From: Halorhodospira halophila
GTDB lineage: Bacteria > Pseudomonadota > Gammaproteobacteria > Nitrococcales > Halorhodospiraceae
NCBI RefSeq assembly: GCF_016653405.1
Contig: NZ_NHSN01000032.1
Location: 1 to 64,000 of the forward strand
Direction of reading: 5' to 3'
Length of the DNA stretch: 64,000 nt
The notes beneath the pieces are model-generated. The model was not told the DNA's origin and did not search any database. It was given only the letters and a program-made list of their open reading frames with translations. Numbering within the stretch: position 1 is the stretch's first letter; every line of letters starts with the position of its first letter. The translations under genes and the position numbers were made by a program. This document shows positions 1-64,000 of this stretch, piece by piece.

Positions 1-1
1 G

Positions 2-583
2 CCCGATCCACCCCCCGACCCCGCAGACGCACGCCGGCGCGCGGCCCCCGGGTGGCTCGACACGCTGGCCGGCGCACTGCCCGAGCGCGCCCGCCTGACG
101 GCTGTCGAGCTCGGCAACACGCTGCGCGTCGACGCCCTGGCCGCCGCCCCCGAGTGCGCCGAACGCTACCTGGCGGCGCTGCAGGAGGCGGGCTTCGAGG
201 ACATCGAGCTGGAGCAGATGCGCCGCACCGACAACGGCCGGCGCTCGCTCTCCCTGCGCGCCGAGCCGCGGCCTCCGGACCCGGCCCCCGACGCGGCGCC
301 CGGGACACCCCTGCGCGAGCAGCTCGGCGCACTGAGCCGGAGCCTGGAGGCACGGGATCTGATCCTCGAGGACCTGCGACGGGACCCAGCGGGCGGTGAC
401 GGTCGGGTCGTCGCGCAGCTGCGTGTCTCCGGCGATTACGCGGCGCTCCACGACTGGCTCGCCGACGAGGCCGCGGCCCCGCGGCAGCGCGGCCTCGATC
501 ACCTGCGTCTGCGCGCCGCCGAACCACCACGGCTCGAGGCCGAGGTGACCCTGGTCCTGCACCCGCCGAAGGACGAGCCATGA
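2..583 (+). CDS. PilN/PilO-like pilus or secretion assembly protein, 5' partial
   Basis: The open frame enters from the left edge and ends in TGA; the start lies outside the window. The first ~85 visible residues (…LTAVELGNTLRVDALA…, then ER-Y-x2-ALQEAGFEDIEL) resemble the C-terminal half of PilN/GspL fimbrial-assembly proteins. After a proline-rich linker, the last ~90 residues (LREQLGALSRSLEARDL … VSGDYAALHDWLADE) resemble the PilO/GspM/MshJ periplasmic domain. This could be a natural PilN-PilO-type fusion. It overlaps the secretin gene by 4 bases (ATGA), so the two are probably co-translated as inner-membrane platform and outer-membrane channel. The family assignment rests on pattern and neighbour and is moderate. 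Confidence 0.55.
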   Translation, partial: PDPPPDPADARRRAAPGWLDTLAGALPERARLTAVELGNTLRVDALAAAPECAERYLAALQEAGFEDIELEQMRRTDNGRRSLSLRAEPRPPDPAPDAAPGTPLREQLGALSRSLEARDLILEDLRRDPAGGDGRVVAQLRVSGDYAALHDWLADEAAAPRQRGLDHLRLRAAEPPRLEAEVTLVLHPPKDEP

Positions 584-1701
584 GACGCCAACTGCTCCCC
601 GCGGTCGCGGCCGTGCTGCTGGCTGCCCCCACCGGCACGCACGCCGGGCCGCCCGACCCGTTCCACGGCCCGCTCGACGGGGACGGCGACACCGGCGCCG
701 AGGCCTCCCTGCGCACTCTGCCCCTGGTTCACGCCGACGCCGGAAAGCTGGCCGAGCTGTTGCGCGAGGAGACCGGTGTACTCTCCCAGTCCGGCCATGC
801 CAGCGTCGACGAGCGCACCAACACACTGATCCTGCACGATACCCCGGAGCACCTCGACGAGGCCGAGCGGCTCATCGACAAACTGGACCGGGCCAACCGC
901 CAGGTGATGATCGAGGCGCGCATCGTCCTTGCCTCGGGCGAGTACGCGCGGGAACTCGGCAGCCGCCTGGGCCTTTCGAGCCAACGCGGCGACGGCCACT
1001 TCGCCTTCGACACCCTACCCGGCAGTGAGGGAGCCGCCCTGGGCGACGGGCTACTCGCCGACCTGCCGCCGGTGGGCGAAGGCGCGCGCCTGAGCGTCTC
1101 CGTAGGCGAGGTGGGCGAGCGCCTGCTGCAGCTTGAACTCTCGGCGATGGAGGCCGAGGGCCACGGGCGCGTGGTCTCGAGCCCGCGGGTCCTGACCACC
1201 GAAAGGCAGACGGCGCGCATCGAGCAGGGCGTCCAGATCCCCTACCAGGAGACGGCCGAATCCGGCGCCACCGCGGTCGCTTTTGAGGACGCCTCCCTGT
1301 CGCTGACCGCCACTCCGCAGGTGACCGACGGGGATGCGGTGAACCTCGCCCTGCGCGTGACCAAGGACGCCGTCGGGCAGATCTACGAGGGCGTGCCGAG
1401 CATCGACACCCAGGCCGTCGCCACCCGCCTGCGCGTGCAGGCCGGCGAGACCATCGTCCTCGGCGGCGTGCGTGAGCACGAGCAGCGCGAGCGGCGTCAA
1501 GCGGTGCCGTGGCTCGGCGACCTGCCACTGGTCGGCTGGCTGTTCCGCCAGCGCCGATCGGAGCAGAGCCACCACGAGCTGCTGGTCTTCGTGACGCCGC
1601 GCCTGGTCGAGGAGGGGGCGCCACCGGGGGCGGCCGTTGACGAAACTGCCCCCCGCCCCCACATTGACCGCCCCAGCCGAGCAATCGAGGACGACCGGTG
1701 A
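580..1701 (+). CDS. Short secretin (PilQ/MshL/GspD family)
   Basis: 373 residues. A signal peptide ends near residue 22 (…GTHA). Residues ~45-105 form a short secretin N-domain (VDERTNTLILHDTPEHLDE, the usual VDxRTNTL signature). From ~108 (RQVMIEARIV) to ~345 is the C-terminal secretin barrel domain, including ETIVLGGV, WLGDLPLVGWLF and ELLVFVTPRLV. Secretins form the outer-membrane ring of type IV pili or type II secretion. PilQ proteins are usually about twice this length because of AMIN and N0/N1 domains, which are missing here. The ATG is chosen for its 4-base overlap with the upstream assembly gene and the good signal peptide. Which machine it serves is not decidable from this window. 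Confidence 0.8.
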   Translation: MRRQLLPAVAAVLLAAPTGTHAGPPDPFHGPLDGDGDTGAEASLRTLPLVHADAGKLAELLREETGVLSQSGHASVDERTNTLILHDTPEHLDEAERLIDKLDRANRQVMIEARIVLASGEYARELGSRLGLSSQRGDGHFAFDTLPGSEGAALGDGLLADLPPVGEGARLSVSVGEVGERLLQLELSAMEAEGHGRVVSSPRVLTTERQTARIEQGVQIPYQETAESGATAVAFEDASLSLTATPQVTDGDAVNLALRVTKDAVGQIYEGVPSIDTQAVATRLRVQAGETIVLGGVREHEQRERRQAVPWLGDLPLVGWLFRQRRSEQSHHELLVFVTPRLVEEGAPPGAAVDETAPRPHIDRPSRAIEDDR

Positions 1702-2861
1702 GCCTGCACGCCACCCCGCCACGCCCCTGCGCCGTCACCGAGAGCGCCAGCCGCGGTCGCCAGTATGCGGAACCCCACCCCGGGCACCGCAGCGAGTTCC
1801 AGCGCGATCGCGACCGCATCATCCACTGCGGCGCTTTCCGGCGCCTGGAGTACAAGACGCAGGTCTTCGTCAACCACGTCGGCGATCTCTACCGCACCCG
1901 GCTGACCCACACCCTGGAGGTGGGCCAGATCGCCCGCACCAGCGCCCAAGCCCTCGGCCTGAACATCGACCTGGTCGAGGCCATCGCCCTCGCCCACGAC
2001 CTGGGTCACACCCCGTTCGGCCACGCCGGCCAGGACGCCCTGGCCGAGCGCATGGAGGGGCTCGGCGGCTTCGAGCACAACATCCAGTCCCTGCGCGTGG
2101 TCGACGACCTGGAGAAGCGCTATGCAAAGTTCGACGGGCTCAACCTGACCTTCGAGACCCGTGAGGGCCTGCTCAAGCGCTGCCCGGTGGAGCGCGCCCG
2201 ACAGCTCGGCCCGGTGGCCGAGCGCTTCCTCGACGGCGGCCAGCCAACGCTGGAGGCGCAGCTGGTCAACGTCTGCGACGGCGTCGCCTACAACAGCCAC
2301 GACGTGGACGACGGCTTGCGCTCGGGGCTGATCAGCGTCGCCGAGTGCCGCGAGACAACCCTGCTCGGCCCGCTGTTCGCTGAGGTCGAGGCGGCCTACC
2401 CCAATCTGGATGAGCGACGCACCATCTACGAGGTGGTCCGGCGCATGATCAACGTCCAGGTCGAGGATCTCATCCGCGAGTCCGCGGCACGCATCGAGGC
2501 CGCCGATCCCGCCGACGTCGAAGCGGTACGCCGGCACCCGGGGCCGCTGATCGGCTTCAGCGCGGACATGGCCCGGCGGCACCAGGACCTGAAGGACTTC
2601 CTGTTCCGCCGCCTCTACCGCCACTTCCGCGTGGCGCGCATGGTGCGCAAGAGCCAGGTGGTGGTGCAGGGGCTGTTCGACGTCTTCCTCGACGACCCGC
2701 AGCTGATGCCGGATCAGCCCCGCGATGCGGCCCACGCCGGCGAGGCCCGCCACGGCATGCCAGGGCGGGCACGGGCCGTGGCCGACTACATCGCCGGGAT
2801 GACCGACCGGTTCGCCATCGAGGAGTACCGCCGGCTGTTCCGCCCCGAGGAGCTGACCTAG
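1698..2861 (+). CDS. dgt: Deoxyguanosinetriphosphate triphosphohydrolase-like protein
   Basis: 387 residues with an HD-domain metal centre: H in RLTHTLEVGQIAR and HD in AHDLGHTPFGHAG, preceded by the family block RDRDRIIHCGAFRRLEYKTQV. Members hydrolyse dNTPs to nucleoside and tripolyphosphate and so adjust the dNTP pool. The length fits the shorter, non-E. coli subfamily (about 380-440 residues rather than 505). The start is GTG overlapping the secretin stop (GTGA), suggesting translational coupling although the functions are unrelated. Substrate specificity in this subfamily is loosely established. Confidence 0.9.
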   Translation: MSLHATPPRPCAVTESASRGRQYAEPHPGHRSEFQRDRDRIIHCGAFRRLEYKTQVFVNHVGDLYRTRLTHTLEVGQIARTSAQALGLNIDLVEAIALAHDLGHTPFGHAGQDALAERMEGLGGFEHNIQSLRVVDDLEKRYAKFDGLNLTFETREGLLKRCPVERARQLGPVAERFLDGGQPTLEAQLVNVCDGVAYNSHDVDDGLRSGLISVAECRETTLLGPLFAEVEAAYPNLDERRTIYEVVRRMINVQVEDLIRESAARIEAADPADVEAVRRHPGPLIGFSADMARRHQDLKDFLFRRLYRHFRVARMVRKSQVVVQGLFDVFLDDPQLMPDQPRDAAHAGEARHGMPGRARAVADYIAGMTDRFAIEEYRRLFRPEELT

Positions 2862-2866
2862 GCTGC

Positions 2867-2883
2867 GGCGGGCTCAGCCCGCC
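2867..2883. terminator. Possible bidirectional hairpin between convergent dgt and aroB
   Basis: GGCGGGC-TCA-GCCCGCC forms a 7-bp GC stem with a 3-base loop in the 12-base gap between the two convergent stops, reaching into the last codons of aroB. There is no clear T-tract on either side, so intrinsic termination is uncertain. Confidence 0.35.
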
Positions 2884-3947
2884 CGGACCGCCTCGGCCAG
2901 TGTGGCCGTCAGCGCCTCGGCGGCGAACTCGCTGGTCACCACGGCGTCGCCAACGCCGCGCAGGAGCACCAGGCGCAGCCGACCAGCGCGATTCTTCTTG
3001 TCCACGCTCATCAGCTCGCGGAAGCGCTCCTCGGAGATCGCCGGCGGCTGCGTGGGCAGTCCAAAGGCCTCGAGCAGGGCGGTGGTGCGCTCCAGCCCGT
3101 CGCGCGACAGCCAGCCCAGGCGCACCGACATGCGTGCCGCCATGACCATCCCCACCGCCACGGCCTCGCCGTGGAGCCAGGTGCTGTAGTCGGTCTCTGT
3201 CTCGATGGCGTGGCCGAAGGTGTGGCCCAGGTTGAGCAGGGCGCGCTCACCGGCCTCGCGCTCGTCGGCAGCAACCACCTCAGCCTTATTGCGGCAGGAC
3301 TCGGCCACGGCGTGAGCCAGGGCCTCGGGATCGCGCCGGCGCAGGGCATCGACACTGCCCTCGAGCCAGTCGAAGAAGGCGGGATCGCGGATCAGGCCGT
3401 ACTTGACCACCTCGGCCAGACCGGCGTTGTACTCGCGCTCCGGGAGCGTGGCGAGAACGCCGGTATCGGCGATCACCGCGCGGGGCTGGTGGAAGGCGCC
3501 AATCATGTTCTTGCCGCGCGGGTGGTTGACGCCGGTCTTGCCTCCCACCGAGGAGTCGACCTGAGCCAGCAGGGTGGTGGGCACCTGGATGTAGCCCACG
3601 CCGCGCTGATAGGTGGCGGCGCAGAAGCCGGCCAGATCGCCGATGACCCCGCCGCCAAGGGCGACCACCGTGGCCGAGCGGTCGAAGCGGCCCTCGATCA
3701 GGGCGTCGAAGACCTGCTCACAGGTCTGCAGGGTCTTGTAGCGCTCACCATCGCGCAGGGTGACCGACTGCACCTCGACCCCCGGCGCGGCCAGGCGCCC
3801 GGCGTACAGCGGGGCTACGGTCTCGTTGCTGACCAGCAGCGCCCGATCCGCCACCAGGTGCCCGGTGAGCAGCCCCTCCTCCAGGACCCCGTCACCGATG
3901 TAGATCGGGTAGCTGCGTTCCCCGAGTTCGACCCATTGTGTCCGCAT
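2874..3947 (-). CDS. aroB: 3-dehydroquinate synthase
   Basis: 357 residues, the usual length. It converts DAHP to 3-dehydroquinate, the second step of the shikimate pathway, using NAD+ and a divalent metal. Family blocks seen are [19 protein letters not shown] (NAD site), [21 protein letters not shown] (catalytic Lys/Asn) and the metal-site histidine blocks [12 protein letters not shown] and [11 protein letters not shown]. It lies 44 bases downstream of aroK on the same strand, the common proteobacterial aroK-aroB pair. In many gammaproteobacteria aroK-aroB follow the pilQ secretin gene; here they sit near a secretin but on the opposite strand, with dgt between. Confidence 0.97.
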
Positions 3948-3991
3948 GCCCGCTCCTGCTGCTGTCTGTCCTCGTCCGCCGGCACGGACGC

Positions 3992-4525
3992 TCAGGAGGC
4001 CTGCCCCTGCAACGCCTCGATGATCCGCCGCGCCACGCTCCGCGCCCTGCCACCGGTCGTCTCCACCACCACGTCGGCCACTTCCCGGTAGAGGGGGTCA
4101 CGCTCGGCGAGCAGGGCCTGCAGCCGCGCCTCGGGGTCGTCGCTCTGGAGCAGCGGCCGGTTGGTGTCGTGGCGGGTGCGCTGCAGCTGCACCGAGACCG
4201 GGGTGTACAGGTAGACCACCACGCCGCGCGCGCCGAGCAGGTCGCGGTTGGCCGGCGTGGTAACCGCGCCGCCGCCGGTGGCCACGACCACTCCGTCCCG
4301 GCGGGTCAGTTCGTCGATCACCGTCGCCTCGCGCGCGCGGAAACCGGCCTCGCCCTCGAGGTCGAAGATCCACGGGATGCTCACCCCGGTGCGCGCCTCG
4401 ATGGCGGCATCGCTGTCGATGAACTCTAGACCCAGCAGGGTGGCCAGCTCGCGCCCCACGGTGCTCTTGCCGGCACCCATGGGGCCAACGAGAAAGACCC
4501 GCGACGGTATTCTCCAGTGTGCCAT
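3992..4525 (-). CDS. aroK: Shikimate kinase
   Basis: 177 residues, standard length. It phosphorylates shikimate at the 3-hydroxyl using ATP. The Walker A is [14 protein letters not shown] (residues ~14-27). The shikimate-binding residues are in [10 protein letters not shown] and FR-ARE, and the glycine-rich VVATGGGAV block is present. It is the first gene of an aroK-aroB unit and is divergent from the Kdo kinase gene across 53 bases, which must hold both promoters. I see no convincing -10/-35 pair there. Confidence 0.96.
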
Positions 4526-4578
4526 GACGGCACTTTACCACCACCGGTGTGGGCCTCGGTATGGCAGAGTAGGCGGCC

Positions 4579-5307
4579 ATGGACCCGCAACAGACGCGCC
4601 AAGGCCCCCAGTACATCCTCTACGATGCTGACCGCTTACCGGCGCCGGACGCCGCGCTCTTCGAACCGGAGGCCCTGGCGCGCGCCGGTCGGCTCAGCGG
4701 ACGCCCCGGCGGCGGTCGCGGCAGCGCCTGTTTCCTGGAGGTCGGCGGGATCCCGGCCGTGCTGCGGCCCTATCGCCGGGGTGGGCTCCTCGGCCCGCTG
4801 CTCGGCGACTGCTATGCCCGGGGCCGGCTCCACGCATCGCGCCCCTGGCGCGAGTGGTGGCTGCTCGCCCGGCTCCACGACGAGGGCTTCCCCGTGCCCG
4901 CCCCGCTGGCCGCCCGTGTGCGCATGGCCGGACCGTGCTACCGCGCCGAGATCCTGCTCGAGCGGCTGCCGGCGGCCACCCTCACCGAGACGCTGCGCCA
5001 CGGACCACTGCCGGCCGAGCGCTGGTGCGCCATCGGCGCCTGCATCGGCCGACTGCACCGGCGCGGCCTGGATCACGCCGACCTCAACGCCCACAACATC
5101 CTGCTCACCACCGACGGCACCACCCACGTCATCGATCTGGACCGGGCCCGACTGCGCCCCCGCGCCGGCCGCTGGGCCGAGCGCAACCTCGCCCGACTGC
5201 AGCGCAGCCTGGCCAAGATCGCGCGCAACGACGCCGCCGTGGCGCCGGTGCCGGAAAGCCATCTGGCCGCCCTGCGTCAGGGCTGGCACAACGCGCTCGA
5301 GGAGTAA
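4579..5307 (+). CDS. kdkA: 3-deoxy-D-manno-octulosonic acid kinase
   Basis: 242 residues, matching KdkA (~240). It phosphorylates Kdo at O-4 in the LPS inner core, on the cytoplasmic face. Evidence is the RPYRRGGLLGPLLGD block near residue 55, the kinase-like catalytic loop HRRGLDHADLNAHNILL with catalytic Asp, and VIDLDRARLRP as the metal-binding segment. It sits 8 bases upstream of a GT9 glycosyltransferase and close to hldE, which fits inner-core synthesis. Organisms with KdkA often have a core with a single phosphorylated Kdo, but that is only family knowledge here. Confidence 0.9.
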   Translation: MDPQQTRQGPQYILYDADRLPAPDAALFEPEALARAGRLSGRPGGGRGSACFLEVGGIPAVLRPYRRGGLLGPLLGDCYARGRLHASRPWREWWLLARLHDEGFPVPAPLAARVRMAGPCYRAEILLERLPAATLTETLRHGPLPAERWCAIGACIGRLHRRGLDHADLNAHNILLTTDGTTHVIDLDRARLRPRAGRWAERNLARLQRSLAKIARNDAAVAPVPESHLAALRQGWHNALEE

Positions 5308-5315
5308 GCTCAGCG

Positions 5316-6410
5316 ATGCCCCAAGACCCATCCACACCCCCCCGCTCGATCTGTCTGCTGCGCCTGTCGGCCATCGGCGACTGCAGCCATGTGGCCCCGG
5401 TGGTGCACACGCTCCGCGAACACTGGCCGGAGACCGCCATCACCTGGGTCGTCGGCAAGACGGAGTACCGCCTGGTCGGCGACCTGCCGGGGGTGGAGTT
5501 CATCGTCGTTGACAAGGGTGACGGGCTCTTTGGCGCCGTGCGCAAGCTGCGCGGGGAGCTGGCGGACCGGCATTTCGACGTGCTGTTACACATGCAGGCG
5601 TCGTGGCGGGCCAACCTGCTCTCGACGGCGATCCGGGCCGACACCCGAATCGGTTTCGATCGGCCGCGCGCCCGTAATGGCCAGCGGTGGTTCACCCACC
5701 GCCCCATCCCGGGGCCGGCGCGGGTCCACGTCCTGGACGGCTTCTTCCAGTTCCTGCAGGCAGCCGGGCTGGATGCACGCACCCTGCGCTGGGATCTGCC
5801 GGTACCCGCCGAGGCCGAGGCGGAGGTGGCCGGCCGGCTGCCCGCCCGCCCCTTCCTGGCGATCAGCCCGTGCAGCTCGATCCGTGCGCGCAACTTCCGC
5901 AACTGGTCGGCCACCCAATATGCGGCCGTGGCCGAGTACGCCTACCAGGAGTACGGCCTGGCGCTGGCGCTGACCGGCGGCCCCACCGCGCTGGAGCGGG
6001 AGTACGCCGATGCCATCGCCGCCGCCACCAGCGCGCCGGTGGCCGACCTGGTCGGCCGGACATCGCTGAAGGGGCTGCTGGCCGTCCTGCAGCAGGCCAC
6101 TGTGTTCGTCGGCCCGGACTCCGGCCCGCTCCACCTGGCCAACGCCAGCGGGGTGCCGGTGGTGGGGCTCTACGCGACCTCGAACCCGCAGCGTACCGGC
6201 CCCTACCTGAACCTCGAATACGTCGCCAACCGCTACCCGGAGGCGCTCAAGGCCGAACTCGGCCGGCCGGTGGAATCGGTCCGCTGGGGGCGCCGGGTGC
6301 GCAACCCCGAGGCCATGGACTGGATCAGCGTGGCCGACGTGGTCGAACGGCTGGATGCGGCCCTGGCCGACCACGGCGTACCACGCCGGGGCAGCGCGGC
6401 GGACGGCTAG
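5316..6410 (+). CDS. Glycosyltransferase family 9 (LPS heptosyltransferase-like)
   Basis: 364 residues. The N-terminus [19 protein letters not shown] is the GT9 signature. The donor-binding C-terminal half shows [18 protein letters not shown] and [34 protein letters not shown], both typical of WaaC/WaaF/WaaQ-type ADP-heptose transferases. The ATG at 5316 is chosen because it lies 8 bases after kdkA and starts exactly at the family N-terminus; the frame is open further upstream but without homology. Which core sugar it adds cannot be told. Its TAG stop interleaves with the stop of convergent hldE in a CTAG. Confidence 0.88.
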
Positions 6411-7840
6411 CCGCGGCCGCGGATGCGAGCGATCAGCTCCGTGGTCGACGCGCCGGCGAGCAGGGGCAAGACCTCCACGGCACCGCCGGCGGCGACCACG
6501 GCGTCGTGGCCGGCGATCTGCTCAGGCCGGTAGTCCCCGCCCTTGACCAGCAGATCCGGCAGCACGACCTCGATCAGCCGCGCCGGGGTGTCCTCGCTGA
6601 ACGGCACCACCCAGTCCACCGCATCCAGGCCGGCGAGCACCGCCATGCGCTGCTCCAGCGGAGTGACCGGCCGCTCCGCCCCCTTGAGCCGCGCCACCGA
6701 CGCGTCGTCGTTGACGGCCACCACCAGCCGCTCGCCCCGCCGGCGGGCCCGCTGCAGGTAGTCGACGTGGCCGGCGTGCAGCAGATCGAAGCAGCCGTTG
6801 GTCATCACAATGCGCTCTCCAGCCGCCCGGGCCTGCCGGATGGCGGCGAGCAGACCTGGCTCGTCGACCACACCGGCGCCCGCTGCTTGGCCGCCCGCGC
6901 CGCCCATCGCGGCCTCCAGCTCCGCCGGAGTGACCGTGGCCGTGCCCAGCTTGCCCACCACCACGCCGGCGGCCAGGTTGGCCAGGGCGGCGGCATCGGC
7001 GAGGTCCACCCCGGCACCCAGCGCGGCGGCCAGGGTCGCGATCACGGTATCGCCGGCGCCGGTGACATCGAAGACCTCCCGCGCCCGGGTCGGCAGGTGC
7101 ACCGGAGCGCCCTCCCGCGGAGCCAGGGTCATCCCCGCCTCGCCCCGGGTGACCAACAGCGCCTCGAGCTCCAGCTCTGCCGCCACCATCGCCGCGCGCC
7201 GGGCGATCTCGTCGCCGTCCGCGCAGGGCCCAACCACCGCCTCGAATTCCGCCAGGTTGGGCGTGAGCAGAGTGGCGCCGCGGTAACGACGGTAATCCGC
7301 CCCCTTGGGATCGACCAGCACCGGCCGCCCAGCGCGGCGGGCGGCGTCGATCAACCCGGCCGGATCGGGCAGGGCCCCCTTGGCGTAATCCGAGAGCACC
7401 ACCACCGCGGTGTCGGTCAGCACCGGCTCAAGCAGCGCCAGCATGGCGGCGCGGTCAAAGCCGGGGAAACCGCGCTCGAAGTCGAGACGGATCAGCTGCT
7501 GATGGCGGCTGATCACGCGCAACTTGGTGATGGTGTCGGCGCCGGGAATGCGGTGGAAGCGCTGGCCGACGCCGGCGGCCTCGAGCAACTGCGCCAACCG
7601 GTCGGCGGCCTCGTCGCTGCCGGTGGGGCCGATCACTTGCGCCGCGCCGCCGAGGGCGGCCACGTTGAGCGCCACGTTGGCCGCACCGCCCGGGCGCTCC
7701 TCGGCGTCATCGACCCGCACCACGGGCACCGGCGCTTCCGGCGAGATGCGCTGGGTGGCCCCGTGCCAGTAGCGGTCGAGCATCAGGTCGCCGGCGACGA
7801 CGACCCGGACATCGCGGAAGCCGGGCAGCGGGAGGTTCAT
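6407..7840 (-). CDS. hldE: Bifunctional heptose 7-phosphate kinase / heptose 1-phosphate adenylyltransferase
   Basis: 477 residues, full length. The N-terminal PfkB/ribokinase-type domain (to ~residue 318) has [28 protein letters not shown] and the catalytic block [14 protein letters not shown]. The C-terminal nucleotidyltransferase domain (from ~335) has [19 protein letters not shown] and [15 protein letters not shown]. It performs the kinase and ADP-transfer steps to ADP-heptose for the LPS inner core, supplying the donor for the adjacent GT9 enzyme. A perfect TATAAT lies 37-42 bases upstream of the start. Confidence 0.97.
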
Positions 7841-7876
7841 GGGCGAGCGGGCATCCTGTCGAAGAACGGGTCGGGG

Positions 7877-7882
7877 ATTATA
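7877..7882 (-). promoter_or_regulatory. Candidate -10 element for hldE
   Basis: A perfect TATAAT on the minus strand, 37 bases before the hldE ATG, in otherwise very GC-rich DNA. The matching -35 is poor (TTCTGT at 18-base spacing), so this is probable but not certain. Confidence 0.5.
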
Positions 7883-7920
7883 GCCGCGGCGCCGGAGCCG
7901 ACAGAAGCCGGCGCGACGAG

Positions 7921-7949
7921 GTGGCAGCCGTGGCGCGTGTCCGTATCAT
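7921..7949 (+). promoter_or_regulatory. Candidate promoter for the DUF2721 gene
   Basis: GTGGCA (7921-7926) and TATCAT (7944-7949) are separated by 17 bases, matching the sigma-70 consensus at 4/6 and 5/6. The downstream gene starts 35 bases after the -10 element. Confidence 0.4.
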
Positions 7950-7983
7950 GGGGTCTCAGCCACCCTGACCGGAGGGCCCGCGG

Positions 7984-8418
7984 ATGTTCCAGGCACCCGA
8001 GCCAACCGCCGAACTGACCCTGTCCACGCCGGCACTGCTCTTCCCCGCCATCTCGCTGCTCCTGCTCGCCTACACCAACCGCTTCATGGGGCTGGCCTCG
8101 CTGATCCGCGACCTGGAATCCAAGTACCGCTCCACCCACGACGTTTGCCTGCGCACCCAGATCGAGAACCTGCGCAAGCGCGTGCTGCTCATCCGCAACA
8201 TGCAGGTCGCCGGAGTGGCCAGCCTGTTCTTCTGCGTCCTGTGCATGCTGGTCCTGTTCGCCGGATCGATGCTGCTAGGCAAGGTGCTCTTCACCATCAG
8301 TCTGATCCTGATGCTCGCCTCGCTGGGGCTGTCCCTGCGCGAGCTGCAGATCTCGGTGGGGGCCCTGCACGTGCAGCTGCGGGACCTGGAGAACCGTCAC
8401 GACGAGGAAGGGCGTTGA
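7984..8418 (+). CDS. DUF2721 family membrane protein
   Basis: 144 residues. One hydrophobic segment lies near residues 16-34 (LLFPAISLLLLAYTNRF), followed by a charged helical stretch with IENLRKRVLLIRNMQ. Two more helices lie at ~72-92 and ~96-115, and a charged C-terminal helix ends the protein (LRELQISVGALHVQLRDLENRH). This layout and RVLLIRNMQ match the DUF2721 family, whose function is unknown. Divergent from hldE with its own promoter; convergent with the next gene. Confidence 0.8.
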   Translation: MFQAPEPTAELTLSTPALLFPAISLLLLAYTNRFMGLASLIRDLESKYRSTHDVCLRTQIENLRKRVLLIRNMQVAGVASLFFCVLCMLVLFAGSMLLGKVLFTISLILMLASLGLSLRELQISVGALHVQLRDLENRHDEEGR

Positions 8419-8437
8419 CCGTCCGCCGAGTGCGGGA

Positions 8438-9250
8438 TCAATCGCCGACCGAGTGGTAGGCCGGGATGGCCTCCTGCTGGATGAACAGCACGGCGCGGCG
8501 GTGGCGGCTGGCCGGTGCCTCAAGGTGGGCGTGGTACTCCGAGTACAAGCGGCCGGCCGGGTGGTGGTGGAGCTCGGCGCCGATCACGAAGGCCAGCGCC
8601 CGGCGCCAGGCCACGGCGTGATCCGCCTCGCCGGCTGCGTCGAGCACCGACAGGGCGTGCCCGACCGTGCGCAGCGTGGCACCGGGGGCGCGCTCGACCA
8701 CGGCCTCGTGGATCAGGTTCACCACCAGGCTCTCGCGCGCGTCGCTGGCGGCGGGGCTGGCGTGGAGGAGCGTGCCCGCCCACCCCTGGGGGACCATCGC
8801 CGGACCCATGCCCCGGGCCAGGTCGCGCAGATAAGCTTCGTGGGCCTCGGGGAAGTCGGCCACAGCGCCGATCAGCCAGACGCCGAGCAGATCACCGAGC
8901 AGCTCGGGGCCCGTTCCCGCGCCAGCGATCCTGCGCGCGTGCAGGGCCGCGCACGCCGCCCCTAGGGCCGCGGTGGCGTTCTCGTGGTGGAGGAACGGCG
9001 TGCCGGCCCGGTCCAGGCCCCGCTCGATGAGCAGCACCGGGGCCTCGAAGCGGTCCTGCTCGAGCAGGCCAAGCAGGGTGGCCAGGGCCACCGGCGGCTC
9101 CTCGTGGACCAGGTCCACCACCGGCACCGCCTCGCGGGAGCGCGGCGCGCCGATGCGCACCGCCTCGCGGTAGCCGGTTTCGCCGGCCCACGCCCAGAGC
9201 TGGGTACGGAGCAGCTGGATGCGATTCGGGGGCGGTGTCTCTTGACTCAC
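8438..9250 (-). CDS. Protein of unknown function (270 residues)
   Basis: I do not recognise a family. The protein is rich in Ala, Leu, Glu and His, looks all-helical and soluble, and has no signal peptide or membrane segment. Visible features are VPVVDLVHEEPP near residue 40, ARRIAGAGTGPELLGDLLG in the middle, and a His-rich stretch ELHHHPAGRLYSEYHAH near the C-terminus. The GTG start at 9250 (VSQETPPPN) is chosen because residues before it are low-quality and overlap the regulatory palindrome; an upstream ATG at 9373 would add 41 unlikely residues and overlap the divergent zinc-finger gene. Confidence 0.6.
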   Translation of the reverse strand: MSQETPPPNRIQLLRTQLWAWAGETGYREAVRIGAPRSREAVPVVDLVHEEPPVALATLLGLLEQDRFEAPVLLIERGLDRAGTPFLHHENATAALGAACAALHARRIAGAGTGPELLGDLLGVWLIGAVADFPEAHEAYLRDLARGMGPAMVPQGWAGTLLHASPAASDARESLVVNLIHEAVVERAPGATLRTVGHALSVLDAAGEADHAVAWRRALAFVIGAELHHHPAGRLYSEYHAHLEAPASRHRRAVLFIQQEAIPAYHSVGD

Positions 9251-9270
9251 GAGGCAGACCCGGGTGGACT

Positions 9271-9286
9271 GTAGGCAATAGCCTAC
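9271..9286. promoter_or_regulatory. Palindrome in divergent intergenic region
   Basis: GTAGGC-AATA-GCCTAC is a perfect 6-bp inverted repeat between two divergent genes. It covers the place where the -35 element of the TACAAT promoter of the CHCC zinc-finger gene would lie, and is 21 bases upstream of the GTG of the unknown gene. It looks like an operator for a dimeric regulator. Confidence 0.4.
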
Positions 9287-9303
9287 GTGGTGCCTGCCTC
9301 GGT

Positions 9304-9309
9304 TACAAT
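9304..9309 (+). promoter_or_regulatory. Candidate -10 element for the CHCC zinc-finger/rfaH unit
   Basis: TACAAT (5/6 match to consensus) lies 33 bases before the ATG of the zinc-finger gene. The -35 position is occupied by half of the palindrome and matches consensus poorly, as expected for a controlled promoter. Confidence 0.4.
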
Positions 9310-9341
9310 CGGCATCACGATCAGCAGCCAAGCGGGAGAGC

Positions 9342-9599
9342 ATGGTGCCGGATCCCCAGACCCACGATCGCACAGACCTGGTACAGCCGAACGCGGCGAA
9401 CCGCTATGAGGTCACCGCCCGGGACCTGCCGGTCTGCTGCCCGCTGCCCGGCATGTACCTGTGGAACTCCCATCCGCGGGTCTACCTGCCCGTCCACGAG
9501 ACCGGCAGCATGATCTGCCCCTATTGCGGTGCCACTTACGTCCTCAAGGATGACGACCGGCTCGCCGTCGAGATCGGCGGTCAGCGGGAGTGGAAATAA
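9342..9599 (+). CDS. CHCC-type zinc-finger domain protein
   Basis: 85 residues. The C-terminal half has the zf-CHCC pattern: LPVCCPLPGMYLWNSHPRVYLPV (Cys, His), then MICPYCGATYVL (CxxC). This is the domain of mitochondrial complex I subunit NDUFS6 and of many small bacterial proteins. The bacterial role is not established; metal binding is expected. A GGGAG ribosome site sits 4 bases before the ATG, and the next gene (rfaH) starts about 50 bases downstream. Confidence 0.85.
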   Translation: MVPDPQTHDRTDLVQPNAANRYEVTARDLPVCCPLPGMYLWNSHPRVYLPVHETGSMICPYCGATYVLKDDDRLAVEIGGQREWK

Positions 9600-9649
9600 C
9601 CCCTACGGCCCGGCGGCCGGTCGGCGCGGATCAGGGCGGAGTGCACACC

Positions 9650-10180
9650 ATGCAGGCGGAAGATCTCGTCGAGGACTTCGGGCGTTCGGACGCCTGGTAT
9701 CTCGTCTACAGCAAGCCTAGGCAGGAGGAGCGGGCCTGGTGGAACCTGGATCACCAGGGCTATCGCTGCTTCCTACCCATGGCGCGGTTCCGGCGTCGGC
9801 GCCAGCGGCGGTATCAGACCGTCGTCGAGCCGATGTTCCCGCGCTACCTGTTCATCCGTCTGGCCGCAGGGGTCGAGGACTGGAGCCCGATCCGCTCGAC
9901 CACCGGCGTGAGCGGGCTGGTGCGCTTCGGCACCTGGCCGGCCCGCGTGCCGGACGGGCTGGTGGAAACCATCCGGCAGCGCATCGAGGACGGCCACTGC
10001 GACCTGGCCCCCGAGCCCCTGCAGCCCGGCGAGCGGGTGCGCGTGCTCGACGGCCCATTCCAGTCCTACGAGGGGATCTTCCGTGCCTCGCGCAGCGAGG
10101 AGCGGGTCATGATCCTGCTCGACGTGGCCGGGCAGCACACCACGCTGACCGTCTCCCAGCACCAGGTCGAGCGCGCCTGA
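9650..10180 (+). CDS. rfaH: Transcription antitermination protein RfaH
   Basis: 176 residues. The N-terminal NusG-type domain shows AWYLVYSKPRQEERAWWNL, LPM-RFRRRR, EPMFPRYLFIR, WSPIRSTTGVSGLVRFG and the RVPDGLVETI block typical of RfaH rather than NusG. A C-terminal KOW-like segment (GERVRVLDGPFQSYEGIF) follows. RfaH is recruited at ops sites to help transcription of long LPS, capsule or pilus operons, fitting the LPS genes nearby. The ATG at 9650 has a GGGCGGAG ribosome site; an in-frame ATG 60 bases upstream overlaps the previous gene and adds no homology. I saw no clear ops element (GGCGGTAGNNTG) in the window. Confidence 0.88.
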   Translation: MQAEDLVEDFGRSDAWYLVYSKPRQEERAWWNLDHQGYRCFLPMARFRRRRQRRYQTVVEPMFPRYLFIRLAAGVEDWSPIRSTTGVSGLVRFGTWPARVPDGLVETIRQRIEDGHCDLAPEPLQPGERVRVLDGPFQSYEGIFRASRSEERVMILLDVAGQHTTLTVSQHQVERA

Positions 10181-10196
10181 GCCGTCCGGAGCCGCG

Positions 10197-11006
10197 TCAG
10201 CGTTCCGCGGCGCGGATCTCCCCGCGGATCCGCCCCCAGGCGATCCCCAGGTACTCGTGGAAGGCGCGCTCGGTCATGTGCAGCGCGTGTACCGAGGGAC
10301 GCAACCCGTGGCCCGGATGGGCCTCCGCGCCGGGCTCCCGTTCGCGCACACGGTGGCGCGTCGGGGCGGGGATCGGCTTGAGCCCCTGCCCCCGGAACAG
10401 GCCCATGGCCCGCGGCATGTGCGAGGCCTCGGTGACCAGGATGATCGACCCGGCCTCATCGCCGAGCCGCTCGGCCATCGCCCGGGCCTCTTCGGCGGTA
10501 TTGCGGGGCTCGGCCAGGCGCTCGACAGCGCCGGCGTCGAGGCCAACCTCGCCCATCAGACGGTGGAGCACCGCCGAGTTGGGGGTATCGCCGCGCACCG
10601 CACCGCCGGTCAGCCAGAGGGTGCTCTGCGGAAAGTGGCGCTGGAGGCGCACTCCTTCGAGGACCCGGGTAACGCCGTCAGCATTGGCCTGCGCGGTGAC
10701 CGGCAGCTGCGGATCGAGCCGGTGGCCGTGGCCGAGGACGACGATGTCGGTCACCGGCGCCTCCTCGCCCTCGGCGATCCCGGCCGGATCAAGCAGCGCC
10801 GGGTAGCGCTGCTCCAGCGGGGCGAGCAAACGGCTGGCGGTCGGTTCCCAGCTGGCTAGATAGAGCGCCGCCACGGTGACGATCAGCACCCCCCGACCCC
10901 AGCGCCCGTAGCGGGTGAAGAGCAGGACCAGGCCGGCGATGCCGGCCAGCACCAGGAGACTCAGGGGCATCAGGACCGCCCCGGCGAGCTTGCTGATCAC
11001 GAACAC
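10197..11006 (-). CDS. ElyC/YdcF family (DUF218) membrane protein
   Basis: 269 residues. Two N-terminal membrane helices (residues ~8-30 and ~38-52) are followed by a DUF218 domain: TDIVVLGHGHRLDP, STLWLTGGAV, RNTAEEARAMAERLG, ILVTEASHMPRAMGLFR and HEYLGIAWGRIRGEI. ElyC of E. coli affects cell-envelope integrity and peptidoglycan/ECA lipid carrier use. The same domain occurs in SanA and YdcF, so the exact role is open. Standard length for ElyC (~259). Confidence 0.85.
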   Translation of the reverse strand: MFVISKLAGAVLMPLSLLVLAGIAGLVLLFTRYGRWGRGVLIVTVAALYLASWEPTASRLLAPLEQRYPALLDPAGIAEGEEAPVTDIVVLGHGHRLDPQLPVTAQANADGVTRVLEGVRLQRHFPQSTLWLTGGAVRGDTPNSAVLHRLMGEVGLDAGAVERLAEPRNTAEEARAMAERLGDEAGSIILVTEASHMPRAMGLFRGQGLKPIPAPTRHRVREREPGAEAHPGHGLRPSVHALHMTERAFHEYLGIAWGRIRGEIRAAER

Positions 11007-11038
11007 GAGTCACCCCTCCCTGTCCTCTACACCGGGAC

Positions 11039-13294
11039 TCAGACCATCTCTACCGGGTCCACATCCAGCGACCAGCGGACCTGGCGGGCCCCTTCCAGGC
11101 TGCCGAGCCCGCCGCTCCAACTCACCAGAAAACGCTGCAGATCGACCCGCCGCTCGGCGCGGATCATCAACTGCGCCCGGTGCCGACCCTCGCGCCGCTC
11201 CATGGGCGCCGGCACCGGGCCGAGCAGCTCCACCCCGCCGTCCGCGCCGACCCGGCTTCGACCATACTGGGCCGCCGACTCAAGGAAAAGGTACGGCGCG
11301 TCGGCATTCACCGACTCGGCACGCAAAAGAGCCAGCGCGGCGTAAGGCGGCAGGCCGGCGGCGTGGCGCTCGGCCAGGTGGGCCTCGGCGAAGGCGGGAT
11401 AGCCCCGCTCGAGCAGAACCCGCAGCAGCGGATGCTCCGGATGACGGGTCTGCAGCAGCACCTCGCCGGGCTGATCGCCGCGCCCGGCGCGGCCGGCCAC
11501 CTGCACCACAAGCTGCGCCAACCGCTCGGTGGCCCGGAAGTCTGCGCCGAACAGCCCCTGATCCACATCGATCACCGCCACCAGGGTCACCGCCGGCAGG
11601 TGGTGCCCCTTGGCCAGCATCTGCGTACCGATCAGCAACTGGGCGTCGCCCCGGTGAGCGGCCGCAAGATGGGCCTCGAGCTCGCCGCGGCGCCGGGTGG
11701 TGTCGCGGTCGATGCGCAGCTGCCCCACGCCGGGGAAGAGCTCCGTGAGCGCCTCCTCAAGGCGCTCGGTTCCGGGCCCCAGCGGGCGCAGATCCGCCGC
11801 ACCGCAATCCGGGCAGGCCGCCGGCAGGCGCGCGCTGTATCCGCAGTGGTGGCAGCGCAGCTGGCCGCGGCTGCGGTGGTAGGTCAGCCGCGCATCACAG
11901 CGGTGGCATTCGGCCACCCAGCCGCAGGCGTGGCAGGTAAGCACCGGGGCGTAGCCGCGCCGGTTGAGGAACAGCAGCGCCTGCGAGCCAGCGTCCAGGT
12001 GCCGGCGCAACGCCTCCTGCAGCGGTGCGGAAATCCCTCCAACCAGACGGCGGCTGCGGATATCGACCAGCTGCACGCTCGGGGCACGGGCCTCGCCCGC
12101 CCGATGCGGCAGGCGCAGGTGGGTGTAGCGACCGGCCCGCGCATTATGCAGAGACTCCAACGAGGGCGTAGCCGAGCCGAGCACGACCGGCACATCCAGG
12201 GTGCGGGCCCGCAGAACCGCCAGGTCCCGCGCCGAGTAGCGGAACCCCTCCTGCTGTGCCAACGAGGGGTCGTGCTCCTCGTCGACGACGATCAGCCCCG
12301 GACGCGGGAGCGGCGTGAAGATGGCCGAGCGGGTGCCGAGGATCACCGCCGCGTCGCCGTCCCGGGCGGCCAGCCAGGCCTCGGCGCGGTCGGCGCCGGA
12401 CAGCCCGGAGTGGAGCACCACCACCGAGCCGCGCAGGCGCTCGCGCAGGCGCTCAAGGAACTGCGGGGCGAGTCCGATCTCGGGGACCAGGATCAGCACC
12501 TGCCGCCCCGAAGCCAGCGCCCGGGCTGCGGCCTGCAGATAGACCTCGGTCTTACCGCTGCCGGTCACCCCCTCGAGCAGGAAGGCGGCGTACCCCTCGG
12601 TATCCAGGATCGCGGCCAGGGCGCGCTGCTGATCGGCGTCAAGCTCTGGCCCCGGGCGGGGCGCCGGCACCGTCTCGGCCCCGCGCTCGGCCGGGTGGTA
12701 CTCGCGATGGAGCAGGCCGGCCCGCTCCATGATGCGCCCGGCCCGCTGCCAGGCAGGCTGCTCCGCCACCAGCGTGGCACAGGGCGCGGCACCGCCGGCC
12801 TCCACCAGGCGGCGACGCAGCTCCGCCTGGCGCGGGGCCCGGCGCACCGGGGCATCATCCTCACGCGTCCGCTCGTCCAGGCGCCACCAGGCCACTGCCC
12901 GCCGTGCCGGGCGGCCCTGGCGCAGCGGGCCCGGCAGCCCGGTGGCCAGGGCTGTGCCCAGCGGGTAGCGGTAGTAGCGCGCCGCCCAGGTGAGCGTCTC
13001 CAGCAGTTCGGCGTCGAGCAGCGGCCGCTCATCCACCCAGGCGGTGGCGGCACGCAGCCTTGCTGCCGGCACCTCGGAGCCCCGGCACACCTCCACGACG
13101 ATGCCCACGGCGCGACTGCGGCCGAGCGGCACCTCGACCCGACAGCCGACGGGGTCATCCGGCCAGGCGCCGGACGGCGGGCGGTAATCCAGCGCCTCCT
13201 GCAGCGGGCGGGGCACCGCCACCCGCAGAACCGGCGGCAACCCCGCTGCACAGGGATGACCGGCGTCCGGGCGCGCGCTAGAGTCGTCAGCCAT
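11039..13294 (-). CDS. priA: Primosomal protein N' (replication restart helicase)
   Basis: 751 residues. The N-terminal 3' DNA-end-binding domain (VLRVAVPRPLQEALDY) is followed by a superfamily 2 helicase core: Walker A GVTGSGKTEVY (~242-252) and DEEH box VVDEEHDPSLAQQEG. An internal zinc module has four CxxC pairs (CHACGW, CHRCDA, CHHCGY, CPDCGA). It restarts replication at stalled forks. The ATG at 13294 overlaps the start codon of the divergent DnaJ-related gene (CATG). No ATG lies nearer the conserved N-terminus, so this start is preferred. Confidence 0.96.
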   Translation of the reverse strand: MADDSSARPDAGHPCAAGLPPVLRVAVPRPLQEALDYRPPSGAWPDDPVGCRVEVPLGRSRAVGIVVEVCRGSEVPAARLRAATAWVDERPLLDAELLETLTWAARYYRYPLGTALATGLPGPLRQGRPARRAVAWWRLDERTREDDAPVRRAPRQAELRRRLVEAGGAAPCATLVAEQPAWQRAGRIMERAGLLHREYHPAERGAETVPAPRPGPELDADQQRALAAILDTEGYAAFLLEGVTGSGKTEVYLQAAARALASGRQVLILVPEIGLAPQFLERLRERLRGSVVVLHSGLSGADRAEAWLAARDGDAAVILGTRSAIFTPLPRPGLIVVDEEHDPSLAQQEGFRYSARDLAVLRARTLDVPVVLGSATPSLESLHNARAGRYTHLRLPHRAGEARAPSVQLVDIRSRRLVGGISAPLQEALRRHLDAGSQALLFLNRRGYAPVLTCHACGWVAECHRCDARLTYHRSRGQLRCHHCGYSARLPAACPDCGAADLRPLGPGTERLEEALTELFPGVGQLRIDRDTTRRRGELEAHLAAAHRGDAQLLIGTQMLAKGHHLPAVTLVAVIDVDQGLFGADFRATERLAQLVVQVAGRAGRGDQPGEVLLQTRHPEHPLLRVLLERGYPAFAEAHLAERHAAGLPPYAALALLRAESVNADAPYLFLESAAQYGRSRVGADGGVELLGPVPAPMERREGRHRAQLMIRAERRVDLQRFLVSWSGGLGSLEGARQVRWSLDVDPVEMV

Positions 13295-13877
13295 GGAGCC
13301 GGAGACCGCCATCGCCGAGCTGCAGGCCGCCATCGAGCCCATCCTCCACGCCCATCCCGAGGGCGTGACCGAGATGACCCTGATGGACCGGCTCGCCGCC
13401 GACGGGCATCCGCTGTTCACGCGCGAGGGGCGCAGCGAGCCGGCGGCGCTCTACCGCGCCCACTTCCTGCTCTTCCACGCCCTCTACCGATTGCGCCCGG
13501 CACTGGCCGAGGCCGGCCTGGGGTTGGAGATCCACTGCCTGTGCATCCGGCTGCACCGGCTGCCCGGGCGCGCTGCGGCCGAGCGCGCGCTGATCGGCGC
13601 CGACCCGTTGGCCGCCTTCTACCTCGACCCGGGCAACCTGGAGGGCATGGACAACGCCGCGGTGGAGCAACTGATCGCCGACGGCCTGTGCCGGGCCCTG
13701 GGCGCGGGCGACCGGGCGGCGGACCTCGCCGAGCTGGGCCTCGCCCCGGGAGCCCCGCCGGCGGAGATCCGGCGCCGCTACCGGCGCCTGGCCATGCGTC
13801 ACCATCCGGACCGGGGCGGCGATACCGCGACCCTGCAGCGGATCAACGACGCCTACCAGCGCCTGATGGCCCGCTGA
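13293..13877 (+). CDS. DnaJ-related protein with C-terminal J domain
   Basis: 194 residues. The N-terminal ~110 residues match the 'DNA-J related' domain (winged-helix-like, LYRAHFLLFHALYRLRPAL). The C-terminal ~55 residues are a J domain: PPAEIRRRYRRLAMRHHPDRGGD with HPD at 171-173. J proteins stimulate Hsp70 ATPase. This family is common in gammaproteobacteria but its client is unknown. The start codon shares bases with that of priA on the other strand. Confidence 0.88.
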   Translation: MEPETAIAELQAAIEPILHAHPEGVTEMTLMDRLAADGHPLFTREGRSEPAALYRAHFLLFHALYRLRPALAEAGLGLEIHCLCIRLHRLPGRAAAERALIGADPLAAFYLDPGNLEGMDNAAVEQLIADGLCRALGAGDRAADLAELGLAPGAPPAEIRRRYRRLAMRHHPDRGGDTATLQRINDAYQRLMAR

Positions 13878-13905
13878 GACGCACCGCGGCGCCCGGTCCA
13901 TGGGA

Positions 13906-15351
13906 TCAGCCCCGCGCCGCCGGCCGCAGCCGGCCGCGCCCGCCGTCCGGCACCATGCGCCCGAAGTACAGGAAGCCCAGGGCCAGCCACGCGGTGGTGA
14001 TCACGGCCGCGAGGATCAGCACCGGGACCGGCCCGAACTGGTAGATCAGCGGCACCGATGCCGCGGTGAACAGCCCCCCGCCGACGATGGGCTCGAAGAG
14101 CAGCTGCTTGTAGCCGAAGCTCTCCAGGGCGCCGGAACGGTTGTTGGGGTCGGCCATGCGCATGAGCAGCACGCCGGTAACCGTCACGCCCATGGACTGA
14201 CCGAAGTCACCCACACCACGCTCGAACCAGTCGAAGGGGATGACGCGTGGAGCGATCACCACCAGCACGAACAACGACCAGGCGATGCCCGTTGCGGCCA
14301 ACAGCAGGAAGGGCACCAGATGCTCGCCGAGGGCGGTCAGCGACAGGGTGGCCAGGGCGGCGACAATGGTGAAGTCCAGCGCCGTGCCGGAGATCCGCGA
14401 CATGGTCCGCTCCGACACATATTCGGCATAGCCGGAGCGGATGATGAACACCTGCAGCAGCACGCCGCCGAGCATGGCCATCGGGAACAACGGCACGTGC
14501 TGGAGGATCTCCACCCCGCCGTCACGCGCCCAGGTGACCGCCTCGAGCCACTGCAGCGCCGAGAGCATCCCCCAGCCCAGCACCACGGCCAGGGCGACCA
14601 GGCCCAGGTGGACGGTGAGCGGATCGGTGGTCTGGCTCTCCTGCTGGCGGTCGCGGCGCAGGAGGTGGAGTTCACGGTCGCTGAAGCGCTCCTGGGCGCT
14701 ACCGGGCCCCTGGGCATTCTCCGGGTGATCGATGATCCCCCGACGCACCGCCAGGTTGATCAGGATGGTGCCGACCACGACGCCGCCGACCAGGCCTACG
14801 GTGGCCAGCCCTAGGGCCAGATCGGCCCCGGCGGGGAAGCCGAGATCCTCGAAGGTACCGGCCATGCCGGCGGCCGTGCCGTGGCCGCCCTCGAAGCCGA
14901 TCTCGATCAGCGCCCCGGCCATCGGACTCAGGCCGAAGACCGGCGTCAGCACCAGCAAAGCCAGCAGGATGCCCACCACGTACTGCCCCCACGCCATGGT
15001 CTGCCCGACCACGACCTGGGGGCCGGCGCGCAGCCAGATCTCGCGCAGCCCCGGCAGCGGCTTGCCGAGAAAGAGGGCGGCGAAGACGACGCTGATCAAC
15101 AATCCGGGGATGGCCGACCAGGTGTCGTAGACGTAGTCCGGGAACAGCCCCGCGCCGTCCTCGAAGGGGCTGCCGATGAACCGGCCCAGCACCTCCGGGC
15201 CGAGCAGCAGCGCCACGGCACCGGCGATGATCGACGCCGGCAGGAACAGCCGCCGCGCCCACAGCGTGTAGGCGCGCAGGACCGAGCTGGCCAGTACCAG
15301 CAGGCAGAGCACCAGGATGGCGATCAGGATCTCGGCAACAGCCATGGTCAC
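13906..15351 (-). CDS. GltS-family sodium/glutamate symporter-like protein
   Basis: 481 residues with about 11-12 hydrophobic helices in two halves. The first-half re-entrant loop signature EGGHGTAAGMAGTFEDLGFP and the VGLVGGVVVGTILINLAVRRG segment are typical of GltS (Na+:glutamate). The second half has DPNNRSGALESFGYKQL and GGGLFTAAS. A charged ~30-residue cytoplasmic linker (PGSAQERFSDRELHLLRRDR) joins the halves, making it longer than E. coli GltS (401). It follows the ATP-grasp ligase gene by 66 bases on the same strand with no clear promoter between. Substrate is inferred, not shown. Confidence 0.8.
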   Translation of the reverse strand: MTMAVAEILIAILVLCLLVLASSVLRAYTLWARRLFLPASIIAGAVALLLGPEVLGRFIGSPFEDGAGLFPDYVYDTWSAIPGLLISVVFAALFLGKPLPGLREIWLRAGPQVVVGQTMAWGQYVVGILLALLVLTPVFGLSPMAGALIEIGFEGGHGTAAGMAGTFEDLGFPAGADLALGLATVGLVGGVVVGTILINLAVRRGIIDHPENAQGPGSAQERFSDRELHLLRRDRQQESQTTDPLTVHLGLVALAVVLGWGMLSALQWLEAVTWARDGGVEILQHVPLFPMAMLGGVLLQVFIIRSGYAEYVSERTMSRISGTALDFTIVAALATLSLTALGEHLVPFLLLAATGIAWSLFVLVVIAPRVIPFDWFERGVGDFGQSMGVTVTGVLLMRMADPNNRSGALESFGYKQLLFEPIVGGGLFTAASVPLIYQFGPVPVLILAAVITTAWLALGFLYFGRMVPDGGRGRLRPAARG

Positions 15352-15417
15352 TCACCCCCAATGAACACGAGGCGCATCGTACTGGCGCTTCGGCCTTCGG
15401 GGCCAGAGGGCGTCGCC

Positions 15418-16377
15418 TCAGGTGCCGACGGCGAACTGCTCCATGGCCCAGCCGACGCGCGCCTCCGCGGTGGCGTGCCGGCTTTCCAGGGCCTCAATGG
15501 CCCCCAGGCGCGGCAGCAACCCGCAGCCGTTGGCGATCTGCACCGACAGGCCGGGGCGGGCGTTGAGTTCCAGCAGCTGCGGGCCCCGATCCCGGTCCAG
15601 AACCAGATCGGCCCCCAGGTAACCGAGGCCGCTCATCTCTTGGCACCGCGCGGCAAGCTCCAGCAGCGAGCGCCAATCGGGGATGTCGATGTCGTCGAGC
15701 GTCACCCCGGTGTCCGGGTGCTGGTAGACGCGCTGGTCGTACTGCACCGCGTGGGCACACCGGCCGGTAGCGATGTCCAGGCCAACGCCCACCGCCCCCT
15801 GGTGGAGGTTGGCCTTGCCCTGGGAGTCCTTGGTGGACAGGCGCAGCATGGCCATCACCGGATAGCCGAGGAAGACCAGGACGCGGATATCCGGGATGCC
15901 CTCGTAGGAGAGGGCCTCGAACCGGGGATCGAGGCGGATGCGATCCTCGAACACCGCGGTATCCGGCATGCCAGCCAGCGAGTGCAGCCCGGCCAGCGTG
16001 TTGGAGACGTGGCGCTGCAGATCCTCGAGCGAGAGCTCACGCTCGCCGCCGGTCAGGAAGCGGTCGCCGCGGCGCCCGGTCACCACCAGGATCCCCTTGC
16101 CGCCCGCCCCCTTGGCCGGCTTGATGACGAACTCGTCTACCCCCTGCAGGCGCCCGGCCAGATCGCGGACCTCGTGCTGGTGACGGATGGTGAAGCGCAG
16201 CGACGGGGTGCCGACCCCATGCTCCTCGGCCAGCAGCTTGGTGCGCAGCTTGTCGTCGACCAGCGGGTACAGCCGCCGGTCGTTGTATTGGCCGATGTAG
16301 TGGACATTGCGCCGGTTCATCCCGAGGATCCCCGCCTGCCGCAGGCGCCGGGCCGTGCGCCAGTGGCGGAGGATCAT
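15418..16377 (-). CDS. RimK-like ATP-grasp (alpha-L-glutamate ligase-like) protein
   Basis: 319 residues. ATP-grasp features are the ATP-lysine block DEFVIKPAKGAGGKGILVV (~105-123), EDRIRLDP, the IRVLVFLGYPVMAMLRLST strand pair and the Mg-binding block QLLELNARPGLSVQIANGCG near 280. The family forms amide bonds by acyl-phosphate chemistry; relatives add glutamate or other amino acids to proteins or peptides. It overlaps the inactive-transglutaminase gene by 4 bases (ATGA), a strong sign of co-translation. The RimB-like protease lies just upstream. The acceptor is unknown. Confidence 0.87.
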   Translation of the reverse strand: MILRHWRTARRLRQAGILGMNRRNVHYIGQYNDRRLYPLVDDKLRTKLLAEEHGVGTPSLRFTIRHQHEVRDLAGRLQGVDEFVIKPAKGAGGKGILVVTGRRGDRFLTGGERELSLEDLQRHVSNTLAGLHSLAGMPDTAVFEDRIRLDPRFEALSYEGIPDIRVLVFLGYPVMAMLRLSTKDSQGKANLHQGAVGVGLDIATGRCAHAVQYDQRVYQHPDTGVTLDDIDIPDWRSLLELAARCQEMSGLGYLGADLVLDRDRGPQLLELNARPGLSVQIANGCGLLPRLGAIEALESRHATAEARVGWAMEQFAVGT

Positions 16378-17891
16378 CCCGAGGCCTCCCGGAAGGCGCT
16401 GAAGCGCTTGAGCTCGACCAGCCGGTAGCCGGTGTACTGCCCCATGAGCATGATCAGCGCGACCACCACCAGATTCAGTTCGGGGAAGTTGAAGGTCAGG
16501 TGCTCGGCCAGCGGGCGGCTCATGAGCAGGTACGCGGCCAGCGCCACGACCAGACTGCCGGTGCCCTGGGTGAGCACCTCGCGGGCCCCCTCCTCCTCCC
16601 AGAGGATGGACATGCGCTCGATGGTCCAGGCGATGATGATGATCGGGAAAAAGGCCAGGGTCATGCCGGTGGCGAAGCCGAGCTGATAGCCGAGCAGGCT
16701 CATCAGGCCAATCATGAAGACCACGATCACGATCACGGTGGCGATCCGGGCCACCAGCAGCAGGTTGAGCCGCGATAGGTAGCCGCGCAGCAGCAGGCCC
16801 AGGGCGACGATGCCCACGAAGCTGATCAGCCCGGCGACCAGCTCTGTCTGCAGGAAGGCCAGGGCGATGAGCACCGGCATGAACGTCCCCGAGGTACGGA
16901 TGCCGACGATGATGCGCAGGAAGACGGTCACCAGCGCGCCCAGCGGGAGCAGCAGGAGCAGCTTGAAGGCGGTCTGCTGCTCGATGGGCAGCTGATGCAC
17001 GCTGAGCACGCTCATCACGCCACCCCCCTCCTCCATCCGCGCCAGCTGCTCGGCCGGCACGTTCTGGCGGTTCATGGAGAAGGCCACACGCGCGTTCTGC
17101 CCGCCGAAGAGATCGATGAGCGAGGCCCCGCCCCGGTGCCAGAGCAGCACATCGTCGTCGATGCCCTGCTGCCCGGTCACCGGGTTGAAGGGTAGCCAGT
17201 GGTCGTCGACGAAGATCTCCACCATCTGCACCGGCGTCTGGTTGCGCCGCCCGTCCTCCAACTCCAGGGCCAGCGAGGTGCGCGCCGGGACGCCGGCGTG
17301 GTGGAGCAGCCGCTCGATGACCACGGCGCGATCGTAGTTGTCGAGGAGCAGGTCAGCGGAACCGTCCCGGCCGGTCCCGAAGGCGTAGATCAGCTGGCGC
17401 GCCAGACTCTGCGGACTGGCGGAGGTCTCCTGGGCACGCTCAAGGATCTGCTCGGCGGCGGTCTCCTCCGCACCGGACCAGGTCGGCGAGGCCGGTTCAC
17501 CCGGTGCCTGGTCCACCGTCCGGTCGCGGTGGTCTGAGCCATCCGGGGTGGCGTGGACCTTGTAGTAGAGGGTCTGATCGCCCTCGGCCTCGGCGATGGT
17601 CCACTCGCCGCGGACCACGCCGTCCTGTTCGACGGTGGAGAAGCCGTAACCGGGGGAGGCGGTGTGCTCGAGCGAGAGTTCGAACCCCGGTGGACGGTCG
17701 GGGACGTTGAAACTGACCAGCACGGAGTCGCCCTGGGCCTCGAAGTCGATCCGCGCCTCGACCAGCCAGACCGGCTTCTGGGCACCGGGCAGGAACGGCA
17801 CGCCGGTGTCGATGTAGCGCCACGCCGCGGTAGCGGTCCCGACAACGATCAGCAGCGCCACCAGCGCGAAGAAGAGCCTCCGGGCCGTCAT
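16374..17891 (-). CDS. Inactive transglutaminase fused to seven-helix membrane domain
   Basis: 505 residues. An N-terminal anchor helix (~6-27) precedes a periplasmic region of ~270 residues. That region includes a transglutaminase-like fold (AGVPARTSLALELEDGRRNQTPVQMVEIFVDDHWLPFNPVTG) lacking the Cys expected before the helix that starts at AVVIERLLHHAG. Seven hydrophobic helices follow from ~305 (LLLLLPLGALVTVFLRIIV, through LLLRGYLSRLNLLLVARIATV, to VVVALIMLMGQYTGYRLV). This is the known gammaproteobacterial family encoded with an ATP-grasp ligase and a RimB-type protease. It is thought to bind peptide substrates in the periplasm, but its function is undetermined. Confidence 0.87.
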   Translation of the reverse strand: MTARRLFFALVALLIVVGTATAAWRYIDTGVPFLPGAQKPVWLVEARIDFEAQGDSVLVSFNVPDRPPGFELSLEHTASPGYGFSTVEQDGVVRGEWTIAEAEGDQTLYYKVHATPDGSDHRDRTVDQAPGEPASPTWSGAEETAAEQILERAQETSASPQSLARQLIYAFGTGRDGSADLLLDNYDRAVVIERLLHHAGVPARTSLALELEDGRRNQTPVQMVEIFVDDHWLPFNPVTGQQGIDDDVLLWHRGGASLIDLFGGQNARVAFSMNRQNVPAEQLARMEEGGGVMSVLSVHQLPIEQQTAFKLLLLLPLGALVTVFLRIIVGIRTSGTFMPVLIALAFLQTELVAGLISFVGIVALGLLLRGYLSRLNLLLVARIATVIVIVVFMIGLMSLLGYQLGFATGMTLAFFPIIIIAWTIERMSILWEEEGAREVLTQGTGSLVVALAAYLLMSRPLAEHLTFNFPELNLVVVALIMLMGQYTGYRLVELKRFSAFREASG

Positions 17892-17938
17892 GGTCGCTCC
17901 CCCGGCCCCCTCACGCAGTGGCGGGCCGCCCGGCCCGT

Positions 17939-18877
17939 CTACTCGTCCCCGTCATCGTCGTCCGCCTCCTGCTCGTCGCCATCCGTGTCGTTGTCTTGAT
18001 CGTCCTTGTCGTCATCGTCCCCGTCCTCCCCCGGATCCTCGTCGTCTTCCTCGACAATTTCCTCGACATGGTCATCGGCATCGATGGCGTCGAGATCCTC
18101 GTCATCCGGGGTCACGGGTTCGGTGGCACGCTTCAGGCCGACGTCGACCACCGCCACATCGCGCAGCACATCGCGGCCGATCAGTACCGGGTAGGTCAGG
18201 TGGCTGCGGTCGGTCAGGGTGAACTCGGCCGTCTCCGAGAACCGGCCGATGGTCACGTGCAACTCCACGACCGGCCGTGACTCCCGCCCGGAGGCCTGAA
18301 CGATGGTGGCGCTGCGCGCCTTGGGGCGCTCGATGGCGATCCGGCCATCGCCGTCCGGGTTGAGCATCTGGAAACGGACCCACGGCTCGCCATCCCGCTC
18401 GAATTCCTCGATCTCGCGGGCGTCCACCGACGAGGTGGAGGCACCGGTATCGATCCGGGCATCGAACAGCAGCCCCGGCGGATCCAGTTGCAGCTCCTCG
18501 ATCTCGCCAAAGACGAGCATGCCGTCGGCACTGAGCTCCTGACCCGGGCGCAACTGATCGTCGGGACAGGCCGGTTCGTCCGAGCACTCGGGGTCGCCCG
18601 GATCGACCGGGCGCAGCGGCACCAGCCAGCGGTTCGCCGTCTGCGCCTCCATGGCGCCGGCGATGCGCGCCAGCTGCGCCTCGCGCGCCAGCTCACGGGA
18701 TCGCTCCTGGGCCTCGGCCAGGGCCTCCAGACGCTCGTCGACGCTGTCGAAGCGCTGCTCGAAACGTTCCGTCTCGGCCTTCTCGATGAGCAGGTGATCC
18801 GGGGCCGTACAGCCGGCCAGCAACAGGGCGCCGCCCACCGCCAGCAGGGCGGCACGCGGCAGGTTGATCAGGGCCAT
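17939..18877 (-). CDS. RimB-like retropepsin-type protease, lipoprotein with acidic tail
   Basis: 313 residues. A lipoprotein signal ends in LLLAGC (Cys23). A charged coiled coil follows (~31-77, EKAETERFEQRFDSVDERLE), then the protease domain with the aspartyl-protease motif DARIDTGASTSSVDA (Asp143), SRPVVELHVTIG and YPVLIGRDVL. This is the family annotated 'ATP-dependent zinc protease'; its characterised member RimB is a retropepsin-like enzyme. Residues 256-313 are a low-complexity tail with about 36 Asp/Glu in 58 positions. The ATG at 18877 is chosen for the lipobox and overlaps the upstream gene by 10 bases. It is followed after 47 bases by the transglutaminase-7TM gene. Confidence 0.86.
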   Translation of the reverse strand: MALINLPRAALLAVGGALLLAGCTAPDHLLIEKAETERFEQRFDSVDERLEALAEAQERSRELAREAQLARIAGAMEAQTANRWLVPLRPVDPGDPECSDEPACPDDQLRPGQELSADGMLVFGEIEELQLDPPGLLFDARIDTGASTSSVDAREIEEFERDGEPWVRFQMLNPDGDGRIAIERPKARSATIVQASGRESRPVVELHVTIGRFSETAEFTLTDRSHLTYPVLIGRDVLRDVAVVDVGLKRATEPVTPDDEDLDAIDADDHVEEIVEEDDEDPGEDGDDDDKDDQDNDTDGDEQEADDDDGDE

Positions 18878-19425
18878 ACCCGTCGGACCTCTTCCGTCGC
18901 AGTTTCGTTCCCGAGCCCCTCGCACGCCTCGCAGAGGATCCGCGCGATGGCCGAAACCGCCTCCGGGTCGCAGGTCGGGCACTTGCGTCGTACGACCACG
19001 CCGGCATTCCACGCGGCGTCGCGCCAGCGCTCGCCCTCCGGGGCGGCGGGAAGGTCCGTGGGCAGGTCTTGCAGGAAAAGCTTCTGCTCAATCGCCTCGG
19101 CGCGGAGCTCGGCGGCGATCAGCTGCTTGCGAAGCTCGTGGTTGTCATCCGCCAGATCGCGGGGCGGATGCAGCTTGAGGTGGCGCCGCAGGGCCCGGAG
19201 CGGGTCGATGACCTCTCGATCCCACTCCTGGCCCCGGCGGATGGCACCTTCGGCACTGGAGACCCCGAGCCGCCCCCGCCCCTGCAGACCGCTCCAGACG
19301 GCGGCCAGCAGGAGCGAAATGGACAGCCCGTAGCGGGCCTGAAGCTTGAGGCAGGCGGCTTCGACGCCCGGCCTGGCGTAGATATCCTCGGCGAAGCGCC
19401 AAAGCCGCTCGGACTCATCCAGCAA
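18868..19425 (-). CDS. TIGR02444 (DUF2390) family protein
   Basis: 185 residues if started at the TTG at 19425, which has a perfect GGAGG ribosome site 7 bases upstream and places SERLWRFAEDIYARPGVEAACLKLQ at the N-terminus, as in TIGR02444 proteins. There is no ATG or GTG in this position; an ATG at 19584 would lie inside pntB and add unrelated residues. The rest is helical (SLLLAAVWSGL; HELRKQLIAAELRAEAIEQ) and ends with a Cys-containing stretch (CPTCDPEA, CEACEG). Function unknown. It sits between pntB (34-base gap) and the RimB-like gene (10-base overlap). Confidence 0.8.
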   Translation of the reverse strand: MLDESERLWRFAEDIYARPGVEAACLKLQARYGLSISLLLAAVWSGLQGRGRLGVSSAEGAIRRGQEWDREVIDPLRALRRHLKLHPPRDLADDNHELRKQLIAAELRAEAIEQKLFLQDLPTDLPAAPEGERWRDAAWNAGVVVRRKCPTCDPEAVSAIARILCEACEGLGNETATEEVRRVWP

Positions 19426-19459
19426 ACCCGTTGCCTCCAGCAGACCGGCCGCAGCCGGC

Positions 19460-20854
19460 TTACATACCCTTGACGGTCTGGACCATTTCGGAGACGACCT
19501 TCTGGGCGTCGCCGAAGACCATGCGGGTATTGTCGCGGAAGAACAGCTTGTTCTCCACACCGGAGAAGCCGGCCCCGCGACCACGCTTGACCACGAGAAC
19601 CTGGTCGGCGTAGTCCACGTTGAGGATCGGCATGCCGTAGATGGCGCTGCCCTCGTCCTCCCGGGCGGCCGGGTTGACCACGTCGTTGGCGCCGATGATC
19701 AGCACCACGTCGGTGTCCTCGAACTCCTCGTTGATCTCATCCATGTCGTAGATCATGTCGTAGGGCACGCCGGCCTCGGCGAGGAGCACGTTCATGTGGC
19801 CCGGCATGCGGCCGGCCACCGGGTGGATGGCGAACTTGACGTCCACGTCGTGCTTTTGCAGCAGCTCGACCATCTCCCAGAGCTTATGCTGGGCCTGCGC
19901 CACGGCCAGGCCATAGCCCGGGACGATGATCACCCGGTCGGCGTACCCCATCATGTAGGCGCCGTCGGCGGGACCGACCTCCTTCATCTCGCCCTCGGCC
20001 TCCGACTCGGCGGCGGCCGGGGCGGCACCGAAGCCGCTGAACAGGATGTTCAGCAGCGAACGGTTCATGGCCTTGGCCATGAGCAGGGTCAGCAGCATGC
20101 CGGCGGCGCCCACCACCGTACCGGCGATGATCAGCGCCAGGTTGCCCAGGACGTACCCCTTGAAGCCCACGGCCAGGCCGGTCAGGGCGTTGAACAGGGA
20201 GATGACCACGGGCATGTCGGCACCGCCGATGGGCACGGTGATGAAGATGCCCAGCGCCAGTGCGGCGATGAAGAACAGCAGGATCGGGAAGCCGGAGCCG
20301 GTATTGAACACCCAGATCGCCAGCAGCAGGGTCGCCGCGGCCAGAGCCACGTTCCACCACTGGTGGTTCTCGACCAGGGTCGACTTCTTCAGGCGATCAT
20401 CCAGCTTGGCCCAGGCGATCATGGAGCCGGAGAAGGCCACCGAGCCGATCACCGCACCGAGCAGGCCGAGTGCCGCCGCGTCGGAGCCCATGGCCGCGGC
20501 CACCGAGCCCTCGTCCGCTCGCGCGCCCTGGAGCAGGGAGACCGCGGCGATGGCACCGGCGGAACCGCCACCGAGGCCGTTGTAGACCGCCACCATCTGC
20601 GGCATCTCGGTCATCTGCACCTTGAGCGCCGTGTACCAGGCGAAGGCGCCGCCAAGGACGATGGCGATTAGGATCAGGGAGATGTTCTCCATCCCCACGC
20701 TCGGGTGGGCGAAGGTGGCCACCGTGGCCACGACCATGCCGACACCGGCCCACATCACGCCCTTGCGCGCCGTCACCGGCGAGCTCATGGCCTTCAGGCC
20801 GAAGATGAACAGGATGGAGGCGACGAAGTAACTGAGTTGGACTACGACACTCAT
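19460..20854 (-). CDS. pntB: NAD(P) transhydrogenase subunit beta
   Basis: 464 residues, standard. About nine transmembrane helices cover residues 1-260, including the conserved GGADMPVVISLFNALTG block. The C-terminal NADP(H)-binding domain III shows IIVPGYGLAVAQAQHKLWEM, FAIHPVAGRMPGHMNVLLAEAGVPYD, VLIIGANDVVNPAA and VVKRGRGAGFSGVENKLFF. It couples hydride transfer from NADH to NADP+ with proton re-entry, supplying NADPH. Third gene of pntAA-pntAB-pntB, spaced 2 bases from pntAB. Confidence 0.97.
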   Translation of the reverse strand: MSVVVQLSYFVASILFIFGLKAMSSPVTARKGVMWAGVGMVVATVATFAHPSVGMENISLILIAIVLGGAFAWYTALKVQMTEMPQMVAVYNGLGGGSAGAIAAVSLLQGARADEGSVAAAMGSDAAALGLLGAVIGSVAFSGSMIAWAKLDDRLKKSTLVENHQWWNVALAAATLLLAIWVFNTGSGFPILLFFIAALALGIFITVPIGGADMPVVISLFNALTGLAVGFKGYVLGNLALIIAGTVVGAAGMLLTLLMAKAMNRSLLNILFSGFGAAPAAAESEAEGEMKEVGPADGAYMMGYADRVIIVPGYGLAVAQAQHKLWEMVELLQKHDVDVKFAIHPVAGRMPGHMNVLLAEAGVPYDMIYDMDEINEEFEDTDVVLIIGANDVVNPAAREDEGSAIYGMPILNVDYADQVLVVKRGRGAGFSGVENKLFFRDNTRMVFGDAQKVVSEMVQTVKGM

Positions 20855-20856
20855 GT

Positions 20857-21156
20857 TCAGCCGTCCTCCTTCTTACTGCTCTTGAACATATCGAGCATCC
20901 GCTCGGTGACGACGTAGCCGCCGACGGCGTTGGCAGCGCCGAGCAGCACGGCGACAAAGCCGATGGCCTGCTCCAGCGGCGTCTCGGCGACGCCGAGGGC
21001 GACCATGGCGCCGACGACGACGATGCCGTGGATGAAGTTCGAGCCGGACATCAGCGGCGTGTGCAGGATGACCGGCACCCGGGTGATGACCTCGTAACCG
21101 GCCACCGCTGCGAGCATGAAGACATAGAGTGCGACGAGCCCGCCGACCTCGATCAT
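20857..21156 (-). CDS. pntAB: NAD(P) transhydrogenase subunit alpha, membrane part
   Basis: 99 residues with three hydrophobic helices (LVALYVFMLAAVAGYEVI; GSNFIHGIVVVGAMVALGV; GFVAVLLGAANAVGGYVVTERML). This is the domain that forms the C-terminal end of PntA in E. coli but is a separate polypeptide in the split-alpha type known from Rhodospirillum. It overlaps the pntAA stop by 4 bases (ATGA). Confidence 0.93.
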   Translation of the reverse strand: MIEVGGLVALYVFMLAAVAGYEVITRVPVILHTPLMSGSNFIHGIVVVGAMVALGVAETPLEQAIGFVAVLLGAANAVGGYVVTERMLDMFKSSKKEDG

Positions 21157-22292
21157 GACTTACCTCCTTCCAGGCGCTCCCGGGTGGCCCCGTGGCGAAC
21201 CTGGCCGTCGTGGGTCAGACAGGTATCCGCGATCACCTGGTCGTCCCAGTTGAGAGTCAGGTCACCATCCTGAACCATCAGCGTCAGCAGGTTGTACAGG
21301 TTCTTGCTGTACATCTCGCTGGTGTGGACGGCGACGCTGGCGGGGAGATTCTTCGGCCCGACCACCAGAACCCCGTTGTGGGTGACGTCCTTGCCGGCCT
21401 TGGTGACCTCGCAGTTGCCGCCGGTCTCGGCGGCCATGTCGACAATCACCGTGCCACCGCCCATGCGCTCGACCGTCGCCTTGTCGATGATCTTCGGCGC
21501 CGGGCGGCCCGGGATGGCGGCCGTGGTCACCACCACATGGGCGTTGGCGACATGGTTGGCCAGCACCTCGGCCTGCTGTTGCTGCTCCTCGGCGGTGAGC
21601 TCGCGGGCATAGCCGCCCTCGCCCACGGCCGAGACCCCGGTGTCGATGAACTTGGCACCGAGCGACTCGACCTGTTCCTTGGTCTCGGGGCGCACGTCGT
21701 AGCCCTCGACCTGGGCGCCGAGGCGGCGGCAGGTGGCAATGGCCTGCAGGCCAGCCACACCGGCACCGACCACCACGGCCTTGGCCGGACGGATGGTCCC
21801 GGCGGCGGTGGTGAGCATCGGGAAGAAACGCGGGGAACGCTCGGCGGCGATCAGCGCGGCCTTATAGCCGGCGGCAGCCGCCTGGGAGGAGAGGGCGTCG
21901 ATGGACTGGGCCCGGGTGATCCGCGGGACGAGCTCCATAGCGAAGGAGGTGACCTTCCGCTTGCACAGCGTCTGGATCCGCTCGTCGCCCTCGTGGGGCG
22001 TCAGGAAGCTGATGAGCACCGCTCCTTCCTTCACCTGGCCGGTCTCCTTGACGCTCAGCGGCTGCACGCTGAGCAGGACATCGGCCTCCTTGAGCAGCTC
22101 GTCACGGGACTGGACGATGCGAACACCGCCGGCTTCGTAATCGGCATCATCGAACCCGGCGCCCTCACCCGCTCCCGTCTCCAGGAGCAGCTCGACGCCG
22201 AGTTTGCCGAACTGCTTCAGGACCCCAGGGACGAGCGCGACACGCCGCTCGCCGGGCCGGGTCTCCTTCGGCACGGCAACCTTGATGGCCAT
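21153..22292 (-). CDS. pntAA: NAD(P) transhydrogenase subunit alpha, NAD-binding part
   Basis: 379 residues. It is the peripheral NAD(H)-binding domain I, related to alanine dehydrogenase. The N-terminus KVAVPKETRPGERRVALVPGVLKQFGKLG, the block AKAVVVGAGVAGLQAIATCRRLGA and VVTTAAIPGRPAPKII are diagnostic. It ends before the membrane helices, which are carried by pntAB, giving a three-subunit enzyme. The upstream 260 bases separate it from the divergent HNH gene. The ribosome site is GGGGGATC, 5 bases before the ATG. Confidence 0.96.
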   Translation of the reverse strand: MAIKVAVPKETRPGERRVALVPGVLKQFGKLGVELLLETGAGEGAGFDDADYEAGGVRIVQSRDELLKEADVLLSVQPLSVKETGQVKEGAVLISFLTPHEGDERIQTLCKRKVTSFAMELVPRITRAQSIDALSSQAAAAGYKAALIAAERSPRFFPMLTTAAGTIRPAKAVVVGAGVAGLQAIATCRRLGAQVEGYDVRPETKEQVESLGAKFIDTGVSAVGEGGYARELTAEEQQQQAEVLANHVANAHVVVTTAAIPGRPAPKIIDKATVERMGGGTVIVDMAAETGGNCEVTKAGKDVTHNGVLVVGPKNLPASVAVHTSEMYSKNLYNLLTLMVQDGDLTLNWDDQVIADTCLTHDGQVRHGATRERLEGGKS

Positions 22293-22491
22293 GGTTTGAT
22301 CCCCCGTTTGCGGCAGTTGTTAGCCGTTGGATTGTTCGTGACGACTGTCCGGACGGGCCTCGACCCGGGCCCGGATCACGGCGCACGGATACCGCCGCGC
22401 GCCCAGCCGAACGGGCAGATGCTAGCGAATCGGCCACGGGGTGTGAAGCGGTGCCGCGGTGCGGCAAAACCGCAACCCCGCCCACCGACTG

Positions 22492-22521
22492 TTGTCAAGA
22501 GGCGTGCCAACCGGCTATAAG
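22492..22521 (+). promoter_or_regulatory. Sigma-70-type promoter of the HNH gene
   Basis: TTGTCA (22492-22497) and TATAAG (22516-22521) are separated by 18 bases, each 5/6 to consensus. The expected transcript starts about 28 bases before the GTG of the HNH gene. This is one of the best housekeeping promoter matches in the window. The DNA from 22293 to 22491 holds no gene that I can support. Confidence 0.6.
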
Positions 22522-22555
22522 AGGGCAAGCCCAATGCCTGACACGGGGGTGGGCA

Positions 22556-23140
22556 GTGCTCGAACACCGCATATTGCGCACCGACATATCCGGCATGCCG
22601 CTGGAGTGGGTCGGCTTCGAGGAGGCGGTCCGCTACTACTACCTCGGCCAGGTCGCCTACGCCTGCGGCAGTACACTCTACCGGGTCCGAGGCGGGTTCA
22701 ACTCGGCCACCGGGCGACGATCGTACCTTGACCTGAACTCGATCATCGCCACCGAGGGAACCCGACAGGCATCGCTCAAGGGTCGACCGGGCTACACGCC
22801 CCCGCTCAACAATCCGACCCTGTTCCGCCGCGACGCCCACCTCTGCCTTTACTGCGGCAGGCGCTTCCGTTCCTCCGAACTCTCCCGCGATCACGTCACC
22901 CCGGTCAGCCGCGGCGGCGCCAACACCTGGAACAACGTGGTCACCGCCTGCAAGCGCTGCAACAACCACAAGAGCGACCGGACCCCGGAGGCCGCGGGCA
23001 TGGAGTTGCTGGCGGTGCCATTCACGCCCACCCACGCCGAGTATGTCTACCTGCAGGGCCGGCGCATCCTTGCCGACCAGATGGAGTTCCTGCGCTCGCA
23101 CTTCCCGCGGCGCAGCCCGCTGCGGGTGCGCGAGCCGTAG
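22556..23140 (+). CDS. HNH endonuclease family protein
   Basis: 194 residues from the GTG at 22556, chosen because homology-like sequence (VLEHRILRTDISGMPLEWVGFEEAV) starts there and the promoter is 35 bases upstream; the frame's upstream ATG precedes that promoter. The C-terminal HNH module has a CLYC pair (97-100), DHVTPVSRGGANTWNNVV with the first His and Asn, and CKRCNNHK. The N-terminal ~90 residues resemble a conserved proteobacterial HNH subfamily of unknown role. It is a stand-alone gene with no methylase or toxin partner, so a chromosomal maintenance role is as likely as defence. Confidence 0.83.
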   Translation: MLEHRILRTDISGMPLEWVGFEEAVRYYYLGQVAYACGSTLYRVRGGFNSATGRRSYLDLNSIIATEGTRQASLKGRPGYTPPLNNPTLFRRDAHLCLYCGRRFRSSELSRDHVTPVSRGGANTWNNVVTACKRCNNHKSDRTPEAAGMELLAVPFTPTHAEYVYLQGRRILADQMEFLRSHFPRRSPLRVREP

Positions 23141-23155
23141 CCCAGCAGCGCCCTT

Positions 23156-23177
23156 CTCCGAGGCGGCCTATTCGGAG
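23156..23177. terminator. Possible hairpin between convergent HNH and fusion-lipoprotein genes
   Basis: CTCCGA and TCGGAG form a 6-bp stem with a 10-base loop between the two convergent coding ends, overlapping the stop of the minus-strand gene. No T-tract is seen; weak support. Confidence 0.28.
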
Positions 23178-25597
23178 CGCTCGATGCGCCGGCGCTCCTC
23201 GTAGAGCAGGTAGTCCTGGAGCTGCGGCAGCCGGTGCTCGTCGCCGATGGCGTCCTCGCCGCCAAGGACATGCCCCGCGCCTGGGTGACCTCCGCGGCCC
23301 CGGTCGATGAGCCAGTCCCAGGTCATCTGCCCCGGGTAGATCAGTCCGATATCGGCCCACGCCACCTCGGCCTCGTCCAGATCGCCCTCCGTGTAAGTGG
23401 CCACGATGTCGGCCTCCGGGGCGTCGCCCGCCTCCCCGGCCAGGGCAAGCGTGTGCGGCATCGAGACCCGGTGCCAGCGCTGCCCCACGCCCTCGTGGAC
23501 GGCGAAGGCCACGTCGTAGACCTCACCGGGCTCCAGGGCGTGGCTGTCTGTGGGGTCCGGCGCCTCTAGCGAGCGGGTCAGGCGAACTCGCCAGGCGCCG
23601 TCCTCATAGCCACCGTCGGCCCGGATCGCCCCGCGGCTGCCGTCCGGCTCCTGCAGGAAACGCTGCGGCAGAACGTCCCCGTCCTCCCAGGGGTGGTCGG
23701 GGTCGAAATCGGTGGCGTGCCCCTCGCTCAGGTAGTAAAGGTCGTCCTGGTCGTAGTCACCCGCGAACAACCGCTCGCGGTCCAGGGCACGGAAGCCGGC
23801 CTCGTCGGGGTCGTACATCCAGCGCGGCTGCTCCGCCTCGTCGTCCCAGTTGTCGGTGAACATGCCGCGTCCCGCAGAGCTGTGGCGGTACTCGAGGACG
23901 TAGCCGTTGTCGGCGTAACCCAGGGGATGGGAGCGGTGGGCACGCCACTGCCACAGGTCGAGGAACTCACCGCGCTCGCGCATCGCCTCAAGCTCCGCCT
24001 CATCCCGCACGGCCGCCCAGTCGGCGGCGCCGTCACCGTCCTCGCGCGACTGGGGGATGTACTTGCGCACGTCCGAGCGCCCCAGGGTCTCGCCCAGGTG
24101 GGGGTGGGCCCGTACCTCGTCGGCCCCGGCGGCGCCGGTGAGCCCGCGCATACCCTCGTGGGCGGTCATGAATCCGCCGTAGCGGTCGAGCCCGACGTCC
24201 CCGTCGTCCAAGAGCATGGAGATGCGGTCCTCGTAGAGGCCGTGCTCGTCGGGTTCCGGACCCCCACTCCCGTAGCGGACCCACTCGCCACCGCTGCCGC
24301 GCCCCTCCACCTCGTAGACCCAGTACTGGTGATACCAGGACGGGGCCTCGGTGGCGAACTCGTAGCGGATCTGGATGGCCTCGTCGTTGTAGACGGCCCC
24401 CACCCGCAAGGTGCGCTCGAGCTCGCCGCGCGGCGGGATATAGACGTTACGCTGCGCATCCTCGGCCAGGGGCCGGTCCGGTTCCAGGCGGACGTCGAGC
24501 AGCGCCGAGGCCGCCCGCCACAGCCGCACGCTGTCGAACAGACCGCCCTCCAGCTCCACGTGGGCGAGACCAGCGCTGCGGTAGAGGTGGGCCTCCGGCG
24601 CCGCCGCCTCCAGTGCCTCGCTGTGGGAGAAGGGCACCACCCGGTCGTTGGTGCCGTGGACCAACAGCAGCTCCGGGTGGTAGTCCGACCAATCCCGACG
24701 GGACGGGTCCAGCTCCTCCAGGGCATCGCGGTAAGCGGCCGGGATCTGCTCCAAGTAGTCATCGAAGGCCTGGGGGTCGTCATTGGCGAGCAGATCCACC
24801 AGGGCGGCCGCCTCCTCGCCCAGCGCCGCGCGCTCGGCGCCGATGTCCGACTCTGGGTCATCCAGCCGGCGTTCGGCGATACGCTGCAGCCACTCCCGGT
24901 CATCCCCGTCCACCCGGCTGGCCAGTGCCTGGAGGAGAACCCAGCGGCTCTCCGCCCGTGGCGCCGGGTCATCCTGGGCGTCGGCCAACGCGTCGTACCC
25001 GGTGGTGATGTAGCGCAGCCACGCCTCAAGATCGTAGTACCCACCGATCAGGGCGACGAACTCCACGCGCCGGCGCAGCTCGTCGTCGGCGGTGGCGAGC
25101 AGCACCGGACCGCTCATCAGGCTCAGGGTGCTCACCCCCAGGGGCAGCCCGCGACTCGCCTCGCGGTTGGCCATATGGCGGACCGCATCGGCGACGTCAT
25201 CGCGATTCTCCGGCCCCCAGCGCAGCTCGCGCAGCCCCTCCACCTCGGGCACCAGGACCCGGTAGCCGACTCGGGTCAGGCTCTCGGCCATCTCCACCAG
25301 GCGCCGGTCGTCCTTGCCCTGCTCGGTCAGGCCGTGAATCAGCACCAGGTTGCCGCGGGCCTCGCCGTCCGGGCGGTAGAGATCCGCCTCGCGCTCGCCT
25401 TGGCCCTTGTCGTAGCGCACTGAAGTGCGCTCAGGGTCGCCGCCGCGATCCTGCAGGCGGGTCTCTTCGTGGCCCTCGGCGCTCAGATCGCCGAGCAGCA
25501 AGGCGGCCTCGTACTCCCGGTCGAGGGTGGCGCAACCGCCGGCGGACAGGGCCGCTGCGGCGCAGGCCAGGGTGGCGGATCGGGGGATTCGGGACAC
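23168..25597 (-). CDS. Alpha/beta hydrolase - EB_dh (haem-binding) fusion lipoprotein
   Basis: 809 residues, strongly acidic. The N-terminus has a signal with a weak lipobox (SAGGC, Cys22). Residues ~60-370 look like an alpha/beta hydrolase: NLVLIHGLTEQGKDD, nucleophile elbow GVSTLS (Ser156), VHGTNDRVVPF (Asp318) and AGLAHVE (His346). Residues ~395-790 resemble the ethylbenzene-dehydrogenase-related (EB_dh) domain, a haem-b-binding fold: QIRYEFATEAPSWYHQYWVY, HGLYEDRISMLLDDG, FLDLWQWRAHRSHPLGYADNG and RGAIRADGGYEDGAWRVRLTR. The GTG at 25597 has a GAGGTG ribosome site. The frame is continuous, so the fusion is real in this sequence. Function is unknown; both domain calls are mine from motifs. 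Confidence 0.72.
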   Translation of the reverse strand: MSRIPRSATLACAAAALSAGGCATLDREYEAALLLGDLSAEGHEETRLQDRGGDPERTSVRYDKGQGEREADLYRPDGEARGNLVLIHGLTEQGKDDRRLVEMAESLTRVGYRVLVPEVEGLRELRWGPENRDDVADAVRHMANREASRGLPLGVSTLSLMSGPVLLATADDELRRRVEFVALIGGYYDLEAWLRYITTGYDALADAQDDPAPRAESRWVLLQALASRVDGDDREWLQRIAERRLDDPESDIGAERAALGEEAAALVDLLANDDPQAFDDYLEQIPAAYRDALEELDPSRRDWSDYHPELLLVHGTNDRVVPFSHSEALEAAAPEAHLYRSAGLAHVELEGGLFDSVRLWRAASALLDVRLEPDRPLAEDAQRNVYIPPRGELERTLRVGAVYNDEAIQIRYEFATEAPSWYHQYWVYEVEGRGSGGEWVRYGSGGPEPDEHGLYEDRISMLLDDGDVGLDRYGGFMTAHEGMRGLTGAAGADEVRAHPHLGETLGRSDVRKYIPQSREDGDGAADWAAVRDEAELEAMRERGEFLDLWQWRAHRSHPLGYADNGYVLEYRHSSAGRGMFTDNWDDEAEQPRWMYDPDEAGFRALDRERLFAGDYDQDDLYYLSEGHATDFDPDHPWEDGDVLPQRFLQEPDGSRGAIRADGGYEDGAWRVRLTRSLEAPDPTDSHALEPGEVYDVAFAVHEGVGQRWHRVSMPHTLALAGEAGDAPEADIVATYTEGDLDEAEVAWADIGLIYPGQMTWDWLIDRGRGGHPGAGHVLGGEDAIGDEHRLPQLQDYLLYEERRRIERSE

Positions 25598-25711
25598 GGT
25601 GGCACCTCGCTGTGGACACCCGGAACGGGGTCCGGGACGGTTGAGTCGCAGCCGCCTATTCTGCACGTTGTCCGTCACGCATCCGACCCCTGAACCGCAG
25701 GAGCGCTGGCC

Positions 25712-26602
25712 ATGGATCTGCAACAAACCATCGAGACCGCCATCACCGAGGCCACCGGCGAAGCCTTCGGCCCGGCCCGCCGGGGCGGCGCCGGGGGCGG
25801 CTGCATTAACGACGCCTTCACCCTCAGCGACGGGCACCGCCGCTTCTTCGTCAAGATCAACGATGCCGCCGGGGCCGAATTGTTCGAGACCGAGGCCGAC
25901 GCCCTGCGCGAGCTGGCCGGCGCCGGGGCACTGCGGGTGCCGCGGCCGATCGCCGAGGGCGCTCACGGCGGACAGCACTTCCTGGTCCTCGAGCACATCG
26001 ACCTCTCCGGCCGGGGCGATACCGCCGGCTACCGGCGCCTGGGCGAGGGGCTGGCCGCCCTGCACGGGGCCTGCGCCGCGGCCCACGGCTGGCACCGGGA
26101 CAACTTCATCGGCGCGACACCGCAGCCCAACGGCTGGGACGAGGACTGGGTCCGGTTCTTCCGCGAGCGGCGGCTGCGCCACCAGCTGCGCCTGGCCGCC
26201 GAACGCGGCGCCGGGCGCCGGGTGGTCGACGCCGGGGAACGCCTGGCGGCGGGGCTGGGGGCACTGTTCCGGGACTACACGCCGGCCCCCTCGCTGCTCC
26301 ACGGCGACCTGTGGGGTGGCAACGCCGGCTTCGCCCGCGACGGCGCGCCGGTGATCTACGACCCGGCCACCTACTACGGCGACCGCGAAACCGACCTGGC
26401 CATGAGCGAGCTATTCGGCGGTTTCCCGAGCGCCTTCCATGAGGGCTACGACGCCATCTGGCCGCGTGATCCCGGCTACGCGGTACGGCGCGACCTCTAC
26501 CAGCTCTACCACGTGCTCAACCACTTCAACCTGTTCGGCGGCATGTACCGGAGCCAGTCGCAGCGGCTGATCGATCGGCTGCTGGCCGAGATCGGCGGCT
26601 GA
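25712..26602 (+). CDS. Fructosamine kinase family protein
   Basis: 296 residues, typical length. Signature parts are GGCINDAFTLSDGHRRFFVK, FLVLEHIDL, WHRDNFIGATPQPN, the catalytic LLHGDLWGGNAGF and YDPATYYGDRETDLAM. Family members phosphorylate ketosamines or ribulosamines on glycated proteins, leading to deglycation. The bacterial enzymes mostly act on small or ribulose adducts, so the substrate is not certain. It is divergent from the fusion-lipoprotein gene across 114 bases. Confidence 0.9.
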   Translation: MDLQQTIETAITEATGEAFGPARRGGAGGGCINDAFTLSDGHRRFFVKINDAAGAELFETEADALRELAGAGALRVPRPIAEGAHGGQHFLVLEHIDLSGRGDTAGYRRLGEGLAALHGACAAAHGWHRDNFIGATPQPNGWDEDWVRFFRERRLRHQLRLAAERGAGRRVVDAGERLAAGLGALFRDYTPAPSLLHGDLWGGNAGFARDGAPVIYDPATYYGDRETDLAMSELFGGFPSAFHEGYDAIWPRDPGYAVRRDLYQLYHVLNHFNLFGGMYRSQSQRLIDRLLAEIGG

Positions 26603-26611
26603 GCCAACACC

Positions 26612-26630
26612 GCGTGACAGTCGCTCACGC
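26612..26630. terminator. Possible hairpin between convergent fructosamine kinase and squalene synthase genes
   Basis: GCGTGA-CAGTCGC-TCACGC is a 6-bp stem with a 7-base loop starting 10 bases after the kinase stop and overlapping the end of the opposing gene. There is no T-tract. Confidence 0.33.
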
Positions 26631-27704
26631 CGGCTCGCGCGAGCGCACCAGCGGCCGTGGCAGCCCACGGCCGCTCCAGGCCAGCACCGTGCGCATGGCC
26701 CAGTCGCGCTCGGCGGCGTAGTTGGTCAACCCGGCCAGGCGACGCACCTGGCGGCGGCTGATCTTGACTTCGTCGCCGGATTTGAAGCCGGGGTGCCGGC
26801 GGATCTGCCGCAGCGTGGCCAGCGACATCGTCGCCGCCCAGGCACAGAAACGGCGGATGCCCGGCTGCGTCGGGGGAATGCGCAGGATGTAGGCACGCGC
26901 CGCTTCCATGTGCTCGACCCCAATCTCGACCATGCGGCCGATACCGCGGTGGAACCCCGGGTCCTCGCTCCAGTCCGCATCGGGGCCGAGGCTGCAGCCG
27001 GATTCGGTGAAGACCTCCCGCGGCAGCCAACAGACCCCCCGCTGGCGGTCGGCCCAGACATCCTTGATGACATTGGTCGCCTGCAGCCCGAGGCCGAAGC
27101 GCCGGCCCAGGTCCATCATCTCGTCGCGGTTGCTGTCGAACCCGTCGACCTCGAGGATGAACAGGTCGGTGAGCATCTCGCCGACCACGCCAGCGACGTA
27201 GTAGCAGTACTCCTCGAACTGCGCCCGGTCGGCCAGCCCTACCGGCGAGCGCAGGCGCTGGAAGCGGGCCATCCCCTCGCCCATGACCGAAACGCAGCGG
27301 ATCACCGGCCCCTGGTGGGCCTCGGGCAGCCCGCCGGTCACCGCGATCACGCGTGGCAGCGACACGACCAGATCGCGCTCGGCCGGCGGCGTGTCCCAGT
27401 CGAGCACCGCCTCGATTTCCCTGGCGAGCCGGCCAAGATCGCGGGCGCCGTGGAGGGCCTCCTTGAGGCCGATCATGAGGTCGTGCTTGGCCTCGACGTC
27501 GGCCGCCGAGTGGTCCTCGATGGTATCCGCCACCCGGCACAGCAGGTAGGCGTTGGTGACGGTATCGCGCAGTACCTCGGGCAACTGCGGGATGGTCAGC
27601 GCAAAGGTCCGCGATACGCCGGGCAGCGCCGCCTCCTGATAGGCGCGGTTCACCGCCCAGCGGTAGGCCCTGTAGCGATCACTCGTGGCTGAAGTGGAAT
27701 GCAT
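26625..27704 (-). CDS. Squalene/phytoene synthase family protein (squalene-synthase type)
   Basis: 359 residues. The block LPGVSRTFALTIPQLPEVLRDTV and both aspartate-rich motifs are seen: CRVADTIEDH near residue 60 and NVIKDVWADRQRG near 215, the second preceded by FGLGLQATNV as in squalene synthases. It would condense two farnesyl diphosphates in a head-to-head reaction. The ATG overlaps the end of the upstream reductase by 26 bases; a GTG at 27653 is a possible shorter start. Genetic neighbours (reductase, ubiD) point to isoprenoid or quinone metabolism. Squalene could feed hopanoids, but no cyclase is in the window. Confidence 0.85.
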   Translation of the reverse strand: MHSTSATSDRYRAYRWAVNRAYQEAALPGVSRTFALTIPQLPEVLRDTVTNAYLLCRVADTIEDHSAADVEAKHDLMIGLKEALHGARDLGRLAREIEAVLDWDTPPAERDLVVSLPRVIAVTGGLPEAHQGPVIRCVSVMGEGMARFQRLRSPVGLADRAQFEEYCYYVAGVVGEMLTDLFILEVDGFDSNRDEMMDLGRRFGLGLQATNVIKDVWADRQRGVCWLPREVFTESGCSLGPDADWSEDPGFHRGIGRMVEIGVEHMEAARAYILRIPPTQPGIRRFCAWAATMSLATLRQIRRHPGFKSGDEVKISRRQVRRLAGLTNYAAERDWAMRTVLAWSGRGLPRPLVRSREPA

Positions 27705-28686
27705 CGTAGAAGAGTCGCTCCGGGTTCAGTCCGTGCTCGAGGAAGGCCGCCCGCGCAGCCTCGGTCATCGGCGGCGGGCCGCTCATGTAGACATCGAAGC
27801 CGGAGAGGTCCGGGTGGTCGTGCACGACGGCCTCGTGCACCCAGCCGACCCGCCCGTCCCACGCGTCTTCGGCGCCGGGCTCGGAGAGCACCGGGGTGTA
27901 ATCCACACCGGGGTGGGTCTCGGCCCAGCCCCGGGCCAGGTCGTCCAGGTACAGTCCGGCGCGTTCGCGGGTGCCCCAGTAGAGGTGAAACCGGCGCCGA
28001 TCGCCCCGGGCCAGGGCGTGCTCGAGGATCCCCTTGAGCGGGCCGAAACCGGTGCCCCCACCGACCAGCAGCGCGGGCCGGTCGCCGTCATCGCGCAGAT
28101 AGAGTTGGCCCAGAGGCCCCTCGATGCGCAGCAGCTCGCCCTCGCGCATCTCGTTGAAGACGTAGTCGGTGAAGCGCCCGCCGGGGATATGCCGAATGTG
28201 CAGCTCCAGGTGCTCGTCGTCCAGGGGCGAGCTGGCCAGGGAGAAGGCGCGCCGCTCGCCGTCGCCGAGCAGGATCTCGACATACTGCCCCGGCCGGAAG
28301 GGAAGGCGTTTGCCCTCGGGCAGACGCAGGAAGAGGCGGCAGATCGACGGCGCCAGGTGTTCCAGGCGGGCCACCCGCGCCGGCAGGATGCGCGGCGCCG
28401 CGGCGACGTCGCCCAGGGGCTCGAGGTCCACCGCCAGATCACTGGCGGCCCGGGCCTGGCAGAGCAGGGCCAGGCCCGCAGCACGCTCGGCGTCATCCAG
28501 GGCCTTGGGCTGGCCCGACGGGTAGGCGACCTCGCCGGCGCGCACCGGCGCACGGCACGTCCCGCAGACGCCGTTGCGGCAACCGTAGGGCAGCGAGACG
28601 CCCTGGCGCAGGGCGGCGTCGAGTACCGCCTCGTCGGGCTCGGCGCCGATCTCGGTGCCGTCACTGAAGCGCACGGTGTAGGTCAT
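27679..28686 (-). CDS. 2Fe-2S/FAD oxidoreductase (CDP-6-deoxy-delta-3,4-glucoseen reductase-like)
   Basis: 335 residues. A plant-type ferredoxin domain is N-terminal (LPYGCRNGVCGTCRAPV … LLCQARA, four Cys). A flavin domain (FRPGQYVEILL, RAFSLASSP) and an NAD-binding domain (ALLVGGGTGFGPLKGILEHAL, YMSGPPPMTEAA) follow. Family enzymes pass electrons from NAD(P)H via FAD to the 2Fe-2S centre. In many gammaproteobacteria a gene of this type lies next to ubiD, as here (36 bases downstream). The name comes from a sugar-biosynthesis homologue and probably does not describe its role here. Confidence 0.88.
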   Translation of the reverse strand: MTYTVRFSDGTEIGAEPDEAVLDAALRQGVSLPYGCRNGVCGTCRAPVRAGEVAYPSGQPKALDDAERAAGLALLCQARAASDLAVDLEPLGDVAAAPRILPARVARLEHLAPSICRLFLRLPEGKRLPFRPGQYVEILLGDGERRAFSLASSPLDDEHLELHIRHIPGGRFTDYVFNEMREGELLRIEGPLGQLYLRDDGDRPALLVGGGTGFGPLKGILEHALARGDRRRFHLYWGTRERAGLYLDDLARGWAETHPGVDYTPVLSEPGAEDAWDGRVGWVHEAVVHDHPDLSGFDVYMSGPPPMTEAARAAFLEHGLNPERLFYDAFHFSHE

Positions 28687-28722
28687 GGCCCTCTGCCTGG
28701 TTCGTAGGCGGCCGCTGCCGCG

Positions 28723-30189
28723 TCAATCAAGACCGAGTTCCGCCCAATAGGCGTCCACCCGAGCCCGGGTGGCCTCATCCATGGTGGCCGGTGTGCCCCA
28801 GGTGCGGTCGGTCTCCCCGGGCCACTTATTGGTGGCGTCGAGCCCCATTTTCGACCCCAGCCCCGAGACGGGGGAAGCGAAATCGAGGTAGTCGATAGGG
28901 CTGTGGTCGATGAAGGTGGCGTCGCGCCGCGGGTCGCTGCGGGTGGTCAGCGCCCAGATCACCGCCTTCCAGTCGCGGGCGTCCACGTCGTCATCGGTGA
29001 CGATGATGAACTTGGTATACATGAACTGGCGCAGGAACGACCAGACCCCGAGGAGGACGCGCTTGGCGTGCCCGGGGTACTGTTTGCGGATCGTGACCAC
29101 CGCCAGGCGGTAGGAGCAGCCCTCCGGCGGCAGGTAGAAGTCGACGATCTCCGGGAACTGCTTGCGCAGGATGGGCACGAAGACCTCGTTGAGCGCCTCG
29201 CCGAGCACCGCCGGCTCGTCCGGGGGCCGTCCGGTGTAGGTGGAGTGGTAGATCGGCGCCGCCCGGTGGGTGATCCGGTCGATGGTGAACACCGGGAAGG
29301 TCTCGGTCTCGTTGTAGTAACCGGTATGGTCGGCGAACGGGCCCTCCTCGGCGGTGTCCCCGGGGTGGATGTGGCCCTCTAGCACCACCTCGGCCGAGGC
29401 GGGCACCTGGAGCGACGACCCCTTGCAGGTCACCAGCTCCGTCTTCGAGCCGCGCAGCAGACCGGCGAAGGCGTACTCGCTGATGGCATCGGGCACCGGC
29501 GTGACGGCGCCGAGGATGGTGGCCGGATCCGCCCCCAGGGCCACCGCCACCGGGAAGGGCTCGCCGGGGTGGTGGCGCTGATGCTCGGCGAAATCCAGGG
29601 CCCCACCCCGGTGGGCGAGCCAGCGCATGATGACCCGGTTGCGGCCGATCACCTGCTGGCGGTAGATGCCCAGGTTCTGCCGCTCCTTCTCCGGGCCACG
29701 GGTGATCACCAGGGCCCAGGTGATCAGCGGACCGGCATCGCCGGGCCAGCAGGTCTGGATCGGCCAGCGCGACAGATCCACGTCCTCGCCCTCGATCACC
29801 CGCTCCTGGCACGGCGCCTTGCGCACCGTCTTCGGCGACATGTCCAGCACCCGGCGGAAGACCGGCAGCTGCCGCCAGGCATCGCGCATCCCCTTGGGCG
29901 GCTCGGGCTGGCGCAGGAAGGCCAGCAGCTCGCCGATCTCGCGCAGCGCGGCGACATCCTCGGCGCCCATGCCGAGGGCCACCCGGTGCGGCGTGCCAAA
30001 GAGGTTGCCGAGCACCGGCGTGTCGTAGCCGCGCGGGCGTTCGAAGAGCAACGCCGGGCCGCCGGCACGCAGGGTCCGGTCGCAGACCTCGGTCATCTCC
30101 AGATGCGGGTCCACCGGGTGGCGGATACGCTTGAGCTCGCCCCGGGCCTCGAGGTGCTGGAGGAACTCGCGCAGGTCGCGGTACTTCAT
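28723..30189 (-). CDS. ubiD: 4-hydroxy-3-polyprenylbenzoate decarboxylase
   Basis: 488 residues, standard for UbiD. It removes the carboxyl group of the polyprenylated 4-hydroxybenzoate in ubiquinone synthesis using prenylated FMN made by UbiX. Blocks seen are [64 protein letters not shown] with the catalytic glutamate region, and [14 protein letters not shown]. The start overlaps the xthA stop by 4 bases (ATGA). Confidence 0.96.
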
Positions 30190-30989
30190 ACCGGGCTCCC
30201 GCCCTCGTCCCCCGCCAGCAGCGCGGGGTCGAACTCGGCGACCACCGGGGCGTGATCCGAGGGACGCTCCCAGCGGCGCGGCTCGACGTCGACCCCGGAC
30301 GCGGTGCAGGCCCGCGCCAAGGCGCTGCTGGCCAGGATGAGGTCGATGCGCAGGCCTCGGTTGCGCTTGAAACTATTGACCCGGTAGTCCCACCAGGAGA
30401 ATTGCGCCTCGGGCTGCTCAAACAGCCGGAAAGTATCCACCAGCCCCAAGTCGAGCACCCCCTGCAGCGCCTCGCGCTCGGGCGGGCTGAACAGCACCTT
30501 GCCCTCCCACTCGGCGGGGTCTTGGACATCCGCCGGCTCTGGGGCGATGTTGAAATCGCCCAGCACCACCACCTGCTCGTGGGCCGCCAGCTCCTGGGCC
30601 ACCCAGTGGTGCAGGGCCTCCAGCCAGCGCAGCTTGTAGTTGTACTTCTCCGAGCCCACCTCCTGGCCGTTGGGCACGTAGAGATTGATCAGCCGCACCC
30701 CGTCCACGGTGCAGGCGAGCACCCGGCGCTGGGCATCGGCGAAGCCGGGCAGATCCGTCACCACCTCCTCCGGTGTGCTGCGGGCAAGCACGGCCACCCC
30801 GTTGTAGGTTCGCTGGCCGGCGAAACACGCCTGGTAACCGGCCTCCTGCAGCGCCGTGAGCGGGAACTGGTCGTCGGGGACCTTGGTCTCCTGCAGGGCG
30901 ATCACCGACGGCTCAGCATGCTGCGCCCACGCCTTGACCTGCGGCAGGCGGACCTTCAGGGAGTTCACGTTCCACGAGGCGATCTTCAC
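30186..30989 (-). CDS. xthA: Exodeoxyribonuclease III / AP endonuclease
   Basis: 267 residues from a GTG at 30989, which has an AAGGAGA ribosome site and begins at the exact family N-terminus ([14 protein letters not shown]). Catalytic blocks are ALQETKV (Glu), [31 protein letters not shown] (Asp, Asn), RIDLILAS and the terminal [10 protein letters not shown] (Asp-His). It cleaves AP sites and degrades 3' ends in base-excision repair. It is probably the first gene of xthA-ubiD-reductase-squalene synthase. Divergent from the aldo-keto reductase gene. Confidence 0.95.
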
Positions 30990-31121
30990 CGGGGTCTCCT
31001 TCTTCGGCGGTCGCCCCCAGCTTAACGGCTCGCCGGCGCCGCCACGAGTCCGCCGGGGGCTTGCCGGCAGCCGGCGCGGCCGGGAAACTGACCGGGTCCA
31101 CGCCGACAGCAGGGCACGCCC

Positions 31122-32165
31122 ATGGAATACCGTCCACTCGGCCACACCGATCTGCGCGTCAGCAGCATCTGCCTCGGGACCATGACCTGGGGCGAGCAGA
31201 ACACCGAGGCCGAGGCCCACGCGCAGCTCGACCTCGCCACCGAGCGTGGGGTCAACTTCATCGACGCCGCGGAGATGTACCCGGTGCCACCGCGCACCGA
31301 GACCGCCGGGCGCACCGAGGCGTATCTGGGCAGCTGGCTGGCCCGCCAGCCTCGCCGCGAGGACCTGGTCATCGCCACCAAGATCGCCGGCCCCGGGCTC
31401 GACTCGATCCGCGACGGACAGCGCGCCTACACCGCCGAGCAGCTCCGGGAGGCGGTGGACGGCTCGCTGCGGCGGCTGCAGACCGACTACATCGATCTCT
31501 ACCAGCTTCACTGGCCCGAGCGCCGCGCCAACTTCTTCGGGCGACTCGACTATCCCTGCCCTGAGGAAGAAGGCGAGGACGAGCGGGCGCGCATCCGGCG
31601 CACCCTGGAGGCGCTGGGCGAGCTGGTGGCCGCCGGGCGGATCCGCGCCATCGGCCTGTCTAACGAGACGCCCTGGGGGGCGATGCGCTTCATCGCCGAG
31701 GCCGAACGCCTGGGCCTGCCGCGCATCGTCTCCATCCAGAACCCGTACAGCCTGCTCAACCGCAGCTACGAGGTGGGCCTCGCTGAGGTCAGCCACCGCG
31801 AGCGCTGCGGCCTGCTGGCCTACTCGCCGCTGGGCTTCGGTGTGCTCAGCGGCAAGTACCTGGACGGGCAGCGCCCCGCCGCGGCCCGGCTGACCCTCTA
31901 CGAGCGCTTTCAGCGCTACACCGGCGAGCGGGGCGTAGCGGCCACCCGGGCCTACGTCGAGCTGGCCCGCGAGCACGATCTCGACCCGGCGCAGATGGCC
32001 ATCGCCTTCGCCACCCAACGGCCCTTCTGCACCAGCACAATCATCGGCGCCACGACCCAGGCGCAGCTGGCCGACAACCTGGCCGCGGCCGATCTGACCC
32101 TGCCCGAGGCGGTGCATGACGGCATCGAGGCGATCCACGCCGCCAACCCCAACCCGTGCCCGTAA
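31122..32165 (+). CDS. Aldo/keto reductase (Tas-like)
   Basis: 347 residues. It follows the Tas/YajO layout: [33 protein letters not shown] with the catalytic Asp and Tyr, LVIATKI with the catalytic Lys, [13 protein letters not shown] with the catalytic His, and a C-terminal NADP site ([17 protein letters not shown]). These are cytosolic NADPH-dependent carbonyl reductases with broad substrates; none can be assigned. The next gene (endonuclease V) starts 17 bases downstream. Confidence 0.92.
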
Positions 32166-32181
32166 GCCGGGGGCCGGCGGC

Positions 32182-32853
32182 GTGACTTGGCCCTGCCGGA
32201 TCCCGCACCCCTGGCGCGTGGACGCCGCTGAAGGAGCGCGGATCCAACGCCAGCTGCACCAGCGGGTGCGGCTGGCCAACGACCTGCCGCCGGTAGTGAA
32301 CGTTGCCGGGGTCGACGTCGGCTTCCGCGACGGCGGGGCCACCGCCTGCGCCGCCGTGGCCCGTTACAGCTGGCCGGGGTTCGAGCTGCAGGAAAGCCGG
32401 CAGGCCCGCCGCCCGGTGGAGATGCCGTACCGCCCGGGGCTGCTCTCGTTCCGGGAGCTGCCCGCCATCCTCGACGCTTTGGCTGGGCTGGAAACACTGC
32501 CCGAGCTGCTGCTCTGCGACGGCCAAGGCGTCGCCCACCCGCGCCGGCTCGGCATCGCCGCTCACCTGGGCGTCCTGCTCGAGCGACCGAGCATCGGCGT
32601 CGGCAAATCGCGACTGATCGGCTCGCACGCCGCGGTCGCCGAGGCGCGCGGTGCCAAGACACCGCTGTACGACGGCCAGGAGCGCATCGGCACGGTGCTG
32701 CGCACCCGTGCACGGGTGCGGCCGGTATACGTCTCGCCCGGTCACCGCCTAGACTACGACACGGCAGCGGCCTGGGTGATGGCCTGCTGCACCCGCTACC
32801 GCCTCCCGGAGCCGATCCGCACCGCCGATCGGCTGGCCTCGCGCGGCGGCTGA
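32182..32853 (+). CDS. nfi: Endonuclease V (deoxyinosine 3' endonuclease)
   Basis: 223 residues from the GTG at 32182, which falls just after the aldo-keto reductase stop and matches the E. coli Nfi length (223). Conserved catalytic features are [12 protein letters not shown] (Asp), [40 protein letters not shown] and [10 protein letters not shown]. It nicks one base 3' of deoxyinosine formed by adenine deamination. The ribosome site is weak, so coupling to the upstream gene is likely. Confidence 0.93.
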
Positions 32854-32872
32854 CGGAAACCAAGGAGTTCTC

Positions 32873-33256
32873 ATGAATCTCGAGAAGGTCGTCTTCGGCT
32901 TCTTCATCCTGCTGGCGCTGACCCTGAACTTCGGGTTCGTCTACGGGACGATCGACAACCCGGACCACCACGCCGCCTGGGAGCTGTTCGCCGCCATCGT
33001 GGTCAACCTGATCGCCACGGTGCTCAAGTTCGGCGAACGCACACAGATCGGTGCCATCCTCCTGGCGGCGAGCCTGGTTGCCGACCTGCAGCTGATCGCC
33101 GCCGCGGTGCTCTGGGGTGTGGCGGTCTACGGCACCGGCGTGGGCCTGACCGACATGACCATGGCCAGCATCGTCTCCCTGGCCAGCGGGGCGCTGGTGG
33201 CCAACGTGGTTTCGGTGACGCTGCTGATCATCGAGACGGTGAAGATCCACCGCTAG
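32873..33256 (+). CDS. DUF6394 family membrane protein
   Basis: 127 residues with four hydrophobic helices (FGFFILLALTLNFGFVYG; WELFAAIVVNLIATVL; LAASLVADLQLIAAAVLWG; VSLASGALVANVVSVTLLII). A strong AAGGAG ribosome site lies 6 bases before the ATG. The function is not known, but it is followed after 15 bases by a K+-channel/RCK gene, a pairing I believe recurs in proteobacteria. It may be an accessory subunit of that channel; this is inference. Confidence 0.75.
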   Translation: MNLEKVVFGFFILLALTLNFGFVYGTIDNPDHHAAWELFAAIVVNLIATVLKFGERTQIGAILLAASLVADLQLIAAAVLWGVAVYGTGVGLTDMTMASIVSLASGALVANVVSVTLLIIETVKIHR

Positions 33257-33271
33257 GCGCAGGACCGGTCC

Positions 33272-37428
<4,157 letters not shown>

Positions 37429-37514
37429 AGAGCCCGTTTGTCACAGGCGCCGGGACCGCGGCCAAAAGCCGGACCGGCCACGCGCCGCCGAAAGGAAATC
37501 CAGCGGGAGGAGCC

Positions 37515-39284
<1,770 letters not shown>

Positions 39285-39329
39285 GCCGAGTGACCACGCA
39301 ACCACCCCAAGCAGGCGGGGCGCAACGGC

Positions 39330-41981
39330 ATGGAAGAGCATCAGGATAGCGACAGCGCCCTGCGCGAAGACATCCGGGACCTCGGCGAGTTGCTCGGTGC
39401 CACCCTGCGCGAGCAGGGCGGCGCCGAGCTCTACGAGACCGTCGAGCGCGTCCGGGTGCTGGCCAAGACGGCCCGCGCCGGGGACGACGAAGCTGCGCAG
39501 GAGCTCGAACGGACCCTGTCGGAACTGCCGCCCGAACAGGTCACCCCGGTGGCCCGGGCCTTCTCGCAGTTCCTGAACCTGGCCAACATCGCCGAGCAGC
39601 ATCACCGGGTGCGGCGCAGCCGCGAGTGGGCCCGTACCCCCGAGGCCCGACCGCTGTTCGGCTCCCTGGCCGAGACCGTCCCCCGACTGGCCGCCGACAT
39701 GGAGCCCGAGCAGCTCCACGAGGCCATCTGCAGCATGGACATCAACCTAGTGTTCACCGCGCACCCGACCGAGGTGCAGCGGCGGACCATGCTGCAGAAG
39801 TACAACCGCATCGCCGGGCTGCTGGACAACCGCGACCGCTTCGGCCAGACGCCCACGGAGGTGGCCGAGACGCGGCTGGCGCTCAAGCGCGAGATCACCG
39901 CAGCCTGGCACAGCGACGAGATCCGCCGCCGCCGCCCCACCCCGCAGGACGAGGCCCGCTGGGGTCTAGCGGTGGTCGAGCAGACACTCTGGGACGCCGT
40001 GCCGCGCTACTTGCGCAGCCTTGATCACACCCTGCGCGAGCACACCGGCCGCCCGCTGCCCCTGGACTGCGCGCCGATCACCTTCGGCTCGTGGATGGGC
40101 GGCGACCGCGACGGCAACCCCAACGTCACCCACCGGGTCACCCGGGACGTGGCCATCCTCTCGCGCTGGATGGCCGCCTACCTCTACGAGCGGGACATCC
40201 AGCGGCTGGTCTCCACCCTGTCGCTGCAGGTCTGCGACGATGAGCTGCGCGAGGAGGTCGGCGGCGAGGCGTGGGAGCCGTACCGGGTGGTGCTCAAGCG
40301 GCTCCGGGCGCGGCTGCGCCAGACCATGCGCTGGGCCGAGGCCAAGCTCCAGGGCGGTCGCCCCCCGGAGAGCGACATCCTCTCCGACGTCGAGGACCTG
40401 CGTCAGCCGCTGCTGCGCTGCTACTACTCGCTGCAGCGCGTCGGCGCCGGGGTGGTCGCCGAGGGCGAGCTGCTCGATACCATCCGCCGGGTGAGCTGTT
40501 TCGGGCTCACCCTGATGCCCATGGACATCCGCCAGCACGCGGAGCGCCACACCGCGGTGCTCGACGCCATCACCCGCGCCGTGGGACTGGGCAGCTACGC
40601 CGAGTGGGACGAGCCAACCCGCCAGCAGTGGCTCTTCCAGGAACTCTCCCACCGCCGCCCGGTGATCCCGCTGGACTTCAAGCCGGAGCGCGAGGTCCAG
40701 GAGGTGCTCGACACCATCCGCATGCTCGAGGAGATCGGCCCCGACGCGGTGGGGGCGTACATCGTCTCCCACGCCGCGAAGCCCTCCGACATCCTCGCCG
40801 TGGAGCTGCTGCAGAAGGAGTGCGGTCTCACCCACCCCACCCGGGTGGTGCCGCTGTTCGAGACCCGCGACACGCTGGCCGAGGCGGCCGACACCATGGA
40901 GGTGCTCTTCGAGAGCGACTGGTACCGCCAGCGCATCGCCGGCCGCCAGGAGATCATGATCGGCTACTCCGACTCCACCAAGGACGCCGGTCACCTGACT
41001 TCCACGTGGACGCTCTACCAGGCCCAGGAGCAGCTGGTCGCCCTATCCCGCCGGCAGCGTATCGATCTGACCCTGTTCCACGGGCGCGGCGGCAGCATTG
41101 GCCGTGGCGGCGGCCCGACCCACGCCGCCATCCTGGCCCAGCCGCCGGGCTCCGTGGACGGGACGCTGCGCGTCACCGAGCAGGGCGAGGTGATGCAGGC
41201 CAAGTTTGGACTGCCCGGGATCGCCCTGCGCAACCTGGAGCTCTACACCACCTCGGTGCTCGAGGCGACGGTCCGCCCGCCGGAACCACCGCCGCAGCGC
41301 TGGCGCGAGATCCTAGACCGGCTCAGCGCCCGGGCCATGGCGGCCTATCGCGACACGGTCAAGGAGCGCCCGGAGTTCATGGACTATTTCCGGGCGGCTA
41401 CCCCCATCGACGAGATCTCGCGGCTGACCATCGGCAGCCGCCCGGCCAAGCGCTCGCCGGATCAGATGACCGTGGACAGCCTGCGCGCCATCCCCTGGGT
41501 CTTCGCCTGGACCCAGACCCGGCTGATGCTCCCGGCCTGGCTGGGTGTTGGCGAGGCGCTCGAAGAGGCCATCGAAGAGGGGCTAACCGAAGAACTACAG
41601 GAGATGTTCGCCCACTGGCCCTTCTTCGAGGCCTTCCTCGACATGGTCGAGATGGTCGTGGCCAAGGCCGAACCCGGCGTCAACCGGCTCTACGAGCACG
41701 CCCTGGTCCCCGAGGAGCTGCGCGGGGTGGGCGACGAGCTGCGCGAGCGCTTCGCCCGCACCCGCGACGCCGTGCTGACCATCACCGGGCACGAGCAGCC
41801 GCTGTCGGACTTCCCGGTGGTCAAACGCGCTGTGGAGGTCCGCAACCCCTACGTCGACCCGCTCAACCTGTTGCAGGTCGAGCTGCTGCGTCGTTCCCGG
41901 ATGTGCGAGGACGACTCCCTGCGCCGCGGCCTGCAGGTGGTCATCAACGGGATCGCGGCGGGCATGCGCAACACGGGATAG
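39330..41981 (+). CDS. ppc: Phosphoenolpyruvate carboxylase
   Basis: 883 residues, as in E. coli. It makes oxaloacetate from PEP and bicarbonate to refill the TCA cycle. The catalytic His block VFTAHPTEVQRRTML, GSWMGGDRDGNPNVT, the second active-site region GYSDSTKDAGHL, FHGRGGSIGRGGGPTHAAIL and the C-terminal NGIAAGMRNTG are all present. It lies 45 bases after the Icd-CBS gene, so carbon entry and the 2-oxoglutarate branch may be transcribed together. Confidence 0.97.
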   Translation: MEEHQDSDSALREDIRDLGELLGATLREQGGAELYETVERVRVLAKTARAGDDEAAQELERTLSELPPEQVTPVARAFSQFLNLANIAEQHHRVRRSREWARTPEARPLFGSLAETVPRLAADMEPEQLHEAICSMDINLVFTAHPTEVQRRTMLQKYNRIAGLLDNRDRFGQTPTEVAETRLALKREITAAWHSDEIRRRRPTPQDEARWGLAVVEQTLWDAVPRYLRSLDHTLREHTGRPLPLDCAPITFGSWMGGDRDGNPNVTHRVTRDVAILSRWMAAYLYERDIQRLVSTLSLQVCDDELREEVGGEAWEPYRVVLKRLRARLRQTMRWAEAKLQGGRPPESDILSDVEDLRQPLLRCYYSLQRVGAGVVAEGELLDTIRRVSCFGLTLMPMDIRQHAERHTAVLDAITRAVGLGSYAEWDEPTRQQWLFQELSHRRPVIPLDFKPEREVQEVLDTIRMLEEIGPDAVGAYIVSHAAKPSDILAVELLQKECGLTHPTRVVPLFETRDTLAEAADTMEVLFESDWYRQRIAGRQEIMIGYSDSTKDAGHLTSTWTLYQAQEQLVALSRRQRIDLTLFHGRGGSIGRGGGPTHAAILAQPPGSVDGTLRVTEQGEVMQAKFGLPGIALRNLELYTTSVLEATVRPPEPPPQRWREILDRLSARAMAAYRDTVKERPEFMDYFRAATPIDEISRLTIGSRPAKRSPDQMTVDSLRAIPWVFAWTQTRLMLPAWLGVGEALEEAIEEGLTEELQEMFAHWPFFEAFLDMVEMVVAKAEPGVNRLYEHALVPEELRGVGDELRERFARTRDAVLTITGHEQPLSDFPVVKRAVEVRNPYVDPLNLLQVELLRRSRMCEDDSLRRGLQVVINGIAAGMRNTG

Positions 41982-41987
41982 ACCGCC

Positions 41988-42635
41988 ATGTACGATTACC
42001 AGGAAGAGTTCATCCGCTTCGCCCTCGACCGCGGGGTGCTGCGCTTCGGGCGCTTCACGCTGAAATCCGGCCGCGAGAGCCCCTACTTCTTCAATACCGG
42101 GCTGTTCAACAGCGGCGAGGCCCTGAGCAGGCTCGGCCGCTGCTACGTGGAGGCCCTGGCGAGGGCACAGGTTGACTTCGACCTGGTCTTCGGCCCCGCC
42201 TACAAGGGCATCCCGCTGGCCACGGCGCTCAGCATGGCGTTGGCCGAGACGCGCAGCCGCGACGTCCCCTACGCCTTCGATCGCAAGGAGGCCAAGGACC
42301 ACGGCGAGGGGGGACGGCTGGTGGGTGCACCGGTGGATGGTCGGCGCGCCGTGATCGTCGACGACGTGATCTCATCGGGCGGATCCATCCGCGAGGCCGC
42401 CGAGCTGATCACCGCCGAGGGCGGCCGCGTGGCCGCGGTGGCCATCGCGCTCGACCGCAAGGAGCGCGGCGCCAACCAGGTCTCCGCCGTCCACGAGGTC
42501 GAACAGGCCCTGGGCGCCCCGGTGGTCCCGATCATCACCCTGGATCACCTGGAAACCTACCTGGCCGAGCACGGCGGCAAGGGCGAGACTCTGGACGCCA
42601 TCCGCCAGTATCGGAGCCGCTACGGCGCGGCGTAG
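41988..42635 (+). CDS. pyrE: Orotate phosphoribosyltransferase
   Basis: 215 residues, standard. It joins orotate to PRPP to give OMP in pyrimidine synthesis. FTLKSGRESPYFFNTGLFN, GPAYKGIPLA, YAFDRKEAKDHGEGG and the PRPP-binding VIVDDVISSGGSIREA are diagnostic. The gene starts 6 bases after the ppc stop. Its stop codon lies in the loop of a strong hairpin. Confidence 0.97.
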   Translation: MYDYQEEFIRFALDRGVLRFGRFTLKSGRESPYFFNTGLFNSGEALSRLGRCYVEALARAQVDFDLVFGPAYKGIPLATALSMALAETRSRDVPYAFDRKEAKDHGEGGRLVGAPVDGRRAVIVDDVISSGGSIREAAELITAEGGRVAAVAIALDRKERGANQVSAVHEVEQALGAPVVPIITLDHLETYLAEHGGKGETLDAIRQYRSRYGAA

Positions 42636-42643
42636 CCGCGCCG
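42623..42643 (+). terminator. Hairpin over the pyrE stop codon
   Basis: CGGCGCGGC-GTA-GCCGCGCCG is a perfect 9-bp GC stem with a 3-base loop spanning the pyrE stop. There is no T-tract, so it may stabilise the 3' end or act as a weak terminator before the efflux genes. Confidence 0.45.
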
Positions 42644-42718
42644 CCGGCTGGCGCCGCTCGGCCCGGCTGGATACGATAGGTGGAGTGCCTGAACCCCCCA
42701 TCACCTTCAAGGAACGCC

Positions 42719-43834
42719 ATGGACGTGCGGCCCCACCATGCGCCCGCGCCGCTGCTGCGGACGGTGACCCTGCTGGTCACCGGCCTGGCCCTGGTCACCG
42801 GCTGCGGCGATCCGGGTACCGAGCAGCCCCCCGAGGAGCGGCCGCGCCCGGTCCAGACCCTGGTCCTGGAGGATCCCGACCGCCTCGCCGAACGGCGCTT
42901 CACCGGCCGCGTCGAGGCGCAGCACCGGGCCTGGGTGTCGTTCCGCGTAGGTGGCGAGCTGGATACCATCCACGCCGATGTGGGTGATCGCGTGGCCGCC
43001 GGCGAGCGCCTTGCCGAGCTGGACGACTCCGACCACGCCCGCGAGGTCGAGGAGCTGGAGGCACAGCTCGAGGCGGCCCGCGCCCGGCAGGCCTACGCGG
43101 CCACCGAGTACCTGCGCGCCGCACAGCTGGTCGAGGAGGAGGCCATCACCCAGTCCGAGTACGACCAGGCCGCCCGCCAGCGTGACGAGGCCCGCGCCGA
43201 AGCCGCCTCGCTGCAGGCCGGCCTGGCCCTCGCCCGCGACCGGCTCGCCTACACCCGGCTGAGGGCCCCGTTCGAAGGGGCGGTCGCCGAGCGCCGCTTT
43301 GACGCCTACGAGGCCGTGCCGCCCCAGGAGCCGGTCTACCTCCTTGAGGACCTCTCGCAGCTGGAGGTCGAGGTCGGCATCCCCGAGGAGTTCATGGTCT
43401 ACCGGGAGCACCTGCAGCAGGTGCAGGTGCACGTCCCGGCCCTCGACGCGGTCTTCCCGGGGCGGATCCGCACCGTCGGGGTCGACGTGCTCCCCGAGCG
43501 CCAGACCTACCCGGTTCAGGTCACCCTGGCCGACCCCGACGACCGGGTGCTGCCCGGGATGACCGCCGAGGCGGTCTTCCGCGCTGACCTCGGCCCCGGC
43601 GAGGGGTTCCGAGTCCCACTGACCGCCGTCCACAAGCACGACGGCGAGCCCCACGTCTGGCTGCGCGGCGAGGACCACCGGGTCCGGCGCCAGGCCGTGG
43701 AGCTGCTCGCCCTGGATCGGGGCAGCGCTCTGGTCGGTGACGGCTTGGAGACCGGCGACGAGGTGGTGACCGCCGGCGTCCACCACCTGGCCGAGGGTCA
43801 GCCCACCCGGCGGATGGATGCGGAGGCGCCGTGA
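42719..43834 (+). CDS. RND efflux periplasmic adaptor lipoprotein
   Basis: 371 residues. A lipoprotein signal ends in ALVTGC (Cys ~27). HlyD/AcrA-type parts are the first lipoyl half FTGRVEAQHRAWVSFRVGGELD, a helical hairpin with LVEEEAITQSEYDQAARQRDEA, the second half LAYTRLRAPFEGAVAERRFDAYE, and a beta-barrel with FPGRIRTVGVDVL and VLPGMTAEAVFRADL. The ATG at 42719 has an AAGGAA ribosome site; a GTG 39 bases upstream would give a poorer signal. It overlaps the permease gene by 4 bases. Confidence 0.9.
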   Translation: MDVRPHHAPAPLLRTVTLLVTGLALVTGCGDPGTEQPPEERPRPVQTLVLEDPDRLAERRFTGRVEAQHRAWVSFRVGGELDTIHADVGDRVAAGERLAELDDSDHAREVEELEAQLEAARARQAYAATEYLRAAQLVEEEAITQSEYDQAARQRDEARAEAASLQAGLALARDRLAYTRLRAPFEGAVAERRFDAYEAVPPQEPVYLLEDLSQLEVEVGIPEEFMVYREHLQQVQVHVPALDAVFPGRIRTVGVDVLPERQTYPVQVTLADPDDRVLPGMTAEAVFRADLGPGEGFRVPLTAVHKHDGEPHVWLRGEDHRVRRQAVELLALDRGSALVGDGLETGDEVVTAGVHHLAEGQPTRRMDAEAP

Positions 43835-46800
43835 GCATCGGCGGCTGGAGCCTGGCGCATGCCCGGCTGATCGTCTTCGCCACGGTGCTGCTCGGGCTCT
43901 CCGGCATCTGGGCCTACGGCCAACTGGGGCAGCTCGAGGACCCCGACTTCACCATCCACACCGCCCTGGTCCAGGCCGAATACCCCGGCGCGCGGGCGCA
44001 GCGGGTGGAGGCGGAGGTCACCGAGGTCCTCGAGCGTCACATCCAGCAGCTCGAGGAACTCGAAGAGATCGAGTCGATCAGCCGCGACGGCGAGGTGGTC
44101 ATCTATGTCGACGTGGATGAGCGCTACTCCGGGGCACGGCTGCGCCAGATCTGGGACGAGCTGAACAAGAAGGTCCAGCGGGCTTCCCGCGAGCTGCCGG
44201 ACGAGGTGCGCGGACCGGTGGTCGACGACGACTACGGCGACGTCTTCGGCCTGCTCTATGCGGTCACCGGCGAGGGCTACGGCCTACGCGAGATCGACGA
44301 CTATGCCGATGAGTTGCGCCGCGAGCTGTTGCGCGTCCCCGGCGTGGCCCGGGCAGAGCTCTTCGGCCGCCAGGGCGAGCGAATCTTCATCGAGATCAGC
44401 CGCGAGCGCCTGTCGGCTCTCAACCTACACCCCGGGCAGATCGCCGAGACCCTGCAACGGCAGAACGTGGTCGCGCCGGCGGGCGCGATCGATCTCGACG
44501 ACGATCGGGTTGGGCTGTTCGTCTCGGGGGCCTTCGACAGCGTCGAGGATGTGCGGTCGCTGTCCATCCGTAACCCGGAGACCGACGAGCGCATCTACCT
44601 GCGCGACATCGCTGATGTCCGCCGCGGTTTCGCCGATCCTCCCGAGCGCGTGTTCTGCCATGACGGCGAACCGGGCGTAGCGCTGGGGGTCTCGCCGGCT
44701 CCAGGGACCAACGTGGTCGAGCTCGGCGAACGCATCGAACAGCGCCTGGCCGAGCTTGAGCACGACCGCCCGGTGGGCATGGCGCTGCACACCGTCAACG
44801 ACCAGGCTGAGACGGTCCGCGAGGCGATCACCGAGTTCGTCACCAACCTGGCCACTGCCGTGGCCATCGTCCTGGCCGTCCTGCTGATCGCCTTGGGCTG
44901 GCGCACCGGAGTGATCGTCGGCGCCGGCGTACCACTGACCATCCTCGGCACCTTCCTGGTGATGTGGGTCACCGGCATCGACCTGCACCGCGTCTCGCTG
45001 GGGGCGCTGATCGTGGTCCTGGGCATGCTGGTCGACAACGCCATCGTGGTCGCCGAGCTGACCATGACCCGCATCCAGCGCGGCGTCGAGCGCGCCCGGG
45101 CGGCGCGACAGGCGGTCAGCGAGACCGCCGTACCGCTGCTGATCGGCACGGCCATCGCCGCACTGGCCTTCTCGCCGATCAGCTTCACGCCGACGGCAGT
45201 GGGCGAGTTCACCAGCTCGCTGTTCTGGGTGGTGGCCTTCGCCCTGGGCCTGAGCTGGATCCTGGCGGTGACCTTCACCACGCTGCTGGCTTACCGCTTC
45301 CTGCCCGCACCGGCCGAGGGCGAGGCAGGGGATCCCCACGACACCGTCTGGCACCGCACCTACCGGCGGGCTCTGGGTACGATGCTGCACTACCGCGCCA
45401 GCAGCCTGATCGTCGTCCTGCTGGTAGTGGGCATCGCGGTGGCCGCATTCACCCTGGTGCCGCGGATCTTCTTTCCCGCCGCCGACCGGGACCAGTTCCT
45501 CATCGACCACTGGCGCAGCGAGGGCACGCGCATCGAGGCGGTGGCCGCCGACACCGAGCGCATCGAGGCCTTCCTGCGCGAGCACGACGACGTCGCTCGG
45601 GTGACCACCTTCATCGGCGAGGGGGCTCCGCGCTTCTACCTGCCGATGATCCCGGAGCTGCCCAACCCGGCCTACGCCCAGCTGCTGGTGGGCACCGAAC
45701 CGGGCAGCGACCTAGATGCGGTGATCGACGATGTGCGCGACTGGCTCGAGGGCCGCTTCGCCGACGCACAGCCGCGGGTGCGGCCGATGATGCTGGGCGA
45801 TCCGGTGCGCTACCCGGTGGAGCTGCGCGTGGCCGGTCCGCGTGATCACGCGGAGCTGCGCCGGGTAGCCGAGGAGCTGCGCGACTGGCTGGCGGCCCAG
45901 CCGGAAACCGAAGGCACCCGGCACAACTGGCGCCAGAAGGCGGTGTCGCTGGATGTCGAGGTCGACCAGGAACGGGCCCGCGCCGCCGGGCTCTCCTCGG
46001 CCGAGGTAGCCGAGACCCTGGAGATGGCCTACGACGACGGCCCCATCGGTGTGCTCATCGACGGGGACCGCCACCTGCCGATCCACTGGTATTTGCCCGA
46101 GGCCGAACGCGGTGACCTGTCGCGGCTCGATACCCTGGAGATCTGGCCGCGGGACGCCGAGCAGCCGGTCCCGCTGCGCCAGGTGGCGAACCTGGAGCCG
46201 GCCTGGGAAGAGCGCAGCATCTGGCGCCAGGACCGGGTGCCGACGGTGACCGTCCAGACGGACCTGGCCGAGGGGGCCACCGCCGAAGGGCTAGTGGCCC
46301 GCCTCGACCCGGAACTCGCCGAGCTGGACCTGCCCCCTGGCCTGGAGCTCTCCTGGGGCGGCGAGGCCGAGGCCTCTTGGGAGGCACGGGCCGATGTGCT
46401 GGCCTTTGTTCCGCTGGTGCTGGCGGTCATGGCCCTGCTGCTGGTCGCGCAGTTCAACAGCCTACGCGATGCCGCCGTGGTGGCCCTGACCGTGCCGCTG
46501 GGGCTGATCGGGGTGGTCGCCGGTCTGCTCGCCTTCCGCCAGCCATTCGGCTTCATCGCCCTGCTCGGCGCCATGAGCCTGGCCGGCATGCTCATCCGCA
46601 ACGCCATTGTCCTGGTCGAGCAGATACGCCTGCACCGCGATGATGGCATGGCCGTGCAGCCGGCTATCATGGAGGCCGGTGTCGGGCGCATGCGCCCGGT
46701 GCTGCTCACCGCAGCCACCACCATTCTGGGGATGATCCCACTGGCTCTCTCCGGGCCTTTCTGGGCGCCCATGGCCATCGCGGTGATGTCCGGCCTGGCC

Positions 46801-46869
46801 TTCGGCACGATCCTCATCCTCGGGGTCGTGCCCGTGCTCTACGCCCTCTTCCACCGCGCCGAGCATTAG
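43831..46869 (+). CDS. RND family efflux permease (AcrB-like)
   Basis: 1012 residues with the RND layout of two six-helix sets and two large periplasmic loops. It carries the N-terminal QLGQLEDPDFTIHTALVQAEYPGA block, IVVLGMLVDNAIVVAELTMTRI in helix 4 (one Asp then Asn, where AcrB has Asp-Asp), SPISFTPTAVGEFTSSLFWVV, and the C-terminal GAMSLAGMLIRNAIVLVEQI and MRPVLLTAATTILGMIPLA. GTG start overlapping the adaptor stop. It exports small molecules with proton influx; no outer-membrane factor gene is next to it. Substrate unknown. Confidence 0.92.
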   Translation: MSIGGWSLAHARLIVFATVLLGLSGIWAYGQLGQLEDPDFTIHTALVQAEYPGARAQRVEAEVTEVLERHIQQLEELEEIESISRDGEVVIYVDVDERYSGARLRQIWDELNKKVQRASRELPDEVRGPVVDDDYGDVFGLLYAVTGEGYGLREIDDYADELRRELLRVPGVARAELFGRQGERIFIEISRERLSALNLHPGQIAETLQRQNVVAPAGAIDLDDDRVGLFVSGAFDSVEDVRSLSIRNPETDERIYLRDIADVRRGFADPPERVFCHDGEPGVALGVSPAPGTNVVELGERIEQRLAELEHDRPVGMALHTVNDQAETVREAITEFVTNLATAVAIVLAVLLIALGWRTGVIVGAGVPLTILGTFLVMWVTGIDLHRVSLGALIVVLGMLVDNAIVVAELTMTRIQRGVERARAARQAVSETAVPLLIGTAIAALAFSPISFTPTAVGEFTSSLFWVVAFALGLSWILAVTFTTLLAYRFLPAPAEGEAGDPHDTVWHRTYRRALGTMLHYRASSLIVVLLVVGIAVAAFTLVPRIFFPAADRDQFLIDHWRSEGTRIEAVAADTERIEAFLREHDDVARVTTFIGEGAPRFYLPMIPELPNPAYAQLLVGTEPGSDLDAVIDDVRDWLEGRFADAQPRVRPMMLGDPVRYPVELRVAGPRDHAELRRVAEELRDWLAAQPETEGTRHNWRQKAVSLDVEVDQERARAAGLSSAEVAETLEMAYDDGPIGVLIDGDRHLPIHWYLPEAERGDLSRLDTLEIWPRDAEQPVPLRQVANLEPAWEERSIWRQDRVPTVTVQTDLAEGATAEGLVARLDPELAELDLPPGLELSWGGEAEASWEARADVLAFVPLVLAVMALLLVAQFNSLRDAAVVALTVPLGLIGVVAGLLAFRQPFGFIALLGAMSLAGMLIRNAIVLVEQIRLHRDDGMAVQPAIMEAGVGRMRPVLLTAATTILGMIPLALSGPFWAPMAIAVMSGLAFGTILILGVVPVLYALFHRAEH

Positions 46870-46913
46870 CCGGCGCACCCGTTCCCGTCCTGAAAGCCAC
46901 CCTCAGCCCGTCC

Positions 46914-49000
<2,087 letters not shown>

Positions 49001-50395
49001 TCAGGGTGCAGGGATGGCCAGGCCGGGGCGCACGCTGGCAAGCAGGGCCTCGAAGGCCTCGCGGATACGGGCCAGGCCGTCGGCGTCGTTGGCCTCGAAG
49101 CGCACCACCAGCACCGGCGTGGTGTTGGAGGCGCGGATCAGCCCCCAGCCATCGGGCCACTCCACGCGGATACCGTCGATGGTGTGGATGGTGGCCTCGG
49201 TGAAGCGCTGCCGCCCCTCCGCCACCAGCGCATCCATGAGCTCGGCCTGCTCGCCCTCCTGGATGTGGACCTTGAGCTCGGGCGTGGACACCCCCTCAGG
49301 CAGCTCGGCGAAGACCTCGGCACTGGGTCGGCCATCGGCGGCGACGATCTCCACCAGCCGGGCACCGGTGTAGAGCCCGTCGTCAAAGCCGTACCAGCGC
49401 TCGGCGAAAAAGGTGTGGCCGCTCATCTCGCCGGCCAGGGGCGCACCGCTCTCGCGCAGGGTGGCCTTGATCAGCGAGTGCCCGGTGCGCGACATCTGCG
49501 GCCGCCCGCCGGCCGCCTCGATGACGTGCTTGAGGTGCATGCTGCATTTAACGTCGAAGACCACTGGCTCACCGGGGCGACGGCTGAGCACGTCGCGGGC
49601 GTAGAGCATCAGCTGGCGGTCGGGCCAGATGATGTTCCCCGCCGAGTCGACGACGCCGAGGCGATCCCCGTCGCCGTCGAAGGCCAGCCCGAGATCGGCA
49701 CCGCTGTCACGGACGCGACCGATGAGCGTCTCCAGGTTGTGCGGCTCCGCCGGGTCCGGGTGGTGGTTGGGGAAATCGCCGTCGACCTCGCAGAAGAGCG
49801 CCTCGACCTGGCAGCCGAGGGCCTCGAAGAGGCGCGGCGCCACCGCCCCGGCCACCCCGTTGCCGGCATCCAGGACCAGGCGCAGCGGCCGCGCCGGGCG
49901 GATGTCGCCCGCGATGCGCGCCAGGTAGCGTTCCACCAGGTCCGTGCGTGTCTCCACGCAACCCTCGCCCTCGGCCAGGCAGCCGTCCTGTATGCGCCGG
50001 TAGAGCGCCGTGATGGCCTCACCGGAGAGGGTGTCGCCGGCGACCATGATCTTCAGGCCGTTGTATTCCGGCGGGTTGTGGCTGCCGGTGATCATCACCC
50101 CGGAGCCGGTCTCCAGCTCGTGGGTGGCGAAGTACATGACCGGGGTGGGGGCCTGGCCGATGTCGATGACGTCGCAGCCGGCGTCGTTCATGCCGGCCGC
50201 CACCGCCGCGGCCAGCTCGGCGCTGGAGTGGCGGCCATCGCGGCCGACCACCAAGCGGCGGACACCGCGTTCGCGCGCCTCGCTGCCCACTGCCCGCCCC
50301 ACCCAGCGGACGATGTCGGCATCCAGGGTCTCGCCCACCACGCCGCGGACGTCGTAGGCACGAAAGATCGATGCGGGTACCTGCGCTGCGCTCAC
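49001..50395 (-). CDS. algC: Phosphomannomutase/phosphoglucomutase
   Basis: 464 residues from the GTG at 50395, which has an AAGGAGG ribosome site 5 bases upstream; P. aeruginosa AlgC has 463. It interconverts hexose 1- and 6-phosphates for LPS and exopolysaccharide precursors. The phosphoserine loop GVMITGSHNPPEYNGLK, the metal loop LAFDGDGDRLGVVD, the sugar-ring GEMSGHTFFAERWYG and the phosphate site RASNTTPVLVVRFEA are all present. The upstream extension of the frame is a shadow of dut. Confidence 0.95.
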   Translation of the reverse strand: MSAAQVPASIFRAYDVRGVVGETLDADIVRWVGRAVGSEARERGVRRLVVGRDGRHSSAELAAAVAAGMNDAGCDVIDIGQAPTPVMYFATHELETGSGVMITGSHNPPEYNGLKIMVAGDTLSGEAITALYRRIQDGCLAEGEGCVETRTDLVERYLARIAGDIRPARPLRLVLDAGNGVAGAVAPRLFEALGCQVEALFCEVDGDFPNHHPDPAEPHNLETLIGRVRDSGADLGLAFDGDGDRLGVVDSAGNIIWPDRQLMLYARDVLSRRPGEPVVFDVKCSMHLKHVIEAAGGRPQMSRTGHSLIKATLRESGAPLAGEMSGHTFFAERWYGFDDGLYTGARLVEIVAADGRPSAEVFAELPEGVSTPELKVHIQEGEQAELMDALVAEGRQRFTEATIHTIDGIRVEWPDGWGLIRASNTTPVLVVRFEANDADGLARIREAFEALLASVRPGLAIPAP

Positions 50396-50438
50396 GGGCG
50401 CCTCCTTGTCATCGTCATCCTGCGGGGATGCCCCCGCG

Positions 50439-50900
50439 TCATAGCGTACCGCTGTGGCCGAAGCCACCCTCACCTCGCTCGGTGGTGGCGGAAAAGCCCG
50501 AGACGTAATCCAGCGTAACCTGCACCACCGGCTGGAAGAGCAGCTGCGCGATGCGCTCCCCCGGCGTGATCGTATACGGCTCGGTCCCGTCGTGGGCAAG
50601 GATCACCCCGATCTCCCCATGGTAGTCGGAATCGATGACCCCGATACCCTGGGCCACACGCAGACCGTGCTTGAGCGATAGCCCCGAGCGCGAGGCCACG
50701 ACGCCGACCAGGCCCGGATCGTGGATGTTCACGGCCAGCCCGGTGCCGATCAGCTGCCGCCCGCGCGGCTCGAGCACCAACGGCTCGGACAGGCAGGCGC
50801 GCAGATCGATGGCCGCCGAACCGTCGGTGGCGTAATCGGGCAGCGGGATCTCGCTGCCGAGGCGTGCGTCGACGATGCGTGCTTCGATCTTACGGTGCAT
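50439..50900 (-). CDS. dut: Deoxyuridine 5'-triphosphate nucleotidohydrolase
   Basis: 153 residues, trimeric dUTPase type. It hydrolyses dUTP to dUMP. Motifs are GSAAIDLRA (I), [10 protein letters not shown] (III region), [15 protein letters not shown] (Tyr), [10 protein letters not shown] and the C-terminal arm [10 protein letters not shown]. The ATG at 50900 has a GAGGAG site and overlaps the end of coaBC by 11 bases. Confidence 0.96.
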
Positions 50901-52122
50901 GGGTACTCCTCGCTGCCTCCGCGAACCCGGCGCGCTCGGCCACGATCTGCAGCAGCTCCCGGGCAAGGGCCGTCTTGGGCTGCTCGGCCAGGGCGACGCC
51001 GCCGTCGGGCCAGAGGACTTCCAGGGCGTTGTGGTCGGTATCGAACCCCTGCCCCGGACCGACGCGGTTGGCGGCGATCAGGTCGAGGTCCTTGTTGTTG
51101 AGCTTACGCCGGGCGTATTCAGCAACGCGCTCGGTCTCCGCGGCAAACCCCACCACGAAGGGGCGCGGCCTGCGCGCCGCCACGGCGCGCAGGGTATCCG
51201 GCGTCGGCTCCAGGGCCAGGGTCAGCGCGTCACCGCCTTTCTTGATCTTCTCGGGCGCCTCGTGCTCGGGCCGGTAGTCGCTCACCGCAGCGGCGGCGAT
51301 GAAGCAGTCCGCCTCGTCGATCCGGCCGAGCACAGCGTCGTACATCTGCCCGGCGCGTTCGACATCGATACGCTCCACGCCCGGCGGCGTGGCCAGGGCG
51401 GCGGGCCCGGCAACCAGGATCACCCGGGCTCCAGCCTCGCGGGCGGCCGCCGCCAGCGCGAAGCCCATCCGCCCGGAGCTGCGGTTGGTCAGGTAGCGCA
51501 CCGGATCCAGGGGCTCGCGGGTCGGGCCGGCGGTGATCAACACGGTGCGCCCGGCCCACGCGCCCCCCGGGGCACCGCCGGCATCGAGCAACGCCGCGGC
51601 GATGCGCGCCGGATCGGACATGCGCCCCTCGCCGAACTCACCGCAGGCCTGCTCGCCGTACTCGGGGCCGATGCACGCCACGCCCCGGCGATGCAGCACC
51701 GCCAGGTTCTCGCGGGTCGGCACCGCCTCCCACATGACGTTGTTCATGGCCGGAGCCACGGTGATCGGCGCACGGGTGGCCAGGCACAGCGCCGCCGGCA
51801 GGTCGTCTGCCCGCCCCTGAGCCAGTCGCGCCAGGAAATCGGCGGTGGCCGGCGCGACGACGATGCGATCGGGCCAGCGCGCCAGCTCGATGTGGCCCAT
51901 GGCCGCCTCGGCCTCCGCGTCGAGCAGATCCGTGTGGACGCGCTGACCGGAAAGGGCCTGAAAGGTCAGCGGCGTGATGAAGCGCTGCGCGGCGGCGGTC
52001 ATCGCCACACGCACTTCGGCGCCGCCGCGGCGCAGTTCGCGGACCAACTCGGCGGCCTTGTAAGCGGCGATCCCGCCGCTCACCACGAGCAGGATGCGGA
52101 TGGTTCGGCTCGGCAAAGACAT
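50890..52122 (-). CDS. coaBC: Bifunctional phosphopantothenoylcysteine decarboxylase/synthetase
   Basis: 410 residues. The N-terminal flavin-dependent decarboxylase CoaC has [36 protein letters not shown] and [11 protein letters not shown]. The C-terminal synthetase CoaB has [37 protein letters not shown] and KKGGD with the Lys needed for CTP use. It makes 4'-phosphopantetheine for CoA; coaD, for the next step, is further along in the window. First gene of coaBC-dut-algC-argB. Confidence 0.96.
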
Positions 52123-52252
52123 ACGCGTATTGTCGCAGATCCGTGCAGCCAGCGCGCTACTGCGCTACACCGCTAGCGGGCGGGGTTGAATCCCGACCCG
52201 CATTCTATAGTGTCATCCCAGTGGGGACAGGGGATTAACCCGAGGAGGCACC

Positions 52253-52642
52253 ATGAGTCGAGAGCACGCGCACGCTGAGCAGACCCAACACGACGACCAT
52301 TCACCGGAGGTCGGCACCGCGCCCGCACAAGGGCAGGAGGCCGAAGGCAGCGCCCTGGGGCGAATGTTCGGGGCGACGGACGAGAACGCCTTCGACAGCT
52401 ACGAGGAACTGGATGCCCACATCAAGCGCACGGAGTCCGCGGCGATGGTGCGCCTGATCGGCGCACCGGCGGCGGCCATGGTGGTCCTGCTGGGCCTGCA
52501 TCTGGTCGGCGCCCACCAGCTGGCCATCGCCCTGGCCTTCCCGGTGCTTTTCATCGTGGCGATCTTCATGATGACGGCCAACATCAACCGCTACCAGGCG
52601 CGGCGCCTCAAGCGCGTACGCGACAACTGGGCAGCGGAATAG
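52253..52642 (+). CDS. Small membrane protein of unknown function
   Basis: 129 residues. The N-terminal ~45 residues are hydrophilic, rich in His, Gln and Glu. [17 protein letters not shown] precedes two hydrophobic helices (~68-85 [15 protein letters not shown]; ~88-108 [19 protein letters not shown]), and a basic end follows ([13 protein letters not shown]). No family recognised. A strong GAGGAGG ribosome site lies 4 bases before the ATG, and a TATAGT -10-like hexamer sits at 52206-52211 without a good -35. It is divergent from coaBC and 76 bases from radC. Confidence 0.6.
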
Positions 52643-52718
52643 CCGCGGGGGCGTCGCCGCGCCGCGGCGGCGCCCGCCGACAATTCGTTCACACGACGCC
52701 GCCAGGGAGGGCAGTGTC

Positions 52719-53393
52719 ATGTCGATCCGTTCGTGGCCGCGGGACGAGCGGCCCCGCGAGCGGCTCATCCAGCGCGGACCCCAGGCGCTTTCGGATGCGG
52801 AGCTGCTCGCCATTTTCCTGCGCACCGGGCGCCGCGGCCAGTCCGCGGTGGAGCTGGCCCGCGAGCTGCTCGCTGCGTTCAGCGGCCTGCGCGGCCTGCT
52901 CGAGGCCGATCGCGAGACCTTCGCCGCCCGGCCCGGACTGGGCGACGCCAAGTACGCGCAGATGCAGGCGGCCTTGGAGATCGCCCGGCGCCACTTGGGC
53001 CAAGCGTTACAGCGTGGCCCCACCCTCAGCAGCCCGGCGCAGACGCGCACCTACCTCACCGCACTGCTGCGCGACCACCCCAGCGAGGTCTTCGGCGGGC
53101 TGTTCCTGGACAACCGCCACCGGGTGATCGGCTACGAGGAACTCTTCCGCGGGACCATCGACGGCGCCAGCGTCTATCCGCGCGAGCTGGTGCGACGCGC
53201 CCTGGCCCATAACGCGGCAGCGGTGATCGTCGCCCACAACCACCCCTCGGGCGTCGCCGAGCCGAGCGCGGCGGACGAAGCCCTGACGCACCGCCTGCGC
53301 GAGGCCCTGGGACTGGTGGACGTCCGTCTACTGGATCACTTCGTGGTAGGGGACGGCGAGCCGGTCTCCCTCGCCGAGCGGGGTGTGCTTTAG
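52719..53393 (+). CDS. radC: RadC family protein (JAB1/MPN metalloprotease fold)
   Basis: 224 residues. [27 protein letters not shown] at the N-terminus is the UPF0758 helix-hairpin-helix region. The C-terminal JAMM-type motif is [18 protein letters not shown]. The historical DNA-repair role has been questioned and the biochemical function is unclear. The coaBC/radC neighbourhood is standard for gammaproteobacteria. Ribosome site GGAGGG. Confidence 0.93.
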
Positions 53394-53440
53394 CGGATGG
53401 ACGAGGTGCCGCGGGGCGGGAGGCTCCGGAGCTCGACGGC

Positions 53441-54304
<864 letters not shown>

Positions 54305-54381
54305 ACGCGCCTTCTCCTCCAACCTGACCGAGTCTCCTCTTTTGTTTTGCCGGGTTTCGCTGCCCGCACCATTCTTGGGGC

Positions 54382-54410
54382 AACTGGGGTCGGGACCGGA
54401 GGATTTCAAG
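54382..54410 (-). promoter_or_regulatory. Sigma-32-type promoter before rpoH
   Basis: On the minus strand CTTGAAA (54410-54404) and CCCCAGTT (54389-54382) are separated by 14 bases. This matches the sigma-32 consensus CTTGAAA / CCCCATNT closely. The transcript would have a leader of about 70 bases. It suggests that RpoH activates its own gene, which is inference from the match alone. Confidence 0.5.
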
Positions 54411-54437
54411 GGACGGCCCCGCGACCGGATGCCGCAT

Positions 54438-54466
54438 ATTATAAAGCATTCAGCGGGCCATGACGA
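54438..54466 (-). promoter_or_regulatory. Housekeeping promoter before rpoH
   Basis: On the minus strand TCGTCA (54466-54461, 4/6) and a perfect TATAAT (54443-54438) are separated by 17 bases. The -35 begins 2 bases after the ftsX stop. It would allow rpoH to be expressed apart from ftsYEX. Confidence 0.55.
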
Positions 54467-54467
54467 T

Positions 54468-55514
54468 TCACCGCGGTTCGATGGCGCTCAGGTGGCGGGC
54501 CACGGCGGTCCACGCCCCCAGTACGCCGAGGACGGCGCCGCCGAGCAGCAGGAGCAGGCCGTTGGCCACCCCCAGCCCACTGAGGGTGAACTCGGTGCCG
54601 TAGGCGGCCGCCAGCCGGCTGGCCGGCCCGGCCAGGGCCCAACGACCGAGTTCGGTGAGCACCCAGGCCAGCACCCCGCCGAGCACTCCGTAGCCGAGGC
54701 CCTCGTAGAGGAACGGCCGGCGCACGAAACCGTCCCCCCCGCCGATGAGCTTGATGATCTCGATCTCGTGGCGCCGGCTCTCGATGGTGAGGCGGATGGT
54801 GTTGCCGATGACCAGGATCACCGCCAGCGCCAGCAGCACCCCGACCGACCAGAGCGCCCGCTCGGCCAGGGTCATCATGGCGTGCAGACGCTCCACCCAC
54901 TCCTGGTCGAGGCGCATGCGCACCACGGCCGGGTCGTCGGCCAGCGACTCGGCCAGCTCGGCCACCGCCCCGGGATCGAGGCCGCGGTCAGCGGTCACCA
55001 CGAGCACCGGCGGTAGCGGGTTCTCGTCAAGCAACTCCAGCACGGCATCGAAGTCGGTGCCGGCCCGAAACTCCTCCAGCGCCGCATCCGGTGTCACCGG
55101 CTCCACGCCGGTCACGCCCGAGCGTTCGGCCGCCGCCTCGGCCTGCTCACGCAGAGTCTCCGGCCCGGCATCGCGGGCCAGGAAAAGCGAGATCTGCGGC
55201 GCCCCGTCTTCCCAGCCGCCGGCCACGCGCTCGGCATTTTCCAGACTGAGCATGAAGGCCGCCGGCAGCGCCAGGGCGATCCCCACCACGGCGCTGGTCA
55301 GCAGGCTGTGCAGGGGCGCCCCCTGGGTCCGCTGCAGCGCCGCCGTCAACGCCTGAGCATGGCGAAACAGATAGAGCAAGGGGCCCGCCAGCAGCTGTGC
55401 GCCGGCACCGGCGTCACTGCGCCGGCTGGCACGCACCGCCTTGCGCTGCGCGCGTGCCTCGGCCCGGCTCTGGCGACGCCGGGGCGTCGCCCCGCGCTCT
55501 GGACGACGCGCCAT
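54468..55514 (-). CDS. ftsX: Cell-division permease FtsX
   Basis: 348 residues. A basic cytoplasmic N-terminus ([21 protein letters not shown]-like) leads to the first helix [18 protein letters not shown] (~95-112). A periplasmic domain follows, and three C-terminal helices ([60 protein letters not shown]) end it. With FtsE it activates septal peptidoglycan hydrolysis through EnvC or NlpD-type partners. The start shares one base with the ftsE stop (TGATG). Confidence 0.94.
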
Positions 55515-56194
55515 CAGGCTGCCTCGCGGGCCGGCCGGTCACCGACCAGCTCGCCCTGGCGCAGGGTCAGGGTGCGGCGGCCGAGGCGCTCGACCAGCTC
55601 CAGGTCGTGGCTGGCGATCAGCACCGTGGTGCCGATGCTCACGAACGAGGTAAACAACCGCATGATCTCCTCGGAGAGTCCCGGGTCCAGATTGCCGGTG
55701 GGCTCGTCGGCCAGCAGCACCGGGGGCCGGTTGACCACCGCGCGGGCGATGCCCACCCGCTGCTGTTCGCCACCGGAGAGGGCTTCAGGAGCGCTCGACT
55801 CCTTGTGCAGGAGGCCGACCTTATCCAGGGCCGCCCGGACCCGGCGCGCCGCCTCGCGGCGGGGCACGCCCGCGATCTCCAGGGGCAGGGCGACGTTGCC
55901 GAAGACGCTGCGGTCGGCCAACAGACGGTGATCCTGAAAGGTGACCCCGACCCGCTGGCGCAGCAGCGGGATCCTGCGCCGGGGCAGCTGGCCCACATCG
56001 ACGCCGGCGACCACCACCCGTCCTCCGCTGGGCTGCTCCAGGCGGGGGATCAGGCGCAGCAAGGTGCTCTTGCCAGCGCCGGAGTGACCGGTGATGAAGA
56101 CCAGCTCCCCCTGCCCGATCTCCAGGCTGACGCCGCGCAAGCCGTCCTGGCCAGCGCGCGGGTAGCGCTTGCTGACCCGGTCGAAGTGGATCAT
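55514..56194 (-). CDS. ftsE: Cell-division ATP-binding protein FtsE
   Basis: 226 residues, standard. Walker A FITGHSGAGKSTLLRLIPRLE, Q-loop VTFQDHRLLADRSVFGNVALPL, signature LSGGEQQRVGIARAVV, Walker B VLLADEPTGNLDPGLS and the switch His in IASHDLELVERLG are all present. It powers FtsX at the septum. The ATG overlaps the ftsY stop by 4 bases. Confidence 0.96.
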   Translation of the reverse strand: MIHFDRVSKRYPRAGQDGLRGVSLEIGQGELVFITGHSGAGKSTLLRLIPRLEQPSGGRVVVAGVDVGQLPRRRIPLLRQRVGVTFQDHRLLADRSVFGNVALPLEIAGVPRREAARRVRAALDKVGLLHKESSAPEALSGGEQQRVGIARAVVNRPPVLLADEPTGNLDPGLSEEIMRLFTSFVSIGTTVLIASHDLELVERLGRRTLTLRQGELVGDRPAREAA

Positions 56195-57138
56195 TCCGCG
56201 GTCAGCGCCTCCGCAAAATCGGCCGCGCGGAAGGTGCGCAGGTCCTCAACCCTCTCGCCGACGCCGATATAGCGCACCGGCACCTGCAGCCGCTCGGCCA
56301 GCGCCAGCAGCACGCCACCGCGGGCGGTACCGTCCAGCTTGGTCACGGCCAGGCCGGTGACATCCACCGCCCGGCCGAACTGCTCGGCCTGGGCCAGGGC
56401 GTTCTGGCCATTCCCGCCGTCGAGGACCAACAGGGTCTCGTGGGGCGCCTCATTGTCCTGACGGCCGAGCACGCGGCGGATCTTGCGCAGCTCCTCCATC
56501 AGGTTGTCCTGGGTGTGCAGGCGACCGGCGGTGTCGGCGATGAGCACATCCACACCCCGGGCCCGCGCCGCCTGGTGGGCGTCGTAGACCACGGAGGCCG
56601 GATCCGAGCCGGTGGGCTGGGCGATGACCGGGCAGCCAACCCGCTCGCCCCACTGCTGGAGCTGATCCACCGCAGCAGCCCGGAAGGTATCCCCGGCGGC
56701 GACCATCACCGACTGCCCCTCGCTCTGGAAGCGGGCCGCCAGCTTGCCGATGGTGGTGGTCTTGCCGGCGCCGTTGACCCCGACCGTGAGGATGACGTAA
56801 GGGCGCTTGGCCGGATCGACCTGCAGCGGCTGCTCCACCGGCTGAAGCACCTTGACGATCTCGCCGCGCAGGGCCTCGAGCACCGTCTCGCCGGAGCCAC
56901 CCGCGGAGCCGCCGAGGCGCTCGACCAGCCCATCGAGCACCTTCTGCGTCGCCTCCATGCCCACGTCGGCCTGGAGCAGCCGCATCTCGAGTTCCTCGAG
57001 CAGTTCGTCGTCGAGTTCACGGCGGCCGACGAACAGCGTCGCAAGCCCTTCGGTGAGCCCGCTGCGGGTGCGCCGCAGCCCGTTGCGCAGCCGCCCCATC
57101 AACCCGGGGCGCTTCTCGGTCTTCTCGCTTTCGCTCAT
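56191..57138 (-). CDS. ftsY: Signal recognition particle receptor FtsY
   Basis: 315 residues, much shorter than E. coli FtsY (497) because the long acidic A domain is nearly absent (about 14 residues before GLMGRLRNGLRRTRSGL). The N domain (ELDDELLEELEMRLLQADVG) and G domain (GVNGAGKTTTIGKLAARF, AAGDTFRAAAVDQLQQW, LIADTAGRLHTQDNLMEELRKI, TKLDGTARGGVLLALAERL) are intact. It receives ribosome-SRP complexes at the membrane. The ATG at 57138 is the only good one near the family start, though its ribosome site (GAAGG) is only 2 bases away. Confidence 0.94.
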   Translation of the reverse strand: MSESEKTEKRPGLMGRLRNGLRRTRSGLTEGLATLFVGRRELDDELLEELEMRLLQADVGMEATQKVLDGLVERLGGSAGGSGETVLEALRGEIVKVLQPVEQPLQVDPAKRPYVILTVGVNGAGKTTTIGKLAARFQSEGQSVMVAAGDTFRAAAVDQLQQWGERVGCPVIAQPTGSDPASVVYDAHQAARARGVDVLIADTAGRLHTQDNLMEELRKIRRVLGRQDNEAPHETLLVLDGGNGQNALAQAEQFGRAVDVTGLAVTKLDGTARGGVLLALAERLQVPVRYIGVGERVEDLRTFRAADFAEALTAE

Positions 57139-57265
57139 GGCCTTCGGCACGATTGTGGTCTCAGGGATGCCGCGGGGTTCGATGGGCAACGGCCGCCCGC
57201 GACTTGTGCTGTCGGGTATCCTACCATTGGATCGGAACCCGGCGGCGACCCGACCCAGAGGAGCC

Positions 57266-58597
57266 ATGGCCCCGCTCAGACTGCTCACCACCCTCCTACT
57301 CTTCGGCCTGGCGTCCGCCGCGGCGGCGGACCGGATCCACCACCACGAGCTGGACAACGGCCTGACCGTCCTTGTTCAGGAGGACCACCGCGGCGGCGTG
57401 GTCGCCTCGATGCTCTGGTATCACGTCGGCTCCGGACACGAGCATCGACCGATCACCGGCATCTCCCACGCCGTCGAACACATGATGTTCAAGGGCACTG
57501 AGGTGCGCGGGACCGGCGAGTTTGCACGTCTAATCGCCCGCGAGGGCGGGCGGACCAACGCCTTCACCGCCCGCGACTTCACCGGCTACTTCCAGCTGCT
57601 GGCCGCCGACCGCCTGGAGCTGGCCCTGGAGCTCGAGGCCGAGCGCATGCACCGGCTGGTCTTCGACTCCGAGGAGTTCCAGCGCGAGATGCAGGTCATC
57701 CATGAGGAGCGCCGCCAGCGCGTGGACGACCCGCCCGAGGCCCGGGCCTTCGAGCGCTTCACCGCCACCGCGCACATGGCCAGCCCGTATCGCCACCCGA
57801 TCATCGGCTGGCGCAAGGACCTGGACCGCCTGCGTCTCGAGGAGCTCGAGGCCTGGTATCAGCGTTGGTACACGCCGGGCAACGCCACCCTGGTGGTGGT
57901 CGGTGCCGTGGAACCCGAGCGGGTCTTCGAGCTGGCCGAGCGCCACTTCGGCGCGGTCCCCGCGGGCGAGGTCGAGCCGCCGCCGGAAGGGCGCGAGATC
58001 GCGACCGGCCCCGGTGAGCGGCGCATCGAGGTGCGCTTCGAGGATGCCCGCGTGCCGCTGCTCTTCCTCGGCTACAACGTCCCCTCGCTGGCCACGGCGG
58101 CCGAGCCCAGCGACGCCTACGCCCTGCTGCTCGCCGCCGAGCTGCTCGATGGCGGACGCTCCGCCCGGCTGCCCGAGGAACTGGTGCGCGGCCCCGGCCT
58201 GGCGACCAGCGCCTCAGTCGGCTACTCCCCGGTAGCACGCCTCGACACGCTGTTCTCGCTGGTGGCGAGGCCGTCCGAGGGCCACGACCTGGACGAGCTG
58301 GAATCCGCCCTGCGCGAGCAGGTTCGCCGGCTCCGCGACGATCCGGTGGAGGACTCGGAACTCGAGCGCGCCATCACCCGCCTGCTCGCGGCCGAGGTCT
58401 ACGCCCAAGACGCCCCCATGGGGCGCGCCCAGCGCCTGGGCCGACTGGCCAGCACCGGGATCGGCTGGGAGGAGGCGCAGCGCTTCGAGGAGCGGGTGCG
58501 CGCGGTCACGCCGGAGGACATCCAGCGCGTCGCCCGCACCTACCTAGAACCGGAACGGCTCACCGTGGGCCGCCTGCTGCCCGGCGAGGAGGAGTGA
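57266..58597 (+). CDS. M16 family zinc peptidase (catalytic subunit)
   Basis: 443 residues. A signal peptide (LLTTLLLFGLASAAAA) is followed by NGLTVLVQEDHRGGVVASMLWYHVGS, the zinc motif HAVEH (68-72) in GISHAVEHMMFKGT, and the distal Glu in LELALELEAERMHRLVF. It is a periplasmic pitrilysin-type protease subunit. The partner gene follows with overlapping TGATG. The ATG at 57266 has an AGAGGAG ribosome site; the frame is open upstream through ftsY only as a shadow. Confidence 0.93.
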   Translation: MAPLRLLTTLLLFGLASAAAADRIHHHELDNGLTVLVQEDHRGGVVASMLWYHVGSGHEHRPITGISHAVEHMMFKGTEVRGTGEFARLIAREGGRTNAFTARDFTGYFQLLAADRLELALELEAERMHRLVFDSEEFQREMQVIHEERRQRVDDPPEARAFERFTATAHMASPYRHPIIGWRKDLDRLRLEELEAWYQRWYTPGNATLVVVGAVEPERVFELAERHFGAVPAGEVEPPPEGREIATGPGERRIEVRFEDARVPLLFLGYNVPSLATAAEPSDAYALLLAAELLDGGRSARLPEELVRGPGLATSASVGYSPVARLDTLFSLVARPSEGHDLDELESALREQVRRLRDDPVEDSELERAITRLLAAEVYAQDAPMGRAQRLGRLASTGIGWEEAQRFEERVRAVTPEDIQRVARTYLEPERLTVGRLLPGEEE

Positions 58598-59948
58598 TGC
58601 GTCTGCTGGATCGATTGCGCGCCGCTGCCGTGGCCGCCACCACCCTGCTGGCCGTCCCCGCGCAGGCCGATCCGTTCGGACCTGAGGTGCAACGCTGGGA
58701 CGGCCGCGAGGGGGCTGCCGTCTACTTCATCGAAGCCCGCGAACTCCCGATGGTGGACGTCCGGGTGATCCTTGACGCCGGCAGTGCCCGCGACCGCGGC
58801 ACACCGGGCCTGGCCGGGCTCACCGCGCGCACCCTGGACCAGGGGGCCGGCGACATGGACGCCGGCGAACTGGCCCGCCGCCTGGAGGATGTCGGCGCGC
58901 GGCTGAACACCTCCGCCGGCCGCCACCAGGCCGAGGTCCATCTGCGCAGCCTCTCCGAAAGCGCTGCCCTGGACGCCTCAACGGAGCTGCTCGAGCAAGT
59001 GCTCGGCGCGCCGAGCTTCGACGACGCCGCCGTCGAGCGGGAGCGCAGGCGCATGCAGCAGGCCCTGCGGGCCGAGCGGCAGTCGGCCTCGCGCATCGCC
59101 CTGCGCTCGCTCTACGCGGCCATGTACGGCGATCACCCCTACGCCACTCCGGCCTCGGGCACCGAGGCGGGGCTGGACAGCCTGGACGCGGCGCGCGTGG
59201 CGGCCTTCCACGCGGAGCACTACGTCGCCGCCAACGCCAGCGTTGCCATCGTTGGTGATCTCGACCGCGAGGAGGCCGAAGCGCTGGCCGCCCGGCTCCT
59301 CGGCGCCATGGAGGCCGGCGAACCCGCGCCCTCGCTACCCGCCCCCCCGAGCGAGCCGAAAGAGACGGAGGTCCGCATCGACTTCCCCGCCTCGCAGACC
59401 GCGCTGATGATGGGCCTGCCCGCCATCGCCCGCGGCGAGGAGGAGCTGGAGTACCCGCTGCGGGTTGCCAATCACGTCCTCGGCGGCGGGGGCCTGGTCT
59501 CGCGGCTCTACCAGAGCATGCGCGAAGAGCGCGGCCTCTCCTACGCCTCTTCCTCGAGTCTCAACATCATGCCGCAGCGTGGCCCGTGGCTGATCCGTTC
59601 CACCGTCGAGGCTGGCCGCAGCGAGGAGGCCCTGGAGGTGCTGCGCGGGGAGATCGAGCGCCTGGCCCGGGACGGGCTGGACAGCGAGGAGATCGACGCG
59701 GCGGTGCGCCATCTAACCGGCGCCTTCCCGCTGAGCGTGGCGAACAACTCGGCCCTGGCCGGGCAGCTCAGCGTCCTGGCGGCCAACCGCCTGCCCGCCG
59801 ATCACCTGGCGCGCTACATCCCGCGCATGGAGGCCGTCGATGAGCAGGCAATCCGCCGGGCCCTGGACGAGCGGCTGGACCTGGCGCGGATGGTCACCGT
59901 CCTGGTCGGCCCGGGGGTGGAGGACGCCGACGTGGAGATGGATCCGCC

Positions 59949-59952
<4 letters not shown>
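58597..59952 (+). CDS. M16 family peptidase-like protein (non-catalytic partner)
   Basis: 451 residues. A signal peptide (AAAVAATTLLAVPAQA) is followed by an M16 fold in which the place of HxxEH reads GLAGLTARTLDQGA, so zinc is not bound. The C-terminal half keeps the R/Y block HVLGGGGLVSRLYQSMREERGLSYASSS typical of the partner that completes the active site in two-gene M16 enzymes. A GTG 3 bases upstream is an alternative start. Its stop overlaps rsmD. Confidence 0.91.
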
Positions 59953-61041
<1,089 letters not shown>

Positions 61042-61068
61042 CCCGCACCCCGCGAAAAGGAGGGCGCC

Positions 61069-61449
61069 ATGGCCTGGTCGTGGTTCAAGCCGCTGGTCTA
61101 CGACAACAGCGTGCTCGAGGCGGCACAGCTGCTGCAGATCTCCGAGTACGACTTCTTCGCCCTCGCCCACTGGCACCAGTTCCGGCGCATTGCCAGGCGC
61201 GAGGACCTGGACCGTCTCTTCGGGCTGTACATGCGCGACCAGGACCGCACCCCACCGTGGGCGCGGGAACTGGCCCGGGAGATCATCGCCCGGGCCGACG
61301 AAGGGACCCTCGACCCACGGGACTACGGCGTCCGGGCCCCGGTCCCCAAGCTCGACGACCTGTTCCGGATGCTGCGCGACGTGTTCATCATCCTGCTGTT
61401 CATGACCCTGTTCGCCATCGGCCTGTGGCTGGGGCAGCCGGCGCTCTGA
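61069..61449 (+). CDS. Small protein of unknown function with C-terminal membrane helix
   Basis: 126 residues. A soluble N-terminal part (SVLEAAQLLQISEYDFFALAHW, FRRIARREDLDRLFGLYM, PPWARELAREIIARADEG) is followed by one helix, FIILLFMTLFAIGLWLG (~106-122). No family recognised. It has a very strong AAGGAGG ribosome site and sits 27 bases after coaD, convergent with mutM, where many relatives keep a ferredoxin gene. Confidence 0.65.
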   Translation: MAWSWFKPLVYDNSVLEAAQLLQISEYDFFALAHWHQFRRIARREDLDRLFGLYMRDQDRTPPWARELAREIIARADEGTLDPRDYGVRAPVPKLDDLFRMLRDVFIILLFMTLFAIGLWLGQPAL

Positions 61450-61455
61450 GCACGC

Positions 61456-62268
61456 TCAGCGCTGGCAGCGGGGGCAAAACCAGGTCCCGCGCTGCGCCAC
61501 CCGGAGCTGGCGCAGCGCACTGGCGCAGGACGGGCAGCTGGAGCCGCCGTAGACCGACAGATCGACGGCGAAATACCCCGGCCGCCCCGCGCCGTCGGTG
61601 AAGTCGCGCAGGGTGGTGCCACCGGCCGCCAGCGCCGCCTCCAGAACCTCCCGCACGGCCCCGGCCAGGCGCTCGTACCGCACCCGCGCGATGCGCCCGG
61701 CGGCGCGATCCGGGCGGATCCCGGCACGAAAGAGCGCCTCGTTGGCGTAGATGTTCCCGACCCCGACCACCACGGTGGCATCCATCAGGAAGGCCTTCAC
61801 CGCCACCCGGCGCCCCCGGGCGGCGCGGTGCAGATACGCGCCGTCGAACGCCGGCCCCAACGGTTCGGGCCCCAGGCGGGAGAGCAGCCGATGGGCCTCG
61901 GGGTCGCCCTCGCCGAGGAGCAGGCAGCCGAAACGCCGCGGGTCGGTCAGCCGCAGGGCGCGGCCGTCGTCGAGCACCAGATCGACGTGGTCATGCCGCC
62001 CGGGCGCATCGGTCGCCGCCACCAAGCGCAGGCTCCCGGACATGCCCAAGTGCAGCAGCAGCCAGGCGCCACCGGCGAGGCGGATGAGCAGGTACTTGGC
62101 GCGGCGTTCCAGGGCCACCACCGGCTCGCCGGCAACAGCGGCCTCCAGCCCGGCCGGGACGGGATAGCGCAACCGCGGCTGGCGCACCACGACGCGCTGC
62201 AGCGCCCGTCCGACCAGGTGCTCCTCCAGGCCACGGCGGATGGTCTCCACCTCGGGCAGCTCAGGCAC
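61456..62268 (-). CDS. mutM: Formamidopyrimidine-DNA glycosylase
   Basis: 270 residues, standard. It removes 8-oxoguanine and ring-opened purines. The N-terminal PELPEVETIRRGLE carries the catalytic Pro1 after Met removal. KYLLIRLAGGAWLLLHLGMSG, GVGNIYANEALFRAGI and the zinc finger CPSCASAL…CPRCQR complete the family. It lies 18 bases after the EAL/HDOD gene. The mutM/rpmG/rpmB/coaD neighbourhood is typical. Confidence 0.96.
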   Translation of the reverse strand: MPELPEVETIRRGLEEHLVGRALQRVVVRQPRLRYPVPAGLEAAVAGEPVVALERRAKYLLIRLAGGAWLLLHLGMSGSLRLVAATDAPGRHDHVDLVLDDGRALRLTDPRRFGCLLLGEGDPEAHRLLSRLGPEPLGPAFDGAYLHRAARGRRVAVKAFLMDATVVVGVGNIYANEALFRAGIRPDRAAGRIARVRYERLAGAVREVLEAALAAGGTTLRDFTDGAGRPGYFAVDLSVYGGSSCPSCASALRQLRVAQRGTWFCPRCQR

Positions 62269-62286
62269 GCGGCGTCCCCACCCGAA

Positions 62287-63558
62287 TCACGACGACGACG
62301 GCGAGCCGCGCCGCCGCGGCGGGAGTCGATCGGCGCGCTCGGCCCGGGAGAGATGGGCCAGCCAGGCCCACTGGGCGTCCGCCCAGCGCAGCGCCTCGAG
62401 GTAGTGGTGATTGACCTGCAGCGGCTCGATACCGCTTCCGGCCAGGCGCTCCCAGTCGCCGCGCTCTTGGGCCAGCACCGCCGCGAGGATGCCGCCGTAA
62501 GGGCCTTCAAGCTCGAGCAGAGCCTGACGCACCTCGGTGCTCAGCGGCAACTCGGCACAGATGACCGACAGCGGCGCATCGAGCACCGCATCGAGCCCCG
62601 AGAACAGACCGATGGTGAACGCCGCTCCGGGGTCCGAGCCACCGTGGCGGTGCCGGACGAGCTGCTCGCAGGTGCGCGCACGCACCAGTAGGGCCACGAT
62701 GCGCTCGGAGGGTTGATCGCCGTAGGAGGTCATGGCCAGCAGCACGGCCCAGTTGGCCAGCTGCCGCCGCCCCAGATAGAGCACGGCGGCACGGATGCTG
62801 TCGATATCCCGCGTGGGGAACAGCGGCGAGGCCAGGTAACGCAGGATCTTGTACGACAGCGAGACGTCCTGGCCGATGATCCGCTCGATCTCGCGGACAT
62901 CCAGCTCCGGGCGCTGCAGCGAGGCGATCAGGCGCAGCAATGGCAGGCGGTTGTGCGGCACCGAGCGCCGCGAGAGGGTCGACGGCCGCGACAGGAAGAA
63001 GCCCTGGAAGTAATCGAACCCCGCGGCACGGCAGAGCTCCATAACCTCCCGGCTCTCGATCTTCTCGGCGAGCAGGGCGGGCACCCCCTGGCGCTGCAGA
63101 GTCCGAGCGTGGCGGACGATCTCCTGCGGCGCCATACCGAGCACGTCCACCTTGACCATGTCCACGCAGGGCAGCAGGCGCTCCCGCCCCGAGCCGTCGA
63201 GCAAATAGTCATCCAGGGCAATGCGGTAGCCCTGCCGTGACAGCCGGCACAGCGCCCCCCTCAGCTCGGCGTCCGGCTCAATGTCCTCCAGGACCTCAAG
63301 GACCACCTCGTGCTGCGGGAACGGGACGGGCTGCTGCAGGAGGAATCGTCGGGTGAGGTTGAGATACGCCGGCTGCCCGCCGGTGACCGCGCGGAGCCCG
63401 ATCTCCATGAAGGCGTTGAGGATGACCGTGGCAGTGGCGGCGTCGCCGTCGACAAAGCGGGCCGAGTCCTCGCGCCCTCCGCGGTAGAGGAGTTCGTAGC
63501 CGCAGACTCGCAGTTCGCGGTCGAACACCGGCTGACGAGCCAGGAAGACCTCCGACAT
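62287..63558 (-). CDS. EAL-HDOD signalling protein with degenerate EAL
   Basis: 423 residues. The N-terminal ~205 residues follow an EAL fold (VFLARQPVFDRELRVCGYELLYRGG, NLTRRFLL, LVVLEVLEDIEPD-like, RIALDDYLL, YFQGFFLSRP). The EAL triad is YELL, and catalytic residues for c-di-GMP hydrolysis are mostly replaced, so it probably does not hydrolyse. The C-terminal ~200 residues are an HDOD domain (RLIASLQRPELDVREIERIIGQDVSLSYKILRYLAS, IRAAVLYLGRRQLANWAVLLAMTSYG). This YuxH/CdgJ-type arrangement acts in motility or surface signalling in some bacteria; the role here is open. Confidence 0.88.
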   Translation of the reverse strand: MSEVFLARQPVFDRELRVCGYELLYRGGREDSARFVDGDAATATVILNAFMEIGLRAVTGGQPAYLNLTRRFLLQQPVPFPQHEVVLEVLEDIEPDAELRGALCRLSRQGYRIALDDYLLDGSGRERLLPCVDMVKVDVLGMAPQEIVRHARTLQRQGVPALLAEKIESREVMELCRAAGFDYFQGFFLSRPSTLSRRSVPHNRLPLLRLIASLQRPELDVREIERIIGQDVSLSYKILRYLASPLFPTRDIDSIRAAVLYLGRRQLANWAVLLAMTSYGDQPSERIVALLVRARTCEQLVRHRHGGSDPGAAFTIGLFSGLDAVLDAPLSVICAELPLSTEVRQALLELEGPYGGILAAVLAQERGDWERLAGSGIEPLQVNHHYLEALRWADAQWAWLAHLSRAERADRLPPRRRGSPSSS

Positions 63559-63652
63559 GGCAGGGACTCTCCACGATGCAGCGTTGGGGGGCTGGCTGCA
63601 AGGGTCTTCGAGCCAGGCGGACCGGTCAAGCGCGCTCGGAACCCCGAAACGA

Positions 63653-63686
63653 CACGGGCCCGGTGCCGAAGGCAGCCGGGCCCGTT
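63653..63686 (-). terminator. Terminator hairpin after rpmG
   Basis: ACGGGCCCGG (63654-63663) pairs perfectly with CCGGGCCCGT (63676-63685). Inside, TGCC/GGCA extends the stem with a UUCG-type tetraloop on the minus strand and one bulged base. It lies 33 bases after the rpmG stop, followed by GTGTCGTTT. It is the strongest hairpin I found in the window. Confidence 0.7.
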
Positions 63687-63717
63687 CGCCACACGGCGCA
63701 TGGGGACGCCGTCGGTG

Positions 63718-63888
63718 TTACTTGAGCTTGGTCTCGCGGTAGGTCACGTGCTTGCGCACCACCGGATCGTACTTCTTCATCTCAAGCTTGTGCGGGGTGT
63801 TCCGCTTGTTCTTGTCGGTGGTGTAGAAGTGGCCCGTGCCGGCGCTCGACACCAGCTTGATCTTTTCGCGTGCGCTCTTCCCGGCCAT
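63718..63888 (-). CDS. rpmG: 50S ribosomal protein L33
   Basis: 56 residues: begins [20 protein letters not shown], then [20 protein letters not shown] and ends VTYRETKLK, the L33 pattern of the zinc-free (no CxxC) type. Its ATG shares one base with the rpmB stop (TAATG), giving tight translational coupling of two ribosomal proteins. GAGAGGG lies 4 bases before the ATG. Confidence 0.97.
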
Positions 63889-64000
63889 TAGACCCTCTCC
63901 CCACGGGCCCGCATGTCGGCGAGCACCGCGTCAATGCCGCGTTTATCGATGATCCGCATGCCCTTGGCGGAGACACGCAGCCGTACCCAGCGATTCTCGC
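63888..64000 (-). CDS. rpmB: 50S ribosomal protein L28, partial
   Basis: The visible 36 codons are the C-terminus of L28: [20 protein letters not shown] then [15 protein letters not shown] and TAA. The start is beyond the right edge. The last residues (ERV) overlap the ribosome site of rpmG, so translation of L28 runs through it. Together they form the standard rpmB-rpmG operon. Confidence 0.95.

Follow-up and report, generated by a model that had tools for sequence, protein, structure and literature searches.

The closest described system, protective of the bacterial envelope, is the three-gene rlo operon (rloA-rloB-rloC), known from a 2025 study of Pseudomonas aeruginosa (PMC12239564). In vitro, P. 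aeruginosa RloA cuts reporters with runs of 8 or 10 glutamates and leaves those with 6 or fewer uncut, and the RloA structures 9g58 and 9g59 were deposited with that work (PMC12239564). Without its RloA proteases P. aeruginosa cannot cope with hypo-osmotic stress; when such a mutant also loses rloB or rloC, its hypo-osmotic growth is fully restored and its other defects are partly relieved (PMC12239564). RimB-RimK, which modifies ribosomal protein S6, shares with rlo the succession of a retropepsin and an ATP-grasp ligase, but it is cytoplasmic and has no RloB.

The trio found in the 64,000-nucleotide stretch of Halorhodospira halophila DNA analysed here (the window) is an rlo operon, in which RloA is a secreted retropepsin-like protease, RloB an inactive-transglutaminase seven-transmembrane protein and RloC an ATP-grasp protein of the RimK-like type. 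All four open reading frames of the preliminary description (rloA, rloB, rloC and a transporter gene) were confirmed; they lie on the minus strand and follow one another as described there. The product of rloA (17939-18877; 312 amino acids) carries the lipobox LAGC and matches PF05618 at 120 bits, that of rloB (16374-17891; 505 amino acids) matches PF14400 at 171 bits and PF14402 at 340 bits, and that of rloC (15418-16377; 319 amino acids) matches PF14397 at 291 bits and TIGR02291 at 424 bits (cut-off 314). The genes stand in the order A-B-C and are tightly packed; the spacings first reported, a 47-base gap between rloA and rloB, a 4-base overlap of rloB and rloC and a 66-base gap between rloC and the transporter gene (15352-15417, minus strand), proved exact. 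Across 64 fetched rlo loci, rloC follows rloB in 63 and rloA lies immediately 5′ of rloB in 56; one locus is broken, and seven had no rloA match within the fetched stretch. Matches to rloB occur in 75 of the 370 genomes of the class. The early view of the trio as one system has been borne out, and genetic work in P. aeruginosa assigns all three Rlo proteins to a single pathway, while its portrayal as poorly understood has been overtaken, the system now having a name, protease structures and phenotypes (PMC12239564).

The Halorhodospira and P. aeruginosa systems share the three protein families, the gene order, a secreted DTG retropepsin, an inactive transglutaminase joined to seven helices, and an ATP-grasp protein. 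RloA here has the lipobox (Cys at residue 23) followed by some 95 residues; then come a retropepsin-like domain with the DTG motif (18128-18514, minus strand, the extent of the PF05618 hit when the genome was searched) and, at the C terminus, an acidic tail. By sequence, phmmer aligns it with 9g58 and 9g59 at 75 and 69 bits. It differs from the P. aeruginosa proteins as a predicted lipoprotein, judged by its lipobox, with an extra N-terminal stretch and the acidic tail. The tail (17942-18109, minus strand) holds 36 Asp or Glu and a single Lys or Arg among its 56 residues; 32 of the last 50 residues of RloA are acidic, and none of the 42 remaining crude gene calls of the window has more than 12. 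Tails of 43–59 residues are found in this genus of salt-loving bacteria, shorter ones in Halomonas-type genomes and mostly none elsewhere. The genome carries one PF05618 gene besides rimB, whereas P. aeruginosa has three RloA proteins, and here a GltS-family gene follows the trio. The NCBIfam RloA and RloB models, which save for RloA3 are "exception" models, score far below their cut-offs: RloA3 at 117 against 210 bits, RloA2 at 94 against 250, RloA1 at 92 against 280, and the RloB model NF052267 at 333 against 900.

RloB combines the inactive transglutaminase domain (PF14400) with the seven-helix domain (PF14402), and no alignment column across 64 RloB sequences has more than 30% Cys. RloC is an ATP-grasp protein by both PF14397 and TIGR02291, each above cut-off; RimK (Z 16.4) and ArgX tie as the best fold matches of its AF2 model (pLDDT 92). 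The likeness to RimK is partial. RloC scores 33.8 bits against the Pfam RimK domain PF08443 (cut-off 21), its best stretch covering residues 239–278 only, and falls far under the RimK-family cut-off of TIGR00768 (38 against 143 bits); its ATP-grasp motif lies at residue 41, compared with 98 in RimK. The RimK N-terminal domain PF18030 has no match in RloC, whereas this genome's own RimK scores 156 bits. In alignment, RloC has Arg165 and Asn272 at the positions of Arg189 and Asn262 of RimK, two residues that touch the last glutamate of its bound chain. Since RloC is without the N-terminal domain that holds most of the poly-glutamate chain in RimK, glutamate is only a putative substrate of RloC. 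RimB-RimK occurs in the same genome (contig C4), in a RimB-RimK-AstE cluster that mirrors a linkage at rlo loci, where a gene for an AstE/AspA-type metallopeptidase lies tightly 3′ of rloC in 5/63 loci from four families.

Upstream, the rlo genes continue a longer run on the same strand. A DUF2390/TIGR02444 gene (18868-19461, start approximate; PF09523 101 bits, TIGR02444 88 bits) shares 10 bases with rloA, and at the head of the run, nearly abutting, are the pyridine nucleotide transhydrogenase genes pntA1, pntA2 and pntB (19460-22292). These were named from NCBIfam transhydrogenase matches, of which only that of pntA1 exceeds its cut-off (386 against 383 bits; pntB 425 against 689, pntA2 86 against 383). 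The order of the pnt genes is kept in the genus, where the run reads pntA1-pntA2-pntB-DUF2390-rloABC-transporter, with the transporter last. A convergent DnaJ-related gene on the plus strand (13293-13877; PF12339, PF00226) marks the downstream border. Neither a consensus promoter nor a terminator was seen in 15352-15417. A scan of 13700-19700 also returned no sigma-70-like promoter, but as merely 0.2 sites would be expected there by chance, it was set aside as evidence.

The last gene (13906-15351, minus strand; 481 amino acids from a GTG at 15351) encodes a GltS-family (ESS) membrane transporter. Its start is more likely the ATG at 15345, where the congeneric orthologues begin, which would widen the last gap to 72 bases. 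The family assignment made in the preliminary description stands, but any closer identification with GltS does not: the protein is a distant member, matching PF03616 at about 50 bits compared with 548 for E. coli GltS. In the genome search it scored 50.5 bits (cut-off 26) and was the sole PF03616 match in the genome; by hmmscan, the orthologue L085 scored 54.4 bits and L068 58.7 bits, and neither the window protein itself nor the distant relative L093 gave a match. An hhalign comparison with E. coli GltS gave a probability of 95% and 27% identity over the alignment. With GltS/ESS proteins (PF03616, TCDB 2.A.27) and CitS the transporter has in common the PF03616 match, a conserved GGHGT loop and, in its predicted model, a CitS-type fold; it differs from GltS/ESS in length (about 480 against 401 residues) and in a changed second conserved motif. 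The AF2 model (pLDDT 86) matches the fold of CitS with Z 21.2 (rmsd 4.4, 363 residues) and AspT with Z 20.8, and the best Foldseek matches are likewise to CitS (E 3e-4, TM-scores 0.32–0.57). Sequence searches of the PDB copy returned no phmmer match for the transporter, one unrelated weak match for its profile and none for E. coli GltS, and no NCBIfam model matches the transporter. By analogy with its family, it may be sodium-coupled and operate by an elevator mechanism.

Is the transporter part of the system? Inside the genus it follows rloC in 5/9 genomes, the window's own included, with 79–94% identity in the other four. Since five congeneric genomes keep it, the arrangement is not an accident of one genome. 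The gap to rloC is 60–75 bases in four of these five genomes, and in G002 the two genes overlap by 4 bases, so that a transcript shared with the transporter, suggested earlier from the spacing, is plausible inside the genus. A comparable arrangement is known from the TAXI-GltS transporters (PMC12344293), where translation of the GltS-family carrier is coupled to that of an envelope protein; the partner there is a TAXI glutamate-binding protein, whereas in G002 it is rloC.

All five rlo-positive genomes have the transporter adjacent, and three genomes have lost rlo and transporter alike at this place, so rlo could here depend, one way, on the transporter. The fourth trio-less genome, G003, a single contig, has remnants of rloA, rloB and rloC at the locus beside an intact transporter gene whose dN/dS of 0.06–0.10 indicates purifying selection. 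None of the four kept one or two rlo genes whole at the locus, an all-or-none loss that is expected if the rlo genes form one pathway. The loss of rloA and rloC was judged at this locus; RloB was sought elsewhere in the four genomes, three of them incomplete, and was not found. Remnant matches were read against simple base shuffling (100 shuffles of five stretches), which yielded 179 matches with E of 0.05 or less, of which 12 were below 1e-3, one below 1e-4 (4.2e-5) and none below 1e-5. Against this background, only the first 28 residues of the transporter stood out in G005 (E 3.6e-7), a weak RloA match there (E 0.015) being discarded as chance-level; G009 has two transporter pieces, the shorter (E 1.5e-5) barely better than the best shuffle, and the remnant search of G008 returned nothing.

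Outside the genus the linkage fails. No rloA, rloB or rloC match lies beside the transporter in any of 48 loci, of which 43 extend 3 kb or more to either side of it (genus loci L067 and L077, from G006 and G007, and the fragment L083 are left aside), even though 42/45 of the genomes carrying such loci have an RloB match (excluding those of L033, L067, L068, L071, L077 and L083). Among the 370 genomes of the class, four have a near full-length transporter match and all four have rlo, adjacent in the window's own genome only. Five further genomes of the order carry both, every time on different contigs. The preliminary description had proposed comparing the gene's position among relatives, and absence from beside the trio in close relatives was to count against its reading; this is the case in G001, of the same family and 99% complete, which has rlo and no transporter. 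Within the order, rlo is present in 10/12 transporter-positive and 16/42 transporter-negative genomes (p 0.008), but without one rlo-poor family the figures become 10/12 and 13/19 (p 0.43), and we discarded this co-occurrence as lineage-driven. The idea that the transporter is a fourth, conserved component of rlo was likewise rejected, its linkage being kept in 5/9 genomes of the genus and in none outside. When transporter neighbourhoods outside the genus were clustered, Halomonas-type loci shared one, with a glycosyltransferase-like and a phosphatase-like gene (named by eye) before the transporter, and Billgrantia-type loci another; the remaining lineages had no common neighbour, and nothing glutamate-related was seen by eye.

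Natural gene losses in the genus and the pattern in other bacteria both point to a transporter that neighbours rlo without being a working part of it. How might rlo itself work? RloC, as a cytoplasmic ATP-grasp ligase, would make or add an acidic peptide, rich in glutamate should the published hints prove right; delivery or anchoring of this product at the envelope would require RloB, which has seven helices and a non-catalytic transglutaminase domain in the periplasm; and the RloA lipoprotein, a retropepsin, would trim it, since the activity of RloB/RloC, when left unchecked, is harmful to the cell at low osmolarity. Delivery by RloB, the reaction catalysed by RloC and a like working of the system in Halorhodospira are inferred. 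The transporter would probably be co-transcribed with rlo, yet function on its own. We consider it likely, with some confidence, that an rlo operon working in this way is followed by an independent, probably co-transcribed GltS-family carrier as the last gene of the run.

It is also possible, though unlikely, that rlo and transporter share a theme without sharing chemistry, both serving salt or osmotic adaptation under one osmotically controlled promoter. The hypo-osmotic failure of P. aeruginosa without its RloA proteases (PMC12239564) fits such a theme, as do the pnt genes in the same run and the origin, by record titles, of most transporter loci from Halomonas, Vreelandella, Billgrantia and Ectothiorhodospiraceae. 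However, rlo and transporter lie apart in genomes of other halophile genera, and the scan, queried with short pieces of the window protein, is biased towards close relatives.

More doubtful still is a glutamate cycle, with the four genes a unit in the genus: RloC would use glutamate, RloA would free it in the periplasm and the transporter would re-import it. Adjacency in every rlo-positive congener, the overlap in G002, the place of the transporter as the lone, if distant, GltS-family protein of the genome and the cleavage of poly-glutamate by RloA in vitro (PMC12239564) speak for such a cycle, but cutting runs of 8 or 10 glutamates, and not of 6 or fewer, does not by itself release single glutamate, and the apparent co-occurrence vanishes without one family. 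Since linkage fails outside the genus and G003 keeps the transporter beside the ruins of rlo, the cycle is not supported; nor, given also the rlo-bearing G001, the five genomes with the genes apart and the 48 unlinked loci, is the role of glutamate supplier or reclaimer first proposed for the transporter. We give hardly any credence to a salt-tuned Halorhodospira rlo, in which the RloA tail would be a pseudo-substrate of the protein's own basic glutamate-binding channel, released or bound by ionic strength, and the adjacent carrier would have been recruited to reclaim acidic fragments, with rlo dependent on the carrier and not vice versa.

For the trimming step that is still missing, the AstE/AspA-type peptidase gene, tightly linked to rloC in four families and mirrored by the RimB-RimK-AstE cluster, is a more promising lead than the transporter. 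Finally, nature has provided knock-outs of this newly named envelope system within the genus, with five genomes that have rlo and four in which the trio is gone or ruined at the locus, one of these retaining the transporter. What rlo makes could come to light if the envelope chemistry of such closely related bacteria is compared.

The preliminary description had reported four reading frames whose order, strand and spacing were all reproduced. On the minus strand, rloA (17939–18877; lipobox, DTG aspartic protease motif, PF05618) is followed by rloB (16374–17891; PF14400 and PF14402), rloC (15418–16377; PF14397, with TIGR02291 passed) and a GltS-family transporter gene (13906–15351), which starts at GTG 15351 or at ATG 15345, the start used by congeneric orthologues. 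Ahead of rloA, also on the minus strand and nearly abutting, come a DUF2390 gene (which overlaps rloA by 10 bases), pntB, pntA2 and pntA1. Since the transporter is the final gene of this eight-gene run, its position informs on pnt as much as on rlo.

The first three of the reproduced frames are the rlo operon, an already known system described in P. aeruginosa by Lormand et al. (PMC12239564). In that organism, three RloA proteases are needed redundantly under hypo-osmotic stress, and in vitro RloA cuts reporters that carry a run of 8 or 10 glutamates, leaving runs of 6 or fewer uncut; deletion of rloB or rloC in the triple protease mutant fully restores hypo-osmotic growth and partially rescues the other defects (PMC12239564). 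The window RloA matches structures 9g58 and 9g59, deposited with that paper. Scores against the NCBIfam models fall below the curated cut-offs (RloB, 333 bits, cut-off 900; RloA against RloA3, 117 bits, cut-off 210). Across 64 aligned RloB, no column has Cys in more than 30%, which fits an inactive transglutaminase domain. In another bacterium, a passage of PMC12096838 describes altered vesicle production upon disruption of a gene annotated as such an inactive transglutaminase.

Within Halorhodospira, rloABC precedes the transporter in five of nine genomes (the window's own, G002, G004, G006 and G007), with rloC–transporter gaps of 66, −4, 74, 75 and 60 bases, respectively. In G003, a genome assembled as a single contig, remnants of RloA (approximately residues 7–57), RloB (204–273) and RloC (251–316) lie between the DUF2390 gene and a DnaJ-related gene, followed by an intact transporter (78% identity) whose dN/dS is 0.06–0.10 against four congeners and locus L033, with dS saturated, versus 0.07–0.19 for other pairs. 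Only the RloC end and two transporter pieces are left in G009 (77% complete), the sole remnant in G005 (94%) is the transporter's first 28 residues, and a remnant search at the G008 locus (83%) passed none. A genome-wide search of these four genomes for PF14400 only found no match elsewhere. At the locus, the three rlo genes were lost jointly in all four genomes, in line with what membership of a single pathway would predict. In G010, of the same family, the DUF2390 gene lies ~100 bases from the DnaJ-related gene and the cassette is absent. In the four congeneric genomes with losses, the stretches running from the DUF2390 gene to the DnaJ-related gene or priA (L088, L194, L195 and L196) show cassette decay or loss, each at a different stage.

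How does the transporter relate to the operon? The earlier proposal, that RloC uses glutamate supplied or reclaimed by the adjoining transporter, is unsupported in relatives: the G003 transporter is intact beside rlo remnants, and no rloA, rloB or rloC match occurs at any of 48 non-Halorhodospira loci that carry the transporter, 43 of which have at least 3 kb on each side. PF14400 is present in 42 of 45 genomes behind such loci. Among 54 genomes of the order, 26 contain PF14400 and 12 a transporter match, that of G009 merely a fragment; in the five non-genus genomes with both, rlo and transporter are on different contigs every time. Across the class (370 genomes at least 90% complete), PF14400 occurs in 75, a few weakly, and a transporter match in seven, four of them nearly full-length; in G413 the frame is broken near its end. 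All four genomes with a nearly full-length transporter have rlo, adjacent solely in the window's genome. In the order, rlo occurs in 10 of 12 transporter-positive versus 16 of 42 transporter-negative genomes (p = 0.008); with one family left out, the figures are 10/12 versus 13/19 (p = 0.43).

In the window's genome, PF03616 matches the transporter alone (50.5 bits, genome profile search); its orthologue L085 scores 54.4 bits (hmmscan) and E. coli GltS 548 bits. hmmscan of the window transporter returned no match although the genome search places PF03616 over the cut-off, perhaps a filter effect, and the family may be liable to be overlooked by annotation pipelines. Aligning the transporter with E. 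coli GltS at profile level yields a probability of 95% and an identity of 27%; the GGHGT loop is common to both, whereas the second conserved motif is altered. The predicted model (pLDDT 86, pTM 0.85) adopts the CitS fold (Z 21.2, rmsd 4.4, 363 residues; AspT, Z 20.8); by Foldseek alone, CitS is retrieved at E 3e-4 and most TM-scores fall below 0.5. A scan of genome contigs found 51 transporter loci, mostly labelled Halomonas, Vreelandella and Billgrantia; some are labelled Ectothiorhodospiraceae, Aquisalimonas or Alkalilimnicola, and a few are MAGs from other phyla.

The nearest fold to the predicted RloC model (pLDDT 92) is RimK (Z 16.4, rmsd 3.1, 210 residues), level with ArgX, other ATP-grasp ligases being near; RloC passes PF08443 (34 bits, cut-off 21). 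In P. aeruginosa RimK, a section of PMC10092738 places the terminal glutamate of the bound chain in contact with Arg189 and Asn262, and the remaining chain with residues 7, 8, 14, 64 and 68. Assuming that this numbering holds for P. syringae RimK (7qys), weak alignments to the latter pair Arg189 and Asn262 with RloC Arg165 and Asn272, invariant in 30 of 30 aligned RloC; such residues may be common to ATP-grasp ligases generally. The other chain contacts belong to the N-terminal domain of RimK. RloC has no such domain: PF18030 finds no match in it, and the ATP-grasp entry motif lies at residue 41, versus 98 in RimK of the window's genome. RloC is thus plausibly able to ligate an amino acid.

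A better candidate than the transporter for a fourth rlo partner is an AstE/AspA-type metallopeptidase gene. We fetched 64 rlo loci, covering 15 of 26 PF14400-positive genomes in the order, 40 of 75 in the class sample and 9 of the 42 behind transporter loci; a few stretches end early at contig ends, and rloC is sound in 63. In five of the 63, from four families, such a gene lies −4 to 16 bases after rloC (L144:2735–4027, L145:3204–4544, L152:3191–4573, L164:6428–7855 and L169:3273–4574), encoding proteins that score 139–148 bits on PF24827 and have, by eye, a signal-peptide-like start. A sixth, with the same profile, adjoins rloA on the opposite strand (L175:7541–8755), and PF24827 detected none beyond these six over the fetched loci. 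Various other genes are also close behind rloC at single loci. In the window's genome, RimB, RimK and an AstE/AspA-type gene stand in a row (G000:C4:48000–56000, L186), this RimB scoring 137 against the NCBIfam RimB model, below the cut-off of 200. Since rim and rlo share a ligase and a retropepsin and each has an AstE/AspA-type partner alongside, the analogy suggests that this enzyme would trim the same kind of chain in both. Among the literature matches listed, none tied an AstE/AspA-type enzyme to rlo or RimB–RimK (Iyer et al., 2009, likeliest to discuss such a link, was outside their scope), and neither "desuccinylase" nor "carboxypeptidase" occurs in the main text of the rlo paper (PMC12239564).

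Among the fetched loci, a Halomonas-type operon is fragmented (L180, G059:C1:2469000–2479500), with rloB in two frames and rloC in three, reflecting either true decay or sequencing errors. Seven stretches (L098–L101, L103, L157 and L167) have rloB and rloC without an rloA match; their protease may be elsewhere in the genome.

The window RloA ends in an acidic C-terminal tail (17942–18109, minus strand), taking as tail everything beyond 20 residues past the last G-R/H motif of the RloA domain and leaving out two RloA without the motif. In the five rlo-positive Halorhodospira genomes (the window and L084–L087), tails are 43–59 residues long and 53–68% Asp or Glu, similar in charge and not in exact sequence. 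Eight Halomonas-type RloA have tails of 23–28 residues with 8–11 acidic, that of L096 (G012) has 12 of 23, and the remaining measured RloA have 0–7 acidic residues. Within the window, 32 of the last 50 RloA residues are acidic versus at most 12 in the other 42 crude gene calls. An acidic tail on a protease with a basic poly-glutamate channel is suggestive. Proteins of halophiles are often acidic, which weakens this suggestion, as does the acidic proteome that part of PMC7042295 reports for H. halophila. The remaining interest lies in the natural losses of rlo, the AstE/AspA-type partner and the RloA acidic tail.

Follow-up and report, generated by a model that had tools for sequence, protein, structure and literature searches.

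A single gene in the window, as we call the whole 64,000-nucleotide stretch of Halorhodospira halophila DNA analysed here, encodes a predicted lipoprotein in which an alpha/beta hydrolase and an EB_dh domain form one continuous chain. The gene lies on the minus strand and its frame comprises 809 codons with no internal stop in the window translation (Table 1). The coordinates and the presence of both domains agree with an earlier note, made from the sequence alone, which had given no strand and had described an uninterrupted 809-residue frame fusing a hydrolase to an EB_dh domain: the EB_dh profile PF09459 matched with E=5.2e-61, and the hydrolase was recognised by matches at the family level. 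The strong acidity that the same note had pointed out is also evident, with a pI of ~4.5 and 167 Asp/Glu against 84 Lys/Arg (Lys accounting for 3). A scan for sigma-70 promoters and terminators found none.

Table 1. Position of the fusion gene, its predicted parts and candidate residues, and its neighbours in the window.
Feature	Position	Strand	Basis
Fusion gene, GTG start, 809 aa	23168..25597	-	ORF; orthologous fusions in G004, G006 and G007
Lipoprotein signal peptide, residues 1-22, lipobox L-S-A-G-G-C22	25532..25597	-	Sequence inspection
Alpha/beta hydrolase domain, residues ~23-372	24482..25531	-	Profile matches; standalone homologues
Ser159, predicted nucleophile, elbow T-L-S-L-M	25121..25123	-	29/30 homologues; alignment to 9pjb_A
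Asp318, predicted triad acid, HGxxDxVxP	24644..24646	-	30/30 homologues
His346, predicted triad base, GLxHV	24560..24562	-	30/30 homologues
Junction, residues ~373-379, hydrolase end to mature EB_dh start	24461..24481	-	Ends and starts of standalone proteins
EB_dh domain, residues 380-809	23171..24460	-	PF09459 E=5e-61; model pLDDT; 2ivf_C Z 12.0
His480, candidate axial haem ligand, at the CX3CH histidine of sister proteins	24158..24160	-	38/39 in the fusion's clade
Lys512, in SDVRKYIP, one of 3 Lys	24062..24064	-	Conserved in the family, Pro in G007
His709, candidate axial haem ligand, H-x-x-S for EbdC-family K-x-x-S	23471..23473	-	50/50
HNH-type endonuclease frame, neighbour	22451..23140	+	Left flank of the locus, fixed
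Fructosamine-kinase-like gene, neighbour	25712..26602	+	Right flank of the locus, fixed

A conserved fusion restricted to one lineage

The fusion is real, conserved and limited to one lineage, with a single origin. A whole-genome search recovered it at full length in G000, G004 (93% identity), G006 (89%) and G007 (62%), four genomes from a single genus of salt-loving purple bacteria, and the frames are free of stops in all the assemblies, one of which (G006) is a single contig of 2,678,452 bases. This recurrence in independent assemblies refutes the idea that an assembly or frame artefact had brought two genes together, to which we attach practically no probability. The earlier note had given, as a finding that would refute its reading, separate genes in all close relatives together with a frameshift needed in this gene; the fusions in G004, G006 and G007 show the contrary. 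Among the three close genomes, dN/dS values were 0.08-0.12 in both halves (~0.3 in comparisons with G007, for which dS is near saturation), and both halves are, as judged from these ratios, under purifying selection. In a quick tree of the EB_dh domain (85 rows), the EB halves of the four fusions formed one clade (SH-aLRT 99). The junction has a fixed length, and in it the natural end of the standalone hydrolases meets the natural start of the mature standalone EB_dh proteins.

The genomic site of the fusion is occupied differently in other members of the family. In two relatives, G008 and, from another genus, G009, it holds a hydrolase alone, beside the fructosamine-kinase gene. In three genomes of the same genus (G001, G003 and G005; loci L139, L140 and L141), the HNH frame lies ~40-110 bases from the kinase gene and the site is empty. 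Since the kinase genes of these three genomes are nearer to that of the window than the kinase of G007 is, loss of the fusion would be the simpler reading of the empty sites. Found empty, with the hydrolase alone or with the fusion within one family, this site offers a natural experiment on how domains are captured.

The lipoprotein hydrolase half

As the earlier note had claimed, the protein begins with a lipoprotein signal: by inspection, its lipobox, LSAGGC22, ends in Cys22, which is invariant across the hydrolase alignment (A2). According to the Lol sorting rule, established in enterics, lipoproteins with a residue other than Asp at position +2 go to the outer membrane. Because the residue following Cys22 is Ala, not Asp, the fusion lipoprotein probably faces the periplasm at the outer membrane, if the enteric rule can be extended to this species.

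The hydrolase half of the window protein gave a weak match to Hydrolase_4 (PF12146; E=0.003), its 17.1 bits falling below the gathering cut-off of 27 bits. Nine of 10 homologues of the hydrolase family matched the same profile at E<=0.01 (best value 5.4e-9), and a profile of the family matched solved serine hydrolases with E ~5e-9, the structures being MHETase-like, monoacylglycerol lipase and meta-cleavage-product hydrolase. A model of the hydrolase built from two sequences had a pLDDT of 42. In an alignment of 30 homologues, we found residues in the order Ser-Asp-His, with a nucleophile elbow: Ser159 is conserved in 29 of them and Asp318 and His346 in all 30, the sole homologue without Ser159 (L024) being a distant generic hydrolase. 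The elbow of Ser159 follows the pattern Sm-x-Ser-x-Sm and its serine aligns to that of G-L-S-M-G in 9pjb_A, while the separate hydrolase homologues read A-[FI]-S-[FY]-A-x-G-P around this column. The earlier note had put forward the triad Ser156/Asp318/His346. Its Asp and His were retained; because of the conservation of Ser159, its elbow pattern and the alignment with 9pjb_A, we reassigned the nucleophile to Ser159 and rejected Ser156, found in 3/30 homologues. The related remark that the elbow GVSTL lacks its second Gly thus concerned the wrong serine, although the true elbow, TLSLM, and its counterpart in relatives are also devoid of the classic glycines. By its residues, the N-terminal half is predicted to be an alpha/beta hydrolase of the serine-hydrolase type, and its probable activity is the cleavage of ester or peptide-like bonds.

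Standalone lipoprotein hydrolases of Gammaproteobacteria, including those at the fusion site in G008 and G009, resemble the fusion in having the lipobox and the triad (35-52% identity) and differ from it in lacking the EB_dh domain. A sample of 370 genomes of the class contained the hydrolase in 24, with the window genome counted in, and a search of viral contigs retrieved no relatives of it.

The EB_dh half and its candidate haem ligands

The C-terminal half belongs to EB_dh in the Pfam sense: the PF09459 match covers residues 380-712 with 207 bits (cut-off 33.3), and the domain was detected in 50/50 members of the family. Structure prediction, which the earlier note had named as the check on the EB_dh fold and which might have returned another one, bore the assignment out. 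The whole-chain model, built with 50 sequences, was confident over residues ~390-809 (pLDDT mostly >90) and poor in the hydrolase part, covered by just one relative. The best structural match of the EB half was EbdC, the gamma subunit of ethylbenzene dehydrogenase (2ivf_C; Z 12.0, rmsd 2.9 A, 166 aligned residues), with NxrC of nitrite oxidoreductase (7b04_C; Z 11.5) in second place and CBM9 modules next in the list (7nwn, Z 7.2; 1i82, Z 6.8); antibody folds (Z ~5) were discarded as generic beta-sandwich matches.

The EB half shares with EbdC (2IVF chain C) and NxrC (7B04 chain C) the beta-sandwich haem-domain fold, and with EbdC also a local sequence match (E=3e-10). However, it is not an EbdC-type subunit, as shown by its score, its ligand positions and the lack of a partner enzyme. 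The EbdC-type profiles TIGR03477 and NF042980 remained below their curated cut-offs (23.1 bits vs 169.85 and 14.3 vs 400, respectively), and the EB half is twice as long as EbdC, carries an insert and is fused to a hydrolase. The genome has no molybdoenzyme partner above cut-off: the profile of the type II alpha subunit (TIGR03479) had no match over its cut-off in six genomes, and none whatever in G007, a result that led us to reject the EB half as a molybdoenzyme subunit.

The haem b of EbdC is ligated by Met and Lys (PMC8840923; PMC6472588). Our alignment of the EbdC family shows an invariant Met (T-M-G) and an invariant Lys (R-x-G-x-K-x-x-S), which we took as its haem ligands. In the window family, the position of the Lys is held by His709 (R-W-H-x-x-S), invariant in 50/50 sequences, and that of the Met by Leu, Met or Gln. 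The column of His480 corresponds to a CX3CH motif in several EB_dh relatives (L169-L173, L178-L182 and L186), with flanks strongly aligned on both sides, as illustrated by the fusion and L172 (GCWLSCHTGMRDM against GGFMTAHEGMRGL). Among haem-c motifs, CX3CH is atypical (PMC6295460). Exactly at this site the fusion reads GGFMTAH. The CX3CH proteins L172, L173, L180, L181, L182 and L186 have the His480 and His709 columns in common with the fusion (L172 and L173 being homologous to its EB half through the insert also), but they carry the cysteines for covalent haem c, both of which are replaced in the fusion, by Gly475 and Ala479. The alignment suggests that haem attachment at this histidine may have switched between a covalent (CX3CH) and a non-covalent mode, a proposal that is testable.

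We consider it probable that the EB half binds haem and, from the aligned columns, we infer a b-type haem ligated by His480 and His709. The haem binding that the earlier note had attributed to this half would therefore use a ligand set other than that of EbdC, whose Met and Lys are absent. The patterns used for locus retrieval required part of DLWxWR and FAVH, which biases the conservation of His554 and His701; His480 and His709 lie outside these patterns. Two other residues were considered. Met539 was rejected as an EbdC-type haem Met, most relatives having Leu, and Lys512, although present in 50/50 sequences of the alignment, is Pro in the fusion of G007 and is therefore unlikely to be a required ligand. 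In the sister clade with an N-terminal anchor, His480 is mostly missing (Gly in 7/11), which weighs against the haem reading. The genes of an anchored second EB_dh clade in which His480 is mostly absent (L110, L112, L113, L117, L120, L121, L123, L126, L129 and L130) adjoin a gene for a small conserved membrane protein. The genus also has larger EB_dh lipoproteins that stand apart from the fusion, L169 (G008) and L171 (G007), with CXXCH and CX3CH motifs and a His in place of Lys512.

Possible roles of the fusion and its relatives

With moderate confidence, we propose that a lipoprotein hydrolase captured a b-type haem domain, co-tethering two periplasmic functions. A periplasmic lipoprotein hydrolase would have gained at its C-terminus, via a ~7-residue linker, a complete mature EB_dh protein that arrived without its own signal peptide. 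The Ser159-Asp318-His346 triad would hydrolyse an ester or amide of small size, His480 and His709 would hold a single haem b in the EB half, and the lipid anchor and the fusion would together keep this redox or haem-carrying domain next to the hydrolase at the membrane, probably the outer one. As a hydrolytic reaction requires no electrons, co-tethering and shared export are the likeliest main benefit, rather than a flow of electrons to hydrolysis. If haem is indeed bound, EB_dh would join the cytochrome-type modules that move to other enzymes, here a non-redox one. Cellobiose dehydrogenase is a known case of an enzyme fused to a haem domain with a related fold; in it, a DOMON-type cytochrome (AA8) carrying haem b is tethered to a catalytic domain (PMC3620520; PMC6472588), although its partner is a flavoenzyme that uses the electrons and its ligation is His/Met, whereas the partner in the window is a hydrolase.

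The main rival to haem-domain capture holds that the EB half is a CBM9/DOMON-type module binding a ligand or carbohydrate and leading the hydrolase to its substrate. The protein would then resemble ordinary enzymes made of an esterase plus a binding module; the CBM9 structures come next among the fold matches, and either haem or sugar is the ligand in the DOMON class (PMC4846438). A binding site might be lined by invariant Trp residues, among them W549 and W551, and the EB half lacks the haem-b Met known from EbdC. We nevertheless judge this reading rather unlikely, given that both sequence and fold are clearly closer to the haem b subunits (Z 12.0 and 11.5 vs ~7 for CBM9) and that two histidines are kept where relatives have haem ligands or a haem-c motif. 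Somewhat more plausible, though still doubtful, is a neutral accident of gene joining, in which the halves work alone and their link has no functional meaning. The link has been kept from G007 to G000 despite their 62% identity, with the junction length fixed and low dN/dS values among close relatives, which speaks against such an accident, as does the presence of the hydrolase in 13 of the 13 EB_dh-positive genomes of the host order (vs 20/45 overall, counts that ignore relatedness). On the other hand, the halves are separate elsewhere, and among the 20 EB_dh-positive genomes that the wider search retrieved outside the order, the hydrolase is present in five and missing in 15. These counts inside and outside the order suggest that the halves are compatible yet not mutually dependent, and the 15 genomes without hydrolase, together with the three empty sites in the same genus, indicate that the pairing is dispensable.

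A redox-controlled hydrolase, with the haem or redox state of the EB half gating the activity or the EB half holding a haem-linked or redox-active substrate, appears improbable. What speaks for such control is that the two halves form one chain, that their junction is short and that the arrangement is conserved, but most relatives have the hydrolase as a protein of its own and we know of no hydrolase of this kind that needs haem or redox control. We are similarly sceptical that a bis-His b haem of the EB_dh domain, derived from or sister to the CX3CH haem c, might couple the periplasmic redox state or haem supply to hydrolysis.

With the fusion, a little-studied EB_dh family of soda lakes gains a definite partner. 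The standalone relatives of the EB half (51-62% identity) come mainly from haloalkaliphiles (Thioalkalivibrio, Ectothiorhodospira, Aliidiomarina, Wenzhouxiangella and soda-lake Opitutales). Those of Thioalkalivibrio, Ectothiorhodospira, Aliidiomarina and Opitutales have the same conserved positions as the EB half of the fusion but, unlike it, are separate secreted proteins or lipoproteins devoid of a hydrolase domain; the standalone proteins bear their own Sec or lipoprotein signals. In the literature library searched, Halorhodospira halophila and ethylbenzene dehydrogenase did not occur together in any paper. Among the EB_dh loci L051-L130, the clade of the fusion contains almost only soda-lake or haloalkaline taxa of Gammaproteobacteria, Verrucomicrobiota and Balneolota, which suggests a function linked to this habitat. 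The neighbours of the standalone EB_dh genes vary and form no conserved operon. In three loci (L034, L038 and L039), the gene comes after that of a TRAP-transporter permease, perhaps a link with solute uptake, the neighbourhoods being otherwise mixed. In Billgrantia kenyensis (L055:9911-11269), an EB_dh gene is split in two frames, possibly by decay or a sequencing error, and a second EB_dh gene lies adjacent to it.
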